From positions 177,811 to 241,810 of the forward strand of contig NZ_QGTR01000004.1 of assembly GCF_003182275.1 (NCBI RefSeq): a stretch of 64,000 nucleotides of DNA. The letters are read 5' to 3'. Under the pieces are notes generated by a model. It was not told where the DNA came from. It was given only the letters and a program-made list of their open reading frames with translations, and did not search any database. Positions 1-64,000 of the stretch are shown piece by piece. This DNA comes from Hoeflea marina. GTDB lineage: Bacteria; Pseudomonadota; Alphaproteobacteria; Rhizobiales; Rhizobiaceae. The position numbers and the translations under genes were made by a program. Position 1 is the stretch's first letter. The number at the start of each line of letters is the position of its first letter.

Positions 1-1113
1 GACGCTGCGCACCACCGGCACCGGCGCCTCGGCGCAGATGCGCACGATGTCGGCACGTTTTCCCGTTGCGAGGATGCCGCGGTCATCGAGACCCGCCGCG
101 CGGGCCGGATTGCGCGCCACCATGTTGACCGCGTCGGGCAAGCTGATGCCCTCGACCGCATCGCCGAGGAAGAATGCCGCCTGCACCAGGCTGAAGGGAA
201 TGTAGTCGGAGGAAAGAATGTCGAGGCAGCCGGCGGCGGCAAGTTCGCGCGCCGAGACATTTCCCGAATGCGACGAGCCCCGGATGACGTTGGGAGCTCC
301 CATCAGCACCGCCATGCCGGCGCTGTGCGAGGCCTCTGCGGCCTCCAGCGTGGTCGGAAACTCTGCCACGCCGGTGCCCAGTTCCTCGGCCTCGCGCACA
401 TGCTCGAGCGTCGCGTCGTCATGGCTGGCAAGCACGATGCCGTGCTCGCGGCAGAGCCTGGCGACCATGCGGCGGTTGGTGTCGGAATTGGCCTCCGATT
501 CAGCCATCCGGGTGGTGCAGAACCTCGCGAACACCTCGTCGCTCATCTTCAGCTTGCCCTGGTAGTAGACGCTGTAGGCCTCCAGGCTGGCGAATTGGCG
601 CTGGCCAGGCGCGTGGTCCATCAACGACACCAGCCGCACCAGCCCGAGGTCTTCGAAGCGGGAGAAATCGCTGGCGCAATTGGGCGACGACACCTCGCAG
701 CGCAGATGGATGAGATGGTCGGCGCGCAGGCGGCCGGTGGCGTTGAGCCGGGCGATCGAGGCCGCCAGCACCGTCATGTCGTCGAAATTGATGTCGCCGT
801 CGGTGTCGGTGCCGATCCTGAGCGCGTCGAACACCGTGGTGATTCCGGACGAGGCCACCTGCCCGTCATGGGCCTGCACCGAAGCGTCCGCGTTCCAGCG
901 CACCTTGGGCCGCGGGGCGTAATGGCTTTCCAGGTGGTCGGTGTGCAGTTCCACCAGTCCGGGGATCAGGTGATCGCCCTGCATGTCCTCGCCGGCGGCG
1001 CTTGCGCCGGCAGAAATATCGGTGATGACGCCGTCGCGGATCTGGATGCTGCCCGTCAGCACGGAATCCTCCAGCACGATGCGGGCATTGCTGAGAATGG
1101 TTTCGGTTGTCAT
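1..1113 (-). CDS. phnM: PhnM, alpha-D-ribose 1-methylphosphonate 5-triphosphate diphosphatase (3' end outside window)
   Basis: Amidohydrolase of the C-P lyase pathway that removes pyrophosphate from ribose 1-methylphosphonate 5-triphosphate before PhnJ acts. The frame opens at an ATG at 1113 and runs off the left edge after 371 codons, close to the family's usual 375-380 residues, so only the last few codons are missing. An early LVELHTDHLESHY segment carries the amidohydrolase metal-binding histidines, and the C-terminal half keeps the typical ASHDD and SSDYIP stretches. It starts immediately after the TGA of the upstream DUF1045 gene, so it is the last visible gene of the phnCDEE-DUF1045-phnM operon. 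Confidence 0.93.
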   Translation of the reverse strand, partial: MTTETILSNARIVLEDSVLTGSIQIRDGVITDISAGASAAGEDMQGDHLIPGLVELHTDHLESHYAPRPKVRWNADASVQAHDGQVASSGITTVFDALRIGTDTDGDINFDDMTVLAASIARLNATGRLRADHLIHLRCEVSSPNCASDFSRFEDLGLVRLVSLMDHAPGQRQFASLEAYSVYYQGKLKMSDEVFARFCTTRMAESEANSDTNRRMVARLCREHGIVLASHDDATLEHVREAEELGTGVAEFPTTLEAAEASHSAGMAVLMGAPNVIRGSSHSGNVSARELAAAGCLDILSSDYIPFSLVQAAFFLGDAVEGISLPDAVNMVARNPARAAGLDDRGILATGKRADIVRICAEAPVPVVRSV

Positions 1114-1821
1114 TCAGGCGGTCTTTCGTTGCTGGCCGATTGCGAGCGGCACACGGCTGTGGATTTCAAACGGAGCGCCGGGTTCGGGCTCGACAAACAG
1201 GGTGAGGGCGTCGAAGGCCACCGGCTTTCCGGTCACCGGCAGGAAGTGCTGCATCGCGGCCCTGAGCACCCGCCCCCTGTCGTCCTCGGGCAGATGGCTT
1301 GTGAGCGTCATGTGGAAGCGGAAGCAGTCGAACACATGCGGATAGCCCCAGCGCATCAGGTTGCGCAGTTCGGCGAGCGTCAGCCGCTCCGGATTGCGGC
1401 GCTCGATCTCGCGCTCGGACAGCGGCGCTCTCAAGGCATCGAAGGCGGTCACGACATCATTGGCCAGCGCATCGAGCTCCGGATTGGCACCATCGGGCAG
1501 CAATGCCAGGAACCCGGCGATCTCGCCCACCCTGAGCCCTGTGAGGTCGAAGCGTTGCCGGTCGGCGCAGAAGGCAACCATGCTTTCGACCAGGTCGCGT
1601 TCGCCGACGCCTTCGGCGAGATGAAACGGCGCCTTCAGCGTGCCGTGAAATCCGTAGCGTCGAGCCGGGCCCGTGATCTCGGCGAGTTCGTCGCCGCCCA
1701 GGCCCGTCAGTTCGGGTTGCGGCACCGGACGGCCGGTGGCGGCGTCGCGGCCGATCCAGCTGGCGGCGAGCATGGCCAGTGGCGTGGACCGCTCGGGAGA
1801 AAAGTAGATCGCATATCTCAT
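1114..1821 (-). CDS. DUF1045 phosphonate-operon 2H phosphoesterase
   Basis: A 235-residue protein of the phosphonate-operon DUF1045 family. It has two HxT motifs, YGFHGTLKAPF in the first half and RFHMTLTSHL in the second, which define the 2H phosphoesterase fold that usually acts on cyclic phosphodiesters or 2',3'-linked phosphates. The ATG at 1821 overlaps the phnE stop by four bases (ATGA), and the stop abuts phnM, so it is translationally coupled inside the phn operon. No phnP (metallo-beta-lactamase cyclic phosphodiesterase) is visible. I infer that this protein may open the 5-phosphoribosyl 1,2-cyclic phosphate made by PhnJ. The family assignment is firm; the substrate is inference. Confidence 0.85.
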   Translation of the reverse strand: MRYAIYFSPERSTPLAMLAASWIGRDAATGRPVPQPELTGLGGDELAEITGPARRYGFHGTLKAPFHLAEGVGERDLVESMVAFCADRQRFDLTGLRVGEIAGFLALLPDGANPELDALANDVVTAFDALRAPLSEREIERRNPERLTLAELRNLMRWGYPHVFDCFRFHMTLTSHLPEDDRGRVLRAAMQHFLPVTGKPVAFDALTLFVEPEPGAPFEIHSRVPLAIGQQRKTA

Positions 1822-3458
1822 GACACTTGCGCCTTGCCCATCAATGCCGCCCGCAGCCGCGACGATATCATGTCGAACAGAAAGACCACCATCAGGATCA
1901 GGATTACCATGTAGAAGACGTTTTCCCAATTCTGGTTGGTCCGCATCGCTTCCCACAGTTTCAGTCCGATCCCGCCGGCGCCGACCGCGCCGATGATGGT
2001 CGCCGAGCGGGTGTTGGACTCCCAGAAGTACAGGGCCTGGCTGGCAAACACCGGCAGGACCTGCGGCAGCACGCCGAATCGCTGCACCGACAACGGCGAG
2101 GCACCGACGGATCGGACACCCTCGCGCTGCTTGTCGTCAACATTTTCCAGCGCCTCGGAATAGAGTTTTCCGAGCGTTCCCGTGTCGGTGAGGAAAATGG
2201 CGGCAATGCCGGCGAGCGGCCCGGGACCGAAGGCCCGTGTGAAGAACAGCGCCCAGATCAGCATGTCCACCGACCGGAGGAAATCGAAAATCCGCTTGAA
2301 CGCCTGGTTGGCGAAGCGGTTGGGCGTGATGTTGCGGGCCGCGAGGAAGCACAAGGGGAATGCCACCAGCGAGGCCAGCACCGTGCCGACAAAGGCCATG
2401 ATCACCGTCTGCATCAGCTTGGTCCAGACGTCGCCGTGCTGCCAGTCGAGATTGTACCAGATGTTGTCGAAGGCAAGTGAAATGTTGGACCGGGCCGGAT
2501 CGAGACGGTCGCCCGAAATCAGAAGCGGGCCGACCTCGCTCCAGGGCAGGCCCCAGAACGGAGAGGTGGTGTCGAAGAAGAAGTTCTTCCACCCGAAGAA
2601 TCGTCGCCAGACGACGACCTCGTCATTCTGGATCTCCGCCCGTCCCGACCAGCCCAGCGACAGATAGATGGTGGAGCCCGGCTTGCGCTGTTCGGCGAAT
2701 GGCGGCAACGGCCCGACGGAACTGACCGACTTCCCATGCACGATCTCGAATTCATGACGCACGTCGCCCTGCAGGACACTGACGTGGCCGGGCGCCACGA
2801 CCATGTCCCAGTTGCCCAGGTGGACATCGGCGCGCACCACCTGTTCGGAGCGCAATGGCGTTGGCGGGGTCAGCGGCCGGACCTCGGCGGGAGGCGCGGG
2901 CGCGGCCGGCCCGGCACCGCTATCGGTCTCGGCCACGAACGAATGGCCCGATGACTGCACCGAGTTCGCATTGCCCGCATCGGTCTGGGCCGGCGCGAGG
3001 AATGAATTGCTCGACGACCGAACCGAATTGGCATTGCCGGGACTGCTGCCGGATGTGCCGACGAAGGAGCCGGAGGAAGACAGGGGCGAGACCGTCGGCG
3101 CCGACTTGATCTCCGGCGCCATATCGACGACCGCGGTCTGCTGGACCACCCAGGCGGGATCGGGGTTTTCCCCAAGCTTGGAGAAGCGGGCATAGGTGAT
3201 GTCGAGATGATTGGCCTTCATCTCGATGTTGGGCCGGATCTCGTAGGACACCCAGTCGGCCAGATAGGTGGCGGCGAGCGACCAGTTGGCCGTCGACAGC
3301 ACCAGGCTGATGGAGAAGAACCACCAGCAATAGACGGTGTAGAGCGCGCAGATCACGACCCCCAGCAATCCCGAATAGCGCTTCCAGAGCTTCGGCCGGA
3401 ATGCCTCCGGATGGCGGACGGCGATGTCGGCGATGGCGGTGGCGTCAGGATGGGTCAT
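1818..3458 (-). CDS. phnE: Phosphonate ABC transporter permease PhnE (second, long copy)
   Basis: Inner-membrane permease of the PhnCDE phosphonate importer. The C-terminal ~270 residues form a standard BPD-type permease, including an EAA-like loop (GALGKL..EALENVD) and the typical GAVGAGGIG motif near the end. Residues ~1-65 hold a first membrane segment, followed by a very long non-membrane stretch (about residues 66-270) predicted to lie outside the membrane. That stretch contains a Ser/Asn-rich tandem repeat (listed separately). At 546 residues it is much longer than its neighbour (326 residues). ATG 3458 was chosen because it directly follows the stop of the first permease gene with one base between them; the longer upstream frame overlaps that gene. 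Confidence 0.9.
   Translation of the reverse strand: MTHPDATAIADIAVRHPEAFRPKLWKRYSGLLGVVICALYTVYCWWFFSISLVLSTANWSLAATYLADWVSYEIRPNIEMKANHLDITYARFSKLGENPDPAWVVQQTAVVDMAPEIKSAPTVSPLSSSGSFVGTSGSSPGNANSVRSSSNSFLAPAQTDAGNANSVQSSGHSFVAETDSGAGPAAPAPPAEVRPLTPPTPLRSEQVVRADVHLGNWDMVVAPGHVSVLQGDVRHEFEIVHGKSVSSVGPLPPFAEQRKPGSTIYLSLGWSGRAEIQNDEVVVWRRFFGWKNFFFDTTSPFWGLPWSEVGPLLISGDRLDPARSNISLAFDNIWYNLDWQHGDVWTKLMQTVIMAFVGTVLASLVAFPLCFLAARNITPNRFANQAFKRIFDFLRSVDMLIWALFFTRAFGPGPLAGIAAIFLTDTGTLGKLYSEALENVDDKQREGVRSVGASPLSVQRFGVLPQVLPVFASQALYFWESNTRSATIIGAVGAGGIGLKLWEAMRTNQNWENVFYMVILILMVVFLFDMISSRLRAALMGKAQVS
2913..3089 (-). repeat. In-frame tandem repeat inside phnE
   Basis: Residues ~124-182 of the long PhnE consist of two clear 21-residue units, each beginning GNANSV followed by SS-x-x-SF and ending with A-x-TD-type residues. 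A degenerate third unit precedes them (SSSGSF). A proline/alanine-rich linker follows. The unit is low complexity (Ser, Asn, Gly, Ala) and sits in the predicted extracytoplasmic region between the first membrane helix and the permease core. Confidence 0.75.
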
Positions 3459-3459
3459 G

Positions 3460-4440
3460 TCAGTGTCCGAACTGGAACGCCTGCGCCCCGACCAGCCGCT
3501 TGCGCAGCCAGGCCGAGAACTGGTCCACCGCGACGATGGTGCAGAACAACAGGAAGATGATGGCGATGGTCTTGGCCTCATGGCCGCGCGAGATCGACAG
3601 GCGCAATTGCTCGCCGATGCCGCCGGCGCCCACGGCGCCGAGAATGGTCGAGGCACGGACATTGATCTCCAGCCTGAGCAGGAAATAGCTCATGAAATTC
3701 GGCATGATCTGCGGCACGATGCCGAACCATACCCGCTCGATCCAGCTGCCGCCGACGGCACGCAGGCCCTCGTCGGGGCGCATGTCGGCGTTCTCCACCA
3801 CCTCGAAGAACATTTTGCCGAGCGCGCCGACGGTGTGGATCGACACCGCGATGATGGCCGGGATCGGCCCGAGGGAAAAGACTGCGAGGAAGAAGCCGGC
3901 GATGACGATTTCCGGGAACGCCCGCAGCACTTCCATCAGCCGCCGCACGCAAAAGCGCAGCCAGGGGCTGATGGCAAGGTTTTTTGCCGCGGCGAAACAG
4001 AAGACGAAGGCGAAACCGAACCCGACAAGCGTCGACAGGATGGCGATGTTGAGGGTCTCGAGCATCTTGTAGAAATATTCCGGCGCATAGAGCGTGCTCG
4101 TCAGGTACACCCGGCCTGCGGGATAGTCATATTTCAGGCTGCCGTCGTCATAGGGCGAGACGAGGTCGAACAGCGCCCGCCACGGCTCCAGCCAGTCGCG
4201 CGGCTGCATGTCGATGAAGAAATCGAACAGGTGGGGAAGTCGATCGAAGAACTTGCCGGAATTCGAGTCGTTGGCAAACCAGATCGAGCCGCCCATTGCC
4301 AGCAGCAGGACGAGAAGCCCGCCTGCGGAATAGAGCCGCTTGCGGCTGGTCATCTCGTCCCAGTGCCGCGCCATCATCTGGCTCTCGGGAGAGAGCTGCG
4401 GCTTGGGCATGGGCGGCAGGGCTTGTGCTGTGGAGGTCAT
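3460..4440 (-). CDS. phnE: Phosphonate ABC transporter permease PhnE (first copy)
   Basis: A 326-residue inner-membrane permease of the phosphonate importer. An N-terminal cytoplasmic segment is followed by a first helix (AGGLLVLLLAMGG), a periplasmic loop and a five-to-six-helix BPD permease core with the EAA-loop region (GALGKMFFEVVENAD) and the GAVGAGGIG motif. It pairs with the longer PhnE encoded immediately downstream; dual PhnE permeases are usual in rhizobial phn operons. The start at ATG 4440 is preceded by GGAGA. It is separated from phnD by 121 bp that include a stable stem-loop. Confidence 0.92.
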   Translation of the reverse strand: MTSTAQALPPMPKPQLSPESQMMARHWDEMTSRKRLYSAGGLLVLLLAMGGSIWFANDSNSGKFFDRLPHLFDFFIDMQPRDWLEPWRALFDLVSPYDDGSLKYDYPAGRVYLTSTLYAPEYFYKMLETLNIAILSTLVGFGFAFVFCFAAAKNLAISPWLRFCVRRLMEVLRAFPEIVIAGFFLAVFSLGPIPAIIAVSIHTVGALGKMFFEVVENADMRPDEGLRAVGGSWIERVWFGIVPQIMPNFMSYFLLRLEINVRASTILGAVGAGGIGEQLRLSISRGHEAKTIAIIFLLFCTIVAVDQFSAWLRKRLVGAQAFQFGH

Positions 4441-4516
4441 CTGGAACCGGTGTCTCCGAGTACCGCGGCGCGGTCATTTGCGAAATGGCGCGCCGCTTCG
4501 CTCACCATGCGGGAAA

Positions 4517-4541
4517 GCCGCCGGGTCAGGGACCCGGCGGC
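4517..4541. terminator. Stem-loop between phnD and phnE
   Basis: A perfect 11-bp inverted repeat, GCCGCCGGGTC with its complement, around a 3-base loop, lying between the phnD stop (4562) and the first phnE start (4440). There is no long U-tract on the minus strand (TTTCC only). It therefore looks like a partial terminator or mRNA-stabilising hairpin, which would give more phnD than permease message. That role is inference. Confidence 0.6.
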
Positions 4542-4561
4542 CTTTCATTGGGCCGGCGGTC

Positions 4562-5473
4562 TCAGGAGCCGATCTGGGCCTTGCGGGCCGCGATGATGGC
4601 GTCATAGAAGGACGGATTGACTTCCGTGTAGCCCTTGTAGTCGCCACCCTGAATGGCCGAGAAGCAGGCCGGATCGCTTTCCGGAAGCGCGACCATGAAG
4701 TCCTTGAACTTGGTCTTCATGTCGGCGTCCATGCTGGTGCGAACGACGATCGGGCCGTTCGGGATCAGCGGCGACTGCCACAGCTCGACCAGGTCGTCCA
4801 TCTTCAGCACGCCCTTGTCGACCATCTTGCGCAGGTTGCCCGAGGTGTAGCCGTCCTTGAAGTCGCCGACGCCCGAAGCCCAGGTGGTGCCGGCATCGAA
4901 GGTGCCCTTGAGCACTTCGAGCACCAGTTGCTCGTGACCGCCGCCGAAGCCGGTGGAGGCGAAGAACTGGTCGACAGGCGCGCCGATGTCGGCAGGCAGG
5001 GTAACGGAAGGGATCAGGTATCCGGAGGTGGAGTCAGGATCGGCAAACCCGAGCTTCTTGCCCTTCATGTCGGCAAGCGTCTTGATGTCGGAATCGGCGC
5101 GCGCCACCATCACCGAGTGATAGCCCTTGGAACCATCGGTCTGGACGGTGGTCAGGATCGGCTCGACGGCATCCTTGTTCTCAAGGTAGATCTTGGCATA
5201 ACCCGAAGCGCCAAGCTCGGCATAGTCGAGCGTACCGCCGAGCAGGCCCTGGATGACGCCGTCGTAGTCGGCTGCGGGGAACAGCGAGACCTTCTCCACG
5301 CCGAGAACTTCCGGCAGTTTGTCGGTCATGCACTGGAAGCTGCGCAGACGGTCGGCTTCGTTTTCACCGCCGAGGATGCCGATCCGGAATTCCTTCAGGT
5401 CTTCGGCGTGAGCGGGCATGGAGGCGGAGAGCGCGGCGAGCGAGGCTGCCGCGAGAAGAAGGGTCTTGAACAT
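4562..5473 (-). CDS. phnD: PhnD, phosphonate-binding periplasmic protein
   Basis: Substrate-binding protein of the PhnCDE importer. The 303-residue protein has a Sec signal peptide ending AHA at residue 23, followed by the mature start EDLKEFRIGILGGENEADR, typical of PhnD-type phosphate/phosphonate-binding proteins. The fold then shows the usual YDGVIQGLLGGTLDYAELG and DPDSTSGYLIP segments that line the ligand pocket. It lies 57 bp downstream of phnC and upstream of the two permeases. Confidence 0.95.
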   Translation of the reverse strand: MFKTLLLAAASLAALSASMPAHAEDLKEFRIGILGGENEADRLRSFQCMTDKLPEVLGVEKVSLFPAADYDGVIQGLLGGTLDYAELGASGYAKIYLENKDAVEPILTTVQTDGSKGYHSVMVARADSDIKTLADMKGKKLGFADPDSTSGYLIPSVTLPADIGAPVDQFFASTGFGGGHEQLVLEVLKGTFDAGTTWASGVGDFKDGYTSGNLRKMVDKGVLKMDDLVELWQSPLIPNGPIVVRTSMDADMKTKFKDFMVALPESDPACFSAIQGGDYKGYTEVNPSFYDAIIAARKAQIGS

Positions 5474-5530
5474 GGATCTGCTCCTGGTTCGGTCCGGCGT
5501 CCTGCCGGTTTTCCGTGGGAATGTGGCCCG

Positions 5531-6406
5531 TTACGCGGGCAAGGCGATCCCGGACCTTGCCTTGGCGCGGTGCGCCGCTTGCAGCGGTCCGGTGGATTTG
5601 GTCGGCTGCACGGCAGCCGGGCGCGGCGTGATCGACGTCGAGGTGATCGCTTCGGAGATCTCTGCGCCGTCATTGCCGGCGCCGTAGATCATCCTGACCG
5701 CTTCGGTGCTCAGTTCGCCGGGCGCGCCGTCGAACACCACCTTGCCGCCTGCCATGCCGATGATGCGCTCACAGTAGGTGCGCGCCGTGTCGAGCGTATG
5801 AAGGTTGGTGATCACGGTGATGCCGTCCTGGCTATTGATGTCGCGCAGCGCATCCATGACGATCTGCGCGTTCAACGGGTCGAGCGAGGCGATCGGCTCG
5901 TCGGCGAGAATGAGCTTGGGCTGCTGCAGCAGGGCGCGGGCGATGGCGACGCGCTGCTGTTGGCCGCCCGACAGCGTGCCGGCCATCTGCAGCGCCGTCT
6001 GCACGATGCCGAGACGCTCCAGCGCCATCAGGGCCATCGCGCGCTCCTGCGGCGAAAAGATCGACAGCATGTTGAGCACGGTCGAGCGGTGGTTGAGCCG
6101 TCCGAGCATGACATTGGTCAGCACGTCGAGACGCGGAACGAGGTTGAACTGCTGGAAGATCATGGCGCAATCGCGCTGCCAGTTGCGCAGCGATGTCCCG
6201 GTCAATGAGGACACCGGCTTGCCCTTGAACCGGATCTCGCCGTCGCTAGGCGCCGTCAGGCGGTTGATCATTCTCAGAAGCGTCGACTTGCCGGCGCCGG
6301 AGCGACCGATGACACCCACCATCTGGCCTTCGGGGATCGACAGCGTCACGGAATCCACTGCGGTATGGGTGCCAAATCGTCGGCTTACGCCTGTCAGTTC
6401 CAGCAT
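5531..6406 (-). CDS. phnC: PhnC, phosphonate ABC transporter ATPase
   Basis: Cytoplasmic ATPase of the phosphonate importer, 291 residues. Walker A is GRSGAGKST at residues 34-42, the signature is [15 protein letters not shown] and Walker B is [12 protein letters not shown]. The ATG at 6406 was chosen over longer in-frame extensions because [12 protein letters not shown] is the normal N-terminus and GGAAGGAA precedes it. The C-terminus carries about 40 extra residues rich in Ala, Pro, Ser and Lys beyond the usual end. It is first in the phnC-D-E-E-DUF1045-phnM operon. Confidence 0.95.
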
Positions 6407-6480
6407 CGGCAAGGTTCCTTCCGCTCGTCGGGGATCATCCCCTGTCGAACTCTGGCCTATCGCAGCGGTGTGAACTGGGC

Positions 6481-6498
6481 ATGTCGGTTTGATGTCAG
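6481..6498 (-). promoter_or_regulatory. Candidate Pho box upstream of phnC
   Basis: Read on the phnC strand this is CTGACATCAAACCGACAT: two copies of a CTGTCAT-like heptamer (6/7 and 5/7 matches) spaced 11 bp, the geometry of PhoB-binding sites. It lies 75 bp upstream of the phnC ATG. It is found by eye only. Confidence 0.5.
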
Positions 6499-6589
6499 TT
6501 TTGCAAAGCTCCACAGCGACCGCCCCGTCGCCTTCCGGCAAGAGCGATTTCGCCCTTGCCTTCCCGCTTTCGGCGTGCGCCTATGCCGC

Positions 6590-7486
<897 letters not shown>

Positions 7487-7621
7487 CGGCCGCCGCGACC
7501 GCCGGCTTCAGGATGCGCCGGGAATCACCGTCTGGGGTGTCCCGCTGGATTTAGACAGAGCCGGCCTCGAATGAACGCGCTTCATCTCATTCCGCGGGGG
7601 CAACCATATGCCGCTCAGCGC

Positions 7622-7717
7622 TCATCTGTAGCCGGTCATCGGCACGTCCGCCGTCACCGCCTGCAATGTCAGCTTCGATTTCGCCAATGTCGGCTTGGTG
7701 TACTCGCGCTTTGTCAT
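7622..7717 (-). CDS. RiPP-precursor-like micro-ORF A (31 aa)
   Basis: A 31-codon ORF with a strong ribosome site (AGGGAGG, 4 bases before ATG 7717). The peptide begins MTKREYTKPTLAKSKL, continues TLQAVTA and ends in a short tail DVPMTGYR. It shares residues 1-23 with two neighbouring micro-ORFs (consensus K-x-x-Y-x-KP-x-L-x-KS-x-L-x-LQ-x-x-TA), while the tails differ. The Y-x-x-P-x-L element followed by a Thr one residue before the putative cleavage site resembles lasso-peptide leaders read by RRE domains. The tail of 8 residues is too short for a lasso ring. No maturation enzyme is adjacent. The translated peptide and its processing are inference. Confidence 0.72.
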   Translation of the reverse strand: MTKREYTKPTLAKSKLTLQAVTADVPMTGYR

Positions 7718-7804
7718 CCTGCCTCCCTGGAACCGCCGACATCTGACAATGCCGGCTTGCCTAGACCCGCCGGTTCCACAACCGAACGGGCACCGAGACA
7801 GTCG

Positions 7805-7900
7805 TTACTTGTCGCCGCTCACGAAGGCGCCGGCCGTCACTGCCTGCAGCGTGAGGCTTGATTTCATCAGGGCGGGCTTCGCGTAGACGCGCTTGTTCAT
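7805..7900 (-). CDS. RiPP-precursor-like micro-ORF B (31 aa)
   Basis: A 31-codon ORF starting at ATG 7900 with TGGAGA seven bases upstream. Its first 23 residues (MNKRVYAKPALMKSSL then TLQAVTA) match ORF A at most positions, and its tail is GAFVSGDK. A consensus-like sigma70 promoter lies 49-77 bp upstream. A 7-bp hairpin (CTGCGGG/CCCGCAG, 7916-7935) sits between that promoter and the ribosome site. ORF A starts 87 bp downstream on the same strand and may be co-transcribed. The conserved-leader, variable-tail pattern is that of a RiPP precursor family. Confidence 0.74.
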   Translation of the reverse strand: MNKRVYAKPALMKSSLTLQAVTAGAFVSGDK

Positions 7901-7937
7901 GGTCGATCTCCAGGTCTGCGGGTGAAGTCCCGCAGGC

Positions 7938-7977
7938 AATATGCGCATATTCTAATTTTTTATATTCGGAAGGTCAA
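7938..7977 (-). promoter_or_regulatory. Promoter and palindromic operator of the micro-ORF cluster
   Basis: On the minus strand, TTGACC (7977-7972) and TAGAAT (7954-7949) are separated by exactly 17 bp, a near-consensus sigma70 promoter in a locally AT-rich patch. A perfect 14-bp palindrome, AATATGCGCATATT (7938-7951), covers the end of the -10 and the expected start site, an ideal position for a repressor. Which protein binds is unknown. Confidence 0.7.
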
Positions 7978-8152
7978 GGCTCAGAATGGGGTTGGCGACC
8001 AGTCCCCATAGAAGAGTCCCCAGGCTGCTGTGCAGCCGCACGCCCGCAGCACCACCGGCGGCGGTGAGACCGGTCCGTCGCAACTCACGGCCTAAGGCTC
8101 CGCCCGAGCCATGCGTGCGGCGCAATTGTCAGCCCGGATCAGGATTCTGCGG

Positions 8153-8254
8153 TCAAGGGGGAGGCGATCCCGTCGGGGGGGCGACCGCGGTGGCTGACTG
8201 CAGGTTCAACCTGGATTTCGTCAGTGTCGGCTTTGAATAGGTCTGTTTGATCAT
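8153..8254 (-). CDS. RiPP-precursor-like micro-ORF C (33 aa)
   Basis: A 33-codon ORF starting at ATG 8254. The first 23 residues (MIKQTYSKPTLTKSRL then NLQSATA) follow the same pattern as ORFs A and B. The tail is proline-rich (VAPPTGSPPP) and ends the frame. AAGG lies about 11 bases upstream; an in-frame ATG seven codons earlier (8275) exists but lacks a ribosome site and has no counterpart in A or B. It is 252 bp upstream of ORF B and 168 bp from the tautomerase gene, all on the minus strand. Confidence 0.7.
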   Translation of the reverse strand: MIKQTYSKPTLTKSRLNLQSATAVAPPTGSPPP

Positions 8255-8422
8255 GCTCTTGCCTTGCAATTTCATGCCGCCGCTTTTCGCCCGGCGAAAG
8301 CAAGCTAGAAGGTTATGCGCCTGCAGGCAAGCAACATCCCGACGGCGGCTTGGCCGGAGCGGCGCACCGGGTCCGGTCAGGGCGTCGGCGGGCCGGGCAA
8401 AGGCTGCCCGGCCCGCCGGGCA

Positions 8423-8638
8423 TCACTTGGACGCCATCGCCCGGATGTCGGCGGCACTCGGCGTGTTGCCGCCGATGCCCCACTGGCCGCTGCGGATCTC
8501 CTTGACGCGGACCCAGGTGACGCCGCGCATCGCCTCGCCTTCCACCTCCACCATGGCATTGGTGACCTTTTCGATCATCTGCGCCTTCTGGGCGGTGTCG
8601 AACACACCTTCAATCACTTCGATGTCGACCAACGGCAT
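8423..8638 (-). CDS. 4-oxalocrotonate tautomerase family protein
   Basis: A 71-residue protein beginning Met-Pro, so processing exposes the catalytic N-terminal proline of the tautomerase superfamily. The sequence then follows the 4-OT pattern (PLVDIEVIEGVFDTAQKAQMIEKVTNAM, a central MRGVTWVRVKEI strand and a short hydrophobic end). It probably acts as a cytoplasmic homohexamer on an enol or dienol substrate that cannot be named from sequence. CAGGAG precedes the start. It diverges from an HxlR regulator, and a perfect dyad lies midway between them, which suggests control by that regulator. Confidence 0.88.
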   Translation of the reverse strand: MPLVDIEVIEGVFDTAQKAQMIEKVTNAMVEVEGEAMRGVTWVRVKEIRSGQWGIGGNTPSAADIRAMASK

Positions 8639-8701
8639 TTTGCTATCTCCTGTTTCAGACAGGTGCAGACTGGCCGATGCGGCCCATGCCGCGCCAGTTC
8701 A

Positions 8702-8728
8702 GAAACTGTAGGAAACCGCTACAGTTTC
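8702..8728. promoter_or_regulatory. Dyad operator between tautomerase and HxlR genes
   Basis: Perfect 10-bp inverted repeat GAAACTGTAG-N7-CTACAGTTTC, almost equidistant from the two divergent start codons (64 bp to each side). Position and symmetry fit an HxlR-dimer operator controlling both genes. Confidence 0.7.
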
Positions 8729-8792
8729 CGTACTGGACCGCCGTCGCGCGCCGTGAGACCCTCCGCCAATGCTTCAACTGACAGGTGCGATC

Positions 8793-9521
8793 ATGTCGGA
8801 GACCGCCTACCCGCTGTTTTGCCCGGTCGCCATGGCGGCCGAGATCATCGAGCCGCGCTGGACCCTGCTGGTGCTGTGCGAATTGTGGTCCGGCTCGACG
8901 CGCTTCAACCAGATCCAGCGCGGCGTTCCCGGCATGTCCCCCGGCCTGCTCTCCAAGCGGCTGCGCGACATGGAGGCCAAGGGCCTGGTGATGAGAGTCG
9001 CCGGCCGCACCAAGGATTTTTCGGAATACCTCACCACGCCGCTGGCCGATGAACTTGAGCCCGTGGTGCGCCAGCTCGGAGAATGGGCGCATCGCAACAT
9101 CCGCAGCGAGGTGTCGCTCGATCATCTCGACGCAAGGCTGCTGATGTGGAACATCCGCCGCAAGATCAACAGGCTCGAACTGCCGCAGCACGCCTGCGTG
9201 ATCCAGTTCACCCTCAAGCACCCGCCGGGCGCGCCCGTCAGCTACTGGCTGGTCTTCAAGCCCGGCATCGAACCCGACCTCTGCTATGCCGACCAGGGGT
9301 TTCCCGTCGATCTCTTCATCATCAGCGAGTTGCGGGCGCTGACATCCGCCTGGATGGGTCACAGCAGCTTCGAGACCGAGATCGCGGCGGGACGGATCAG
9401 TCTCGTCGGCCACCAGATCATGGCGCGCAACCTCACCAAATGGCTCATCACCAGCAGCTATGCCGGGATCTGCGTGTCGGATGACGTCGGTTGTGCGTCG
9501 TCGCGGATCGCGGCCGAGTGA
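8793..9521 (+). CDS. HxlR-family winged-helix regulator with long C-terminal domain
   Basis: Transcription factor. Residues ~8-110 match the HxlR DNA-binding domain (CPVAMAAEIIEPRWTLLVLCELWSG, then RFNQIQRGVPGMSPGLLSKRL, then GLV.R and LTPLADEL-like stretch). The protein is 242 residues, about twice the usual HxlR length. The extra ~130 residues form a separate domain with a WLVFKPGIEPDLCYADQGFPVD stretch reminiscent of SCP2-like ligand pockets; a ligand-sensing role is inference. ATG 8793 (MSETAYPLF) was preferred to 8769 because CAGG precedes it. It diverges from the tautomerase gene, sharing a dyad operator. Confidence 0.88.
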   Translation: MSETAYPLFCPVAMAAEIIEPRWTLLVLCELWSGSTRFNQIQRGVPGMSPGLLSKRLRDMEAKGLVMRVAGRTKDFSEYLTTPLADELEPVVRQLGEWAHRNIRSEVSLDHLDARLLMWNIRRKINRLELPQHACVIQFTLKHPPGAPVSYWLVFKPGIEPDLCYADQGFPVDLFIISELRALTSAWMGHSSFETEIAAGRISLVGHQIMARNLTKWLITSSYAGICVSDDVGCASSRIAAE

Positions 9522-9963
9522 TCGGTCCCGGGTGCCCGGCTACGAGATTAACATTTGGGAGGGCTCACCCGTGTTTGAAGGCGGGAGCCTGAATGAAGAT
9601 GCTGAGCACGAAGGCCAAGCGGCGCGCGGCAACGCCTCCTCACCTGCAATTTCTAGCGCTTAACTGCATTAAGACGCTGAAATTGCTTCCTCTCCCACAG
9701 GGGAAATGTGGACATGCTGAAACCGCGGCCCGCACCGCCTCCCGCTTGAGGGGGGCCGGAGGACGGGCGAGACCCGTGGCTCGCCCAGGGAGAAGCGAGC
9801 GCAGCGAAGCTGATCCGGGTGGGGGTCGCGATGCAAACCGCGGGGGCGGAGTGTTCCGGTGGTCTCATAGCCCCACCCCAACCCCTCCCCTCAAGTGAGC
9901 TGACCCCGACCTGCAGAACTTGACGCACATGACCTGGAACCCACCGATGCGGGACGGCCGGCG
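9522..9963. other. 442-bp gene-free region with intergenic repeat-like sequence
   Basis: No convincing gene. From about 9675 to 9900 the sequence has the look of the short dispersed intergenic elements common in Rhizobiales: it opens with CTTCCTCTCCCACAGGGG, passes through GGCGAGACCCGTGGCTCGCCC and CGAGCGCAGCGAAGCTGATCC, and closes with CCCCTCCCCTCAAG. An imperfect hairpin (GGGCTC...GGGAGCC) lies near 9560-9590. It separates the HxlR gene from the end of the phnG operon. Confidence 0.45.
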
Positions 9964-10578
9964 TCAGGTCTCGTGGCGGTCGACGAATTCCTCAGCCGAT
10001 AGCAGCCGGAAATCCTCGAGCGCCGCGTGGAGCTTTTCATGCTCCCAGTCCCACCAGCCGAGCGCATCCATGCGCGCGCCGAGGCCGTTCTCGAACCGAG
10101 GCCGGATCAGCCTTGCCGGCACGCCGCCGACGATCATGTAGGGATCGACATCGCGCGAGACCACGGCGCCTGCGCCGATGACGGCGCCATTGCCGACCTT
10201 GACGCCGGGCAGGACGGTGGCGCCATGGCCGATCCAGACGTCATGGCCGATGACGACACCGTTCTCGCGTCGCCAGGCGAAGAAATCCTCCTCGTGGCTG
10301 GCGCCCTCGAAATAGTCGCCCGCGCGGTAGGTGAAATGGTGCAGCGTCGCCCGCCAGACCGGATGGTTGGTGGCGTTGATGCGCACATGGCTGGCGATGT
10401 TGACGAACTTGCCGATCTTCGCCGCCCAGACCTCGCATTCGCGCATCATGTAGGAATAGTCGCCCAGTTCGGTCTCGCTCACGGTGCAGCGCTCGGCGAT
10501 CTCGGTGTAGCGGCCGGCGGTCGAGGCCGTGACCACGGCGGTGGGATCGATCAGCGGGGTCTCGGACAGGCGGGTCAT
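9964..10578 (-). CDS. Phosphonate-operon hexapeptide-repeat acyltransferase
   Basis: A 204-residue left-handed beta-helix protein of the xenobiotic/chloramphenicol acetyltransferase-like group found in C-P lyase operons. Hexapeptide repeats run from residue ~15 to ~150 ([19 protein letters not shown], then [37 protein letters not shown]), with the inserted loop [21 protein letters not shown] before the catalytic segment. It is the last gene of phnGHIJKL; its ATG overlaps the phnL stop (ATGA). The acceptor is unknown; by context a phosphonate or ribosyl intermediate, or the detoxification of an aminophosphonate, is possible. Confidence 0.88.
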
Positions 10579-11282
10579 GCTGCCGTCCTCTCGGGAGCGA
10601 AGGCGGAGACGTCGATGATGCGGTCGGCCACGGCATCGCGCACCTCGCCGTCGTGGAAGATGCCGAGCAATGCCACGCCGGCGCGCTTCTTGGCGCGGAT
10701 CAGCTCGATGACCACGTCGCGATTGGTGGCATCAAGCGACGCCGTGGGCTCGTCGAGCAGCAGCACCGGATGGTCGGTGATGAAGCCGCGGGCGATGTTG
10801 ACCCGCTGCTGCTCGCCGCCGGAAAAGGTCGCCGGCGGCAGCGACCACAGCCGTTCGGGCAGGTTGAGCTGTTCGAACAGCGCGCCCGCCTGCCTGCGGG
10901 CCTCCTCGGCGGCCGTGCCGCGCATCACCAGCGGCTCTGCCGCCACGTCAAGCGCCGAGACCCGCGGCACCGCGCGCAGGAACTGGCTGACATAGCCGAT
11001 CGTGTCGCGCCGCACCGCCAGCACCTGACGCGGGCCGGCGCTGGCGACATCGACAAACCTTTCATGGTGGCGGACCAGGATCTGGCCTGCATCGACGCCG
11101 TAATTGCCATATAGCATCTTCAGGATCGAGCTCTTGCCGACGCCGGACGGTCCGCCGAGCACGGCGCACTCCCCTTCCGACAGCGAGAAGCCGACATGGC
11201 GCACCACCGGCAGTTCGAGCCCGCCGCGCAGATGCATGACGAATCCCTTGGCGACTTCGGAGACAACGAGGATCGGGGACAT
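10575..11282 (-). CDS. phnL: PhnL, C-P lyase ABC-type subunit
   Basis: ABC ATPase-fold protein of the C-P lyase machinery, 235 residues. Walker A is GPSGVGKSS at residues 44-52, the signature is [15 protein letters not shown] and Walker B is [12 protein letters not shown]. It is not associated with a permease; in E. coli PhnK and PhnL bind the PhnGHIJ core. ATG 11282 lies two bases after the phnK stop, and a much longer upstream frame overlapping phnK was rejected. Confidence 0.94.
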
Positions 11283-11284
11283 GG

Positions 11285-12112
11285 TCACACCTGCAGGATC
11301 GAGGAGACGAGGAGCTGGGTATAGGGCGCGCGCGGGTCGTCGAGCACCCGGTCGGTGAGCCCGGATTCGATCACCCTGCCCTCCTTCATCACCAATATGC
11401 GGTCCGACAGGAGCCGCGCCACCGCCAGGTCGTGGGTGACGATGATCACCGAAAGGCCGAGATCGGAGACCAGCCCGCGCAGGAGATCGAGCAGCCGCGC
11501 CTGCACGGAGACGTCGAGGCCGCCCGTGGGCTCGTCCATGAACACCAGCCGCGGCTCGGTGACCAGGTTTCGGGCGATCTGCAGCCGCTGCCGCATGCCG
11601 CCGGAAAAGGCCCGCGGCTGGTCGTCGATCCGGTCGGCATCGATCTCGACCCGGCCCAGCCATTCGCTGGCCTCGGCGCGGATACTGCCGTAATGGCGCT
11701 GGCCGACCGCCATGAGCCGTTCGCCGACATTGGCCCCGGCCGAGACCGACATCCTCAGACCGTCGATCGGGTTCTGGTGCACGAAGCCCCAGTCGGTGCG
11801 CATCAGGTGCCGGCGCTCGGCCTCGCTCATCCGGAAGACGTCGCCCATCCGCCCATCGCGCATCTGGTAGCTCACCGTGCCGGTGGTCGGCGCCAGCCGG
11901 CTGGATATGCAGTTGAGCAGCGTCGTCTTGCCGGAGCCCGATTCGCCGACGATCGCAAGCACTTCGCCCGGCCAGACATCGAAGCTGACATCGATGCAGC
12001 CGATGCGGGCGCCATAGATCTTGCTGAGCCCGGAAACCGAGAGCAGCGGCCGTTCCGAAGCGGCGACGGCGGCAAAACCGGCATCACCTTCGATCAGGAT
12101 CTCGTCGCTCAT
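11285..12112 (-). CDS. phnK: PhnK, C-P lyase ABC-type subunit
   Basis: ABC ATPase-fold subunit that docks on the C-P lyase core complex. It has 275 residues with Walker A GESGSGKTT at 56-64, a PhnK-typical HQNPIDGLRM region, signature FSGGMRQRLQIARNL and Walker B LVFMDEPTGGLD. An N-terminal extension of about 20 residues (MSDEILIEGDAGFAAVAASE) precedes the normal start of the domain. The ATG overlaps the phnJ stop by four bases. Confidence 0.94.
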   Translation of the reverse strand: MSDEILIEGDAGFAAVAASERPLLSVSGLSKIYGARIGCIDVSFDVWPGEVLAIVGESGSGKTTLLNCISSRLAPTTGTVSYQMRDGRMGDVFRMSEAERRHLMRTDWGFVHQNPIDGLRMSVSAGANVGERLMAVGQRHYGSIRAEASEWLGRVEIDADRIDDQPRAFSGGMRQRLQIARNLVTEPRLVFMDEPTGGLDVSVQARLLDLLRGLVSDLGLSVIIVTHDLAVARLLSDRILVMKEGRVIESGLTDRVLDDPRAPYTQLLVSSILQV

Positions 12113-13017
12113 TTGGCTGTCTCCAGTGGATGCCCTGCCATTTCGCCGCGATGGCCCTGCGCCCGGCGGTCCTCGCAGTGATCGGTGTCTGAACAGACGA
12201 ACATCCGTCCGCCGCTGTCATCGAGCACCACCTCGTCGAGATAGACATTCTCCGCCGCGCACAGCGCGCAGGGCCTGTCGAATGTCTGGATCTCGAAGGG
12301 ATGGTCTTCGAAATCGAGGCTGACAACCTCGGTGAACGGCGGCACGGCGTAGATCCGCTTCTCGCGGCCCGCGCCGAACAGCTGCAGCGCCTCGGAGCGG
12401 TGCATCTTCGGATTGTCGAACTTCGGCGTCGGAGACGGGTCCATCACGTAGCGGCCCTCGACCATCACCGGATACGCGTAGGTGGTCGAGATCTCGCCGT
12501 GGCGGGCAATGTCCTCGTAGAGCTTGACATGCATGAGGCCATATTCCTCCAGCGCGTGCATCTTGCGCGTCTCGGTCTCGCGCGGCTCGAGGAACCGCAG
12601 CGGTTCTGGGATAGGCACCTGGTAGACCAGCACCTGCCCCGCCGACAGCTTCGTCTCGGGGATGCGGTGCCGGGTCTGGATGATGGTGGCCTCCATGGTC
12701 CGCGTGGTGGTGGCGACATTGGCGACCTTGGCGAAAAAGGCCCGGATCGACACCGCATTGGTGGTGTCGTCGGCGCCCTGGTCGATCACCTTGAGCACGT
12801 CCTCGGGCCCGATGATCGCCGCCGTCACCTGCACCCCTCCGGTTCCCCAGCCATAGGGCATCGGCATCTCGCGGGAGGCGAAGGGTACCTGGTAGCCGGG
12901 AATGGCGATCGCCTTGAGAATGGCGCGGCGGATCATCCGCTTGGTCTGCTCGTCGAGATAGGCGAAATTGTAACTGGCGATCGCCGGTGCGGCGTCGGTC
13001 GCGATCTGGGCGCTCAT
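12109..13017 (-). CDS. phnJ: PhnJ, radical-SAM C-P lyase
   Basis: The enzyme that cleaves the carbon-phosphorus bond of ribose 1-alkylphosphonate 5-phosphate, giving an alkane and the 1,2-cyclic phosphate. The 302-residue product keeps the full unusual iron-sulfur/thiyl motif C-x2-C-x21-C-x5-C (C250, C253, C275, C281) near the C-terminus. It also keeps the IPGYQVPF segment with the glycine (G41) equivalent to the glycyl-radical residue of E. coli PhnJ. ATG 13017 overlaps the phnI stop (ATGA). The upstream in-frame extension lies inside phnI and was discarded. Confidence 0.96.
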   Translation of the reverse strand: MSAQIATDAAPAIASYNFAYLDEQTKRMIRRAILKAIAIPGYQVPFASREMPMPYGWGTGGVQVTAAIIGPEDVLKVIDQGADDTTNAVSIRAFFAKVANVATTTRTMEATIIQTRHRIPETKLSAGQVLVYQVPIPEPLRFLEPRETETRKMHALEEYGLMHVKLYEDIARHGEISTTYAYPVMVEGRYVMDPSPTPKFDNPKMHRSEALQLFGAGREKRIYAVPPFTEVVSLDFEDHPFEIQTFDRPCALCAAENVYLDEVVLDDSGGRMFVCSDTDHCEDRRAQGHRGEMAGHPLETAK

Positions 13018-14138
13018 TCGGCGGCCTCCCTGCTGGCGTCGGTGGCTATGTCCTGGCGTCCCGTGGCCTGGGCAGCGGCGTGCTCGGCGCGCATGCGGCG
13101 CACCAGGTCCAGTTCGGCCTGGAAGTCGACATAGTGCGGCAGTTTCAGATGCTCGACGAAGCCGGTCGCCTGCACATTGTCGGAATGCGAGATGACGAAC
13201 TCCTCGTCCTGCGCGGGCGCGGTGATGTCCTCGCCGAGTTCGGCGGCCCTCAGCGCCCGGTCGCACAGCGCCATCGCCATCGCCTTGCGCTCGGCCTGGC
13301 CGAAGACCAGGCCGTAGCCGGTCGTGAACTGCGGCGGCACCTTGGCCGATCCCTTGAACTGGTTGACCATCTGGCATTCGGTGAGCCGCACCCGGCCGAT
13401 GCAGACGGCGAAGCCCAGTTCCGGCAGCACCATCTCGACCGCCACCTCGCCGATGCGGATCTCTCCCGCAAAGGGATGGCTGCGGGCATAGCCCCGCTGG
13501 GTCGAATAACCGAGCGCCAGCAGAAAGCCCTCGTCGCCGCGGGCCAGCGCCTGCAGCCGGGCGTCGCGGCCGAGCGGAAACTCCAGCGCTGTGCGGGTGA
13601 TGTCGGCCACGTCGGAGTCTTCTTCGGAGGGCAGGTTCTCCTCGATCAGGCCATCGCCGGCAAGAATGTCGGAGACGCGCAGCGCCTTCTCGGATGGCGC
13701 CTCGCCTCGGACCGGCTCGGCCACCGGGTGGTCGCCCGCCAGCTCCGGATCGAGCAGGCGATGGGTGTAATCGAAGGTCGGCCCCAGCAGCTGGCCGCCG
13801 GGAAGATCCTTGAACACGGCCGAGACGCGGCGCTCGATCACCATGGCGCCGGTATCGACCGGTTCCGAATAGCCGAAGCGCGGCAGCGTCGTGCGGTAGG
13901 CGCGCAACAGGAAAACGGCTTCGATCAGATCGCCGCGCGACTGCTTGATGGCGAGAGCGGCAAGTTCGGGATCGTAAAGCGAGCCCTCGCCCATCACCCG
14001 GTCCACGCCCAGTGCCAGCTGGCCTGCAATCTGCTCCAGCGTCAGCGCCGGAACCGACGCGTCGCCCCGGCGGCGGCTTGCCAGCAATCTGTGGGCATTG
14101 GCGATGGCGGCTTCTCCGCCCTTGACGGCAACATACAT
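13014..14138 (-). CDS. phnI: PhnI, C-P lyase core and nucleosidase subunit
   Basis: Core subunit that, with PhnG, H and L, couples phosphonate to ATP by displacing adenine to give ribose 1-phosphonate 5-triphosphate. It has 374 residues with the standard start MYVAVKGGEAAIANAHRLL and the characteristic NQFKGSAKVPPQFTTGYGLVFGQAERKAMAMAL stretch seen across PhnI proteins. ATG 14138 starts one base after the phnH stop. Confidence 0.95.
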   Translation of the reverse strand: MYVAVKGGEAAIANAHRLLASRRRGDASVPALTLEQIAGQLALGVDRVMGEGSLYDPELAALAIKQSRGDLIEAVFLLRAYRTTLPRFGYSEPVDTGAMVIERRVSAVFKDLPGGQLLGPTFDYTHRLLDPELAGDHPVAEPVRGEAPSEKALRVSDILAGDGLIEENLPSEEDSDVADITRTALEFPLGRDARLQALARGDEGFLLALGYSTQRGYARSHPFAGEIRIGEVAVEMVLPELGFAVCIGRVRLTECQMVNQFKGSAKVPPQFTTGYGLVFGQAERKAMAMALCDRALRAAELGEDITAPAQDEEFVISHSDNVQATGFVEHLKLPHYVDFQAELDLVRRMRAEHAAAQATGRQDIATDASREAAE

Positions 14139-14139
14139 G

Positions 14140-14748
14140 TCAGACCCCCGGCTGGTTGATGATGCGCGACGAGCGCGGCATGCAGGCAATGGCATCCGGG
14201 GCGGCGAAGATCAGGTCGATGCCGCGCGGAAACCGCGCCCGGTTGGCCGCCCATTGCGCGGTGAAGCCAGGCGGCAGCGGCTTGGGCGCAATGCCGATGC
14301 GGCCATCGATGCCCGGGCCTTCAAGCTCCATCAGGTCGCCACCCGTCAGAGCCTCCACGGCGATGATCAGCGTTGTTGAACGGTCGGGATACTCCTGAGT
14401 GCCGAGCGCGAAGGCGCCGAGATCGAGCAGTCTGCACGGGTCGGCAATGACGGCGAAGTCGGCTGCGGCCTTGTCACCGGTGACCGGCGCGCCGGCATGA
14501 AAGCCGAGCCACTCGCGGACCTCCGAATTCCTGGCCAGATCCGGAGTGAGCCAGACCGACGTGTCGGCATCGCACAGGCTCAGCAGGATCGCGCCGGCGG
14601 TCGAATTCAGTCCGGCAGGCGGGCTTGCCAGCGTCGTCACGGGGTGGACAGTGCCGGGCCGCGCCATGGCATCCATCAGAGTGCGGAACAGCCCCTGCGA
14701 ACCGAGCACCGAATTGGCGAAACCGCCCTCGTAAGCCGCGTGGACCAT
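14140..14748 (-). CDS. phnH: PhnH, C-P lyase core subunit
   Basis: Structural core subunit of the PhnGHIJ complex, 202 residues. It begins with the family-typical YEGGFANSVLGSQGLFRTLMDAMARPG and ends with a GIDLIFAAPDAIACMPRSS-type stretch. The start codon shares one base with the phnG stop (TGATG), indicating translational coupling. Confidence 0.94.
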   Translation of the reverse strand: MVHAAYEGGFANSVLGSQGLFRTLMDAMARPGTVHPVTTLASPPAGLNSTAGAILLSLCDADTSVWLTPDLARNSEVREWLGFHAGAPVTGDKAAADFAVIADPCRLLDLGAFALGTQEYPDRSTTLIIAVEALTGGDLMELEGPGIDGRIGIAPKPLPPGFTAQWAANRARFPRGIDLIFAAPDAIACMPRSSRIINQPGV

Positions 14749-15245
14749 CAGTCATCTCCCCGCACGAGGGTGAAGAAGTTCACCCGGGTCGCCGCCACCT
14801 CGGCGCCAAGCGCCGCGTCACGCGCGGCAGCCTCTGCTTCCAGCGGAGCGATCACTTCCTGTTCAATCCGATCGGTGAGCGCGGGGTCTTCGGCAAGAGC
14901 GTCGAGCGTTGCCGCGAGCTGGGCGCGGGCATTGTCGCGGCCGGTGATCATGGCATGCCCGACCGCCCCGCCGATGATCCGCACCGTCACCCGCGTCGCC
15001 GAGGCCTCGCCCACCTGGAACGGCTGGCCGGTGCCGCCGATCCGCCCGCGGAGCGCCACCAGTCCGTTTTCCGGACCGCGCAGGATTTCGATATCCGGAT
15101 CCAGCCCGGTCTTGCGCCAGAGCGCCGCCATTCGCGGCAACGGAGCCTGTGCCAGCACCGAAAGGCGCCTTTGCCGCATCCGTGCAGCCGGAGAAAGCGC
15201 CTCCGGATGCCCGGGGCCGTGAAGTTCGGAGGAAGGCTGTTGCAT
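14748..15245 (-). CDS. phnG: PhnG, C-P lyase core subunit
   Basis: Small core subunit of C-P lyase, 165 residues. The body shows RRLSVLAQAPLPRMAALW at the N-terminal part, a GEASATRVTVRI segment and GHAMITGRDNARAQLAATLDAL, as in other PhnG proteins. ATG 15245 has AGGA eight bases upstream; a TTG two codons earlier is less likely. It is the first gene of the phnGHIJKL-acyltransferase operon and is preceded by a PhnF-type dyad and a Pho-box-like sequence. Confidence 0.94.
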   Translation of the reverse strand: MQQPSSELHGPGHPEALSPAARMRQRRLSVLAQAPLPRMAALWRKTGLDPDIEILRGPENGLVALRGRIGGTGQPFQVGEASATRVTVRIIGGAVGHAMITGRDNARAQLAATLDALAEDPALTDRIEQEVIAPLEAEAAARDAALGAEVAATRVNFFTLVRGDD

Positions 15246-15257
15246 GATCAATCCTAT

Positions 15258-15277
15258 TTGTCTATTGTTCTAGACAA
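15258..15277. promoter_or_regulatory. PhnF-type operator
   Basis: Perfect inverted repeat TTGTCTA-N6-TAGACAA in the phnG/phnF intergenic region, 13 bp upstream of the phnG ATG. The GTCTA/TAGAC half-sites resemble operators of GntR/HutC PhnF repressors. Binding there would block phnG transcription or initiation. Confidence 0.7.
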
Positions 15278-15309
15278 CCGCATGTGTAAGTCCATATGTA
15301 TCCGCCACG

Positions 15310-15328
15310 CATGACAAGGCTGTGACAG
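15310..15328 (-). promoter_or_regulatory. Candidate Pho box upstream of phnG
   Basis: On the phnG strand the sequence CTGTCACAGCCTTGTCATG contains CTGTCA and TTGTCA 11 bp apart, the arrangement of PhoB half-sites. It lies about 65-83 bp upstream of the phnG ATG, upstream of the PhnF-type dyad. Confidence 0.6.
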
Positions 15329-15384
15329 GGGATGTTCGATCATAAACCCGATGGCTTTCGCGCACCAGAGGATTTGATGGGCCG

Positions 15385-16128
15385 ATGACAGTTCCCCTGC
15401 AGCGCCGCTCCGGCATCGCCCTATGGCGCCAGGTCGCCGACGGCATCCGCCAGACCCTGCTCCCGCATCTGACCCCGGGCGACCAGTTGCCGCCGGAAAC
15501 CGCCCTTGCCGGCCGCTTCGGAGTCAACCGGCACACGGTTCGCGCCGCGGTCGCCGCCCTGGAGAAGGAGGGCATCCTGCGTGCCGAGCAGGGCCGGGGC
15601 ACATTTCTCGCCAGCCGCAGGCGGCTGCGCTATCCGATCGGCCGGCGCACCCGGTTCTCGGAGGGTTTGGGCGATCAGACCCTGATCCGCCGTGGACGGC
15701 TTCTCGACGCCGGCGTCGAGCCTGCCGGACCCGATGTCGCTCGCGCCCTGTGCCTTGAAGCCGGCGCGCCGGTCGAGCGGCTGGAAACGGTGTCGAGCGC
15801 CGACGACGTGGCCGTGTCGCGGGCGATATCGTGGTTCGACGCCAAGCGCTTCGGCGGCATCGCGGCGCGCTACGGCGACACCGGATCGATAACCCGCGCC
15901 CTCGCCGCCTTCGGAGTCCCGGATTACACGCGAAAGACGACAATGATCACGGCGGTGCATGCCGAAGCCGACGACCTGCAACATCTGTCATTGTCGCCGG
16001 GCGCGATTATCCTGCTCACCCGCTCCATCAACATCGACCCCGATGCAATCCCGATCCAGTACGCTGAGACCCGCTTTGCCGCCGACCGCATGGAATTCCT
16101 GATCGGCGACGATGCCGGCATGCCCTGA
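15385..16128 (+). CDS. phnF: PhnF, GntR/HutC-family repressor of the phn genes
   Basis: Transcription factor of 247 residues. Residues ~10-75 form the GntR winged helix (LWRQVADGIRQTLLPHLTPGDQLPPE, then FGVNRHTVRAAVAALEKEGILR.EQGRGTFL) and residues ~90-245 form the UTRA effector-binding domain ending with YAETRFAADRMEFLI. It diverges from phnG across a 139-bp region that contains its probable operator. By family it represses the phn operon until a phosphonate pathway signal or phosphate starvation relieves it. Confidence 0.93.
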   Translation: MTVPLQRRSGIALWRQVADGIRQTLLPHLTPGDQLPPETALAGRFGVNRHTVRAAVAALEKEGILRAEQGRGTFLASRRRLRYPIGRRTRFSEGLGDQTLIRRGRLLDAGVEPAGPDVARALCLEAGAPVERLETVSSADDVAVSRAISWFDAKRFGGIAARYGDTGSITRALAAFGVPDYTRKTTMITAVHAEADDLQHLSLSPGAIILLTRSINIDPDAIPIQYAETRFAADRMEFLIGDDAGMP

Positions 16129-16146
16129 AGCCTCCGGGCGGCGTGG

Positions 16147-17730
16147 TCAGGCGAGGAGACGTTCCGCCCCCGGCTCGGCGGCGATCATGGCCAGCGACAT
16201 GGGCCCGGCCTCGAGGAATGCCGGCCTGCCGTAGTGATAGCCCTGGAAGCAGGTGCAGCCGGCGATGCCGGCCCGGATCCTGTCATCCTCGCTTTCGATT
16301 CCTTCCGCCACCACGGACTTGCCGAAGGTCCGCGCAATCTCGACGACCGCATTGACGAAGATGTCCGTCACTGCATCCTGGCCCAGGTTGCGGATGTAGC
16401 TCTTGTCGATCTTGATGGTGTCGTAGGGCAGATGCCTGAGCTGGTTGAACTCCGAATAGCCCATGCCGAAATCATCGAGGGCCACCTTGAAGCCGGCCGC
16501 GCGAATGGCAGTGATTGCGGCAATGATCTTCGCATTTGCCGTCAGCGAGGCGCTTTCGGTGATCTCGATCACGATTTGCGACGGATCGATGCCGTGCGTG
16601 GCCAGGATCGCCAGGTACTGGGCAAGCAGGTCCGGCAGCCGCAGTTGCTTGGCGGAAATATTGACATTGATCGGCACCGCCGGCAGCAGCGGCATGTCGC
16701 GGCAGACCATTTCGAGCACCATCAGCCCCAGATCGTGGATCAGGGAGGACTGCTCGGCGATCGGGATGAACACGTCCGGGGCGATCGTGCCGCGCAGCTG
16801 GTGCTGCCAGCGCAGCAAGGCCTCCATCGCCACCACCTCGCCCTTGCCATCGACGATGGGCTGGTAGGCAATGCGGAAATGTCCCAGCAGGATCGCCGCC
16901 CGCAGTTCGCGCTCCAGCGCCCGTTCGTTGCGGGCGTCCGTCAGCATCGTTTCATCGAAATAGGTCCAGCAGGCGCGGCCGTTCTTCTTTGAAAGATACA
17001 TCGCCATGTCGGCCTTCGACATCAGCGTCGCGCAGGACTTGCCGTGCTCGGGCGCCAGCGCGATGCCGATCGACGCCGTGATGGCGAGCCGTCGCGGCCC
17101 CACGGCGAGGCCGGAGGCGAGAAGGGCCAGCAAGGTCTGGCATGCACTGTCCAGATAGGTGCGGGTCAGCGGATCGCTGTGCCGGAGGAACAGCGCGAAC
17201 TCGTCGCCGCCGAGCCGTCCGATGGTTGCGCCGGGCAGCGCCTCGCGCACGGAGGCGGTGAAGAACTGCAGCACCTGGTCACCGAAACTGTGACCGTGTG
17301 TATCGTTGAACTGCTTGAAGTGATCAATGTCGAACACGAGCAGCGCCGCATGCCCGAAACGCCCCGCCTCCGACAATTCGGCCTTGAGCTTGCGAACGAA
17401 GTGATCGCGCATATAGGTCCCGGTCAGCGAATCCCGTTGCGACAGGGCTACCGCTTCCGTGTGCATCTTGCGCAGGGTGTCGATGCGCCGACTGAAGGCA
17501 AGCCAGATGCCGCCATAGGCTGCAAACGACGTGGCCAGCGCGATGCTTCCTGCCGGAAACAGCCACCCGTTGCCCTCGAGTCCCGGGCCGAATTTCCAGC
17601 GCACCGCCTCCAGGACGGCCGCCGTGGCGATGACCCCGAGGATCAGGGCCCCGAACAGAGCCTCGACCCCCGCCTTGCGCTTCCTGCGCACCTCGATGGC
17701 CTCGCGCTCGCGGCGGAGAGAGAAGCTCAC
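16147..17730 (-). CDS. GGDEF-EAL cyclic-di-GMP protein
   Basis: Inner-membrane signalling protein. Two helices (around FGALILGVIATAAVLEAV and GSIALATSFAAYGGIWLAF) are followed by a GGDEF domain with intact GGDEF and DxLT (RDSLTGTYMRDHF) and an EAL domain with intact MEALLRW, NVNISAKQL, ITESA, DDFGMGYS, KIDKSYI and VVAEGIE. Both catalytic activities are thus possible. The reading frame stays open upstream to 18111, but codon use there is unlike coding DNA. I place the start at GTG 17730 (VSFSLRRERE, preceded by GGGATGAGG); ATG 17895 is the alternative. Confidence 0.85.
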   Translation of the reverse strand: MSFSLRREREAIEVRRKRKAGVEALFGALILGVIATAAVLEAVRWKFGPGLEGNGWLFPAGSIALATSFAAYGGIWLAFSRRIDTLRKMHTEAVALSQRDSLTGTYMRDHFVRKLKAELSEAGRFGHAALLVFDIDHFKQFNDTHGHSFGDQVLQFFTASVREALPGATIGRLGGDEFALFLRHSDPLTRTYLDSACQTLLALLASGLAVGPRRLAITASIGIALAPEHGKSCATLMSKADMAMYLSKKNGRACWTYFDETMLTDARNERALERELRAAILLGHFRIAYQPIVDGKGEVVAMEALLRWQHQLRGTIAPDVFIPIAEQSSLIHDLGLMVLEMVCRDMPLLPAVPINVNISAKQLRLPDLLAQYLAILATHGIDPSQIVIEITESASLTANAKIIAAITAIRAAGFKVALDDFGMGYSEFNQLRHLPYDTIKIDKSYIRNLGQDAVTDIFVNAVVEIARTFGKSVVAEGIESEDDRIRAGIAGCTCFQGYHYGRPAFLEAGPMSLAMIAAEPGAERLLA

Positions 17731-18029
17731 GACCTCATCCCACGGGGCCGGGCGACCGCTGGCGGACGGGCGCCACCTTGTCGGGATACGCGGAAAACAG
17801 AGCCAGTGGCCATCTTGTTTGTTCCATAAATTCAGCGGTTTGCTTATTCTGCACACCAGACTTCCGGCCTGACGCTCCGGCCGAAACTTACCCATGCGGG
17901 TTAACCCCCGGTAAATATGACAGTTTGAAGCCGTATCATTTCGGCCGCCGGCCAGAACGGCCGGATCGAAGCCGATTGGGCGGTTCGTTGGGGCTCTCCG
18001 GACCCCTCCGGCAAGCCCCAAGAAGGCGA

Positions 18030-18048
18030 CCGTCACAAAACTGAGAAG
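18030..18048 (+). promoter_or_regulatory. Candidate Pho box upstream of plcP
   Basis: CCGTCACAAAACTGAGAAG contains two CTGTCAT-like heptamers with an A4 spacer (11-bp repeat), 50 bp upstream of the plcP ATG. The second half is the weaker match. The rest of the 367-bp gap (17731-18097) holds no gene. Confidence 0.45.
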
Positions 18049-18097
18049 TGAATCGTGTTTAGGGTGTCCCATCGAATGACGTTGGGGCCGATGCGCG

Positions 18098-18946
18098 ATG
18101 CTACAAGCCAAGACCTACCGCACCCTGTTCATCTCGGATGTGCATCTGGGCACGCCGGACTGCCAGGCGGAGATGCTGGTCGACTTCCTTCGCCAGCACG
18201 AGGCCGAGACCATCTATCTGGTCGGCGACATCATTGATTGCTGGCGCATGAAGCGCAAGGGCTTCTACTGGCCCCAGGCGCACAATGACGTGGTGCAGAA
18301 GCTGCTGCGCCAGGCGCGCAAGGGCAGCCGGGTGATCTACATTCCCGGCAATCACGACGAGATGATGCGCTCCTATCCCGGCATTCATTTCGGCGGCATC
18401 GAAGTGCTGGAACGCCACATGCATGTCACCGCCGACGGCACCAGGCTGCTCATCGTCCACGGCGACGAGTTCGACATGGTCGTCCTCAACCACCGCTGGA
18501 TCGCCCAGTTGGGTGACATTGCCTACGGCCTCTCGATGTGGGGCAACAAGTGGTACAACCGCTCCCGCAAGCTCTTCGGCCTGCGCTACTGGTCGTTTTC
18601 GCGCTGGGCCAAGATGAAGGTCAAGCGCGCCGTCAGCTTCATCTCCGATTTCGAGGAGGTGCTCGCCGACGAGGCCCGCAAGGCCGGAGCCGATGGCGTG
18701 GTCTGCGGCCACATCCACCATGCCGCCAACGATATCCGCAACGGCATCCGCTACATCAACACAGGCGACTGGGTGGAGAGTTGCACGGCCGTGGTCGAGC
18801 ATTTCGACGGGCGCATCGAGGTCATCGACTGGTCGCACCTGCTCGCCGAGCGCGCCCGCCTGCCCCGCGCCCTGGTCCTGCCGGTCGGCGCCGATGCCGA
18901 TGCGGAGACGCCGGCCTATGCCGACGTGCACGGCAATGCAGCCTGA
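18098..18946 (+). CDS. plcP: PlcP-type phospholipase C (LpxH-like metallophosphoesterase)
   Basis: Calcineurin-like phosphoesterase of 282 residues with all metal motifs: DVHLG (residues 14-18), GDIID, GNHDE, HGDEFD and GHIHHA. It is annotated by homology as UDP-2,3-diacylglucosamine hydrolase. The length, the WGNKWYNRSRKLFGLRYWSFSRWAK insert and linkage to btaA-btaB fit PlcP, which in Sinorhizobium and marine bacteria cleaves phosphatidylcholine and other phospholipids under phosphate starvation, leaving diacylglycerol. That diacylglycerol is the substrate of the next enzyme. Only 42 bp separate it from btaA. Confidence 0.82.
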   Translation: MLQAKTYRTLFISDVHLGTPDCQAEMLVDFLRQHEAETIYLVGDIIDCWRMKRKGFYWPQAHNDVVQKLLRQARKGSRVIYIPGNHDEMMRSYPGIHFGGIEVLERHMHVTADGTRLLIVHGDEFDMVVLNHRWIAQLGDIAYGLSMWGNKWYNRSRKLFGLRYWSFSRWAKMKVKRAVSFISDFEEVLADEARKAGADGVVCGHIHHAANDIRNGIRYINTGDWVESCTAVVEHFDGRIEVIDWSHLLAERARLPRALVLPVGADADAETPAYADVHGNAA

Positions 18947-18988
18947 CCGGTCCCATCAACCCGAATGCCTCCCCGAGGAGTCTCTGCC

Positions 18989-20221
18989 ATGACGCTGATC
19001 GAACCCGCAGGCGTTGGCGCCCGCATCAACCGCGCCGTGGTCCGGTCGAGGGCCATGTCCAGGGCCGGCCTGCTGGAACGCACCTTTTCCGCCGCCTTTC
19101 GCGGCCTGGTCTATCCGCAGATCTGGGAGGATCCGCTCATCGACATGGAAGCGCTGGCACTCACCCCCGGCGACCATGTCGTGGCCATCGCCTCGGGCTC
19201 CTGCAACGTGCTCTCCTATCTCACCGCCAGCCCGGCCTCCGTCACCGCGGTTGACCTGTCCCCGGCCCATGTCGCGCTCGGCCGCCTGAAGGTTGCCGCA
19301 GCCCGGCATCTGCCCGATCACACCTCGCTTGCCAATTTTCTTCGCCACGCCGACCTGAAATCCAACATCCGCCTCTACGAACGGCACATCCGCCCGCATC
19401 TCGACACCCAGACGCGGGCCTATTGGGACGGGCGCGAGGATTTCGGCCGCCGCCGCATCACCCGCTTCGCGCGCGGCTTCTACCGCACCGGCCTGCTCGG
19501 CCGCTTCATCGGCACGGCCCATATCCTGGGCAGGATCTACGGGGTCAATCCGCGACAGCTGCTGTCGGCCACGTCGCTGGCCGAGCAACGGCAGTTCTTC
19601 GACACCCGCATCGCCCCGGTCTTTGACAGCCGCAGCTTCCGGGCGCTCACCAGTCTGCGCGCCTCGCTGTTCGGCCTCGGCATCCCGCCCGCCCAGTACG
19701 AAGCCCTGGCCGGTGGCCATGCCGGCGGCGTCGCCGAGGCGCTCAAGCAGCGCACCGAAAAGCTGGTCTGCGATTTCCCGATCAGGGAGAACTACTTCGC
19801 CTGGCAGGCCTTCGGTCGCGGCTATGGTCCCGGCGAGGACGCCAGCCTGCCGCCCTATCTCGAACGCCGCAATTTCGAATTGGTGCGGCGCAATGCCGAC
19901 CGCCTGGCCATCGTCAACGAAAGCGTAACCGACCTGCTTGCCCGCCGCGCCGACGGCTCGATCCACGCCTTCGTGCTGCTCGACGCCCAGGACTGGATGA
20001 CGACACGGCAGATCTCCGAACTCTGGGGCGAGATCACCCGCACCGCCGCGCCCGGCGCCCGTGTCATCTACCGCACCGCCGCCGCGGACTCGCCGCTCCC
20101 CGGACGGGTGCCCGATGCCATTCTGGACCAATGGGACTACCTCGAAAGCCGGAGCATGAACCTTGGTGCCCGCGACCGCTCGGCGATCTATGGCGGCTTT
20201 CACCTGCATGTGAAACGCTGA
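18989..20221 (+). CDS. btaA: BtaA, S-adenosylmethionine:diacylglycerol 3-amino-3-carboxypropyl transferase
   Basis: First enzyme of betaine-lipid (DGTS) synthesis, transferring the aminocarboxypropyl group of SAM to diacylglycerol. The 410-residue sequence shows the family's LVYPQIWEDPLIDMEAL, a SAM site (VVAIASGSCNVLSYL, AVDLSPAHVALGRLK) and FAWQAFGRGYG. ATG 18989 follows GAGGAG by eight bases, favouring it over an upstream in-frame codon at 18965. It precedes btaB by one base. Confidence 0.93.
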   Translation: MTLIEPAGVGARINRAVVRSRAMSRAGLLERTFSAAFRGLVYPQIWEDPLIDMEALALTPGDHVVAIASGSCNVLSYLTASPASVTAVDLSPAHVALGRLKVAAARHLPDHTSLANFLRHADLKSNIRLYERHIRPHLDTQTRAYWDGREDFGRRRITRFARGFYRTGLLGRFIGTAHILGRIYGVNPRQLLSATSLAEQRQFFDTRIAPVFDSRSFRALTSLRASLFGLGIPPAQYEALAGGHAGGVAEALKQRTEKLVCDFPIRENYFAWQAFGRGYGPGEDASLPPYLERRNFELVRRNADRLAIVNESVTDLLARRADGSIHAFVLLDAQDWMTTRQISELWGEITRTAAPGARVIYRTAAADSPLPGRVPDAILDQWDYLESRSMNLGARDRSAIYGGFHLHVKR

Positions 20222-20222
20222 G

Positions 20223-20876
20223 ATGGCGATCGCGCCCGCCAACGGCTCGCTGATGGATGGCATCTATCGCCACCAGCGCCACATCTACGACTTCACGCGC
20301 CGCTACTACCTGCTCGGACGCGACCGGCTGATCGCAGACCTCAGACCGTCCCCAGGCGGCACCGTGCTCGAAATCGGCTGCGGAACCGCGCGCAATCTGA
20401 TTGCGGCCGCCAGGCTCTATCCCGAGGCGCGGCTTTTCGGCATCGACATCTCCAGCGAAATGCTCAGGTCGGCGCGGCACATGGTGGAGCGGAACGGGCT
20501 CGACAGACGGATCATGCTCGCAAGGGGCGACGCCACCGGTTTCGATGCCGGCGACCTGTTCGGGGTCGAGGGCTTCGACCGCATCTTGTTCTCCTACAGC
20601 CTGTCGATGATTCCGGGCTGGACGGCCGCGCTTTCCTGCGCCATCGCCAAGCTCGCTCCTGGCGGTCAGCTTCACATTGTCGATTTCGGCGACCAGCGCG
20701 GCCTGCCCGTCTGGTTCCGCCGCGCCCTCAAGGCGTGGCTTGCCCGTTTCCACGTGACGCCGAGGCTCGACCTGGATGCCGAACTCGAGCGGCTGGCGAT
20801 TGCTCATGGCGGCCTCACCCGCAGTCGCAGGCTTTACCGCGACTATGCGGTTCTGGCCGTCTGGCAAAAGGATTGA
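20223..20876 (+). CDS. btaB: BtaB, diacylglycerylhomoserine N-methyltransferase
   Basis: SAM-dependent methyltransferase of 217 residues that trimethylates diacylglycerylhomoserine to DGTS. Motif I is VLEIGCGTARNLIAAA, the acidic loop is LFGIDISSEML and motif IV is DRILFSYSLSMIPGW. It directly follows btaA and completes the plcP-btaA-btaB lipid-remodelling operon. It ends 33 bp from the convergent arsH gene. Confidence 0.92.
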   Translation: MAIAPANGSLMDGIYRHQRHIYDFTRRYYLLGRDRLIADLRPSPGGTVLEIGCGTARNLIAAARLYPEARLFGIDISSEMLRSARHMVERNGLDRRIMLARGDATGFDAGDLFGVEGFDRILFSYSLSMIPGWTAALSCAIAKLAPGGQLHIVDFGDQRGLPVWFRRALKAWLARFHVTPRLDLDAELERLAIAHGGLTRSRRLYRDYAVLAVWQKD

Positions 20877-20909
20877 GACCGCAGACCGGCTTGCGGCGGG
20901 GACGCCCGG

Positions 20910-21650
20910 TCAGATGGCGCGCTGGTTGACCCGCCGCGACACTGCTTCGGCCGTCTCGACGCGCTCGGAATAGCGATCGACCAGATAGTCCGACCGCCCG
21001 CGCACCATCAGCGTGAACTTGCAGAGTTCCTCCATCACATCGACGATTCGATTGTAGTAGGGCGACGGCTTCATGCGGCCATTGTCCTCGAACTCGGCGA
21101 AGGCCTTGGGAACAGAGGACTGATTGGGGATGGTCACCATCCGCATCCAGCGGCCCAGAATGCGCATCTGGTTGACGGCGTTGAAGCTCTGCGACCCGCC
21201 GGAGACCTGGCAGACCGCCAGCGTCTTGCCCTGGGTCGGGCGCACTCCGCCCAGCGAGAGCGGCAGCCAGTCAATCTGCGCCTTCATCACCCCGGTCATG
21301 GCCCCGTGCCGCTCCGGCGAGCACCAGACCATGCCCTCCGACCAGACCGCGAGTTCGCGCAGCTCGACCACCTTCGGGTGGCTGGGCAGGGCGGAGTCGG
21401 GCAGCGGCAGATCATGCGGATCGAAGAAACGCACCTCCGCGCCGAGCGCGCGAAGCACCCGCGCACCCTCCTCCGCCGCCAGCCGGGAATAGGACCGCTC
21501 GCGCAGCGAGCCGTACAGCACCAAAATGCGCGGCGCGTGTCCCGGATCGCCCGGCGCGACAAGCGCACCGGCGTCGAGCTGACGCAGCTGTCCGGCTTCG
21601 ATGTTGGGCAGATCCGCCACATCGAGCGGGTCGATCTCGCGATGGGTCAT
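20910..21650 (-). CDS. arsH: ArsH, NADPH-dependent FMN reductase (organoarsenical oxidase)
   Basis: Flavoprotein of 246 residues with the ArsH hallmarks [25 protein letters not shown] (FMN-phosphate loop), [20 protein letters not shown] and [20 protein letters not shown]. By family it oxidises trivalent methylated arsenicals. ATG 21650 overlaps the stop of the upstream arsenate reductase gene (ATGA). It is the last gene of a three-gene arsenic operon. Confidence 0.92.
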
Positions 21651-22054
21651 GCCGTTGACCCAACGATCTCGCCGTCTTCCTTGGTGAAGGTGCCGAAGTC
21701 GGCATTGTCCAGAAGATCGAGAACCAGCTCGGACGGGCGGCACAGCCGCACGCCTTTAGGCGAAGCCACGATCGGGCGGTTGACCAGCACCGGCTCGGCG
21801 ATCATCGCGTCCAGGATCGCCTCGTCGTCGACGGCCGGATCCGTCAGTCCCATGGCTTCCGCCGGAGTCTTCGACACACGCAGCGCCTGACGCGGCGTCA
21901 GGCCGGCGGCGGCGAACAGCGCCTGCAGTTGCGGCCTGGTCCAGCCGGTCTGGAGATAGTCGATGACGATCGGCTCGATGCCCGAGGCGCGGATCATCGC
22001 CAGCGTGTTGCGCGATGTGCCGCAGTCAGGGTTGTGGTGGATAACGATGGTCAT
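21647..22054 (-). CDS. arsC: ArsC, glutaredoxin-coupled arsenate reductase
   Basis: A 135-residue ArsC/Spx-fold protein starting [22 protein letters not shown], with the catalytic cysteine in CGTSRN and the NRPIV motif before the substrate-binding arginine region. It reduces arsenate to arsenite with glutathione and glutaredoxin. AGAGGA precedes ATG 22054. It lies downstream of a second, thioredoxin-type arsenate reductase. Confidence 0.92.
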
Positions 22055-22131
22055 GCTGGTCCTCTGTCTGAGCGGGTTCGTCGCCGAGCGCAATTCCGGC
22101 CGCTCGGATCAGCGACCGTGCAGGCCCGCGG

Positions 22132-22632
22132 TCAGTCGGCGCTCCGTCCGATCTCGTCGAGCCGCTTCTGCAGGCTCAGCTGATCGATGCTCGACATCGG
22201 CAGGTTGACGAAAATCGAGATGCGGCTGTTGAGCATGCGGAATGCGTCGGCAAATGCAAGTCGCCGTTCCGCCTCGGTGCCGGTGGCCGCCGCCGGGTCG
22301 GGCACGCCCCAGTGCGCCGTCATCGGCTGGCCCGGCCACGCCGGGCAGGCTTCGCCCGCCGCATCGTCGCAGACCGTGAAGACGAAATCGAGCTTCGGCG
22401 CGTCCGGTGCGGCAAATTCGGACCAGTCCTTCGACCGGGCGAAGCCGGAGTCGAAGCCGTTGCGGCTCAGAAGATCCAGGGTGTAGGGATGAACTTCGCC
22501 CTTGGGGCGCGACCCTGCCGAAAAGGCGCGGAAGCGGCCGCCTCCGGCCCGGTTCATGATGGCCTCGGCGATGATCGAGCGAGCCGAATTGCCGGTGCAC
22601 AGAAACAACACATTGTAGGATCTGTCCGCCAT
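22132..22632 (-). CDS. arsC: Thioredoxin-type arsenate reductase (low-molecular-weight PTPase fold)
   Basis: A 166-residue protein whose N-terminus NVLFLCTGNSARSIIAEAIM carries the C-x5-R-S P-loop of the LMW phosphatase/ArsC family. TVCDDAAGEACPAWPG supplies the partner cysteines of the thioredoxin-coupled disulfide cascade, and HWGVPDPA gives the general acid aspartate. It opens the ars operon. Together with the glutaredoxin-type enzyme downstream, two non-homologous arsenate reductases are encoded side by side. Confidence 0.92.
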   Translation of the reverse strand: MADRSYNVLFLCTGNSARSIIAEAIMNRAGGGRFRAFSAGSRPKGEVHPYTLDLLSRNGFDSGFARSKDWSEFAAPDAPKLDFVFTVCDDAAGEACPAWPGQPMTAHWGVPDPAAATGTEAERRLAFADAFRMLNSRISIFVNLPMSSIDQLSLQKRLDEIGRSAD

Positions 22633-22694
22633 ATGATCTCTCCGGTTGATACCAGCCCGTATTGGGCCCCACGGCAATTTATATCTATGTTTCT

Positions 22695-22722
22695 TGAATA
22701 GTAGATGAATTACGATTGTCAA
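22695..22722 (-). promoter_or_regulatory. Candidate promoter of the ars operon
   Basis: On the minus strand TTGACA (22722-22717) and TATTCA (22700-22695) are 16 bp apart, in an AT-rich segment with ATTCAT/ATTCAA half-site-like repeats that could bind an ArsR-type repressor. No arsR is seen in the window. Confidence 0.5.
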
Positions 22723-22812
22723 GCGCTGAGGGAATGTAAGGCTCTCTCACTCGTTCGGTTGCCGTCTCCGCGCCACTCAGCAGGGGTCCGGTTCTCGTGC
22801 ATTAACCTTTTT

Positions 22813-22837
22813 GGAACCCGATGCCCGTCCGCGCGTT
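22813..22837 (+). promoter_or_regulatory. Candidate EcfG (general stress) promoter
   Basis: GGAAC (22813-22817) and CGTT (22834-22837) are separated by 16 bp, the consensus of alphaproteobacterial EcfG-type sigma factors. It lies about 98 bp upstream of the PRC-barrel gene. Confidence 0.6.
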
Positions 22838-22934
22838 GATGCAGCGAACCCGAAGTGAATGTCGGCGGTGTGACAGATTGCACAGCCGGACACGAAGAGC
22901 GGGGATACCGTTGCAATCAAGGAGGCGGTGACAC

Positions 22935-23423
22935 ATGAACTCGATCACCGACACGAACATGACCAAGACAGCAACCACGATTTCCAGATCCCTGATCGCG
23001 GCAGCCTTCGCGATCACCGCATTCACGGCCACCACCCAGGCAGCTCGCGCCTTCCAGATTGGCGCTGAAGCTCCGGCCACCGAACAGACGGTGCTGGCCT
23101 ATGCCGAACCGATGAACGAGCGTTTCGGCCCCACCGTCCAGTCCGATGAAGAAGAAGTCGACCACGAGCTCAACGATGCATGGCTCGGCATGACCGCCCT
23201 GTCCGCCGAAGGCGAAGTTCTGGGCTATGTGTCCGATGCGATCGTCAACAGTTTTGGCGAAGTCACCGACCTGGTGATCTCGCCGGACATGGAGACGGAA
23301 GGCCGGGTCTTTGTCCCTGCCCGTCTTGCAGTCCTCGGCGACGAGGCCGTCCAGCTGTCGCTGACCAACAATGATCTGGCAGCGCTCGAGACCGCCACGA
23401 CCGTTGCCATGGCCAACTACTGA
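22935..23423 (+). CDS. Exported PRC-barrel domain protein
   Basis: A 162-residue protein with a long signal peptide ending ARA near residue 39, an acidic linker (QSDEEEVDHELNDA) and a PRC-barrel domain from about residue 78 (GMTALSAEGEVLGYVSDAIVNSFGEVTDLVI, then VFVPARLAVLGDEAVQLSL). PRC-barrel proteins are small beta-barrel adaptors. The function of exported versions in Rhizobiales is not established. AGGAGGCGG is ideally spaced before ATG 22935. An EcfG-like promoter and a good terminator make this a single-gene, probably stress-induced unit. Confidence 0.85.
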   Translation: MNSITDTNMTKTATTISRSLIAAAFAITAFTATTQAARAFQIGAEAPATEQTVLAYAEPMNERFGPTVQSDEEEVDHELNDAWLGMTALSAEGEVLGYVSDAIVNSFGEVTDLVISPDMETEGRVFVPARLAVLGDEAVQLSLTNNDLAALETATTVAMANY

Positions 23424-23471
23424 TCGCCTGCCACACCAGTTTCGCGCGTTCCTCCAGTCCGCGCACACGTA

Positions 23472-23512
23472 CCGGCCGGTCCCTTGCAAGAGGGATCGGC
23501 CGGATCGTTTTC
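23472..23512 (+). terminator. Rho-independent terminator after the PRC-barrel gene
   Basis: Long hairpin with arms CCGGCCG and CGGCCGG extended inward by TCCCT/AGGGA around a TGCA-containing loop, followed by ATCGTTTTC. Confidence 0.8.
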
Positions 23513-23606
23513 GGACGGAGAGCAGTGCCGATGGATTGCGTGCCGCACGCCGTCCCACTAGGATCGCCCCGAACGCGCCATCCGGCCGGTTCTCCAGGAG
23601 ACTCAG

Positions 23607-23903
23607 ATGATGAGGTTTTTATCCGGCGCGGCCTTGGCCGCCTCCCTCGTCGTGGCAGCCCCGGTCGTCCGGGCCGACACGATCGACATGTCCACCGTCA
23701 CCTGCGAGCAGATGGAAAGCATGGATGCGGACACCATCGCCTGGTATCTCGTCTGGCTCGATGGCTGGCTGGCCGGCCAGGCGGACGAAACCACCCTCGA
23801 CGTCGACCAGTTGGGCGCGCAGATCGACGGCATTGCAGCCAAGTGTGCGGAAAATCCCTCGCTGAGCGTCATCAACGCCGCCAAGGCCTATCTCAACGAA
23901 TAG
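23607..23903 (+). CDS. HdeA/HdeB-like periplasmic protein
   Basis: A 98-residue secreted protein: signal peptide to about residue 23 (VRA), then a helical domain with two cysteines (C33 in VTCEQ, C81 in AKCAE) spaced as in the acid-chaperone HdeA family, and a tryptophan-rich middle (AWYLVWLDGWLAG). HdeA-type proteins protect periplasmic proteins at low pH. AGGAG precedes the ATG; a second ATG one codon on is possible. The role as acid chaperone is inferred from the family. Confidence 0.8.
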   Translation: MMRFLSGAALAASLVVAAPVVRADTIDMSTVTCEQMESMDADTIAWYLVWLDGWLAGQADETTLDVDQLGAQIDGIAAKCAENPSLSVINAAKAYLNE

Positions 23904-23994
23904 GCCGGATGTCGCCCGACATGTGCAGCGGCTGCTGGATGACGACATGCGGGATGAAAAAGCAGTTCCGATCGCGTGACTCACCCGACAGGAA

Positions 23995-24339
23995 CTAGCC
24001 GGCCAGGATCTCGTCCTGCAGCGCCGCCAGATGCGGTTCGGCGGCGGCATTGGCCGCCCGTTCGATGGCGCGATAGCGGCTGACCAGAGCCAGTCCAGCC
24101 TGGGTCAGCTCCGCGCCGCCGCCGCGTCCGCCGCCGGGCCGGGTCGCCACCATCGGCTTGCCGAACATCCGGTTGAGCTCCTCGACCAGGTCCCAGGCGC
24201 GCTTGTAGGACATCGGCATGGCGCGCGCGGCGGCCGAGATCGAGCCGTGGGTGGCGATCTGCTCGAGCAGCGCGATCTTGCCGGGACCCACACGCCCTGA
24301 CGGATCGAGATCGACCCTAAGGCTCAGCATCGCCATCAT
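23995..24339 (-). CDS. modE: ModE-like molybdate regulator, DNA-binding domain only
   Basis: A 114-residue winged-helix protein matching the N-terminal domain of ModE (GKIALLEQIATHGSISAAARAMPMSYKRAWDLVEELN, then GGGRGGGAELTQAGLALVSRYRAIE). The C-terminal MOP domains that bind molybdate in E. coli ModE are absent. The ATG overlaps the modC stop by four bases, with a perfect GGAGGTGAC site. It is the last gene of modABC-E. Molybdate sensing would need another component or a dimeric arrangement that is not visible here. Confidence 0.87.
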   Translation of the reverse strand: MMAMLSLRVDLDPSGRVGPGKIALLEQIATHGSISAAARAMPMSYKRAWDLVEELNRMFGKPMVATRPGGGRGGGAELTQAGLALVSRYRAIERAANAAAEPHLAALQDEILAG

Positions 24340-25436
24340 GTCACCTCCGGATTGTGTGGGGGATGGGGGCTGTCGAGACTGACCGTCTTGACCACCGCGT
24401 GGACGGCGCAGCCGCGAGCCAGTTCCAATCCCTCGGCGGACTGCCGGGTGATGCGGGCAATCACCCTGCTGCCGGCGCAGTCGACATGCACCTCGACGAA
24501 GGCCCGGCCGCTCTCCACGATGGCAGCAATCTTGCCATCGAGCACGTTGAGCGCGCTCAGTCCGTGCGGCCGCCCCGTGGCGATCATCACGTCGCGGGCC
24601 CGGATCCGCACCCGCAACCGCCGCCCGGCCGGGCCGCAGTCGCCGGGCATGTGGATGCGTCCGGCCGCCGCCTCGAGCACCGACATGTCGAAGCGCGGAT
24701 CATAGCTTGTCACCTGCATCTCCAACACGGCCCCTCCCTCCGAGCGCATCTCCTCGGGCATGAGATCGAGCCGCCCCAGCACGTCGGCCACCGTTCCGGA
24801 GGTGGCCACCTTCCCGTCCGACAGCACGACCATGTCGCTGGCAAGCCGCGCCACTTCTGCCACCGAATGACTAACCAGCACGATCGGGATGTCTCCTTCG
24901 TCCCGCAACCGCTCGATATAGGGCAGGATCTCCGCCTTCCGGGCCTCGTCGAGCGACGCCAGCGGTTCGTCGAGCAGCAGCAGTCGCGGCCCCGCCATCA
25001 GCGCCCGGCCGATGGCGACGCGCTGCTTCTCGCCGCCCGACAACGCCGATGGACCGCGGTCAAGCAAGTGGCCGATGCCGAGCAGCTCGACGACCCGCGC
25101 CATCGCCTTCGGGTCACGGGCCTGGCCGGAAAACCGTCGTCCATAGTCCAGATTGTTGATGACGCTCAGATGCGGGAACAGCCGCGCCTCCTGGAACACG
25201 CAGCCGATGCGGCGCCGGTGTGGCGGCACGAAGATGCCGCGGCCGGTATCGACCAGTGTCCGCCCGCCGACCTCGATCACCCCGTCGTCGGGGCGGGAAA
25301 GCCCGGCAAGCAGCGCGATCAGCGACGACTTGCCGGAGCCGGAGACACCGAACAACGCCGTCAGCCGTCCGCTGCCGGAAAACCGCGCATCGAGATGAAA
25401 GTCTCCCAGCCTCTGGCGCAGGTCGAAGCTCAGCAT
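24336..25436 (-). CDS. modC: ModC, molybdate ABC transporter ATPase
   Basis: Cytoplasmic ATPase of the molybdate importer, 366 residues. Walker A is GVSGSGKSS near residue 30, the Q-loop is VFQEARLFPHLSV, the signature is LSGGEKQRVAIGRAL and Walker B is LLLLDEPLASLD. A C-terminal MOP/TOBE domain (about residues 290-355, ALNVLDGKIAAIVESGRAFVEVHVD) confirms a molybdate rather than other importer. Its start overlaps the modB stop (TGATG). Confidence 0.94.
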   Translation of the reverse strand: MLSFDLRQRLGDFHLDARFSGSGRLTALFGVSGSGKSSLIALLAGLSRPDDGVIEVGGRTLVDTGRGIFVPPHRRRIGCVFQEARLFPHLSVINNLDYGRRFSGQARDPKAMARVVELLGIGHLLDRGPSALSGGEKQRVAIGRALMAGPRLLLLDEPLASLDEARKAEILPYIERLRDEGDIPIVLVSHSVAEVARLASDMVVLSDGKVATSGTVADVLGRLDLMPEEMRSEGGAVLEMQVTSYDPRFDMSVLEAAAGRIHMPGDCGPAGRRLRVRIRARDVMIATGRPHGLSALNVLDGKIAAIVESGRAFVEVHVDCAGSRVIARITRQSAEGLELARGCAVHAVVKTVSLDSPHPPHNPEVT

Positions 25437-26143
25437 CAGCGCCCCTCGATCCGGCTCGACAGCCGCCGCGCCAGCACTTCGGAGGCAATCAGCGCCGCAA
25501 ACGCGATGGCGATCGCCACCAGCGTGAGGCGCAGCGCCCCGGTCTCGCCGCCGGGCACCTGGATGAAGCTGTAGATCGCCGAGGGCAGTGTCTGCGTCTC
25601 GCCGGGAATGTTGGAGACGAAGGTGATGGTGGCGCCGAACTCGCCCATCGCCTTGGCAAAGCCGAGGATCATGCCGGCAAGGACGCCCGGGAGGCTGAGC
25701 GGCAGCGTGACCGTCAGGAACACGATGAGCGGCCTGGCTCCGAGCGTCGAGGCCGCGGCCTCAAGCCGGGTGTCAACCGCCTCCATCGACAGCCGGATCG
25801 CCCGCACCATCAGCGGAAATCCCATCACCGCAGCGGCCAGCGCCGCCCCCGTCCATCGAAAGGAGAAGACAAGGCCGAACGTCTCTTCGAGGACCGCGCC
25901 GATCGGTCCGCGACGCCCGAAACTCAGCAGCAGCAGATAGCCGGTGACCACCGGCGGCAGGATCAGCGGCAGGTGGACGAGCCCGTTGACCAGCGACTTG
26001 CCCCAGAACTCCCGCCGCGCCAGCAGCCAGGCGATGGCGACGCCGAACGGCAGGCTGGCGAGCGTGCCGACGCTAGCCACCTTGAGCGACAGCGCCACGG
26101 CCGTCCATTCCTCCGGCGACAGGGTGAGCCAGCCTGTCTCCAC
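25436..26143 (-). CDS. modB: ModB, molybdate ABC transporter permease
   Basis: Inner-membrane permease of 235 residues with five to six helices and the EAA loop (EAAASTLGARPLIVFLTVTLPLSLPGVLAG). The start is a GTG at 26143 (GTGGAGACAGGC), directly after the modA stop; no ATG is available in a sensible position. It is coupled to modC by a one-base overlap. Confidence 0.93.
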   Translation of the reverse strand: METGWLTLSPEEWTAVALSLKVASVGTLASLPFGVAIAWLLARREFWGKSLVNGLVHLPLILPPVVTGYLLLLSFGRRGPIGAVLEETFGLVFSFRWTGAALAAAVMGFPLMVRAIRLSMEAVDTRLEAAASTLGARPLIVFLTVTLPLSLPGVLAGMILGFAKAMGEFGATITFVSNIPGETQTLPSAIYSFIQVPGGETGALRLTLVAIAIAFAALIASEVLARRLSSRIEGR

Positions 26144-26144
26144 C

Positions 26145-26951
26145 CTATTGGCCGGCAGCCGGCTGGAGCACGGTGAAGCCCTGCGCCTCGAAGCCCCTGC
26201 GCGCAGCCTCGCCCTGCAGAAAAGCGAGGAAATCCGCGGCCACGGGCTTCGCGGCCGCAGTCAGGGCCACGGGATAGATGATCGGCGGATGACTGTCTTC
26301 AGGGAAGGACGCCACCACCTTCACCTTCGGCTCGGCGGCCGCGTCGGTGGCATAGACCACGCCGAGCGGCGCCTCCCCGAGCGCCACCAGCGCCAGCGCG
26401 GCGCGAACGTTTTCGGCCTGCGCGGTGCGCCCGGCGACACTGTCCCAGACCCCGAGCGCCGTCAGCGCCGCCTTGCCGTATCTGCCTGCGGGCACCACCT
26501 CCACGTTGGCCATCGCCAGACGGCCTTCGCCCAGCGCGCCCGCCAGATCGAGGCCGGGCGCGATGTCGAGCGCCACGCTGCTGTCGGCGGGAGCGATCAG
26601 CACGATGCGGTTGCCGAGCAGCCTCGTGACGCTGCCGGCTCGAACCTGCTTGCGCTCGGCAAGATAGTCCATCCAGGCGAGATCGGCGGATATGAAGACG
26701 TCGGCAGGCGCCCCGGCCTCGATCTGCTTGGCGAGTGCCGAACTGCCGGCATAGGACATCACGGCGGTGTTACCGGTGCTGGCGGACCAGTCCCTGGCGA
26801 GCGGGTCGAGCGCGGTCTTCAGGCTGGCGGCGGCGAAGACCGTCACCCGCTCGCCGGCGCGCGCCGGATACAGTCCGGTCACGGTAGCCAGAACCAGCGC
26901 ACCGGCCAGCAGCACGCTCCTGCGCGATGTCGCCCCTTGGGAAAATGTCAT
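26145..26951 (-). CDS. modA: ModA, molybdate-binding periplasmic protein
   Basis: Substrate-binding protein of 268 residues. An N-terminal twin-arginine-like stretch (SRRSVLLAGALVLATVTGLYPARA) serves as signal peptide. The mature part shows the oxyanion pocket segments FAAASLKTALDPLA, MSYAGSSALAKQIEAGAPADVFISAD and PLGVVYATDA. A Mo-box dyad lies 28 bp upstream of the start codon. Confidence 0.93.
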   Translation of the reverse strand: MTFSQGATSRRSVLLAGALVLATVTGLYPARAGERVTVFAAASLKTALDPLARDWSASTGNTAVMSYAGSSALAKQIEAGAPADVFISADLAWMDYLAERKQVRAGSVTRLLGNRIVLIAPADSSVALDIAPGLDLAGALGEGRLAMANVEVVPAGRYGKAALTALGVWDSVAGRTAQAENVRAALALVALGEAPLGVVYATDAAAEPKVKVVASFPEDSHPPIIYPVALTAAAKPVAADFLAFLQGEAARRGFEAQGFTVLQPAAGQ

Positions 26952-26978
26952 CCCGCGCCTCCGCCATTTTCGGTTATC

Positions 26979-27000
26979 ACTATATACGATTGAATATAGT
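26979..27000. promoter_or_regulatory. Mo-box-like operator upstream of modA
   Basis: Inverted repeat ACTATAT-N8-ATATAGT, matching the CTATAT/ATATAG half-sites of ModE operators, just upstream of the modA ATG (26951). Confidence 0.75.
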
Positions 27001-27101
27001 TGTCAGCGCGGTGTCAATCGCCTCCGGCGCAGGGAGGTTCAACGGATCATGGCCTGTTCCTTGCTCACCCTCATTGACCACCATAGCCGAGCCGATATGG
27101 A

Positions 27102-28040
27102 TCAGGCCGGATCGCGCGGCTTGTAGAGCCATCCGAGCAGCACCGGTGTGAGATACATCGGCACCTGGTAGCACCCGACGAACAGCAGGATCGGGCCGGT
27201 GACCGAAGCCGGCAGCGCCGCCAGGAACAGCGCCACATTGCGGTTGCCGGCGATGATCGCCCAGGCGACCCGGGCCCCTTCGTGGCCGGCCCGTCCGAGC
27301 ATGAGAAATGTCGCCACCTGCAAGGAAAAGTTGATCGCGAAGGCCGCAAGCAGTGTGAGCAGGAACAACCCCGGCGTCGCGGTGATCGCCGGCCCCATCG
27401 CCGACATCAGCCCGATGACCAGCACCGCCATCAGCACGGCCGACACTCCGTCGATGACGGCGACGGTCTCACCGGACGGATGCGGGAAGAAGCGCTCGCG
27501 CACCGCGAAGGCGATGGCCGCCGAGCAGCCGATGAGCAGGAGCAGCCGGATCGAGGCCATGGCGATGGCGCCGACGGAGCCGAAGACCGGCCAGAGCATG
27601 AAGACGGGAACGATCGTCAGCGGCAGCAGGGCCACCCCGGCGATCATCAGCCTGAGCGCCGGTGCCGGGTCGTTGCCGGTCATGATGGTGAGATTGGGGC
27701 TTCCGGAGATCGACGGCGCCGCCGCCATCAGCACCAGCGCCGTCGGCAGCGGCCCGCTCCAGTCGAGCGCCAGGAAACAGCCGGCCAGCAGCAGCGGCAG
27801 CACCACCTGGTAGCCGGCCACCAGCCTGAGCGAGATGCGGATGTCGGCGAGACTGCCGCGCGCCGCACGCGGCCCGATCCTGAGTGCCGCCACGCCGAGC
27901 GTCAGGGCGACCAGTTCCGGCAGCACGCCGCGCACGATGCCGGCGAGGCCCGGGAACAGGATCCCCACGACCAGGCCGGCGATCAGCACGGTGCGCCCGT
28001 GGCGGGCGAGGAAGATGCAGGCCCGGCGCAGCGGGCGCAT
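27102..28040 (-). CDS. Multi-helix membrane protein, BASS-like
   Basis: A 312-residue protein with about nine or ten hydrophobic helices and no soluble domain. The layout (GILFPGLAGIVRG, helices with conserved prolines, an ITATPGLFLLTLLAAFAINFSLQ stretch and a final WAIIAGNRNVALFLAAL) resembles bile-acid/sodium symporter-like permeases, the last segment being close to the crossing motif of that fold. Substrate unknown. Its start codon shares a base with the stop of the TauE/SafE gene, so it is the last gene of the TPP/FAD/TRAP operon. Confidence 0.7.
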   Translation of the reverse strand: MRPLRRACIFLARHGRTVLIAGLVVGILFPGLAGIVRGVLPELVALTLGVAALRIGPRAARGSLADIRISLRLVAGYQVVLPLLLAGCFLALDWSGPLPTALVLMAAAPSISGSPNLTIMTGNDPAPALRLMIAGVALLPLTIVPVFMLWPVFGSVGAIAMASIRLLLLIGCSAAIAFAVRERFFPHPSGETVAVIDGVSAVLMAVLVIGLMSAMGPAITATPGLFLLTLLAAFAINFSLQVATFLMLGRAGHEGARVAWAIIAGNRNVALFLAALPASVTGPILLFVGCYQVPMYLTPVLLGWLYKPRDPA

Positions 28041-28783
28041 CAGGCCAGGCCCCGGATGATCAGGATTGCCGCAGCCACGCCGGAAATGGCCATCAGCGCC
28101 GACCGGAAGCGGCGGTCGAAACGGCCGCCGAGAAAGCGCGCGACCCAGATCCCGACAAGCATCGGCGGCACCATCGCCAGCGCCAGCCAGACATCATCGG
28201 GGCCGGCCCAGCCGCTGAGCGCAAGGCCGGAAAGCGAAAAGGCGCAGCCGAAGGCGAAGAAGGCCGCGAGCGTCGGGCGCGCCTCGCGCGGATTGTGGTC
28301 CTGGTAGATCATCGCCAGCGGCGGCGCGCCGACCGAGGTGATGGTGCCCATCAGGCCCGAAACCCAGCCCATCGCGACAAGGCTGACGCGCGAGAATTTG
28401 AGCCGCCAGCCGCCCATCGAGAGAACGACCGCGACCGCCACCATGATCCCGAACACCAGCATGAAGCCCTTGCGGTCGGTGAGTTGCGACAGCACATAGG
28501 TGCCGCTCGCCACGCCGATGAACCTGCCGGCCAGCCCGGTGCCCACCTCGGGCCAGCTGATCGCGTCGCGCTCGCGCCAGGCGCCCGCTCCGGCCGTCAC
28601 CATGCCGATCATCAGTGTCGGCACCGGCACCAGATGCGGATCGATCAGCGCCAGCAACGGAGCCGCGGTGAGCCCGAAGCCCATCCCCAGCCCGGCCTGC
28701 ACCACGCTTGCGGCGAGGACGATCACGAACGCCAGCACCAGCAGCAGAGGCTGGTCGATGAGGGGAAAAGTGTCGGGAATCAC
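28040..28783 (-). CDS. TauE/SafE family anion exporter
   Basis: A 247-residue membrane protein with about eight helices and the two-repeat layout of the TauE/SafE family (AASVVQAGLGMGFGLTAAPLLALIDP near the start, GWVSGLMGTITSVGAPPLAMIYQ in the middle). Characterised members export sulfite or sulfoacetate. The start is GTG at 28783, adjacent to the dctM stop, so it is translated with the TRAP genes. By family and context it may remove sulfite or another anion released by catabolism of the imported substrate; this is inference. Confidence 0.85.
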   Translation of the reverse strand: MIPDTFPLIDQPLLLVLAFVIVLAASVVQAGLGMGFGLTAAPLLALIDPHLVPVPTLMIGMVTAGAGAWRERDAISWPEVGTGLAGRFIGVASGTYVLSQLTDRKGFMLVFGIMVAVAVVLSMGGWRLKFSRVSLVAMGWVSGLMGTITSVGAPPLAMIYQDHNPREARPTLAAFFAFGCAFSLSGLALSGWAGPDDVWLALAMVPPMLVGIWVARFLGGRFDRRFRSALMAISGVAAAILIIRGLA

Positions 28784-30097
28784 TTAGCCTCCGGGCCTGA
28801 GCCGCATGTTCTCGGGCAGCCACGTGGCAAGGTCGGGAAACGCGATCAGGACGAACACCATCAGCACCATGATGAGGAACATCGGAAAGGCCGCCCTGGC
28901 GATGAAATTCATCTCGTGCCCGGTCATTCCCTGCAGCACGAAGAGGTTGAAACCGATCGGCGGTGTGATCTGCGCCATCTCGATGACGACGACGATGAAG
29001 ATGCCGAACCAGATGAAATCGATGCCGGCCTGGCGGATCATCGGTTCGACCACCGCGATCGTCAGCACCACCGACGAGATACCATCCAGGAAACAGCCGA
29101 TGACGATGTAGAACACCAGGAGCGCCATCAGCAGTTCGAACCTGCTCAGTCCCAGCGATCCGATCCATTCCGCCAGCGCCCGCGGCAGTCCGGTGAAGCC
29201 CATCGACAGCGACAGGAACGAGGCGCCGGCGAGAATGAGCGCGATCATCGCCGAGGTGCGCATTGCGCCCATCAGGCTCTCGCCCATGGTCGACAGCGAC
29301 AAGGATCCCTGCGCCAGCGCCAGCGCCATCGAGCCGAGCACGCCGAAGGCCGCGGCCTCCGTGGCGGTGGCAAATCCCAGATACATCGAGCCGATCACCA
29401 GCAGGATCAGCAGCATCACCGGGATGAGAAAGCGCGAATTGACGACCTTCTCGCGCAGGCTCATCACCGGCTCGGGGTCGGGATTGTAGGCCTTCGAGAC
29501 CTTGGAGATGATGGCGACATAGGCCATGAACATCGCCGCCAGCACCAGTCCGGGCAGGATGCCGGCGATGAACAGCTTGGTGATGGATTCATTGATCGTG
29601 ACGCCATAGACGATCAGCGTCAGCGAGGGCGGAATCATCAGGCCCAGGGTGGCTGCGCCCGCCAGCGTGCCGATGACCAAGTGTTCGGGATAGTTGCGGC
29701 GGCGAAGTTCGGGGATCGACATCTTGCCGACCGTGGTCAGCGTCGCCGCCGACGAGCCGGAGACGGCGGCAAACACCGTGCAGCCCACCACATTGGTGTG
29801 CAGAAGCCCGCCGGGCAGCCGCGCCATCCACGGTGACAGGCCGCGGAACATGTCTTCCGACAACCGCGTCCGGAACAGGATCTCGCCCATCCAGATGAAC
29901 AGCGGCAGCGCTGTCAGCGACCACGACGAGGCGGAGCGCCAGATGATGGTCATCATCGCGTCACCCGCGGGCCTGAGCGTGAACAGCTCCATGCCGAGCC
30001 AGGCAACGCCCAGCAGAGCCAACCCGACCCAGACGCCGGTGCCGAGCAGCAGGAAGAGCACGAACAGGAAGACGACGATAGGCGCGATCTCAGCCAT
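28784..30097 (-). CDS. dctM: TRAP transporter large permease (DctM)
   Basis: Main membrane subunit of a TRAP importer, 437 residues, about twelve helices. Family motifs include NVVGCTVFAAVSGSSAATLTTVG, a TLGLMIPPSLTLIVYG segment and an ITPPIGFNLFVLQG segment near the C-terminus. ATG 30097 was chosen; the longer open frame overlaps dctQ. It lies 11 bp downstream of dctQ and abuts the TauE/SafE gene. Confidence 0.93.
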   Translation of the reverse strand: MAEIAPIVVFLFVLFLLLGTGVWVGLALLGVAWLGMELFTLRPAGDAMMTIIWRSASSWSLTALPLFIWMGEILFRTRLSEDMFRGLSPWMARLPGGLLHTNVVGCTVFAAVSGSSAATLTTVGKMSIPELRRRNYPEHLVIGTLAGAATLGLMIPPSLTLIVYGVTINESITKLFIAGILPGLVLAAMFMAYVAIISKVSKAYNPDPEPVMSLREKVVNSRFLIPVMLLILLVIGSMYLGFATATEAAAFGVLGSMALALAQGSLSLSTMGESLMGAMRTSAMIALILAGASFLSLSMGFTGLPRALAEWIGSLGLSRFELLMALLVFYIVIGCFLDGISSVVLTIAVVEPMIRQAGIDFIWFGIFIVVVIEMAQITPPIGFNLFVLQGMTGHEMNFIARAAFPMFLIMVLMVFVLIAFPDLATWLPENMRLRPGG

Positions 30098-30108
30098 GGT
30101 CTCCGCCC

Positions 30109-30648
30109 CTATTCCGCATGGCTCTGGCCGACGATGTCGGAGCCGATATTGTCTCGCCGGGTGATCAGCAGGCTGAGAAGATTGTCGAGGAAGGCGATGA
30201 ACAGCAGCACCGCGCCCGCCGCCATCGGGATCTGCACGATCCACAGCGGCGTCGCGTCCTGTCCCTGGCTGATGTCGTTGAGCTTGCGCGACCAGTAGAC
30301 CATCTTGACGGAATAGAAGGCGAGATAGCCGGTCGCAGCCACGGCGACGGCCATGCACCAGACCTCGCCCCAGAACCGGTTCCGGCCGAGCGCCGCCAGG
30401 AGCAGGCTGACCCGGATGTGCGAACCGGAATTGAGCGCGTGCGCAAAGCCCAGGAACGAGGCCGACGCCATCAGGTAGCCCGCATATTCCGAGGAGCCGG
30501 GAAAGGCGGTCGACGACCACCGCGCCACCATCTGGGCGACGATGACGATCAGCAGCGCCACCAGACAGGCGGCTGCGACATAGCCGGCGGCATTGTAGGC
30601 CGCGTCGAGAATGCGGCGCGCCGGATGGCGCAATGGATCGGTTGTCAT
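30109..30648 (-). CDS. dctQ: TRAP transporter small permease (DctQ)
   Basis: Four-helix small subunit of the TRAP importer, 179 residues (YVAAACLVALLIVIVAQMVARW, SEYAGYLMASASFLGFAHALNSGSHIRV, then two more helices). It sits between dctP and dctM on the same strand. ATG 30648 gives the normal N-terminus. Confidence 0.92.
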   Translation of the reverse strand: MTTDPLRHPARRILDAAYNAAGYVAAACLVALLIVIVAQMVARWSSTAFPGSSEYAGYLMASASFLGFAHALNSGSHIRVSLLLAALGRNRFWGEVWCMAVAVAATGYLAFYSVKMVYWSRKLNDISQGQDATPLWIVQIPMAAGAVLLFIAFLDNLLSLLITRRDNIGSDIVGQSHAE

Positions 30649-30711
30649 GCGGGCCCCGCTGGATGTGAGCCGGTGCGGCGAGAACCGCCGCACCGCTGTC
30701 GGCAGGGTTTG

Positions 30712-31686
30712 TTACGGTGCCTTGTAGGCGTCGATGATGGCCTTGCCCTTGTCTCCGGCGTTCTTCAGCCATTCGTCCGTCATGGTGGTACCGAAGGCGG
30801 CGAGATCGGCCTTGAACTGGTCGGACGGTCCGGCAACGGTCATGCCGTTCTCGGCCAGGGTCTTGAGATAGCCGGCGGTCAGGTCCTGCGCCTTGGCAGC
30901 GCCGTCGCTGGCGGCCTTGGCGCCACAATCCATCAGTGCCGCCTTGGAGGCATCGTCAAGCCCTTCAAAGGCGTCCTTGTTGACCATCACCGCGTTGCGG
31001 GGCAGCCACGCCTGGACGTCGTAGAAATGCGTCAGGCTTTCCCAGACCTTGGAATCGACTCCTGTCGAGCCCGACGAGATGAACGATTCGGCGACACCCG
31101 TGGCAAGCGCCTGGCTGAGGTCTGCTGCCTCGATCTGCACCGGCACCATGCCGGCAAGTTCGGCGATGCGCGCGGTCGCCGCATTGTAGGCGCGGAACTT
31201 GATGCCTGCGAGGTCGGCGGCGGAGTTGACCTCCTTCTTGAAGTAGAAGCCCTGCGGCGGCCACGGCACGGTGTAGACCAGCACCAGGTTCTGCTCTTCG
31301 AGCGCGGCGTTGACCGCGTCCTTGGCGGCGTTCCACAGCTTGTCGCTGTCGGCGAACGAGGTGGCGAGGAAGGGAATCGAATCGACGCCGAAGAGCGGGT
31401 TTTCATTGGCGTGGGCCGACAGCAGCCGCTCGCCGATGGGAGCCTGGCCGGTCTGTACGGCGCGCTTGATGTCGTTGCCGGCAAACAGCGACCCGCCCGG
31501 ATGGGTGACGATCTCCAGCTTGCCGCCGGTGGCGTCGGTGACGCATTTGGCGAACGCCGCGGCATTCTCGGAATGATAGTTGGTGGCCGGATAGGCCATG
31601 GGCATGTCCCACTTTTCCGCCAGGGCGGCGGTTGCGAAGGACGTCGCCAGCAGCGTGCCGGCAAGAAGTCTGGTCAGATGCGTCAT
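30712..31686 (-). CDS. dctP: TRAP transporter solute-binding protein (DctP)
   Basis: Periplasmic binding protein of 324 residues: signal peptide to about residue 23 (ALAEK), then the DctP fold with HPGGSLFAGNDIKRAVQTGQ, the conserved arginine stretch AGIKFRAYNAATARIAELAG and a C-terminal QALATGVAESFISSGSTGVDSKVWE ligand-lining segment. The double start ATGACCATG has GGGGA six bases before the second ATG (31686), the start taken here. Substrate unknown; neighbours suggest an amino or sulfonated organic acid. Confidence 0.92.
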   Translation of the reverse strand: MTHLTRLLAGTLLATSFATAALAEKWDMPMAYPATNYHSENAAAFAKCVTDATGGKLEIVTHPGGSLFAGNDIKRAVQTGQAPIGERLLSAHANENPLFGVDSIPFLATSFADSDKLWNAAKDAVNAALEEQNLVLVYTVPWPPQGFYFKKEVNSAADLAGIKFRAYNAATARIAELAGMVPVQIEAADLSQALATGVAESFISSGSTGVDSKVWESLTHFYDVQAWLPRNAVMVNKDAFEGLDDASKAALMDCGAKAASDGAAKAQDLTAGYLKTLAENGMTVAGPSDQFKADLAAFGTTMTDEWLKNAGDKGKAIIDAYKAP

Positions 31687-31709
31687 GGTCATTCCCCTTT
31701 TGGTTTTCC

Positions 31710-32975
31710 CTATTGGAAGCGCAAAGGCGCATAGGGTGCAACATCTAAATTCGGCCGTTGCCCGGATATCATCTGCGCTAGCAAGCGTCCGGTCTTCGGA
31801 CCAGCCGTCATTCCGACGTGATGATGCCCGAATCCGACATAGGCGCCCTCCGCTCCAGGCACCGGACCAATGAGCGGAATTGAGTCCGATGGCGCCGGTC
31901 GGTGCCCCATCCACTCCCGCGCATATCTCCAGGTCAGGCCGGGAAAGGCCTGCCGCGCCCCCTTCATCAGCAGGTCCAGCGGCGGTCGCGATGCGGGCGC
32001 CTCCAGTCCGCCGAACTCGACGATGCCGGCAAGCCGCAACCGGCCCTGCATCGGCGTGGCGACGAATTTTCCGCTGACCACCATCACCGGCGCGCCGAGC
32101 TGCATGCTCGGTTCCCAGAGTTCGAGGTGATAGCCGCGTTCGCTTTCCAGCGGCACCTTCAGACCGAGCCTGGCCGCAAGCGGCACCGACCAGGCGCCGC
32201 AGGCGATGACCACCGCGTCGCAGCCGATGGTCTCGCCGCCGGCGCGCACCCCGGTCACCCGCCCTTCCTCCCGCACGATGTCCGTGGCGGCGGCGATGCG
32301 CAATTCGCCGCCCGAGGCCAGGGCATGGTCGGCAAGCGCCCTCACATAGGCCTCCGGGTCGGTGATCATGCCGTGACCGTCAAGGCTCGCGGCAAAGCCG
32401 ATGCCGGGCGACAGCATCGGCTCGACCGCACGCAGGGCATCGCCCTCGAGTTCGTCCCAGACAAAACCGTGCGCCTTGCGTATCGACCAGCCGAATCGGT
32501 CTGCCTCGAAGGCGGCGCGGTCACGGTAGAGGAACCGGTAGGGGCACGGCACGATGAAGCCCTCCGCTCCGGTACCTGCGGCGAGCGCCTGGTGATCGGC
32601 CAGCGAATCGCCGGTCAATCCGTGCAGCGCCGTGGCGATGCGGTTGACGTCCGCCGCGTTGGCATGCGCCATGTAGCGCATCAGCCACGGCAGCAGCCGC
32701 GGCAGATAGCCCCATTTCAGGAACAGCGGCTGGTCGGCATCGAGCAGCATCCGCGGCGCCTTGCCGAGGAGCCCCGGCACCGTCACAGGGATGATCGAGG
32801 CCGAGGCCAGCACGCCGCCATTGCCCTGGCTGGCGCCGGCGGCGACACCGGTCTTGTCGATGAGGATGACGCGGTGGCCCTGCCGCTGCAGCCAGATGGC
32901 GGTCGACACGCCGATGATGCCCGCGCCGATGATGGCGATGCGTCGTGGTTCGAAGGGTCCGCCCGGTCCGCTCAT
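31710..32975 (-). CDS. FAD-dependent amino acid/amine oxidoreductase (DadA-like)
   Basis: A 421-residue flavoprotein of the DAO/DadA family. The N-terminal dinucleotide motif is IIGAGIIGVSTAIWL; CDAVVIACGAWSVPLAARLG is the second FAD-contact strand, and the C-terminal YVGFGHHHVGMTAGPKTGRLLAQMISG closes the flavin site. By family it oxidises an amine or D-amino acid to an imine or 2-oxo acid, passing electrons to the membrane. It lies between a TPP-enzyme gene and the dctP gene (23 bp apart). Confidence 0.87.
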   Translation of the reverse strand: MSGPGGPFEPRRIAIIGAGIIGVSTAIWLQRQGHRVILIDKTGVAAGASQGNGGVLASASIIPVTVPGLLGKAPRMLLDADQPLFLKWGYLPRLLPWLMRYMAHANAADVNRIATALHGLTGDSLADHQALAAGTGAEGFIVPCPYRFLYRDRAAFEADRFGWSIRKAHGFVWDELEGDALRAVEPMLSPGIGFAASLDGHGMITDPEAYVRALADHALASGGELRIAAATDIVREEGRVTGVRAGGETIGCDAVVIACGAWSVPLAARLGLKVPLESERGYHLELWEPSMQLGAPVMVVSGKFVATPMQGRLRLAGIVEFGGLEAPASRPPLDLLMKGARQAFPGLTWRYAREWMGHRPAPSDSIPLIGPVPGAEGAYVGFGHHHVGMTAGPKTGRLLAQMISGQRPNLDVAPYAPLRFQ

Positions 32976-33093
32976 GGCTCCGATCCCGCCCTGGCGGCCG
33001 TATCCGGCGACCCCGGACTTTCGCAGCGTCGGAGATCCGTGGCCATGGGGTCAGGCGATCGCTGCCCCGGCAGATCTGTGCGCAGGTGTCCGA

Positions 33094-34794
33094 TCACGCC
33101 ACCCATTCGCTGACCGGGGCTTCCGCATCGTTGAGCGGCTGGGCGATGATGTCGACCAGCGTCGGGCCGTCATGGGCCAGCGCCTCGCGCAGCACGCCCT
33201 CAAGCTTGTCCGGGTCCTCCACCCTCCAGGACTTGACGCCGAAGGCGGCGGCGACGGCGGCATGGTCGGTGCGGTTGAAGTCGACATTGTGGAACCGGCC
33301 GCCGAAACCGGTCTTCTGTCCGGCCTTGATCCACCCGAAGGTCGCATTCGAGAACACGATCGAGGTGATCGGCATCTTGTAGCGGACGATGGTTTCCAGC
33401 TCGCCGCAGCAGAAACCGAAGGAGCCGTCGCCCATCACCGCCACCGTCTTCACCGACGGACGGCCCAGATGCGCGCCCATGGAGGCGGCGAGCGCATAGC
33501 CGAGCGCGCCATGGGCCCGGTTGGTGATGAACTGCCGCCCGGGCATGCGCCAGCGGTAGTGGGCGGAGAAATACGGGCATGGTGTGCCGGGATCGGCCAC
33601 CACCACGGCATCGTCGTCAAGCAGCCGCGACAGGGTCTCGATCACCCGCTCCGGCTTGATCGGCAGCTCTGGAGAGCGTGCCAGCGGCAGGAAATTCCGC
33701 AGTTTCAGCGCCCAGGCCGCCTTGGCCCTGGCCTCGCCGCCATGCGAGACCGCCACGCCGCGCGCCTCGATGGCATCGCCCAGCGCCTTGAGCGCGGACG
33801 CCGCATCGGCGGCGATGGCCACGTCCGTCGGGAAATTGGCGCCGATGACCTCGCTGTCGCTGTCGATGTGGATGACGCGCACGCCCGGGCCCGGCACCCG
33901 CCAGCGCTCGGTGGTGACCGACCCGGCACGGCAGCCGATGAAGAGGACCAGGTCCGCCTCCTCGACCACCGCCCGGGTTGACGCCACTCCGCCGTTCGAA
34001 CCGACGACGCCGACGGCGTGCGGATCGGTCTCCGCGATCGCCCCCTGCCCCGACACCGTGGTGGCGACCGGCAGGTCGATCAGCCGCGCAAGCCACGCCA
34101 GCGCCGGCTCGGCGCCGGAAATCACCACGCCGCCACCGCAGATGGCCACCGCCCGCCGCGCCTCGACCAGCGCGTCCGCCGCCCTCTCGATATCGGCCTC
34201 GACGGCGCCCGGCCGGTCGGCCGGGTAGCTGGCATGGCGGTCGTCGGCCCAGATTTCGGCGCCGTCGACCGCATTCTTCTGGGTGTCGAAGGGCAGCGCC
34301 AGATGCGCCGATCCCGGCCGCCCGGTGGTCATGGCCCGGAAGGCCGCGCGGACCTGCGCCGGCAGCCTGGTCGCGTCGTCGAGCGATGCGTTCCACTTGG
34401 TCACCGGCCGGAACAGGCTGACCTGGTCAAGTTCGGTCAGCGGATAGCGGCCGCGTGACCTGGTCGAGACATCGGAGGTGATCGCGAGCACGGGAACGGA
34501 GCTCTCGTTGGCCTCCACCAGGGCCGGAAGGATGTAGGTGGCGCCGCCGCCCGACGGGCCCTCGCAGACGCCGGGCCTGCCGGTCACCCGCGCATAGCCG
34601 TCGGCCATGTAGCCGGCATGCCGCTCGTCACGGGTGAGCACATGGGTGATGGAATGGTCGAGCCGTGCCATGGCGTCGTAGAAGGGCAGCGTGGTGTCGC
34701 CGCAAAGGCCGAAGATATGGCTGACCTTGTGGGCCTCGAGCATGCGGACCAGCGCCTCCGCGCCGGTCATCTGATTGTGTCCGCTTGCGGGCAT
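33094..34794 (-). CDS. Thiamine-diphosphate enzyme, acetolactate-synthase-like
   Basis: A 566-residue three-domain TPP enzyme: PYR domain (TGAEALVRMLEAHKVSHIFGLCG, catalytic glutamate in LTRDERHAGYMADGYARVTG), a central domain with PVATTVSGQGAIAE, and a PP domain with the GDG...N cofactor motif (GDGSFGFCCGELETIV ... NATFGWIK). It belongs to the IlvB/decarboxylase family, but the substrate is not identifiable; it is not a clear match to sulfoacetaldehyde acetyltransferase. It heads the operon with the FAD oxidase, TRAP and exporter genes, which suggests decarboxylation of a 2-oxo acid. ATG 34794 preferred over upstream codons. Confidence 0.85.
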   Translation of the reverse strand: MPASGHNQMTGAEALVRMLEAHKVSHIFGLCGDTTLPFYDAMARLDHSITHVLTRDERHAGYMADGYARVTGRPGVCEGPSGGGATYILPALVEANESSVPVLAITSDVSTRSRGRYPLTELDQVSLFRPVTKWNASLDDATRLPAQVRAAFRAMTTGRPGSAHLALPFDTQKNAVDGAEIWADDRHASYPADRPGAVEADIERAADALVEARRAVAICGGGVVISGAEPALAWLARLIDLPVATTVSGQGAIAETDPHAVGVVGSNGGVASTRAVVEEADLVLFIGCRAGSVTTERWRVPGPGVRVIHIDSDSEVIGANFPTDVAIAADAASALKALGDAIEARGVAVSHGGEARAKAAWALKLRNFLPLARSPELPIKPERVIETLSRLLDDDAVVVADPGTPCPYFSAHYRWRMPGRQFITNRAHGALGYALAASMGAHLGRPSVKTVAVMGDGSFGFCCGELETIVRYKMPITSIVFSNATFGWIKAGQKTGFGGRFHNVDFNRTDHAAVAAAFGVKSWRVEDPDKLEGVLREALAHDGPTLVDIIAQPLNDAEAPVSEWVA

Positions 34795-34850
34795 CGGCAA
34801 CTTTCGGTTGGAGGCGTCGGGCAACCCCCGGCCTCTGGCTGCATTCACAA

Positions 34851-34860
34851 TTGTATACAG
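34851..34860. promoter_or_regulatory. Candidate GntR operator
   Basis: TTGTATACAG contains the perfect palindrome TGTATACA, of the kind bound by FCD-type GntR regulators. It lies in the divergent region between the TPP-enzyme and GntR genes. Confidence 0.55.
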
Positions 34861-34934
34861 GCTGGAATGTTGCGAAGTTCAAACCCGTGTGTCAAGACGA
34901 AACCCATAAACCGCAAGAGGATCGCATCGGATTC

Positions 34935-35642
34935 ATGACAGAAGGTCGCGTCGAGGCGCTGTACGCCAGCCTCAAGGACATGGTCGTCGGCTTCCGAATC
35001 CGGCCGGGCGAGCGTCTCAACGAGGTGGCGCTGGCGCGCGCGCTGGACACCAGCCGCACACCCTTGCGCGAGGCGCTCAACCGGCTGATTTCCGAGCAGT
35101 TGATCGAATTCCAGCCCGGCCGCGGCTTCTTCTGCCGCGACCTGACTCCCGCCTCGGTTTTCGAGCTCTACGAGCTGCGCGCCATTCTCGAGGTCGCCAT
35201 CGTAAGGCTCGCCACGGAGCGGGCCGATGCCGCCGGAATCGCGGCGCTCCACCATACGCTCTACACCGACGGACTTGCTTTCGCCGGACGCAGCGTGCGC
35301 GAACTGACCGCCCAGGACGAAACCTTCCACATCGGCATCGCCCGGCTCGCCGGCAGCGCCGAACTGGTGCGTCAGCTTGCCATGGTCAATGACCGCATCC
35401 GCTATATCCGCTGGATCGACATGGCCGAGCGCGCCGCCCACACCCGCGGCGAGCACAGGCAGATCATGAGCGCGTTGGAGGCGCGCGACGCCGATGCGGC
35501 CGCAGCCCTGATGCGGACCCATATCGAGCGCCGGATGGACCAGGTGGTCAGCTCGGTGCGGCGCGGTTATGCGCAGCTCTACGTCCCCGGCGAAGACGCC
35601 CTGTTCGACCAGCCGATGGGCGGCGAGGACGACGCGGGCTGA
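34935..35642 (+). CDS. GntR-family regulator, FCD type
   Basis: A 235-residue regulator. Residues ~5-70 form the winged helix (GFRIRPGERLNEVALARALDTSRTPLREALNRLISEQLIEFQPGRGFF) and residues ~80-220 form an all-helical FCD effector domain with the metal/ligand histidines (DETFHIGIARLAGS, GEHRQIMSALEARDADAA, ALMRTHI). It diverges from the TPP/FAD/TRAP operon and probably controls it through the palindrome between them. ATG 34935 was chosen because the upstream extension is non-coding in character. Confidence 0.9.
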   Translation: MTEGRVEALYASLKDMVVGFRIRPGERLNEVALARALDTSRTPLREALNRLISEQLIEFQPGRGFFCRDLTPASVFELYELRAILEVAIVRLATERADAAGIAALHHTLYTDGLAFAGRSVRELTAQDETFHIGIARLAGSAELVRQLAMVNDRIRYIRWIDMAERAAHTRGEHRQIMSALEARDADAAAALMRTHIERRMDQVVSSVRRGYAQLYVPGEDALFDQPMGGEDDAG

Positions 35643-35793
35643 CCGGCAGGGTGAAAGCGGGCGAAATCCGTCTTTGTCACGATCTTGGAAAACGCGCATT
35701 TTGCCTGCGTGCTTTCGGAACCGATCGGATAGTATGGTGCCGCGGCCATCCTGCGACGGCTCGCCCTGACATATGTCACTAGGGAGAATGAAC

Positions 35794-36048
35794 ATGGGTG
35801 TTGAAAGTCTTATCGTATTTCTTCTCATCGGCGCGATCGCCGGCTGGCTCGCCGGCCTGATCGTCAAGGGCTTCGGCTTCGGCCTGCTCGGCAACATCGT
35901 CGTCGGCATCGTCGGCGCCCTCATCGCCGGCTTCCTGTTTCCGCGCTTCGGCTTCGCCATCGGCGGCGGCATACTTGCCTCCATCATCAACGCCACCATC
36001 GGCGCCGTGATCCTGCTGCTGCTGGTCAAGGTGCTCCGCCGGGTCTGA
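35794..36048 (+). CDS. GlsB/YeaQ/YmgE family membrane protein
   Basis: An 84-residue, glycine-rich protein with three membrane helices (LIVFLLIGAIAGWLAGLIVKG, LLGNIVVGIVGALIAGFLF and ILASIINATIGAVILLLLVKVL), matching the transglycosylase-associated/GlsB family often induced by stress. The start at 35794 (MGVESL) is eight bases from GGGAG; ATG 35788 two codons earlier is the alternative. A perfect stem-loop follows the gene. Confidence 0.85.
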   Translation: MGVESLIVFLLIGAIAGWLAGLIVKGFGFGLLGNIVVGIVGALIAGFLFPRFGFAIGGGILASIINATIGAVILLLLVKVLRRV

Positions 36049-36063
36049 TCCGGGCGCACAAGC

Positions 36064-36102
36064 GCTTCGGCCCGGACCGGTTCATCCGGCCAGGGCCGAA
36101 GC
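36064..36102 (+). terminator. Stem-loop after the GlsB-like gene
   Basis: Perfect 10-bp arms GCTTCGGCCC and GGGCCGAAGC enclosing an inner CCGG/CCGG stem. No U-tract follows, so termination strength is uncertain. Confidence 0.55.
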
Positions 36103-36186
36103 AGGAACTGCAGGACGGCCAGGGCTGCCTACGCGCGAACCGCCCGGCTCCACGATCTGGTTTTGATCGAAGCAAGGACATTCGAC

Positions 36187-36918
36187 ATGAAGGCATCCGG
36201 CGGCAAGGCGATCTACGGGGCTGCGGTCGGCATCCTCATGCTCGAGGCGCGCTTCCCGCGCATCCCCGGCGACATGGGCAATGCGCTGACCTGGACGTTC
36301 CCCGTGCATTACAAGGTGGTCCGCTCCGCCACGCCCGACCGGGTCGTGCGCCAGGGCGCAGACGGCCTGCTCGGGGACTTCATCGAGGCCGCCCGGGACC
36401 TCGTCGCCGACGGTGTGGACGGCATCACCACCAATTGCGGCTTCCTGTCGCTGTTCCAGGCCGAGCTTGCCGCATCCGTTCCCGTGCCGGTCGCCACCTC
36501 GTCGCTGATGCAGGTGGCCATGGTCAATGCGCTGCTGGCGCCCGGCCGCCGCGCCGGCGTGCTCACCGTTTCGAAGTCGACGCTCACCGCCCGCCATCTC
36601 GCGGCAGCCGGCGTCCCCGAAGGCACGCCGATCGGCACCACCGAGGGCGGCCGCGAATTCACCCGCGCCATTCTCGGCAACGAGATGCATCTGGACGTGG
36701 ATCTCGCCCGCCAGGACAACATCGATGCCGCCCGCGCCCTGGTGTCAGCCAATCCCGATCTCGGCGCCCTGGTGCTCGAATGCACCAACATGGTGCCCTA
36801 TGCCGCCGACATCCGGCTCGCCACCGGCCTGCCCGTGTTTTCGATCGAGAGCTTCGTCAGCTGGTTCCAGTCGGGCCTTTCGCCGCGACGCTATCCGGCG
36901 CCCTATTCCGCCGGATAG
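36187..36918 (+). CDS. Aspartate/glutamate racemase-family protein
   Basis: A 243-residue protein of the Asp/Glu/hydantoin racemase superfamily. The two catalytic-cysteine positions are present in GITTNCGFLSLFQ and LVLECTNMVPYAADI, with the family's PVPVATSSLMQV segment between them. The substrate is unknown; it could be a racemase or an arylmalonate-decarboxylase-like enzyme. AAGGA is eight bases before ATG 36187. Its last 16 bp overlap the 3' end of the convergent RND pump gene. It may serve the nearby amino-acid oxidase operon, but it is on the opposite strand and this is only a suggestion. Confidence 0.82.
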   Translation: MKASGGKAIYGAAVGILMLEARFPRIPGDMGNALTWTFPVHYKVVRSATPDRVVRQGADGLLGDFIEAARDLVADGVDGITTNCGFLSLFQAELAASVPVPVATSSLMQVAMVNALLAPGRRAGVLTVSKSTLTARHLAAAGVPEGTPIGTTEGGREFTRAILGNEMHLDVDLARQDNIDAARALVSANPDLGALVLECTNMVPYAADIRLATGLPVFSIESFVSWFQSGLSPRRYPAPYSAG

Positions 36919-39900
36919 GTTTTCGCATCGTCCCCGGACTTCCGCGAGAAGCGGAACCAGTTGCGGATTCTGGCCATCCGCTTCCTGACCTTGCTGTCGT
37001 TGGAGCGGGTGACGATCATCAGCAGCGACGGCGTCACGATCAGCGTCAGCACGGTCGAGAACGCCAGGCCGAAGACGATGGCGCTCGATAGCGAAATCCA
37101 CCATTGCGTCGACGGCGCGCCGAAGGTGGTCTCGTGGCTCATCAGTTCGAGGTTGAAGCCGAAGGCGATCGGAAACACCCCGAGAATCGCGGTCAGCGCG
37201 GTCAGCACCACCGGTCGGGCACGCTCGCGGCAGGTCTGCAGCACCGCTTCCAGCTTGTCCATGCCCTCGTGGCGCAGGTGGTCGTAGGTGTCGATGAGCA
37301 CGATGTTGTTGTTCACCACCACGCCCGCCAGCGCGATGATGCCGATGCCGGTCATCACCACCCCGAAAGGCTGGCCCATGATCAGCAACCCGAGGAACAC
37401 GCCGATTGTCGACATCACCACCGCCGACAGCACCAGGCCGACAGAGATGAACTTGTTGAACTGCGCCAGCAGCACCACGAAAATCAGGAAGATGGCGGCG
37501 CCGAAGGCCTTGCCGAGGAAGGCGCCGGCGGCCGCCTGCTCCTCGTCCTCGCCGGCCAGCCGCCAGCGGATTCCCTTGGATTCAAGATCCATCTTCTCGA
37601 TGCTGGCGACCACGCCCTTGCGCAGCTGGTCGGCCTGGACGCCCTCGCTGATGCCGGCCTCGACCGTCACCGTGCGCGCGCCGTCGATGCGCGACAGCGT
37701 CCCGGTGCTCAGTGCCGGCTCGCGGCTGACGAAGTTCGAGATCGGAACCGAGCCCTGCGGCGTCTCGATCCTGAGATCGTCGAGCGCAGACAGGGTGCGG
37801 CGGTCCTCCGGCAGCCTGAGCCGGATGTCGACCGCATCGTCCACGCCCGCCGGGCGGTAGTCCGACAGCTTCAGTCCCGTGGTCACCAGTTGCACCGCCG
37901 TGCCGACCGATGCCGGCCCGATGCCGTAGCGCGCGGCGACCGAGCGGTTCACCTTCAGCTCCCAGTCGACGCCGGGTGGCGGCAGGCCATCGGCAATGTC
38001 GATCACGTCGGGCGTGCTGCGCAGCATGTCGGCCACGGCGCGGGCCGCCTCGTCGAGACCCGCCGGATCGACAGCCGACAGCCGCACCTGGATGGCCTTG
38101 CCGGTCGGCGGGCCGCCCTCGGGCACCGAGACCTCGATCTCGACTCCGGGAAAGCCGGTCATTTCGGCACGGAAATCCTCGAGAATCGCGCCGGCTGGCT
38201 TGCGCTCGCGCCAGTCGACGAACTCGTACTGGATCACGCCGACGACGTCCGCGGCAACTTCGTTGCCGCCACCGCTGACATTTCCGACGCGGGTGTAGAC
38301 GCTCTTGATGCCCGGCCAGGACAGCAGCCGCGACTCGGCCATGCGGACCGCGCTGTCCTTTTCCTCGAGCGACAGGTTGCCGCGTGCATGCACGTAGAGC
38401 AGACCGTATTCGGGCTCGACATTGGGGAAGAACTCGACGCCCTTGCCGTGGAACACATAGGTGGCTGGCACCGCCACCAGCAGCCCCACCACCAGCAACA
38501 CGACCGTGAACGGGTGCAGGACGGCCTTGCGGACCACCCACATATACATGCCGTCCGGCTTCGGACCGTCCTCGACCACTGGCTTGGCGAACATGGCGCC
38601 CAGCGTCGGCGTGAACACCAGCGCATAGAGCATCGATGCGGACAGCGTCGCGATCAGCGTGATCGGCATGTATTTCATGAACTCGCCGACGACGCCGGGC
38701 CAGAACAGCAGCGGCGAGAATGCCGCCACGCGCGTCAGCGTCGCCGCGATCACCGGGCCGGCCATGCGCTTGGCCGCCATCGAGAAGGCCTCACGCTTGT
38801 CCATGCCTTCCGACATGCGCCGCTCGGCGAACTCAGTGACGATGATGGCGTCGTCGACCAGCATGCCGACGGCGAGGATCAGGCTGAACAGCACGACGAT
38901 GTTGACGGTCAGACCCGCCAGCGACAGCGCCAGGATGCCCATCAGGAACGATGCCGGAATGGCAAAGCCGATCAGCAGCGAGGCGCGGCCCGAAAGCGCG
39001 TAGAGGATGACGATGAAGACGAGGATCACCGCCGTCAGCACGCTGTTCTGCAGATCCGAAAGCAGCTGGCGGATGGAGGTCGACTTGTCCTGACTGTAGG
39101 TGACGACCGCGCCTTCCGGCAGCAGCGTCTTGTACTCGTCGGCCACCTTTTTCACAGCGTCGACCGTGTCGACGAGATTGGACCCGGTGCGTTTGGAGAC
39201 CTCGATGGCGATCGCCGGCTTGCCGTCAAGCCGCGTGATCGTCTCGGCATCCTTGTAGGTGGAGCGGATGGTCGCCAGGTCCCGGGCGCGGACGACGGCA
39301 TTGGGTCCGGCCACGATCGGCAGATTGGCCACATCCTCGATGTTCTCGATCAGGAGCGGCACCTTGACCGCGTAGCGGCCCTCGTCGCCCTCGAGCGCGC
39401 CGGCGGCCACGACCGAATTGCTGGCGCCGACCCCGGCGATCAGCTGGTCGAGATTGAGCCCGTAGGACGACAGCTTGACCGGGTCGATGATGACCTCCAC
39501 CAGATCGTCGCGCGCGCCCTGCAGCGCGGCGTCGAGAACGCCGTTGACCTCTTCGATGCGGTCGCGCAGTTCGCGCGCCGCCAGCGTCAGCGCCCGTTCC
39601 GGCACGTCGCCCGACAGCGTCACCACCAGCACCGGGAATTCCGAGATGTTGACTTCGTTGACGGTGGGCTCCTCTGCACCGGTCGGCAGGTCGCGCTTGG
39701 CGTCCGACACCTTGGTGCGCACGTCGTCGAGCGCCTTGGAGAGATCGGCGCCGGCGATGAATTCGATCAGCACGTTGCCGCCGCCCTGATAGGCGGTCGA
39801 GCGCATTTCCTTGATGGCGGAAATGTTCTTGAGCTTGGCCTCCATCGGCCTGAGCAGCAGCCGCTCGGAATCCTCCGGCGAAATGCCGGTATAGGTCATC

Positions 39901-40043
39901 GAGACATAGATGATCGGAATCTTGATATCCGGCTCGGCTTCCTTGGGAATGCCGACATAGGCCATCGACCCGGCAACCACCAGGAACAGGAGCACCGCGA
40001 TGGTCAGGCGCGCGTTGCGGATGGCGAGATCGACGATGTTCAT
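36903..40043 (-). CDS. RND efflux transporter permease
   Basis: Inner-membrane proton-driven pump of 1046 residues with the two-fold RND layout: helix 1 (LTIAVLLFLVVAGSMAYVG), a large periplasmic loop, helices 2-7, a second loop and helices 8-12. The proton-relay acidic pair is in VGMLVDDAIIVTEFAERR. It is an AcrB/HAE1-type pump. Substrates are unknown. Its start shares one base with the stop of the upstream adaptor gene. No outer-membrane channel gene is present, so a TolC-like partner is presumably encoded elsewhere. Confidence 0.92.
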   Translation of the reverse strand: MNIVDLAIRNARLTIAVLLFLVVAGSMAYVGIPKEAEPDIKIPIIYVSMTYTGISPEDSERLLLRPMEAKLKNISAIKEMRSTAYQGGGNVLIEFIAGADLSKALDDVRTKVSDAKRDLPTGAEEPTVNEVNISEFPVLVVTLSGDVPERALTLAARELRDRIEEVNGVLDAALQGARDDLVEVIIDPVKLSSYGLNLDQLIAGVGASNSVVAAGALEGDEGRYAVKVPLLIENIEDVANLPIVAGPNAVVRARDLATIRSTYKDAETITRLDGKPAIAIEVSKRTGSNLVDTVDAVKKVADEYKTLLPEGAVVTYSQDKSTSIRQLLSDLQNSVLTAVILVFIVILYALSGRASLLIGFAIPASFLMGILALSLAGLTVNIVVLFSLILAVGMLVDDAIIVTEFAERRMSEGMDKREAFSMAAKRMAGPVIAATLTRVAAFSPLLFWPGVVGEFMKYMPITLIATLSASMLYALVFTPTLGAMFAKPVVEDGPKPDGMYMWVVRKAVLHPFTVVLLVVGLLVAVPATYVFHGKGVEFFPNVEPEYGLLYVHARGNLSLEEKDSAVRMAESRLLSWPGIKSVYTRVGNVSGGGNEVAADVVGVIQYEFVDWRERKPAGAILEDFRAEMTGFPGVEIEVSVPEGGPPTGKAIQVRLSAVDPAGLDEAARAVADMLRSTPDVIDIADGLPPPGVDWELKVNRSVAARYGIGPASVGTAVQLVTTGLKLSDYRPAGVDDAVDIRLRLPEDRRTLSALDDLRIETPQGSVPISNFVSREPALSTGTLSRIDGARTVTVEAGISEGVQADQLRKGVVASIEKMDLESKGIRWRLAGEDEEQAAAGAFLGKAFGAAIFLIFVVLLAQFNKFISVGLVLSAVVMSTIGVFLGLLIMGQPFGVVMTGIGIIALAGVVVNNNIVLIDTYDHLRHEGMDKLEAVLQTCRERARPVVLTALTAILGVFPIAFGFNLELMSHETTFGAPSTQWWISLSSAIVFGLAFSTVLTLIVTPSLLMIVTRSNDSKVRKRMARIRNWFRFSRKSGDDAKTYPAE

Positions 40044-41179
40044 CAGTTGCTCCCGGCCGCCGCGCGCGCCAGCAATTCCGCCCCCGCATCCACGGCATTG
40101 ACCTGGTCGCCATCACTGACCAGATCCTGTCCGGCGACGATGATGCGCGCGTCCTCGGGGATGCCGCCGAGGATGAGTCCATCCGGCGTGTCGTCGATCA
40201 GATCGATCTCGACGAAGCCGACCTTGCCGTCCGCACGCAGGATGCGGACCCCGAGATTGCCCTGCGGGTCGAGCGTCACCACCGAACGGGGCAGCTTCAC
40301 CGCCTTGACCGGGTCCGCCTTCAGGCCGATTTCGGCGGTCATGCCCGCCGGAATCGACGTGTCGGGATTGGGAACGGCGATCTCGACAGGAAATGTGCGG
40401 GTCTGCGCCGTGGCCTCCCGGCTGACATAGCGGACCGTGCCGCTGACGGATTGGCCGCTGATCAGCTTGACCTCTGCCTGTCCGCCAAGGCGAATATGCG
40501 ACAGGTCGCGCTCGCTCACTTCGCCGCGCGCGATCATCGGATCGAGCTTCAGCAGCACCACGGCATCCCGGCCTGAGGGCGCCCAGCTGCCCTTTTCCAC
40601 CATCACGTCGTCGATGACGCCGTCGAACGGCGCCGTCACCCGCAGCCGGTCGAGATCGGCCTGCGCGGTTTCGAGCTGCGATTTCGCCGCCGCCAGCGCC
40701 GAGCGTGCATTGTCGGACTGGGCGGTCGGGCTGATGCCGCGCTTGACCAGCGCATTGACGTTCTCGGCTTCCTTCTCGCGCTGGGCAAGCAGTGCCCGGG
40801 CGGTTTCGACCATCGCCTGCTTGTCGGGACCCTCGAGTGTCAGGATCACGTCACCGGTCTTGACCAGGTCGCCCTCATCGACATTCAACTGGTCGATCAC
40901 GCCGGCATCCCGGGTTGCAAGAGTCGCCTTCTTGTCGGCTTCGGTCACGCCAGACACCCGCACGATCCGGTTGTGATCCACGAATTCCGGTGTCACGACT
41001 GCGACGGTGCGCAAGGGCTTGTCGGGCTTCGCTGCCTCGGCGGCGGCCTTCTCCGTCGCAGCCTTGTTGGCCTCGTCGGCAGCGCTTCCCACGGACGCGA
41101 ATTCGCCGGTCGCCACCCAGGCGGCGGAAACGGCCAGCACGACGAAGGCAGCGACGGTGTGAAACCTGATCCTAGGCAT
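40043..41179 (-). CDS. RND efflux periplasmic adaptor (MFP)
   Basis: A 378-residue membrane-fusion protein: an N-terminal signal/anchor helix (FHTVAAFVVLAVSAAW), an alanine/lysine-rich linker, lipoyl halves (GVIDQLNVDEGDLVKTGDVILTLEG ... RVTAPFDGVIDDVMVEKGSWAPSG) flanking a coiled-coil hairpin (about residues 120-170), and a beta-barrel with SRDLSHIRLG-like repeat. It links the inner-membrane pump to an outer-membrane channel. ATG 41179 follows TGGATAAACATC. Confidence 0.9.
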   Translation of the reverse strand: MPRIRFHTVAAFVVLAVSAAWVATGEFASVGSAADEANKAATEKAAAEAAKPDKPLRTVAVVTPEFVDHNRIVRVSGVTEADKKATLATRDAGVIDQLNVDEGDLVKTGDVILTLEGPDKQAMVETARALLAQREKEAENVNALVKRGISPTAQSDNARSALAAAKSQLETAQADLDRLRVTAPFDGVIDDVMVEKGSWAPSGRDAVVLLKLDPMIARGEVSERDLSHIRLGGQAEVKLISGQSVSGTVRYVSREATAQTRTFPVEIAVPNPDTSIPAGMTAEIGLKADPVKAVKLPRSVVTLDPQGNLGVRILRADGKVGFVEIDLIDDTPDGLILGGIPEDARIIVAGQDLVSDGDQVNAVDAGAELLARAAAGSN

Positions 41180-41426
41180 GATGTTTATCCAGTTGTCCGC
41201 ACGAAACTTGCTTGAAAATCGGGCAATCAATCGCGGGCGCGACCTGCCTAAATGACAGACGCCTCTCGTTGGTGACGCCTATATAGGAACTTGACTGTGG
41301 CACAAAAGAGCCTGTGCCCTGGTTTTGCGCGCCGGAACCATTGCACTTGCAGAGGGTGACGATAATGCAACATATCGCAAAGATTTCATCTTTCAGCCCG
41401 CCGGCCATGCCGGCCGGAATCCCCGG

Positions 41427-42206
41427 TCACGCCGCTTCGGGATCAAGCGAGCTTTCGATGAGTTCGACCTCGTTGTCCGCGCAGATGCGGCGGATGGCGT
41501 CGGACGGGCAGATGTCGGTCACGAAGGTATCGACCTGCGAGAGATGCCCGATGCGGACCGGCGCCGTCCGCTCGAGCTTGGTGGCGTCGGCCACCAGAAT
41601 GACATGCCGGGCATTGGCGATGATCGCCTGCGCCACCTTCACCTCGCGGAAATCGTAATCCAGGAGCGCGCCGTCATGGTCGATCGCCGAGACGCCGATG
41701 ACGGCGTAGTCAACCTTGAACTGGCGGATGAAATCCACCGCCGCCTCGCCGACGATGCCGCCGTCCGAACTGCGCACCACGCCGCCGGCGATCACCACCT
41801 CGAACTGGGTGAACACACGCATCCTGTTGGCAACATTGATGTTGTTGGTGATGATCATGAGCCGACCGTGCTTCAGCAGCGCCTGGCTGACGGCCTCGGT
41901 GGTGGTGCCGATGTTGATGAACAGCGAGGCATTGTCCGGAATCAGCGCCGCCGCCGCCGCGCCGATGGCGCCCTTTTCAACCGCGGCGATCTTGCCGCGC
42001 TGCTCGTATTCGAGATTCTGCGTTCCCGACGGGATGACGGCTCCGCCGTGAATCCGCGACAGCAGCTGCCGCTCGCACAGGTCGTTGAGATCCTTGCGGA
42101 TCGTCTGCGGGGTGACATCGAAGCGTGACGCCAGATCCTCGACCAGCACCCGGCCTTCCAGTTTCGCGAGTTCGATGATTTCGGCATGACGGGGCGGCAG
42201 AAACAC
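41427..42206 (-). CDS. glpR: DeoR-family repressor, GlpR-like
   Basis: A 259-residue regulator: DeoR helix-turn-helix at residues ~6-60 (RHAEIIELAKLEGRVLVEDLASRFDVTPQTIRKDLNDL, then SRIHGGAV) and the phosphosugar-sensing C-terminal domain (FINIGTTTEAVSQAL, GGIVGEAAVDFIRQFKVDYAVIGVSAID, DATKLERTAPVRIG). It is closest in pattern to GlpR, the glycerol-3-phosphate repressor. It stands alone 12 kb from glpD-glpK, which have a repeat operator upstream. The start is GTG 42206 (reads FLPPRHAEI); no suitable ATG is present. The assignment to glp rather than another sugar is moderately sure. Confidence 0.8.
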   Translation of the reverse strand: MFLPPRHAEIIELAKLEGRVLVEDLASRFDVTPQTIRKDLNDLCERQLLSRIHGGAVIPSGTQNLEYEQRGKIAAVEKGAIGAAAAALIPDNASLFINIGTTTEAVSQALLKHGRLMIITNNINVANRMRVFTQFEVVIAGGVVRSSDGGIVGEAAVDFIRQFKVDYAVIGVSAIDHDGALLDYDFREVKVAQAIIANARHVILVADATKLERTAPVRIGHLSQVDTFVTDICPSDAIRRICADNEVELIESSLDPEAA

Positions 42207-42329
42207 TGGGTCGAATCCATGTCAGAGGTGGCAGAGTGAAATCTAGGCCGAACGCGGAGAAAACGCCACCGGGGACAGCAGGCACGCAGCGGTTGCCGGC
42301 AATCCGCGCGGTCAGCCGTCCGCCGGCGC

Positions 42330-43256
42330 TCAGACAGGCGGAAGCGCGGCCGTCACCCGGCGCAGGATTTCGGCAAACGCCTGCGCCGCCGCATCCGGCT
42401 CGCCGCCGCCGCGGGTGACGAGGCCCACCGAGCCCATCGTCGATCCGGTGTCGATCGGCAATACCGAGAACTGCCCGCCGTCGATTTCCGCCGCCACGAC
42501 GCCGCGCGAGATGATCCAGATGGCGTTCTGTTCGCGCACGAAAGCGCGGCCGAAGCTGTCGGACACCGTCTCGATCGCCTGCGATGGCCTCGTCATGCCT
42601 TGTTCGACCAGCAATGTCTCGACATAGGGAAAGATGATCGATCCCTCGGGCGGAAACAGCACCGGGTAGCGGCCGAGCACGTCCGCCGGCACATGGTCGC
42701 GGCCTGCCAGCGGATGTTGAGACGACACCACGAACACCACCCGGTCGCGATAGAGCGGCTCGAAACGCAGCCCGCCCATCTGCTCGGGTGCCGGCATCCG
42801 CCCCATCACCATGTCGAGATCGCCCTTGCGCAACTGGTCGAGCAGGACCCGGTTCTCGCCCGTGATCACTCGCAGCCGCGACGGGGTTTCCGAGGCCAGA
42901 AGCTGGGACACCGCCGCCGGCATCACCGTGACTGACACCGTCGGCAGCGCGCCGATGCGCACCATCGGCCCGGGCGCCGGAGCGGTCTCGGCCAGCGCCT
43001 GCATGCCGCCGCGCACCGCCGCCAGGCTGATGCCCGCGTGGGTGAGGAACACCTCGCCCTGCGGCGACAGCCGGATGCCGCGGCCGTCACGGGCGATGAG
43101 CGGCTGGCCGACAATGGTCTCGAGCTCGCGGATCGTGCGGGTCACCGCCGGCTGCGTCAGCCCCAGCGAAGTCGCCGCGCGGCCGACGCTCTTCTGACGG
43201 GCCACCTCGACGAAACTCTCGAGATGCCGGATCTTGATGCGTCGCGAATCATCCAT
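42330..43256 (-). CDS. pcaQ: PcaQ, LysR-family activator of the protocatechuate genes
   Basis: A 308-residue LysR regulator: N-terminal helix-turn-helix (RHLESFVEVARQKSVGRAATSLGLTQPAVTRTIRELE) and a periplasmic-binding-like effector domain. It diverges from pcaCHG by 115 bp, the arrangement seen for PcaQ, which senses beta-carboxy-muconate intermediates and activates pca genes in Agrobacterium and Sinorhizobium. ATG 43256 fits the usual N-terminus. Confidence 0.9.
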   Translation of the reverse strand: MDDSRRIKIRHLESFVEVARQKSVGRAATSLGLTQPAVTRTIRELETIVGQPLIARDGRGIRLSPQGEVFLTHAGISLAAVRGGMQALAETAPAPGPMVRIGALPTVSVTVMPAAVSQLLASETPSRLRVITGENRVLLDQLRKGDLDMVMGRMPAPEQMGGLRFEPLYRDRVVFVVSSQHPLAGRDHVPADVLGRYPVLFPPEGSIIFPYVETLLVEQGMTRPSQAIETVSDSFGRAFVREQNAIWIISRGVVAAEIDGGQFSVLPIDTGSTMGSVGLVTRGGGEPDAAAQAFAEILRRVTAALPPV

Positions 43257-43301
43257 ATCGACTTCGCTATGATTTGAGCCTTAAAAATCATTATTCATTT
43301 C

Positions 43302-43319
43302 GGTTTCAATATGCAAACC
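43302..43319. promoter_or_regulatory. Candidate PcaQ-binding dyad
   Basis: GGTTT-N8-AAACC inverted repeat within the AT-rich pcaQ/pcaC divergent region, flanked by ATTTCG and CGAAAT. Size and place fit a LysR box. Confidence 0.5.
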
Positions 43320-43371
43320 TTTCGAAATGCGCCGGAGGAGGTTCGGCGCGCCGCAGTTCGGGGAGAGACTC

Positions 43372-43806
43372 ATGGCCGACCGTTCGCCGGAAGCTTCCGT
43401 GACAGGGTCTCCCGAAGGCCTGTCCAGCGGCGAAGCCACCCGCCGCAGGATCCTGGGCGACGCCCATGTCGATCGCGCCAAGGCCGCCACCACCGGTTTC
43501 GACGCCCCCTTCCAGGACCTGATCACAGCCTCGGCCTGGGAGCGGGTGTGGTCGCGCCCCGCCTGGACCACGCGCGAGCGCTCGATCGTCACCATAGCAC
43601 TGCTTGCCGCCCTCGGCCACGAGGAGGAACTGGCCATGCATGTCCGCGCCACCCGCAACACCGGCGCTTCCGCCGATGACATTTGCGAGACGCTGATGCA
43701 TGTTGCCATCTATGGCGGCGTTCCGGCGGCCAATACCGCCTTCCGCGTCGCCAAGCGGACGCTGGCGGAGATGGACGCCGAAGGCCGGGAGGGCAGGCAG
43801 CCATGA
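43372..43806 (+). CDS. pcaC: PcaC, 4-carboxymuconolactone decarboxylase
   Basis: A 144-residue enzyme of the CMD/AhpD-like family that converts 4-carboxymuconolactone to beta-ketoadipate enol-lactone. Family segments: [73 protein letters not shown]. The first ~20 residues are an extension. ATG 43372 follows GGGAGAG. Its stop overlaps the pcaH start (ATGA). No pcaD lies upstream, unlike the usual pcaDCHGB order. Confidence 0.93.
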
Positions 43807-44543
43807 GCAACGACGCACCCGAAACCGGCGCCTTCTTCGCCCGCGACCGGGAATGGCACCCGAAACCGCTGACGCCGGGCTACAAGACCTCCGTATTGCG
43901 CTCGCCGCAGAAGGCTCTGTTGTCTTTCGACAACACCATCTCCGAGATCACCGGCCCGACCTTCGGCCATTCGATGCTCGGCGAACTCGACAACGACCTC
44001 ATCCACAATTTCGCGAGAAACGGCGAGAGCGCCATCGGCGAGCGCATCGTCGTCCACGGCCGCCTGCTCGACGAGCGCGGCCGGGGCGTCGCCGGTGCGC
44101 TGCTCGAGTTCTGGCAGGCCAATGCCGGCGGCCGCTACCGGCACAAGCGCGACGGCTATCTTGCGCCGCTCGATCCCAATTTCGGCGGCTGCGGCCGCAC
44201 CGTCACCGACGAGCGCGGCTTCTATGCCTTCCGCACGGTCCGCCCCGGCCCCTATCCCTGGCCGAACGGTCCGAATGAGTGGCGCCCGGCACATATCCAT
44301 TTCTCGGTCTTCGGCCACGGCTTTGCCCAGCGGCTGATCACGCAGATGTATTTCGAGGGCGATCCGCTGATTGCGCGCTGCCCGATCGTGCGTACCATCA
44401 ACGACCCCGCGGCAATCTGCCAGCTTACCGCAGCGCTCGACATGAACGCCACCGTCCCGATGGATGCGCTGGCCTACAAGTTCGACATAGTGCTCCGCGG
44501 CCGCCGCTCGACGCTGTTTGAAAACCGGCTGGAGGGAAACTGA
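43803..44543 (+). CDS. pcaH: PcaH, protocatechuate 3,4-dioxygenase beta subunit
   Basis: Iron-binding catalytic subunit of the intradiol dioxygenase that opens protocatechuate to 3-carboxy-cis,cis-muconate; 246 residues. Ligand-bearing segments are visible: the tyrosines in [19 protein letters not shown] and the histidines in [11 protein letters not shown]. It forms an oligomer with PcaG, encoded immediately downstream. Confidence 0.95.
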
Positions 44544-44544
44544 C

Positions 44545-45159
44545 ATGGCCCAGCCGCTCGATTACCTGAAGGAATCGCCGTCGCAGACCGCCGGCCCCTA
44601 TGTCCATATCGGCTGCCTGCCGAATTTCTGCGGCATTGCGGGCGTCTATCCGGCCGATCTCGGCCACTCCATGGTCAATGCCCGCACCAGGGGCGAGCGC
44701 ATCACGCTGTCGGGCCGTATCATCGACGGCACCGGCACCCCGCTCAGGGACGCCATGGTCGAGATCTGGCAGGCCGATGCCGCCGGGCTCTACAACAGCC
44801 CGTCGGAGACGCGCGGCACGGCCGACCCGGATTTCACCGGCTGGGGCCGCCAGGCCGCCGATCCCGAAACCGGGCTGTGGCGTTTCGAGACGATCAGGCC
44901 CGGTCCCGTCCCCTTCCCGGACGGTCGCCTGCAGGCGCCGCACATCAGTGTCTGGATCGTCGCCCGCGGCATCAATCTCGGCCTCAACACCCGCATCTAC
45001 TTCCCCGAAAACGAAGCGGCCAATGCCGCCGATCCGGTGCTCTCCCGCATCGAGCACAAGAACCGCGTGCCGACCCTGATCGCCCGGCGCGACGGCGCCG
45101 CCTATTCCCACGACATTCATTTGCAGGGCGACGCCGAAACCGTCTTCCTCGACATCTAG
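44545..45159 (+). CDS. pcaG: PcaG, protocatechuate 3,4-dioxygenase alpha subunit
   Basis: A 204-residue partner of PcaH with the same dioxygenase fold but lacking the iron ligands. Segments: SQTAGPYVHIGCLP, ITLSGRIIDGTGTPLRDAMVEIWQADAAG, RFETIRPGPVPFPDGRLQAPHISVWI. It starts one base after the pcaH stop and 11 bp before pcaI. Confidence 0.94.
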   Translation: MAQPLDYLKESPSQTAGPYVHIGCLPNFCGIAGVYPADLGHSMVNARTRGERITLSGRIIDGTGTPLRDAMVEIWQADAAGLYNSPSETRGTADPDFTGWGRQAADPETGLWRFETIRPGPVPFPDGRLQAPHISVWIVARGINLGLNTRIYFPENEAANAADPVLSRIEHKNRVPTLIARRDGAAYSHDIHLQGDAETVFLDI

Positions 45160-45170
45160 GATCCCGAGCA

Positions 45171-46025
45171 ATGGCCAAATCCATCCCGCTGGCGCAGGCC
45201 GTGGCGGAAAATCTCAATCCGGGCGACACAGTCGCCTTCGAGGGCTTCACCCACCTGATCCCGCATGCAGCCGCCCACGAGGCGATCCGCCAGAATATCG
45301 GCGACCTGACGCTGATCCGCATGACGCCCGACGTCATCTACGACCAGATGATCGGCATGGGGCTGGCGAAGAAGATCATCTTCTCCTATGCCGGCAATCC
45401 CGGCGTCGGCCTGCTGCGACGGCTGCGCGATTCCATCGAGAACGGCTGGCCGCACCGCATCGAATTCGAGGAACACTCCCATTCGGCCATGGCCAATGCC
45501 TACGAGGCGGGTGCCGCCGGCCTGCCCTGCGCCGTCTTCCGCGGCTACAAGGGCGCCGGTCTGAAAGAGGTCAACCCCAACATTCGCTCGGTCACCTGTC
45601 CGTTCACCGGTGAGGAACTGGCCGCAGTCCCCGCCATACGGCCCGATGTGAGCTTCATCCACGCCCAGAAGGCCGACCGCAAGGGCAACGTGCTGGTCGA
45701 AGGCATCATCGGCATCCAGAAGGAGGCGGTTCTTGCCGCCAGGCGCGCCGTTGTCACTGTCGAGGAAGTGGTCGACGACCTCGGCACCCACACCAATGCC
45801 TGCGTCCTGCCCAACTGGACCATCAGCGCCATTTCCGTCGTTCCCGGCGGCGCCCACCCATCCTACGCGCATGGCTACTATGACCGCGACAACGCCAGCT
45901 ATCTTGAGTGGGACGAGATTGCCGCCGACCGCGACAGGTTCCTCGCCTGGATGAAGACAAATGTGCTTGAAGCCGACCCAGCCGATTTCGCCGACCGCAT
46001 CAAGGGACTGGAGACTGCACGATGA
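45171..46025 (+). CDS. pcaI: PcaI, 3-oxoadipate CoA-transferase subunit A
   Basis: A 284-residue subunit of succinyl-CoA:3-oxoadipate CoA-transferase, family I. It shows FEGFTHLIPHAAAHEAIRQ near the start and GLPCAVFRGYKGAGLKEVNP in the middle. It is larger than many PcaI proteins and belongs to the CatI/PcaI group of about 280 residues. It overlaps pcaJ by four bases. Confidence 0.92.
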   Translation: MAKSIPLAQAVAENLNPGDTVAFEGFTHLIPHAAAHEAIRQNIGDLTLIRMTPDVIYDQMIGMGLAKKIIFSYAGNPGVGLLRRLRDSIENGWPHRIEFEEHSHSAMANAYEAGAAGLPCAVFRGYKGAGLKEVNPNIRSVTCPFTGEELAAVPAIRPDVSFIHAQKADRKGNVLVEGIIGIQKEAVLAARRAVVTVEEVVDDLGTHTNACVLPNWTISAISVVPGGAHPSYAHGYYDRDNASYLEWDEIAADRDRFLAWMKTNVLEADPADFADRIKGLETAR

Positions 46026-46819
46026 CGAGCGCCGATTTCACCTCCGACGAGATGATGACCATTGCCGCCTCGCGCGCGCTGTCGAACTCCGACGTCTGCT
46101 TCGTCGGCATCGGCGCGCCGTCGGCCGCCTGCAACGTCGCCCGGCTGAGCCACGCCCCGGACATCACGCTGATCTATGAGAGCGGCACCATCGGCACCGC
46201 GCCGCAGGTGCTGCCGCTGTCGATCGGCGACGGCGAGCTCTGCGACACCGCCGTCACCACGGTCTCGGTGCCGGAGATGTTCCGCTACTGGCTGCAGGGC
46301 GGCCGCGTCACCGTCGGCTTCCTCGGCGCTGCACAGCTCGACCGCTTTGGCAACATCAACACCACCGTCATCGGCGATTACGATCATCCGAAAACCCGGC
46401 TTCCGGGCGGCGGCGGTGCCCCCGAGATCGCCAGTTCCTGCGGCGAGATCTTCATCACGCTCAAGCAGTCGAAGCGCTCGATGGTGAGCAAGATCGACTT
46501 CTTCACCAGCTTCGGCCACGGCGAGGGCGGCGACCACCGCCAGCGCATCGGCATGACCACCAGGGGACCCACCCTGCTGGTGACCGATCTGGCGATCTGG
46601 AAGCCGGATCCCGAGACGAAGGAGTTCGTGGTCACCTCGCTGCATCCCGGCGTCACCCGTGAGACCGTGCAGGAGACCTGCGGCTGGAGCGTGCGGTTTG
46701 CCACCGACCTCGAGGAGACGCCTGCCCCCACGGCCGCCGAGCTCGCCGTGCTGCGAGATCTCAAAGCCCGCACCGAAAAGGCTCATGGCGGCTCTAAGAA
46801 GAACGGAGCCGAAAGCTGA
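46022..46819 (+). CDS. pcaJ: PcaJ, 3-oxoadipate CoA-transferase subunit B
   Basis: A 265-residue partner of PcaI. The catalytic glutamate lies in the YESGTIGTAP segment typical of subunit B, followed by GGRVTVGFLGAAQLDRFGNINTTVIG. The start overlaps the pcaI stop (ATGA) and the stop overlaps the pcaF start (TGATG). Confidence 0.93.
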   Translation: MTSADFTSDEMMTIAASRALSNSDVCFVGIGAPSAACNVARLSHAPDITLIYESGTIGTAPQVLPLSIGDGELCDTAVTTVSVPEMFRYWLQGGRVTVGFLGAAQLDRFGNINTTVIGDYDHPKTRLPGGGGAPEIASSCGEIFITLKQSKRSMVSKIDFFTSFGHGEGGDHRQRIGMTTRGPTLLVTDLAIWKPDPETKEFVVTSLHPGVTRETVQETCGWSVRFATDLEETPAPTAAELAVLRDLKARTEKAHGGSKKNGAES

Positions 46820-48021
46820 TGGCCGAGGCATTCATCTGCGACTACATCCGCACCCCGATCGGCCGCTTCGCAGGCGCGCTCGCCTCCGTCCGCGCCGACG
46901 ACCTTGCCGCCATTCCGCTCAGGGCACTGATGGCGCGCAATCCGGGCGTCGACTGGGAAGAGATCGCCGAGGTCTATCTCGGCTGCGCAAACCAGGCCGG
47001 CGAGGACAACCGCAATGTCGCCCGCATGGCGTCGCTGCTAGCGGGCCTGCCGGTGTCGGTTCCCGGCGGCACGCTCAACCGGCTCTGCGGCTCCGGCATG
47101 GATGCGGTGCTCGCCGCCTCGCGGCTGATACGCTCCGGCGAGGCGCAAATCGCCATCGCCGGCGGCGTCGAATCGATGTCGCGCGCGCCCTTCGTCATGC
47201 CCAAGGCCGAGACCGCCTACTCGCGCAACGCCGAAATCTACGACACCACCATCGGCTGGCGCTTCGTCAACCCGCTGATGAAGGCCCAGTACGGCGTCGA
47301 TTCGATGCCCGAGACCGGCGAGAATGTCGCGGAAGACTACAACATATCGCGTGAGGACCAGGATGCCTTCGCCGTCCGCTCCCAGGCCAAGGCATCCGCC
47401 GCCCAGGACAACGGCCGCCTCGCGCGCGAGATCACACCGGTGACCATTCCGCAGCGCAAGGGCGACGCCATCGTCGTCGACCGCGACGAGCATCCCCGCG
47501 CCACGACGATCGAGTCGCTGGCAAAACTCAAGGCGCCCTTCCGCGCCGGCGGCACGGTGACGGCAGGCAACGCCTCGGGCGTCAATGACGGCGCCGCCGC
47601 CCTGATCATCGCAACCGAAGCCGCCGCGCGCCGATTCGGGCTTACCCCGATCGCCCGCATACTCGGCGGCGCCACCGCCGGCGTGCCCCCACGCATCATG
47701 GGCATGGGCCCGGCGCCCGCCACCGAGAAGCTCTGCGCCCGCCTCGGCCTTCGGCCGGCGGATTTCGACATCGTCGAGCTCAACGAGGCCTTCGCCAGCC
47801 AGGGCATCGCCGTGCTGCGCCAGCTGGGACTGGACGAGGCCGCGACCCATATCAATCCGAATGGCGGCGCCATCGCGCTGGGCCACCCACTCGGCATGTC
47901 CGGCGCCCGCATCGCCGGCACTGCGGCGCTCGAACTTTCGCTCACCGGCAGCAGGCTGGCGCTCGCCACCATGTGCATCGGTGTCGGCCAGGGCATCGCC
48001 ATCGCCCTTGAGCGGGTCTGA
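46819..48021 (+). CDS. pcaF: PcaF, beta-ketoadipyl-CoA thiolase
   Basis: Final enzyme of the pathway, releasing succinyl-CoA and acetyl-CoA; 400 residues. The nucleophilic cysteine is in LNRLCGSGMDAV, the conserved histidine in GGAIALGHPLGMSGAR and the second cysteine in ATMCIGVGQGIA. The start MAEAFICDYIRTPIGRFAGAL is the usual PcaF N-terminus. Confidence 0.95.
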   Translation: MAEAFICDYIRTPIGRFAGALASVRADDLAAIPLRALMARNPGVDWEEIAEVYLGCANQAGEDNRNVARMASLLAGLPVSVPGGTLNRLCGSGMDAVLAASRLIRSGEAQIAIAGGVESMSRAPFVMPKAETAYSRNAEIYDTTIGWRFVNPLMKAQYGVDSMPETGENVAEDYNISREDQDAFAVRSQAKASAAQDNGRLAREITPVTIPQRKGDAIVVDRDEHPRATTIESLAKLKAPFRAGGTVTAGNASGVNDGAAALIIATEAAARRFGLTPIARILGGATAGVPPRIMGMGPAPATEKLCARLGLRPADFDIVELNEAFASQGIAVLRQLGLDEAATHINPNGGAIALGHPLGMSGARIAGTAALELSLTGSRLALATMCIGVGQGIAIALERV

Positions 48022-48022
48022 G

Positions 48023-50256
<2,234 letters not shown>

Positions 50257-50348
50257 AGCCGTTATCGGTGGCTTTGTTCAGCTTGCATTCACCATAAGCG
50301 AGCAATGATGGTCTCGCCATCCACTCCATCATGCAGGTTGATTCGAAA

Positions 50349-51713
50349 ATGTCCGGACTGCGTATCGCCCGAACCACCGCCCTTCTCCTTGCCGCCTCCA
50401 TGCTGGCGACCACGCTCCCGGCCGCGGCCCAGTGGCGCGAAGGCGACACCGTGCTGGTCAGCCCCGACGGACGGCTGATCCGCGACATGCCTGAGCTCGG
50501 CACTGTGCGGATCGTCGCCGACGAATTCGGCCGCAATCTCCTGATCAATGACTGGAACGAGGTGGTCGCCATCGAGATGTCGGCGCGCGACTACCAGCGC
50601 AGTTACGGCGGCGTGGGCCTCGAGAACGAAACCTTCGGCAACGACAGCGCCGACGCCTTTCCCGAGCCGCCGGCTCCGATGCAGCCCGGGAGCGACGACG
50701 GCTACGACGCCGCCAGCATCGACCGAGGCAATCTCGACCCGATCACCGGAACCGTGCCCGACGAGCAGCAGCCGGCCGCGCAGGACATCCCCGGAGCCAT
50801 CCAGGCCTATCCCGACCAGGGCCAGCCGCAGCAGAAGAACGTGCAGCAGCAGCCGGTCTGGCCGAAGATCTCCAAGCCGCAGGTCGTCGCCCTGCAGGTC
50901 TTTCTCGACCGCAACGGCATGTCGCCGGGCGTCATCGACGGCCGCCTGGGCGGCAATGTCGCCAAGGCGCTGAGCGCCTGGAAGGAAGCCACCGGAGAAA
51001 CGCTTGATCCGGCCGACACCGACACCGTGATGCAGCGGCTGGCGGCCGGCGAAGGCCTGGCCTTCGGCTCCTACACCATCACCGCCGAGGACGCCGCCGG
51101 CCCCTATGTCGCCTCGATTCCGACCGACTACGCCGAAAAGGCCAAGCTGGAGCGGATGGCCTTTACCTCGACGGTGGAAATGCTTGCCGAGCGCTTCCAC
51201 ATGGACGAGGCCTATCTGAAGGAAATAAACCCGGACGCCGACTTCACCCGCCAGGGCACCATCATCAAGGTGGCGATCCCCGGCAAGGCGCGCACCGGCG
51301 TGGTCGCCAGCATCGTCGCCGACAAGGGCCGCAAGCAGGTTCGGGCCTATGACGAGGCGGGCAAGCTGGTCGCCGCCTATCCGGCCACCATCGGCTCCTC
51401 CGACACGCCGTCGCCTTCGGGCATGGTCGAGGTCAAGCGCATCGCGCCGGATCCCGGCTACACCTACAACCCCAAGGTCAACTTCAAGCAGGGCGAGAAC
51501 GACAAGGTTCTGGAGGTCCCGCCGGGCCCGAACGGCCCTGTCGGCACGATGTGGATCGCGCTCTCCAGGCCCACCTACGGCATCCACGGCACGCCCGAGC
51601 CATCCGCCATCGGCAAGACCGAATCGCACGGCTGCGTCCGCCTGACCAACTGGGACGCCGGCGAACTGGCCAAGATGGTCAAGCCTGGCGTCACCGTCGC
51701 CTTCGAGGAATAG
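50349..51713 (+). CDS. L,D-transpeptidase (YkuD) with peptidoglycan-binding-like region
   Basis: Secreted cell-wall enzyme of about 454 residues. Signal peptide ends PAAAQ near residue 28. A Pro/Gln/Asp-rich linker (about residues 100-170) precedes a PG_binding_1-like segment (VVALQVFLDRNGMSPGVIDGRLGGNVAKAL). The YkuD catalytic domain at the C-terminus contains YGIHGTPEP and SHGCVRLTNWD with the active cysteine. It forms 3-3 cross-links or anchors proteins to peptidoglycan. The start at 50349 (MSGLRIARTT) is preferred to 50331. It is transcribed alone, after pobA. Confidence 0.9.
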   Translation: MSGLRIARTTALLLAASMLATTLPAAAQWREGDTVLVSPDGRLIRDMPELGTVRIVADEFGRNLLINDWNEVVAIEMSARDYQRSYGGVGLENETFGNDSADAFPEPPAPMQPGSDDGYDAASIDRGNLDPITGTVPDEQQPAAQDIPGAIQAYPDQGQPQQKNVQQQPVWPKISKPQVVALQVFLDRNGMSPGVIDGRLGGNVAKALSAWKEATGETLDPADTDTVMQRLAAGEGLAFGSYTITAEDAAGPYVASIPTDYAEKAKLERMAFTSTVEMLAERFHMDEAYLKEINPDADFTRQGTIIKVAIPGKARTGVVASIVADKGRKQVRAYDEAGKLVAAYPATIGSSDTPSPSGMVEVKRIAPDPGYTYNPKVNFKQGENDKVLEVPPGPNGPVGTMWIALSRPTYGIHGTPEPSAIGKTESHGCVRLTNWDAGELAKMVKPGVTVAFEE

Positions 51714-51733
51714 CAAGGCCGCGTGGATACCGG

Positions 51734-51750
51734 CACCGGAAGATCCGGTG
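51734..51750 (+). terminator. Stem-loop after the L,D-transpeptidase gene
   Basis: CACCGGA-AGA-TCCGGTG, perfect 7-bp arms flanked by CCGG/CGGG, 21 bp after the stop. No U-tract. Confidence 0.45.
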
Positions 51751-51837
51751 TCGGGTCTCGCCCGATTGATCCTGATCATGGCAGCCAGGCGCCGATCTCG
51801 CAGACTGTCCGGTGCGAACCGGTCAGGAGATCCGAAA

Positions 51838-52926
51838 ATGGTCACGCGCAGGACGATCATATTGGGCGCAGCCGCGGCCGCCGTTACGGGCGCCGCGGCC
51901 TATGCATTGCAGGCATCGCCGGCCTACGAGGATCTGGCGGAGTCGGTGTGGGTTCCCCGGCACCCCTCAGCCGACCCCGACCTCGCCTATCTCGTGCATT
52001 ACGCGACGCTGGCGGCCAACTCCCACAACACCCAGCCTTGGCTTTTCGAGCGCTCCGGCCGGGTCATCCGGATCAGGCCCGACATGGCCAGGCAGACGCC
52101 GGTGGTCGACCCCGACGACCATCACCTCTATGCGAGCCTCGGCTGCGCCGGCGAAAACCTTGCGCTTGCGGCCATGGCGGCGGGAAAGGCCGCCGGCATC
52201 GTCTTCCGGGATGGTCCCGAAGCCGCCGTCGAGATTGATGTCTCTGCCTCCGCCACAAGCCAGCCACCGCTCTTCGACGCCATCCTGCGGCGCCAGTGCA
52301 CCCGCTCGGACTATGACGGCAGAGCCGTTTCAGGCGACGACCTGGAAAAGCTCCGGGCGGCGGCCCGTGTCGAGGGCGCCGAGCTCATTGTAATGACCGA
52401 CAGGACGCTTATCGAGCAGGCGCTGGAGATGATCGTCGCCGCCAACGCCGCCCAGGTCGCCGATCCGCGTTTCGTGGCGGAACTCAAGTCATGGATCCGC
52501 TTCAATGCCCGGCAGGCCGGCAGCCATCGCGACGGACTGTTCAGCGGCTGCACCGGCAACCCGGAACTGCCCGCCTGGCTCGGCGGCCTGGCCTTCGAGC
52601 TGGTCTTGAGGACCGGGGCCGACAACGACAAGCTCGCCCGGCAGATCCGCTCCTCCGCGGGCCTGGCGGTGATCGTCACGGAACGGAACGACCGGGCCCA
52701 TTGGGTGCAGTCCGGCCGCAGCTGCCAGCGGCTTGCGTTGCAGGCCACCGCCCTTGGCATCAGCCATGCCTTCGTCAACCAGCCGGTGGAGGTGGCCGAC
52801 CATCGCCGGGCCTTCGCCCGGTGGCTGGGCATCGGCGACCGGCGTCCCGACCTGGTGCTTCGATACGGTTACGGGCAGCCGATGCCGCGATCGCTCAGGC
52901 GCCCGGTGGAGGACGTCATCGTGTAA
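51838..52926 (+). CDS. Acg-type nitroreductase-like flavoprotein with Tat-like signal
   Basis: A 362-residue protein. The N-terminus VTRRTIILGAAAAAVTGAAAYAL looks like a twin-arginine signal, suggesting export with bound FMN. The body shows the Acg-family start YATLAANSHNTQPWLF and GCAGENLALAA, a RRQCTRSDYDGR segment and a C-terminal FVNQPVEVADHR region. Acg-like proteins bind or sequester FMN rather than reduce nitro groups. AGGAGA precedes ATG 51838. Function in this organism is unknown. Confidence 0.83.
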   Translation: MVTRRTIILGAAAAAVTGAAAYALQASPAYEDLAESVWVPRHPSADPDLAYLVHYATLAANSHNTQPWLFERSGRVIRIRPDMARQTPVVDPDDHHLYASLGCAGENLALAAMAAGKAAGIVFRDGPEAAVEIDVSASATSQPPLFDAILRRQCTRSDYDGRAVSGDDLEKLRAAARVEGAELIVMTDRTLIEQALEMIVAANAAQVADPRFVAELKSWIRFNARQAGSHRDGLFSGCTGNPELPAWLGGLAFELVLRTGADNDKLARQIRSSAGLAVIVTERNDRAHWVQSGRSCQRLALQATALGISHAFVNQPVEVADHRRAFARWLGIGDRRPDLVLRYGYGQPMPRSLRRPVEDVIV

Positions 52927-53146
52927 GGAAGCCACCGGCGAAATCCTCGATCCGTGGTCAACATGGCATGCCGGCATGTGAGCCGGCGGATCGGCCGCAT
53001 TGGCGATCCGCATGACGAACCCTTGGCCGCATCCCATCCAAGGGCCGGAGCGCGGCCGGTCTCGTGGATTTGCATTGCATGCCGGCGCGCAAAGCGGTTC
53101 GGCAAAGGCCAGGCCGGTCTGCCCGCCCCTGCACCCGGCCTCTGTC

Positions 53147-54112
53147 TCAGGCGCGCTCGGCTAGCCAGGAGCCGATCAGCTCCGCCACCTGTGCAGGCTG
53201 CTGGTGACAGATCCAATGATCGGCATCCGCCACGTGGCGCACCGTCAGGTCGGCAGCGAATTCGTCGAGGCCTTCCAGGCACACCTGCAGCAATGCGGTG
53301 TCGCCATCGCCCCAGATCACCAGATGCGGGCAGCGCACATGCAGCAGTTCCACCGGCAGGCGCGGAACCTCGCTGAGCGGACTTCCCGGCCGCGCCACCG
53401 ACAGCGGCGAGGCGCGATACCAGTTGACCATGGATCGTACCCGGGCGGCGTCAGACCAGGCCCGCCTGTAGCCTTCGTGTTTTTCCGGACTCAGCCACTC
53501 CATTCCCATCTTGCCCGAGAACACGCCCAGCATCGCCTTGAAGTCGTTGGCCACCAGCCTCTCCTCCGAGCCTTCCGCGCGCAGCAGCCGGATATACTGC
53601 GAGGCGGCCGACTGCGCGCCGCCGGCAGCGACTTCGCGCTGGAACGGCACCGGGTGGACCCCGTTGATCACCACCAGGCGCGACACCAGCTCCGGCCGGA
53701 ACATGGCCAACCCGTAGGCCACGGCCGCGCCCCAGTCGTGACCGACAACCGTGACCGGGCCTCCGAGCTGTCCGATCAGGGCCGCCATGTCATGCACCAG
53801 CAGCCGAAGCCCGTAGGACTCCACCTCCGGCGGTGCCCAGCTCTGGCCATATCCGCGCTGGTCCGGCGCAATGCAGCGGTAGGAGCCGGCCAGCGCTTCG
53901 GCCACTTCCGACCAGGCATCGCTGTATTCGGGAAAGCCGTGCAGCATGAGCAGGATCGGTGAGTCCGCCTGCCCCCATGCGCGGTAGTGGAAGCTGTGGC
54001 CATCGAGCTCGACGAAATGGTGTCCCGAATCCGCCGTCCTGTCGGTGGCGCTCTTCGCGGGCACCGCACGCCGGTCGCGCCATCGGGACAGGATAGTCTG
54101 GATCTGCCGCAT
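53147..54112 (-). CDS. Alpha/beta hydrolase, epoxide-hydrolase-like
   Basis: A 321-residue soluble hydrolase. The oxyanion motif is LHGFPEYSDAW, the nucleophile elbow is VVGHDWGAAVAYG (aspartate nucleophile, as in epoxide hydrolases and haloalkane dehalogenases), and the catalytic histidine is in ADADHWICHQQP. Because the nucleophile is Asp, not Ser, it is unlikely to be the missing enol-lactone hydrolase PcaD. ATG 54112 follows GAGGCAAG. It is the only gene between the Acg-like gene (opposite strand) and glpK. Confidence 0.87.
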   Translation of the reverse strand: MRQIQTILSRWRDRRAVPAKSATDRTADSGHHFVELDGHSFHYRAWGQADSPILLMLHGFPEYSDAWSEVAEALAGSYRCIAPDQRGYGQSWAPPEVESYGLRLLVHDMAALIGQLGGPVTVVGHDWGAAVAYGLAMFRPELVSRLVVINGVHPVPFQREVAAGGAQSAASQYIRLLRAEGSEERLVANDFKAMLGVFSGKMGMEWLSPEKHEGYRRAWSDAARVRSMVNWYRASPLSVARPGSPLSEVPRLPVELLHVRCPHLVIWGDGDTALLQVCLEGLDEFAADLTVRHVADADHWICHQQPAQVAELIGSWLAERA

Positions 54113-54221
54113 CGTCTTGCCTCGCTCGTCCGCCGGGGATTTCCACACGACCGCACCTCCGCCAGCGGCGAAGCGACCGCGGCGCAAGATCTTGAAATCT
54201 ATGGTGCTCTTCGCGGGAAGT

Positions 54222-55715
54222 CTAGATCTTGCTCAGCGTCCGCCGCACCGCGTCGCGCCAGCCCTTGAGCTTGGCGTTGCGGGTCTTCTCGTCCATCCTC
54301 GGCGCGAAGCGGGTGTCGCGCGACCAGGATCTGGCGAAGGCCTTCTGCTTCGGCCAGATGCCGGCCCGCTGCCCGGCGAGCCAGGCGGCCCCCAGCGCCG
54401 TGGTCTCCAGAATCGCCGGGCGGTCCACCGGCGCGTCGAGAATGTCGGCCAGCCGCTGCATGGTCCAGTCCGAGGCCACCATGCCGCCGTCGACGCGCAA
54501 CACCGTGTCGGTGTCGGAACTCTTCCAGTCCTTGTGCATGGCGTCGAGCAGGTCGCGGGTCTGGTAGCAGACCGCCTCCAGCGCCGCGCGTGCGAACTCC
54601 GCCGGTCCACTGTTGCGCGTCAGGCCGAAAATGGCGCCGCGCGCCTCCGCGTCCCAGTGCGGCGCACCAAGTCCGGTAAAGGCCGGCACCATGTAGACAT
54701 CCTGGGTCGGGTCGGCTTCGGCGGCGAGCGCGCCGCTGTGTTCGGCCTTGCCGATCACCTTGATGCCGTCGCGCAGCCATTGCACGGCGGCGCCGGCGAT
54801 GAAGATCGAGCCTTCGAGCGCATAGGTGGTCTTACCGTCGAGCCGGTAGGCTATGGTGGTCAGCAACCGGTTCTTCGACCGCACCATGTCCGCGCCGGTA
54901 TTGAGCACCGCGAAGCATCCGGTGCCATAGGTGGATTTGATCATTCCCGGCTCGAAGCAGGCGTTGCCGATGGTGGCCGCCTGCTGGTCGCCGGCGACGC
55001 CGAGGATCGGGATCTCGGCACCGAACAGTTTCTTGTCGGTGACGCCGAAATCGGCGGCGCAATCCTTGACCTCGGGCAGCATCGGCTCGGGCACCCGCAG
55101 CACCTTGAGCAGTTCGGCGTCCCACTCGTTGGAGCCGATATTATACATCAGCGTCCGCGACGCATTGGTGGCGTCGGTGACGAAGGACCTGCCGCCGGTC
55201 AGCCGCCATATCAGGAACGTGTCGATGGTGCCGAAGCAGAGTTCGCCCTTGGCCGCCCTCGCCCGCGCACCCTTCACGTTGGCGAGCATCCACGACAATT
55301 TGGTGCCGGAGAAATAGGGGTCGAGCAGCAGTCCGGTTTTCTTGGTGAAAACCTTCTCCAGGTCTAGCCGCTTGAGCTTTTCGCAATAGGCGGCGGTCCG
55401 CCGGTCCTGCCAGACGATGGCGTTGTGGATCGGCCTGCCGGTGTCGCGCTCCCAGACCACCACCGTCTCGCGCTGGTTGGTGATGCCAATGGCGGTGATG
55501 TCGGCGGCCTGCAGCGCGGACTTTTTCAGCGCCTGCTTCACCGACCACAGCACCGTCGACCAGATCTCCTCCGGATCGTGCTCGACCCAGCCCGACTGCG
55601 GAAAATGCTGGGCGAATTCCTTCTGGCCGGTGGCGATGATCTTCATCTCCCCGTCGAAGACGATCGCCCGGGTCGAGGTCGTGCCCTGGTCGATCGCGAG
55701 AATGTAGCCGCTCAT
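54222..55715 (-). CDS. glpK: GlpK, glycerol kinase
   Basis: FGGY-family kinase of 497 residues making glycerol 3-phosphate. Segments: [17 protein letters not shown] at the start, [22 protein letters not shown], the phosphate loop [11 protein letters not shown] and [17 protein letters not shown] near the end. It lies 115 bp downstream of glpD on the same strand. ATG 55715 follows GGGAGA. Confidence 0.95.
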
Positions 55716-55830
55716 GCTGGTCTCCCATGGGTCGCGCGCCTGGCCGGCGCGGTCTGTCATCGTGGTGTCGGGGCGCATTTGATCCCGAAACAGAGCCGCG
55801 GCATAGCCCCAGCCCCGGGCTGTCCACGGT

Positions 55831-57339
55831 TCAGCGCGCCGCGCGCCTGGCGCGCATGTAGCTCTCGAGTGCCGCGACCTCGTCGCCGCCGAGCCGCAGG
55901 CCTCGCTTGGTCCGGCGCCACAGCACGTCGGAGGCCTCCAGCGCCCATTCCTGCGCCATCAGGTAATCGACCTCGGCGCCATAGAGGTCGTCGCCGAAGC
56001 GGTCGCCGAGGTCAGCCGTTGAGGACGCAGTGCCCAGCAGCATGCGCGCACGGGTTCCGTAGAGCCTGACATAGCGTCGCGCCTGCGCCGGCTGCAGGAA
56101 GGGGTAGTCGCCGAGCAGCGCCGCCACCTGGTGCTCGTAGCCGTCGGCCGGAAAATCACCTCCCGGCAGGGGCGCATGGTGGGTCCATTTCGGCCCCTTC
56201 GTGCCCAGCCGCGCTTCGATCAGTTCCAGCATCGATTCCGCCAGCTTGCGCGAGGTGGTGATCTTGCCGCCGAAAATGTTGATGAGCGGCGCCCCCTCGC
56301 CGGGATCGGGCTTGAGCACATAGTCGCGCGTCGCCTCCTGCGCCGTCGAGGCGCCGTCGTCGAACAGCGGCCGGACGCCGGAATAGGTCCAGACGATCGA
56401 GGTGCGCTCGACCGGTCTCGCGAAGTACTCGCTGGCCGCGGCGCAAAGATAGTCGATCTCGCTGTCGGAGATCTTCACGTCGCGGGGATCGCCCTCATAG
56501 TCGAGATCGGTGGTGCCGATGAGGGTGAAATCCTCCTCGTAGGGCAAGGCGAAGATGATGCGGCCATCGCCGTTCTGGAAGATGTAGGCGCGGTCGTGGT
56601 CATGCAGCTTCGGCACCACGATGTGGCTGCCCTGCACCAGCCTGACATTGTGCGCGTCGTTGCGGCCGACGACGCCGGAGAGGACGCGGTCGACCCAGGG
56701 CCCGCCGGCATTGACAAGGAGCCGGGCGTGCACGATCTGCTCTGTTCCGCCGAGCCGGTCGGCGACGGTGACCTGCCAGTGGCCGTCCTTGCGCTGTGCC
56801 GACACCACCTCGGCGCGGGTGCGGATCTCGGCGCCGCGGTCGGCGGCGTCGCGGGCATTGAGCACCACGAAGCGGGCGTCGTTGACCCAGCAGTCGGAAT
56901 ATTCGAAGCCCTTGGAGAAGATCGGCTTGAGCGGCTTGCCGACAGGCGATGTCTTCAGGTTGACGGTCCGGGTGCCGGGCAGCAGCTTGCGCTTGCCTAT
57001 GTGGTCGTAGAGGAACAGGCCGAGCCTGAGCAGCCATGCCGGCCGCATCTCCTTGTGGTGCGGCAGCACAAAGCGCAACGGCCAGATGATGTGGGGCGCA
57101 TTGGCGAGCAGCACCTCGCGCTCGCCCAGCGCCTCGCGCACCAGCCGGAATTCGTAGTATTCGAGATAGCGGAAGCCGCCATGGATCAGCTTGGAGGACC
57201 AGGACGACGTGCCGGAGGCGAGGTCGTTCATTTCCGCCAGGAAGACCGAGTAGCCGCGGCCGACCGCATCGCGGGCGATGCCGCAACCGTTGATGCCGCC
57301 CCCGATGACGAACACGTCGTGGAGCTTCTCCGCTGGCAT
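55831..57339 (-). CDS. glpD: GlpD, glycerol-3-phosphate dehydrogenase
   Basis: FAD-dependent, membrane-associated dehydrogenase of 502 residues feeding electrons to ubiquinone. The FAD motif is [14 protein letters not shown], then [31 protein letters not shown] and [15 protein letters not shown]. It is first in glpD-glpK and is preceded by a good promoter overlapped by repeated ACGAA elements. Confidence 0.95.
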
Positions 57340-57376
57340 CTGTCCCTCCCCGACATGCGCGTTCTGATCACCTCGA

Positions 57377-57422
57377 ATTTAAATCGAACCAATAACGAAT
57401 GTCAAACGAAAACAAACGAAAC
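57377..57422 (-). promoter_or_regulatory. glpD promoter with repeat operator
   Basis: On the glpD strand TTGACA (57405-57400) and TTAAAT (57382-57377) are 17 bp apart. Overlapping and upstream are two tandem 10-bp repeats, CAAACGAAAA and CAAACGAAAC (57403-57422, plus strand), with a third ACGAA just downstream. This is a likely DeoR/GlpR operator. Confidence 0.7.
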
Positions 57423-57475
57423 TCGCAGCCGCTCCGATGGAAATCGGACTGGCGGAATTGCTGGCATCCGGCGGG

Positions 57476-58432
57476 TCAGAACAGCAGGTCGGCGATCAAG
57501 AGCCAGATGCCGGTCGACAGCGCCGCGAGCACCGTACCGAGCGTCATCGCAGTGGATGCAAGACGCTGGCCGGTGCCGAAGCGGCTGGCGATCAACCAGG
57601 AATTGACCCCTGCGGGCAGCGACGCCATCGCCACCACGACCTTCGCCACAAGCTCCGGCAGGCCCAAGAGCAGCGCCATGCCCAGCACCACCGCCGGCAT
57701 CAGCACCAGCTTCAGCCCGACCGTCGCCAGAGATTGCGGAATCTGGCCGCGGATGCCGTAGCCGCGCAGCGCCACGCCCATGGCAAACAGTGCCACGGGC
57801 CCCGCGACGCCCGCCAGGCTGGCGATGACGCGGTCGAGGACTCCGGGGATGGCAAGCCCGCTCACCCGCACGACGATGCCGGCGAGGATGCCGATGATCA
57901 ACGGATTGACGAGCAGCTGACCGAGAAAGCTCCTCAGCATCGGCATGAAGCCTGCCGGCGCGGAGGACACGCCGTCGCGCCGCATGGCCCAGTCGAACAG
58001 CAGGATCGAGGCTGCCATCATGATCGGCAGGTGGATCGAGACCACCTGCGACAGGATCGCCAGTCCCGGTTCGCCGAAGATTCCGGAGATGAACGGCACG
58101 CCGAGCAGCACCAGGTTGGAGAACGCCGCGGTCACGCCCGCCACCACGCCGGCGCGGGTGTCGCGCCCGAAACCGGAGCGGATCAGGCCGTGCGCGGCCG
58201 TCCAGGTCACGAGCACGCCGGTGAAATAGGTCGCCCACAGCGCCAGCGGCAATCCGTGGTCGAAGCCGGCGGTGGCGATGGTGCGAAACAGGAGCAGCGG
58301 CACGGCGATGGTGAAGACGAAATCCGACAGCCCCTCGCCGGTCTCCGGCCTGAGGATCCTCGTCCAGGCGGCGCCGTAGCCGATGGCGATGAGCGCGAAG
58401 ACGACGATGATGGTTTCGGCAAAGGCGGGCAT
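57476..58432 (-). CDS. AEC-family transporter
   Basis: A 318-residue auxin-efflux-carrier-type membrane protein with about ten helices (ETIIVVFALIAIGYGAAW at the N-terminus; NPLIIGILAGIVVRVSG in the middle; GVNSWLIASRF near the end). Substrates of bacterial members are typically small organic acids such as malonate or malate. ATG 58432 (MPAFAET) is the best start by alignment of the first helix; in-frame codons upstream lie in low-quality sequence. No obvious operon partner. Confidence 0.85.
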   Translation of the reverse strand: MPAFAETIIVVFALIAIGYGAAWTRILRPETGEGLSDFVFTIAVPLLLFRTIATAGFDHGLPLALWATYFTGVLVTWTAAHGLIRSGFGRDTRAGVVAGVTAAFSNLVLLGVPFISGIFGEPGLAILSQVVSIHLPIMMAASILLFDWAMRRDGVSSAPAGFMPMLRSFLGQLLVNPLIIGILAGIVVRVSGLAIPGVLDRVIASLAGVAGPVALFAMGVALRGYGIRGQIPQSLATVGLKLVLMPAVVLGMALLLGLPELVAKVVVAMASLPAGVNSWLIASRFGTGQRLASTAMTLGTVLAALSTGIWLLIADLLF

Positions 58433-58534
58433 GGGCGGGAGACTCGGAAACTTGAAAGGGATCTTCGTCATAGACCGCCCGGCGCGCGAGGCAAAGCGCG
58501 GTGGCCCACTTTGGCGCGGAGGCCGGGTTGTTCC

Positions 58535-58581
58535 CCTCATGATGAGGTGCTCGGCGCCCCGCCGAGCCTCGAACCACGAGG
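58535..58581. repeat. Intergenic hairpin element
   Basis: CTCATGATGAGGTGCTCGGCG followed by GCCGAGCCTCGAACCACGAGG: nested inverted repeats of the type scattered between rhizobial genes. It lies just upstream of the first copy of the longer repeat. Confidence 0.45.
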
Positions 58582-58610
58582 GGCCAGGCGGGAAATTCGG
58601 TCTGGTCTTC

Positions 58611-58739
58611 CGTCATGCCGGACCTGATCCGGCATCCGGCAGGCGCCATGCGCAGGTAGACCGTTCTCTTCAGCACCATGAGTCTCTCACGGCGCAGACG
58701 CGCCGTGGCTGGACCCCGGATCAAGTCCGGGGTGACGGA
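58611..58739. repeat. Dispersed intergenic repeat, copy 1
   Basis: About 129 bp beginning CGTCATGCCGGACCTGATCC and ending CAAGTCCGGGGTGACGGA. The last 82 bp (58658-58739) are identical to 61254-61335, and the first part is similar but with small length changes. It contains nested palindromes (GCCGGA/TCCGGC; CCCCGGA/TCCGGGG). It has the same orientation as copy 2, and the two bracket the STAND ATPase gene. No gene is seen in 58433-58852 apart from these elements. Confidence 0.85.
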
Positions 58740-58852
58740 GCCGAGGGTCCGCGTGCCGAAATCAGGTCGTCTTCTATAGCCGCGATGCCCCGCCCGATCC
58801 TGCGGTACGCCGCCGTATCCATCCGCGCTGCGCCTCAATCCTGCCGAGGATT

Positions 58853-61099
58853 CTACACGTATTGCTTGGCAATTTCCTCCATATCGGCAAAATCGAAGCC
58901 ATAGCGCTCGCAGAGCGCCCGCGCCTCCGCCCGCAGATCCGCAGTTCTGTCCCCCGCCAACCCCAACGCCACGAGACAGGGAATTAGCCAACTGGCAGTG
59001 TCCCGCGTGTTCGGGTGTTGCGGATGGGCAGCAAAGACATTTTGCCAAAGCTGCAGGGCGTCGCGCAGCAGCGGCAAGGCCCGATCCGGATATCCGGATA
59101 AGAGCCATATGGATCCCAAATTTACGAGAAGCGGACCTAGCCGAGCATCGCCGGCGTCAAGAGCTTCGCGGCCAATCCTCAGCGCCGCGTCAGCCAGCAG
59201 CCCAGCAACGATTTTTCGGCCTTGTCGGTTTCGCAAAAAAGCTAGGCTATGCAGCGATTGCGCGGTTTGCCAACTATTGCGGCCCGCAAGCCGCCGGTAC
59301 AGGATCAGTGCCTGCTGATTCCGCTTCACAGCCTTGCCGAACGCTCCCCGCTCTCCAGCTTCCGCCAGTCGGAAAAGAGCACCACCGTGCATTTCATAGT
59401 GGTCAGCTAGATCCAGACTACCCGGCCGGTGCATCTCGTCCAGCACCACTGCACGGCGCAGATTCACCTCAGCTTCCGGCATTTGGCCTGTCCTCATCAA
59501 GGCCACGCCGAGATTGGCGAAGCCGACAGCGATGTCGCGATGGTTCTCTGGCAACAGCTGTTGTTTCAGCACCAATGAAGCCCGCGCCATCTCCAGCCCG
59601 CCGGGATAGTCGGCAATCTTGTCGAGATAGACCGCCGATTGATTATGCAGGAAATCCATCGCCTCCGTAGCCGGCGCTGCGCCGGCAGCAAGTATCGCAC
59701 GCACGTGCGGCGTCAGCCGGGCGAATAATGGCCATGTACTCGGCTGGTGCGGACCATCTCGCCCACCCGGATAGACCGCCGCCAGCAGCGCTGATGCTGC
59801 CATGGCCGTTTCCGAGTCTCCAAGCTCCGACTGCAAATGCCTGAGCGATGTCGCCGTCATCAGGTGCATCGACCAGCTTCCAGACCTGCCGTCCAGGAGC
59901 GACCGCGAGGCCAGCTCGGCAAAGCCGGCGCGCACCCGGCCGGCGTCTGCGGCAAGCAACTGAACCGGCACCGCAATATCCTGAAGCCACCTGTCCCAAA
60001 GCCAGCCCTGCGGCGCATCGGTCAGCAGCCGCGGCTCCAGCCCATCCGGAGCCCACCAGGCGCAGAGATCGGCAACCATCCGGGCGTCCCCGGAAAGTCT
60101 ATCATAGGACAACTGCACCGCGCCCATCGCCGAAGTCCGATAGTCCTCGTTTTGCGGCGCTTGCCTGAGGATGTCATCCAGCCGCGCCCGGTAGGCGCCA
60201 AAGCCCTCGCCGGTGGCCTGGATTAGCCGCCCCGCCACCACCAGCGCCAGCGGCAGCCCGCCCAGATCCTCGGCCAGCGCCCGGGCCTCGGAAGCTCCGT
60301 CCTCGCGCCCAGCCTCCTGCATCAACAATCTCACCGCCGGGGAACCCTCGGCTTCGAAGCTGAGCCTGTCGAGCAGCATCACCGCGAAGCCCGGCCAGCC
60401 CGCGCCCTGCCGCGTGGTGACGATGAGATGCGTGCCCGGAGGCGGCAGCAGGCCCTTGAGATCCGCGTAGTCCTCGACATTGTCATAGATGAACAGCCAG
60501 GCTTGGCCGCTGCGGGCAATCCCGGCCAGCACCGCTTGCGCATGCTGGAGCTGTGGCACGTCGGGGACCGGCTGTTCAACATGCGCGCACAGCGCCACCA
60601 GCCCCTCGATAATCGCCTGCCGGTTGAGCGCCTCGACCCAGACGACGCCGTTATAGTCGCCGCCATGCAGCTCGGCATAGCGCCGTGCCAGCGTCGACTT
60701 GCCGAGCCCTCCCTGCCCGCGCAGCACCGCCCCGGAATTGGTCACCGACACATTGCCCTCCGTCGAAGCCAGGAGCTTGCGCCGCAACTCCGCCACCTCC
60801 GCCTCCCGCCCGACGACCGGCCGTCCGGCCGGGAGGTTGATCGGTCCGGGTCTGAACTTGGGCTGGAGAACGGGCAAAGGAACCGCCGGCTGTTCAAGCA
60901 CGACCCGGATCGGCTCCGGCTGTCTGCGCTTGAAACCGCGCGCGACCCAAAAGATTCCCGAGAGCAGTCCCCGCAATACTGAGAAAAATTTGCCGACGAG
61001 AACAAGGATTGCAGTGATCAGCGCCAACAAGAACCCGCAGATTGTTGCGATCTGCGCGTATCTGTTGAGATCGCCAATTTCTGCCAGCCATTCCGGCAT
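58853..61099 (-). CDS. Membrane-anchored STAND ATPase (NB-ARC with TPR-like repeats)
   Basis: A 748-residue protein. Residues ~14-55 are strongly hydrophobic (ATICGFLLALITAILVLVG and an amphipathic stretch), suggesting an N-terminal membrane anchor. An NB-ARC-type domain follows: P-loop GQGGLGKST at 128-136, Walker B WLFIYDNVED at 201-210, sensor TTR at 228-230 and GGLPLAL at 280-286. The C-terminal ~280 residues are helical repeats of TPR type (GFANLGVALMRTGQMPEAEVNLRRAV). This layout is that of STAND regulators, including several anti-phage and programmed-death proteins. No partner gene is adjacent. Start ATG 61099 is preferred to a TTG upstream. Function is not established. Confidence 0.82.
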   Translation of the reverse strand: MPEWLAEIGDLNRYAQIATICGFLLALITAILVLVGKFFSVLRGLLSGIFWVARGFKRRQPEPIRVVLEQPAVPLPVLQPKFRPGPINLPAGRPVVGREAEVAELRRKLLASTEGNVSVTNSGAVLRGQGGLGKSTLARRYAELHGGDYNGVVWVEALNRQAIIEGLVALCAHVEQPVPDVPQLQHAQAVLAGIARSGQAWLFIYDNVEDYADLKGLLPPPGTHLIVTTRQGAGWPGFAVMLLDRLSFEAEGSPAVRLLMQEAGREDGASEARALAEDLGGLPLALVVAGRLIQATGEGFGAYRARLDDILRQAPQNEDYRTSAMGAVQLSYDRLSGDARMVADLCAWWAPDGLEPRLLTDAPQGWLWDRWLQDIAVPVQLLAADAGRVRAGFAELASRSLLDGRSGSWSMHLMTATSLRHLQSELGDSETAMAASALLAAVYPGGRDGPHQPSTWPLFARLTPHVRAILAAGAAPATEAMDFLHNQSAVYLDKIADYPGGLEMARASLVLKQQLLPENHRDIAVGFANLGVALMRTGQMPEAEVNLRRAVVLDEMHRPGSLDLADHYEMHGGALFRLAEAGERGAFGKAVKRNQQALILYRRLAGRNSWQTAQSLHSLAFLRNRQGRKIVAGLLADAALRIGREALDAGDARLGPLLVNLGSIWLLSGYPDRALPLLRDALQLWQNVFAAHPQHPNTRDTASWLIPCLVALGLAGDRTADLRAEARALCERYGFDFADMEEIAKQYV

Positions 61100-61201
61100 C
61101 GCCTGCCCGCCCCTGCAACCCAACGCCTGGCAAGCCTAGCTGCGCCACCCTTGGTTGCCAACGGGTTTTATGCGGGTTCTGGTTTTTGCCCACCCCTCCT
61201 C

Positions 61202-61335
61202 CGTCATGCCGGACTTGATCCGGCATCCAGCAGGCGCATGTCCATGCGCCGGAAGACCGTTCTCTTCAGCACCATGAGTCTCTCACGGCGCAGACGCGCC
61301 GTGGCTGGACCCCGGATCAAGTCCGGGGTGACGGA
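61202..61335. repeat. Dispersed intergenic repeat, copy 2
   Basis: About 134 bp, same orientation as copy 1, identical over its last 82 bp. It fills most of the gap between the STAND gene start and the aminotransferase gene. Confidence 0.85.
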
Positions 61336-61444
61336 CATCGAGGTTCCGGACGACAACCCGCTGCGGCAAAGATCGCCCGGCGGCTTGAAGCCGTTCCCGC
61401 TTGCCGCTAGGGATTGGACCGTTGCCTCAGACCGGATCCCGCCC

Positions 61445-62554
61445 ATGCCCGTCTTCCCGCGTTTTACCCCGCTAGCCGAATCGCTGCCGCCGACGGTGCC
61501 CTTTGTCGGGCCTGAGACCCAGGAGCGCGCCCGGGGCGCCGACTTCCGCGCCCGGCTCGGCGCCAACGAGAACGGTTTTGGCCCGGCGCCGTCGGTGATC
61601 GCCGCCATCGCGGAGGCCGCGCCGCTCAGCTGGCGCTATGGCGACCCGGAGAACCACGAGCTGCGCCAGGCGCTGGCCGCCCGGCTCGGCGTCGCCCCCG
61701 AGTCGGTCGTGGTCGGCGAAGGCATCGACTGCCTGCTCGGGCTGATCGTGCGGCTGATCGTCGAGCCCGGCACGCCGGTGGTCACCTCGCTCGGCGCCTA
61801 CCCGACGTTCAATTTCCATGTCGCGGGTTTCGGTGGCCGGCTGGTCACCGTGCCCTACCGCGACGACCGCGAGGATCTCGACGCCCTTCGCGAGGCCGTC
61901 GTCCGCGAGCAGGCGCCGCTGGTCTACCTGTCCAATCCGGACAACCCGATGGGCACCTGGCATTCCGCCGCCGACCTCGTGGCCTTCGCCCGGGCGCTGC
62001 CCGAGACCACCCTGCTGGTGCTCGACGAGGCCTATTGCGAGACCGCGCCCGGCGACGCCGTGCCAGCGATCGACGCGCTGTCCGGAATGGCGAATGTCGT
62101 GCGCTTCCGCACCTTCTCCAAGGCCTACGGTCTGGCCGGCCTGCGCGTCGGCTATGCCTTCGGCGTGCCCGAGACGGTGGCGCGCTTCCACCGGGTGCGC
62201 AACCATTTCGGCGTCAACCGGCTCGGCCAGGTAGCGGCCCTTGCGGCCCTTGATGATGCCCCCTGGCTTGATCACGTGGTCCGGTCGGTGTCGGCCGGCC
62301 GCGACCGGCTGTCGGCAATCGCGCGCGACAACGGTCTCGTCCCGATTGGCTCGGCCACCAATTTCGTCAGCATGGATTGCGGTGGAGGCGCTCCGCGCGC
62401 CAAAGCGATTCTGGAAGGCCTGGTCGGCCGCGGCATCTTCATCCGCATGCCGGGCCCGGCCCCGCTCAACCGCTGCATCCGGGTGTCGGTCGGACCTGAG
62501 CCCGACCTGGCGCTGTTCGCGCAAATCCTGCCGGAAGTGCTTGCCGCGCTCTGA
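61445..62554 (+). CDS. Histidinol-phosphate aminotransferase-like PLP enzyme
   Basis: A 369-residue class I/II aminotransferase. LGANENGFGPAPSVIAAI near residue 38 and SNPDNPMGT at 163-171 match the HisC pattern; the Schiff-base lysine is K226 in FRTFSKAYGLAGLRVG, and the C-terminal NRCIRVSVG arginine binds the substrate carboxylate/phosphate. It is isolated from other his genes, so it may act on another amino acid. ATG 61445 is chosen; the upstream in-frame sequence falls in the repeat. Confidence 0.87.
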   Translation: MPVFPRFTPLAESLPPTVPFVGPETQERARGADFRARLGANENGFGPAPSVIAAIAEAAPLSWRYGDPENHELRQALAARLGVAPESVVVGEGIDCLLGLIVRLIVEPGTPVVTSLGAYPTFNFHVAGFGGRLVTVPYRDDREDLDALREAVVREQAPLVYLSNPDNPMGTWHSAADLVAFARALPETTLLVLDEAYCETAPGDAVPAIDALSGMANVVRFRTFSKAYGLAGLRVGYAFGVPETVARFHRVRNHFGVNRLGQVAALAALDDAPWLDHVVRSVSAGRDRLSAIARDNGLVPIGSATNFVSMDCGGGAPRAKAILEGLVGRGIFIRMPGPAPLNRCIRVSVGPEPDLALFAQILPEVLAAL

Positions 62555-62755
62555 AACGCGAGGAACCGTGCCCGCCTGTTTCCGGCCGGTCACGGTTCCC
62601 TGCGAGCCTGCGGCGTCCCCTCCGCCGGCCCGCGCCCCTTCCCCTCGAGGCAAACTGTCTGGCTCGTCCCGCGGTGCGGGCTGCCCGGCTGCGTCAAGCG
62701 CGCCTGTCGTCTGAAGCCAATGATGATCCCGGCAAGTCCGACCGTCGGGTCGGGC

Positions 62756-63022
62756 TCAGTGCATGGTCATCCATTCGCGGGCCTGGCGGAGCGCGGTCGC
62801 CAGTTCCGACTTGGTCATGCTTTCCGCCAGTTCGGCGCGCAATCTCGCGGCGCGGTCGGAGCCCTTGATGGCGGCGATGTTGAGCCACTTGTGGGCGGCG
62901 ACGAGATCGACGTCGCATTCGCGGCCGGTGGCATACATCAGTCCCATTTCGCAGAAGATGTCCGCGCGGGCTTCGCCGCCGATGCTGGCCTGGTCGAGAT
63001 CCTGAATTTCGTAGCGTGCCAT
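62756..63022 (-). CDS. Small Sel1-like repeat protein
   Basis: An 88-residue protein with one Sel1/TPR-like unit (ADIFCEMGLMYATGRECDVDLVAAHKWLNIAAIKGSDRAARLR) and a C-terminal helix (ATALRQAREWM). Sel1 repeats mediate protein contacts; no partner is apparent. ATG 63022 has GGGGA upstream at usable distance; the longer in-frame extension is Arg/Lys-rich and lacks a ribosome site. Confidence 0.82.
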   Translation of the reverse strand: MARYEIQDLDQASIGGEARADIFCEMGLMYATGRECDVDLVAAHKWLNIAAIKGSDRAARLRAELAESMTKSELATALRQAREWMTMH

Positions 63023-63552
63023 TTTCGTAATCCCCGTTAGGTCGGTTCGTCTGGTTTTCCCTGTCAGCCCTTGAGGAGCCGTCGTCCTGGTCTTCTTTGC
63101 GCCGGATTTTTCCGGTCGTCTGGTCTTTGCCTGTCTCCGGCGGCGGTCACTGCCGTCGCTCTTTCTTGAGACCAAGTGTGCCCCTGCCGGCTGAAATTGC
63201 CGTTAAATTGCTTGCTTAATGCAAGACAAACAAAGTTCAAATGCTTGGTAAATTTGCGATTCCGTTAAACATCGCACGCCTTTGCTTTGCGCGATTCCGC
63301 TCCGGAAGGGCGGATTTCCCAGTGTCGCAATCGCAACCTTTGGCTAACCACGAACCAATCGCATTTTCTGCAAATGCCGTCCAAGCGTCAAAACAATCGA
63401 TGCGCGGAGGCACTTGCCGGCGGGCCGGATCAGCGCCGGACGACCATGGCTGATCGCCGCGGCCGAGACCAAAATTCCCGTTTACCTTTACGTAGACGTA
63501 AGCTACGTTAGATCTGGCGCTGGTGGATCGGCGCATTTTCTGGGAGGAAACA
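63023..63552. other. 530-bp divergent intergenic region
   Basis: No gene is supported. It holds an AT-richer stretch (about 63195-63290) with CTTGC/GCAAG dyads that may carry the Sel1-gene promoter, and a dyad upstream of the DUF2147 gene. Confidence 0.5.
63488..63501. promoter_or_regulatory. Operator-like palindrome upstream of the DUF2147 gene
   Basis: TTACGT-AG-ACGTAA, perfect 6-bp arms, 52 bp before the ATG; a partial third copy (TACGT) follows at 63504. Confidence 0.45.
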
Positions 63553-63894
63553 ATGATCCGTAAACTGATTCTCGCGGGCGCAATCCTGGCCGCCATGGCC
63601 GCCCCCGCCCTTGCAGACCCGATCGAGGGCGCCTGGAAGACCAAGGCCGGCGACAACGCCATGATCAGCCCCTGCGGCGGATCCTTCTGCATCAAGCTGA
63701 CATCCGGCGAATATTCCGGCCAGTCGATCGGCAAGATGAAGGCCGATGGCGGCAACAAGTATTCGGGATCGATCACCAAGCCGTCGAACGGCAAGACCTA
63801 CAAGGGCAGCGCCACGCTGTCGGGCAGCTCGCTGAAGATGACCGGCTGCGTGCTGGCCGTGCTCTGCGAAAGCCAGACCTGGAAGAAGCTGTAG
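63553..63894 (+). CDS. Secreted DUF2147-type small protein
   Basis: A 113-residue exported protein. Signal peptide ends ALA at about residue 21, followed by DPIEGAWKTKAGDNAMISPCGGSFCIKL, which is the DUF2147 N-terminal pattern. Four cysteines (SPCGGSFC and GCVLAVLC) could form two disulfides. The family is longer in many bacteria; this is a short form. Function unknown. GGAGGAAACA precedes the ATG and a strong terminator follows. Confidence 0.85.
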   Translation: MIRKLILAGAILAAMAAPALADPIEGAWKTKAGDNAMISPCGGSFCIKLTSGEYSGQSIGKMKADGGNKYSGSITKPSNGKTYKGSATLSGSSLKMTGCVLAVLCESQTWKKL

Positions 63895-63915
63895 GCACAG
63901 CCGCCTGCAAAACGG

Positions 63916-63957
63916 GAAACGGCCCGGGCGGACATTTCGCGCCGGGCCGTTTCTTTG
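63916..63957. terminator. Strong, probably bidirectional terminator
   Basis: Perfect 12-bp arms GAAACGGCCCGG and CCGGGCCGTTTC with a 14-base loop, followed by TTT and preceded by AAAACGG. It lies between the DUF2147 gene and a convergent gene end. Confidence 0.85.
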
Positions 63958-63966
63958 AACTCGCGT

Positions 63967-64000
63967 TCAGTCCGCGGCGCGATACTCGGGCGGCAGGATG
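63967..64000 (-). CDS. C-terminal end of a convergent gene (unidentified)
   Basis: The last codons of an open frame entering from the right edge, ending ILPPEYRAAD then TGA. Only ten codons are visible, so the product cannot be named; its position against the terminator supports a real gene end. Confidence 0.4.
   Translation of the reverse strand, partial: ILPPEYRAAD

Follow-up and report, generated by a model that had tools for sequence, protein, structure and literature searches.

Very short candidate precursors of a cyclase-free RiPP system, and a putative maturation operon encoded in trans, in Hoeflea marina

Can three very short reading frames (A, B and C) on a contig of Hoeflea marina encode RiPP precursors, and if so, which enzymes would mature them, and into what? 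The frames lie in the window, which is the whole stretch of DNA that was analysed (64,000 nucleotides, on contig C4). A sequence-only reading had proposed that they are RiPP precursors matured by enzymes that act in trans. We found a dispersed family of such frames, together with a four-gene operon on another contig. At a probability of roughly 0.8, A, B and C would be precursors of a cyclase-free RiPP system that is related to the pathways of lasso peptides and of linear polyphosphorylated peptides (LPP), and that is matured in trans.

Short reading frames with a common leader

The three minus-strand frames of 31, 31 and 33 codons that had been described were recovered as read, and are given here with the signals before them and with a degenerate copy.

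7622..7717, minus strand: candidate precursor A, 31 aa, MTKREYTKPTLAKSKLTLQAVTA followed by the tail DVPMTGYR (ORF reading)
7805..7900, minus strand: candidate precursor B, 31 aa, MNKRVYAKPALMKSSLTLQAVTA followed by the tail GAFVSGDK (ORF reading and profile)
8153..8254, minus strand: candidate precursor C, 33 aa, MIKQTYSKPTLTKSRLNLQSATA followed by the tail VAPPTGSPPP (ORF reading and profile)
7508..7588, minus strand: degenerate fourth copy, MKRVHSRPALSKSSGTPQTVIPGAS (profile match, E 0.02, at C4:185324-185395, which is 7514-7585 of the window)
7722..7726, minus strand: ribosome-binding-like GGAGG, 4 nt 5' of A (by eye)
7907..7911, minus strand: ribosome-binding-like GGAGA, 6 nt 5' of B (by eye)
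7949..7977, minus strand: sigma-70-like promoter TTGACC-17-TAGAAT before B (10/12 consensus matches)

The strong ribosome sites claimed for A and B are thus present by eye as GGAGG and GGAGA, and the site of C is weak (AAGG, also by eye). The near-consensus promoter claimed for B also stood, since with its 10/12 matches it was the sole such site in 7450-8450, where shuffles gave 0.2 +/- 0.5. An upstream in-frame ATG is available for both B (7948) and C (8275). We preferred the shorter starts because the leader motif fits both, and the ribosome-like site of B fits too. The leader pattern had three matches in the window and none in 30 first-order Markov windows, for a pattern written post hoc with the ORFs already seen. 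The tails had been called completely different from one another while the leader was shared. The shared leader held; the complete difference did not, as all three tails have Ser/Thr-Gly in common at tail positions 5-6 (S/T-G is found in 7/9 copies in the genome).

A, B and C are bracketed by bluB (5,6-dimethylbenzimidazole synthase; 6761-7486, plus; TIGR02476, 292 bits) and a tautomerase-like gene (8423-8638, minus; PF01361). The latter lies upstream of C on the same strand. A cobalamin riboswitch (6577-6756, plus; Rfam RF00174, 92 bits) is found immediately 5' of bluB, and an HxlR-type regulator gene (8769-9521, plus) is divergent from the tautomerase-like gene.

When peptide A was used as a single query, eight other places in its own genome were matched (E 2e-6 to 0.04). 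In a nine-member profile, the nine intact copies all scored E < 1e-14 and the decayed copy 0.02, the nine copies being those that built the profile; A, itself a member, scored 1.6e-17. The intact copies are distributed over five sites on three contigs: the window on C4 (3 copies), C1:273 kb, C1:880 kb, C2:424-427 kb (2) and C2:886 kb (2). Six of these, and the degenerate copy at 7508-7588 (in which Tyr has become His and LTLQ is lost), had not appeared in the sequence-only reading. A match on contig C10 has an internal stop in the DNA and was set aside as a probable chance match. At locus L009, an inverted repeat rich in G+C with a T run behind it, terminator-like by eye, was seen some 30-70 bases 3' of the precursor ending at 9851 (minus).

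The alignment of the nine copies has Y6, K8, P9, L11, K13 and Q19 invariant. Differences at codon positions 1/2/3 were 0.36/0.24/0.56 in the leader and 0.66/0.68/0.63 in the tail. Selection on the leader, which had been argued earlier, is supported by pN/pS, which is 0.48 in the leader and 1.09 in the tail (nine paralogues; related copies, not independent). The leader value understates the constraint, since synonymous sites are near saturation. The leader is conserved at the protein level and the tails are not, with no protein-level constraint on the tail as a whole.

Neither A nor B had an NCBIfam or Pfam match at E 1, and C had only a sub-threshold match to DUF5972 (14.8 bits; cut-off 22.6). 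The relatives tested also fell below the curated lasso-precursor cut-offs (best 17.6 for DUF5972, and 20.5 against 33 for NF033528).

A four-gene operon and its occurrence with the precursors

A genome_contigs scan with a four-row alignment yielded a single relative, locus L052 of a marine MAG (JAHJHT010000002.1); the scan used two strict peptide patterns, so divergent members would be missed. In L052, a 69%-identical precursor stands 5' of four genes that match an operon of the H. marina genome in kind and in order (proteins 44-58% identical). On the 3' side of the L052 operon are a formyltransferase gene, two more precursors (10142-10246 and 10399-10527) and an amine oxidase gene, and a P450 gene lies upstream. 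The H. marina operon is the following.

C3:102593-105405 (locus L066): RRE (PqqD), B2, HprK-like kinase and PF14907 nucleotidyltransferase genes, with overlapping gene ends

The B2 of this operon is the single PF13471 (B2-type transglutaminase fold) protein over the cut-off in this genome, and the own-genome profile search gave no precursor match on contig C3. The RRE, encoded at C3:102593-102898, matched PF05402 (E 8.6e-12), the B2 protein NF033537 (48.4 bits; cut-off 33) and the nucleotidyltransferase PF14907 (E 7.6e-22). The HprK-like kinase lies far from curated HprK models (TIGR04352, 24 bits; cut-off 200). By sequence, the nearest proteins were TfuB1 (6jx3) and TbiB1, both from lasso pathways, for the RRE profile and HPr kinases of solved structure (HprK 1jb1) for the kinase profile. 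B2 and the nucleotidyltransferase matched no solved structure at E 0.1.

The operon was compared across 15 genomes (14 of the 247 genomes of the MAG's family, plus the genome of the window). In all 15, no more than a few kb separate the genes for RRE, kinase and nucleotidyltransferase, and B2 adjoins the RRE and kinase genes in 14; in genome G657 it is on a different contig. PF13471 was over the cut-off in 15/15, and the NCBIfam B2 model in 5/6 tested, with locus L085 slightly under (31.9; cut-off 33). Conserved in 15/15 were the Cys and His of B2, the His, Walker Lys and Asp-Asp of HprK, and the Asp-x-Asp and Lys of the nucleotidyltransferase; the third position of the B2 triad is not Asp in 3/15.

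Within the MAG's family, the kinase profile matched 14/247 genomes. A precursor profile built from 31 sequences matched 13/247 at E <= 0.003, i.e. 13/14 operon genomes and 0/233 others (Fisher p 9e-21, ignoring genome relatedness). This bears out the co-occurrence with RRE and B2 genes that the sequence-only reading had proposed as a check. Eight of the 14 operon genomes had supplied sequences to the profile; among the six outside it, five have precursors (p 1e-9), and three at the stricter E <= 1e-6 (p 9e-6), relatedness being ignored in both. The independent matches are weak in G608 and G530 (best E 2.5e-4 and 0.0015), and operon genome G669 had no precursor match.

Homologues in related genomes, whose absence the sequence-only reading had named as refuting, were seen in part: the 13/247 genomes of the MAG's family have them, but none of 60 genomes related to that of the window, 17 of them from its genus, has a precursor match (E < 0.1). 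These 60 lack the kinase as well, so it is the whole system that is patchy. The window's genome seems to belong to the MAG's family, and if so the samples of 60 and 247 genomes overlap. The kinase was also absent from 384 other genomes of the class, a weak result as at most 5 candidates per genome were scored, and the nucleotidyltransferase had no match among plasmids.

In several of the operon genomes the precursors are dispersed; genome G657 gave 20 precursor matches, ten in a tandem row and the others elsewhere on six contigs. The row (L127:940-2747, plus) packs its ten members into less than 2 kb, with leaders alike and cores diverse and often Q-initial. At two loci (G657 L131:794-1141, minus; G595 L146:790-1167, minus), the leader of a precursor runs into a Peptidase_S74 domain (PF13884, chaperone of endosialidase) and there is no short tail. 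Two further supposed fusions of the leader to long proteins (L144, L159) were in fact short precursors ending long open frames that have no Pfam match.

The profile alignment placed Tyr at -17 or -18 in 96/98 precursors and Thr at -2 in 75/98 (7/9 in the H. marina genome, the other two being Val). The leader motifs observed were YxKPxLxKSxLxLQxVTA or YxKPxLxKRxKLxxVTA. In a tree of the four proteins, the genomes of the window and the MAG, with G657 and G688, stand apart from the rest (local support 0.999). The Tyr is at -18 in 37/39 precursors of this four-genome clade (two G657 exceptions at -17) and at -17 in 57/59 precursors of the other clade (two exceptions without YxxP). The leader spacing co-varies with the operon clade; the spacing of the Bsf lasso leader is -17 (PMC10368454). 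Maturation in trans, as first proposed, is favoured by the operon lying on another contig, by relatives in which precursors lie beside a homologous operon, and by the near-perfect co-occurrence.

Core peptides and the candidate pathway

The core set comprised 98 precursors with 95 distinct cores (median core 11 residues), from which we left out overlapping-locus duplicates (L163), one misaligned row (L157 518-730) and matches above E 0.02, including the degenerate window copy and one L090 match. In these counts, for which paralogues and genomes are related and not independent, a Ser/Thr was found within the first nine residues in 95/95 cores (shuffles 88.8 +/- 2.2; reached by 2/2000) and at core positions 3-7 in 90/95 (shuffles 70.0 +/- 3.9; 0/2000). 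S/T-G was found in 45/95 (shuffles 23.4 +/- 3.5; 0/2000). In the H. marina genome the Ser/Thr is at core position 5 in seven copies and at 3 in two.

From these proteins and peptides we infer all the chemical steps and the cut site. The stand-alone, PqqD-like RRE of the C3 operon would bind the leader (Y-x-KP-x-L...VTA), and the HprK-like kinase would phosphorylate the conserved Ser/Thr near core residue 5. The PF14907 nucleotidyltransferase would then add a group to the phosphate, as its pseudomycoidin counterpart is reported to do. The B2 cysteine peptidase would cut after Thr(-2)-Ala(-1), freeing a linear peptide of 7-11 residues, and an ANL adenylating enzyme and a GNAT acyltransferase would possibly acylate the product.

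Phosphorylation is proposed because HprK-like kinases phosphorylate core Ser3 both in LPP (LppK; PMC13381572) and in the Bsf lasso peptide (an HprK homologue; PMC10368454), and because the nucleotidyltransferase has a precedent in pseudomycoidin, where it is reported to attach hexoses to phosphate (PMC8498205). Against it stands the Thr, in place of Ser, at the site in A and C (2/9 own cores), as LppK does not accept Thr (PMC13381572). By analogy, the products are probably linear RiPPs that are phosphorylated and perhaps also acylated.

The acylation step, suggested as a possible one, comes from an AMP-binding (ANL) gene with an adjoining GNAT-family gene, a pair that seven genomes carry close to the operon (L084, L091-L096). 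In the H. marina genome, the C2:424-427 kb site has a homologous pair, inside C2:424461-426568, that is flanked by its two precursors (identity to relatives 52-60% for ANL and 38-52% for GNAT). A GNAT profile matched 8/247 genomes at E <= 1e-25, of which 8/14 were with the operon and 0/233 without (p 1e-11). Since seven of the eight had supplied sequence to the profile, this search adds mainly that the subfamily is not seen outside operon genomes. Among operon genomes outside the profile, 1/7 was positive (G688; p 0.03). The AMP-binding genes of L088-L090 were tried as partners and not counted, at 84-87 bits on the partner profile against >800 for its members; that of L088 has an acetyl-CoA synthetase N-terminus. 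Beyond the ANL-GNAT-precursor site of H. marina, a ketoacyl synthase and an acyl carrier protein are encoded (L011:12250-13848, minus), with no homologue at the other loci searched.

In the synthesis of PQQ and of mycofactocin, a peptide serves as raw material for a small metabolite. The cores studied here might likewise be a scaffold or raw material and not themselves the product. The PqqD-type RRE and the very short cores would fit this, and so would the neighbourhood of some operons or precursors, where there are genes for ANL, GNAT, P450, formyltransferase or amine oxidase. We consider it unlikely, though not negligibly so, given the high number and diversity of cores within one genome (the 20 matches of G657) and a Ser/Thr that alone is strongly shared.

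A cyclase-free system with linear products also has to be weighed against ordinary lasso precursors whose cyclase is encoded elsewhere. Lasso-type features are indeed present (the YxxPxL leader, mostly Thr at -2, RRE and B2), and the lasso cyclase model NF033535 was over its cut-off in 3/15 operon genomes. In these three, however, the cyclase sits with its own second B2, at a distance from the B2 of the operon.

G661, C1:5587549: second B2 and lasso cyclase over the cut-off
G518, C45:84270: second B2 and lasso cyclase over the cut-off
G599, C67:117499: second B2 and lasso cyclase over the cut-off

The distance is ~12-26 kb, and these genomes seem, by gene content, to carry a separate lasso cluster. 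A cyclase and second B2 beside a cyclase-free operon resemble the LPP-paeninodin cluster neighbourhood reported in Bacilli. The other 12/15 had no cyclase over the cut-off, and the operon regions proper had no Asn-synthase homologue at E 1. In H. marina the best NF033535 score was 187.7 bits (cut-off 525). Its two strong Asn-synthase homologues are best named as asparagine synthase and N-acetylglutaminylglutamine amidotransferase, and two low-scoring matches to PF00733 (29.8 and 21.9 bits) were absent from the NF033535 search at E <= 1e-20. A cyclase could lie in an assembly gap, since the assembly is 96.6% complete.

The cores were also examined for ring geometry. An acid at core positions 7-9 (the lasso ring position) was found in 23/95, somewhat above shuffles (15.7 +/- 3.1; reached by 28/2000), and this slight excess would favour a ring; 18 of the 23 come from G595 and G657. 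Cores that start with a small residue, carry an acid at 7-9 and extend at least three residues beyond it made up 6/95 (shuffles 6.5) and 0/9 of those of H. marina, in line with the earlier view that the tails are too short for a lasso ring. We rejected the lasso reading as highly improbable because the H. marina genome has no cyclase over the cut-off and its nine cores lack the ring geometry.

It is just as improbable that A, B and C are unmodified microproteins, with an RRE-like motif for some other protein contact and an indirect link to the operon, for while the unconstrained tails would suit this, the near-perfect co-occurrence of precursors with RRE and leader-peptidase genes and the leader spacing that tracks the operon clade speak against it.

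The reading as precursors of a cyclase-free RiPP system can be extended, tentatively and at somewhat below even odds, to a distinct alphaproteobacterial RiPP class. In such a class one operon would act on up to ~20 scattered tiny precursors, giving a pool of short linear phospho(glyco)-Ser/Thr peptides, acylated in many genomes by a dedicated ANL-GNAT pair.

Comparison with known systems

RiPP searches usually seek the precursor within a gene cluster. Cluster-based mining would be expected to miss the precursors of the window, since they have 31-33 codons, lie on contigs that differ from that of the presumed enzymes and passed none of the curated models tried. We found no description of the alphaproteobacterial system in the open-licence literature searched. 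Should the proposed chemistry hold, cyclase-free phosphorylated RiPPs would extend beyond the Bacillota and a lasso B2 peptidase would serve a non-lasso class. One enzyme set would draw on a dispersed library of precursors, a natural combinatorial peptide modification, and the tolerance of RRE and kinase for variable cores could be tested directly.

The candidate acylation has a parallel in the nostolysamides, RiPPs with acyl groups on Lys (PMC13060382, with 26 mentions of GNAT). Nostolysamides are class II lanthipeptides, whereas the pairing of ANL-GNAT with RRE-B2-HprK is known here from genomes alone.

Phosphorylated lasso peptides also share features with the present system. Paeninodin, pseudomycoidin (PMC8498205) and Bsf (PMC10368454) have an RRE (B1), B2 and an HprK-like kinase, and a Ser is phosphorylated; pseudomycoidin and Bsf also have the nucleotidyltransferase. 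Their leader carries YxxPxL at -17 to -12, and residue -2 is important for B1/B2. They differ in encoding a macrolactam cyclase, and Bsf has a Gly1-Asp8 ring (PMC10368454), whereas the H. marina genome is without a cyclase over the cut-off and few of the cores have ring geometry.

Closest are the LPP of Bacillota, cyclase-free phosphorylated RiPPs published in 2026 (PMC13381572). Both systems have a stand-alone RRE, an HprK-like kinase and an NTP transferase, with no macrolactam cyclase of their own. Both also have a Y-x-x-P leader, variable C-termini, a patchy distribution and, in some genomes, lasso clusters nearby. LPP use a SpI-type signal peptidase, and the present system has a B2 peptidase. 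LPP precursors are 35-200 aa long, with one to three per cluster, in contrast to cores of median 11 aa and up to 20 scattered precursor matches per genome. The LPP precursor motif YxxPxVLxHQxIxFETxxS is not that of the present precursors. LPP are called Bacillota-restricted, whereas the present system is alphaproteobacterial, with an ANL-GNAT pair in some genomes.

The sequence-only reading had expected a product class that is new, or no modified peptide at all. A precedent does exist in cyclase-free phosphorylated RiPPs (PMC13381572); what is new would be a B2-containing alphaproteobacterial variant. Judged by its genes, the system is not a lasso system, as neither a cyclase for these precursors nor ring geometry above the level of shuffles was found, and it is not LPP in the strict sense, given its different precursor motif and the B2 peptidase in its operon. 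From what its sequences suggest, it would best be described as a B2-containing alphaproteobacterial variant of the cyclase-free phosphorylated RiPPs.
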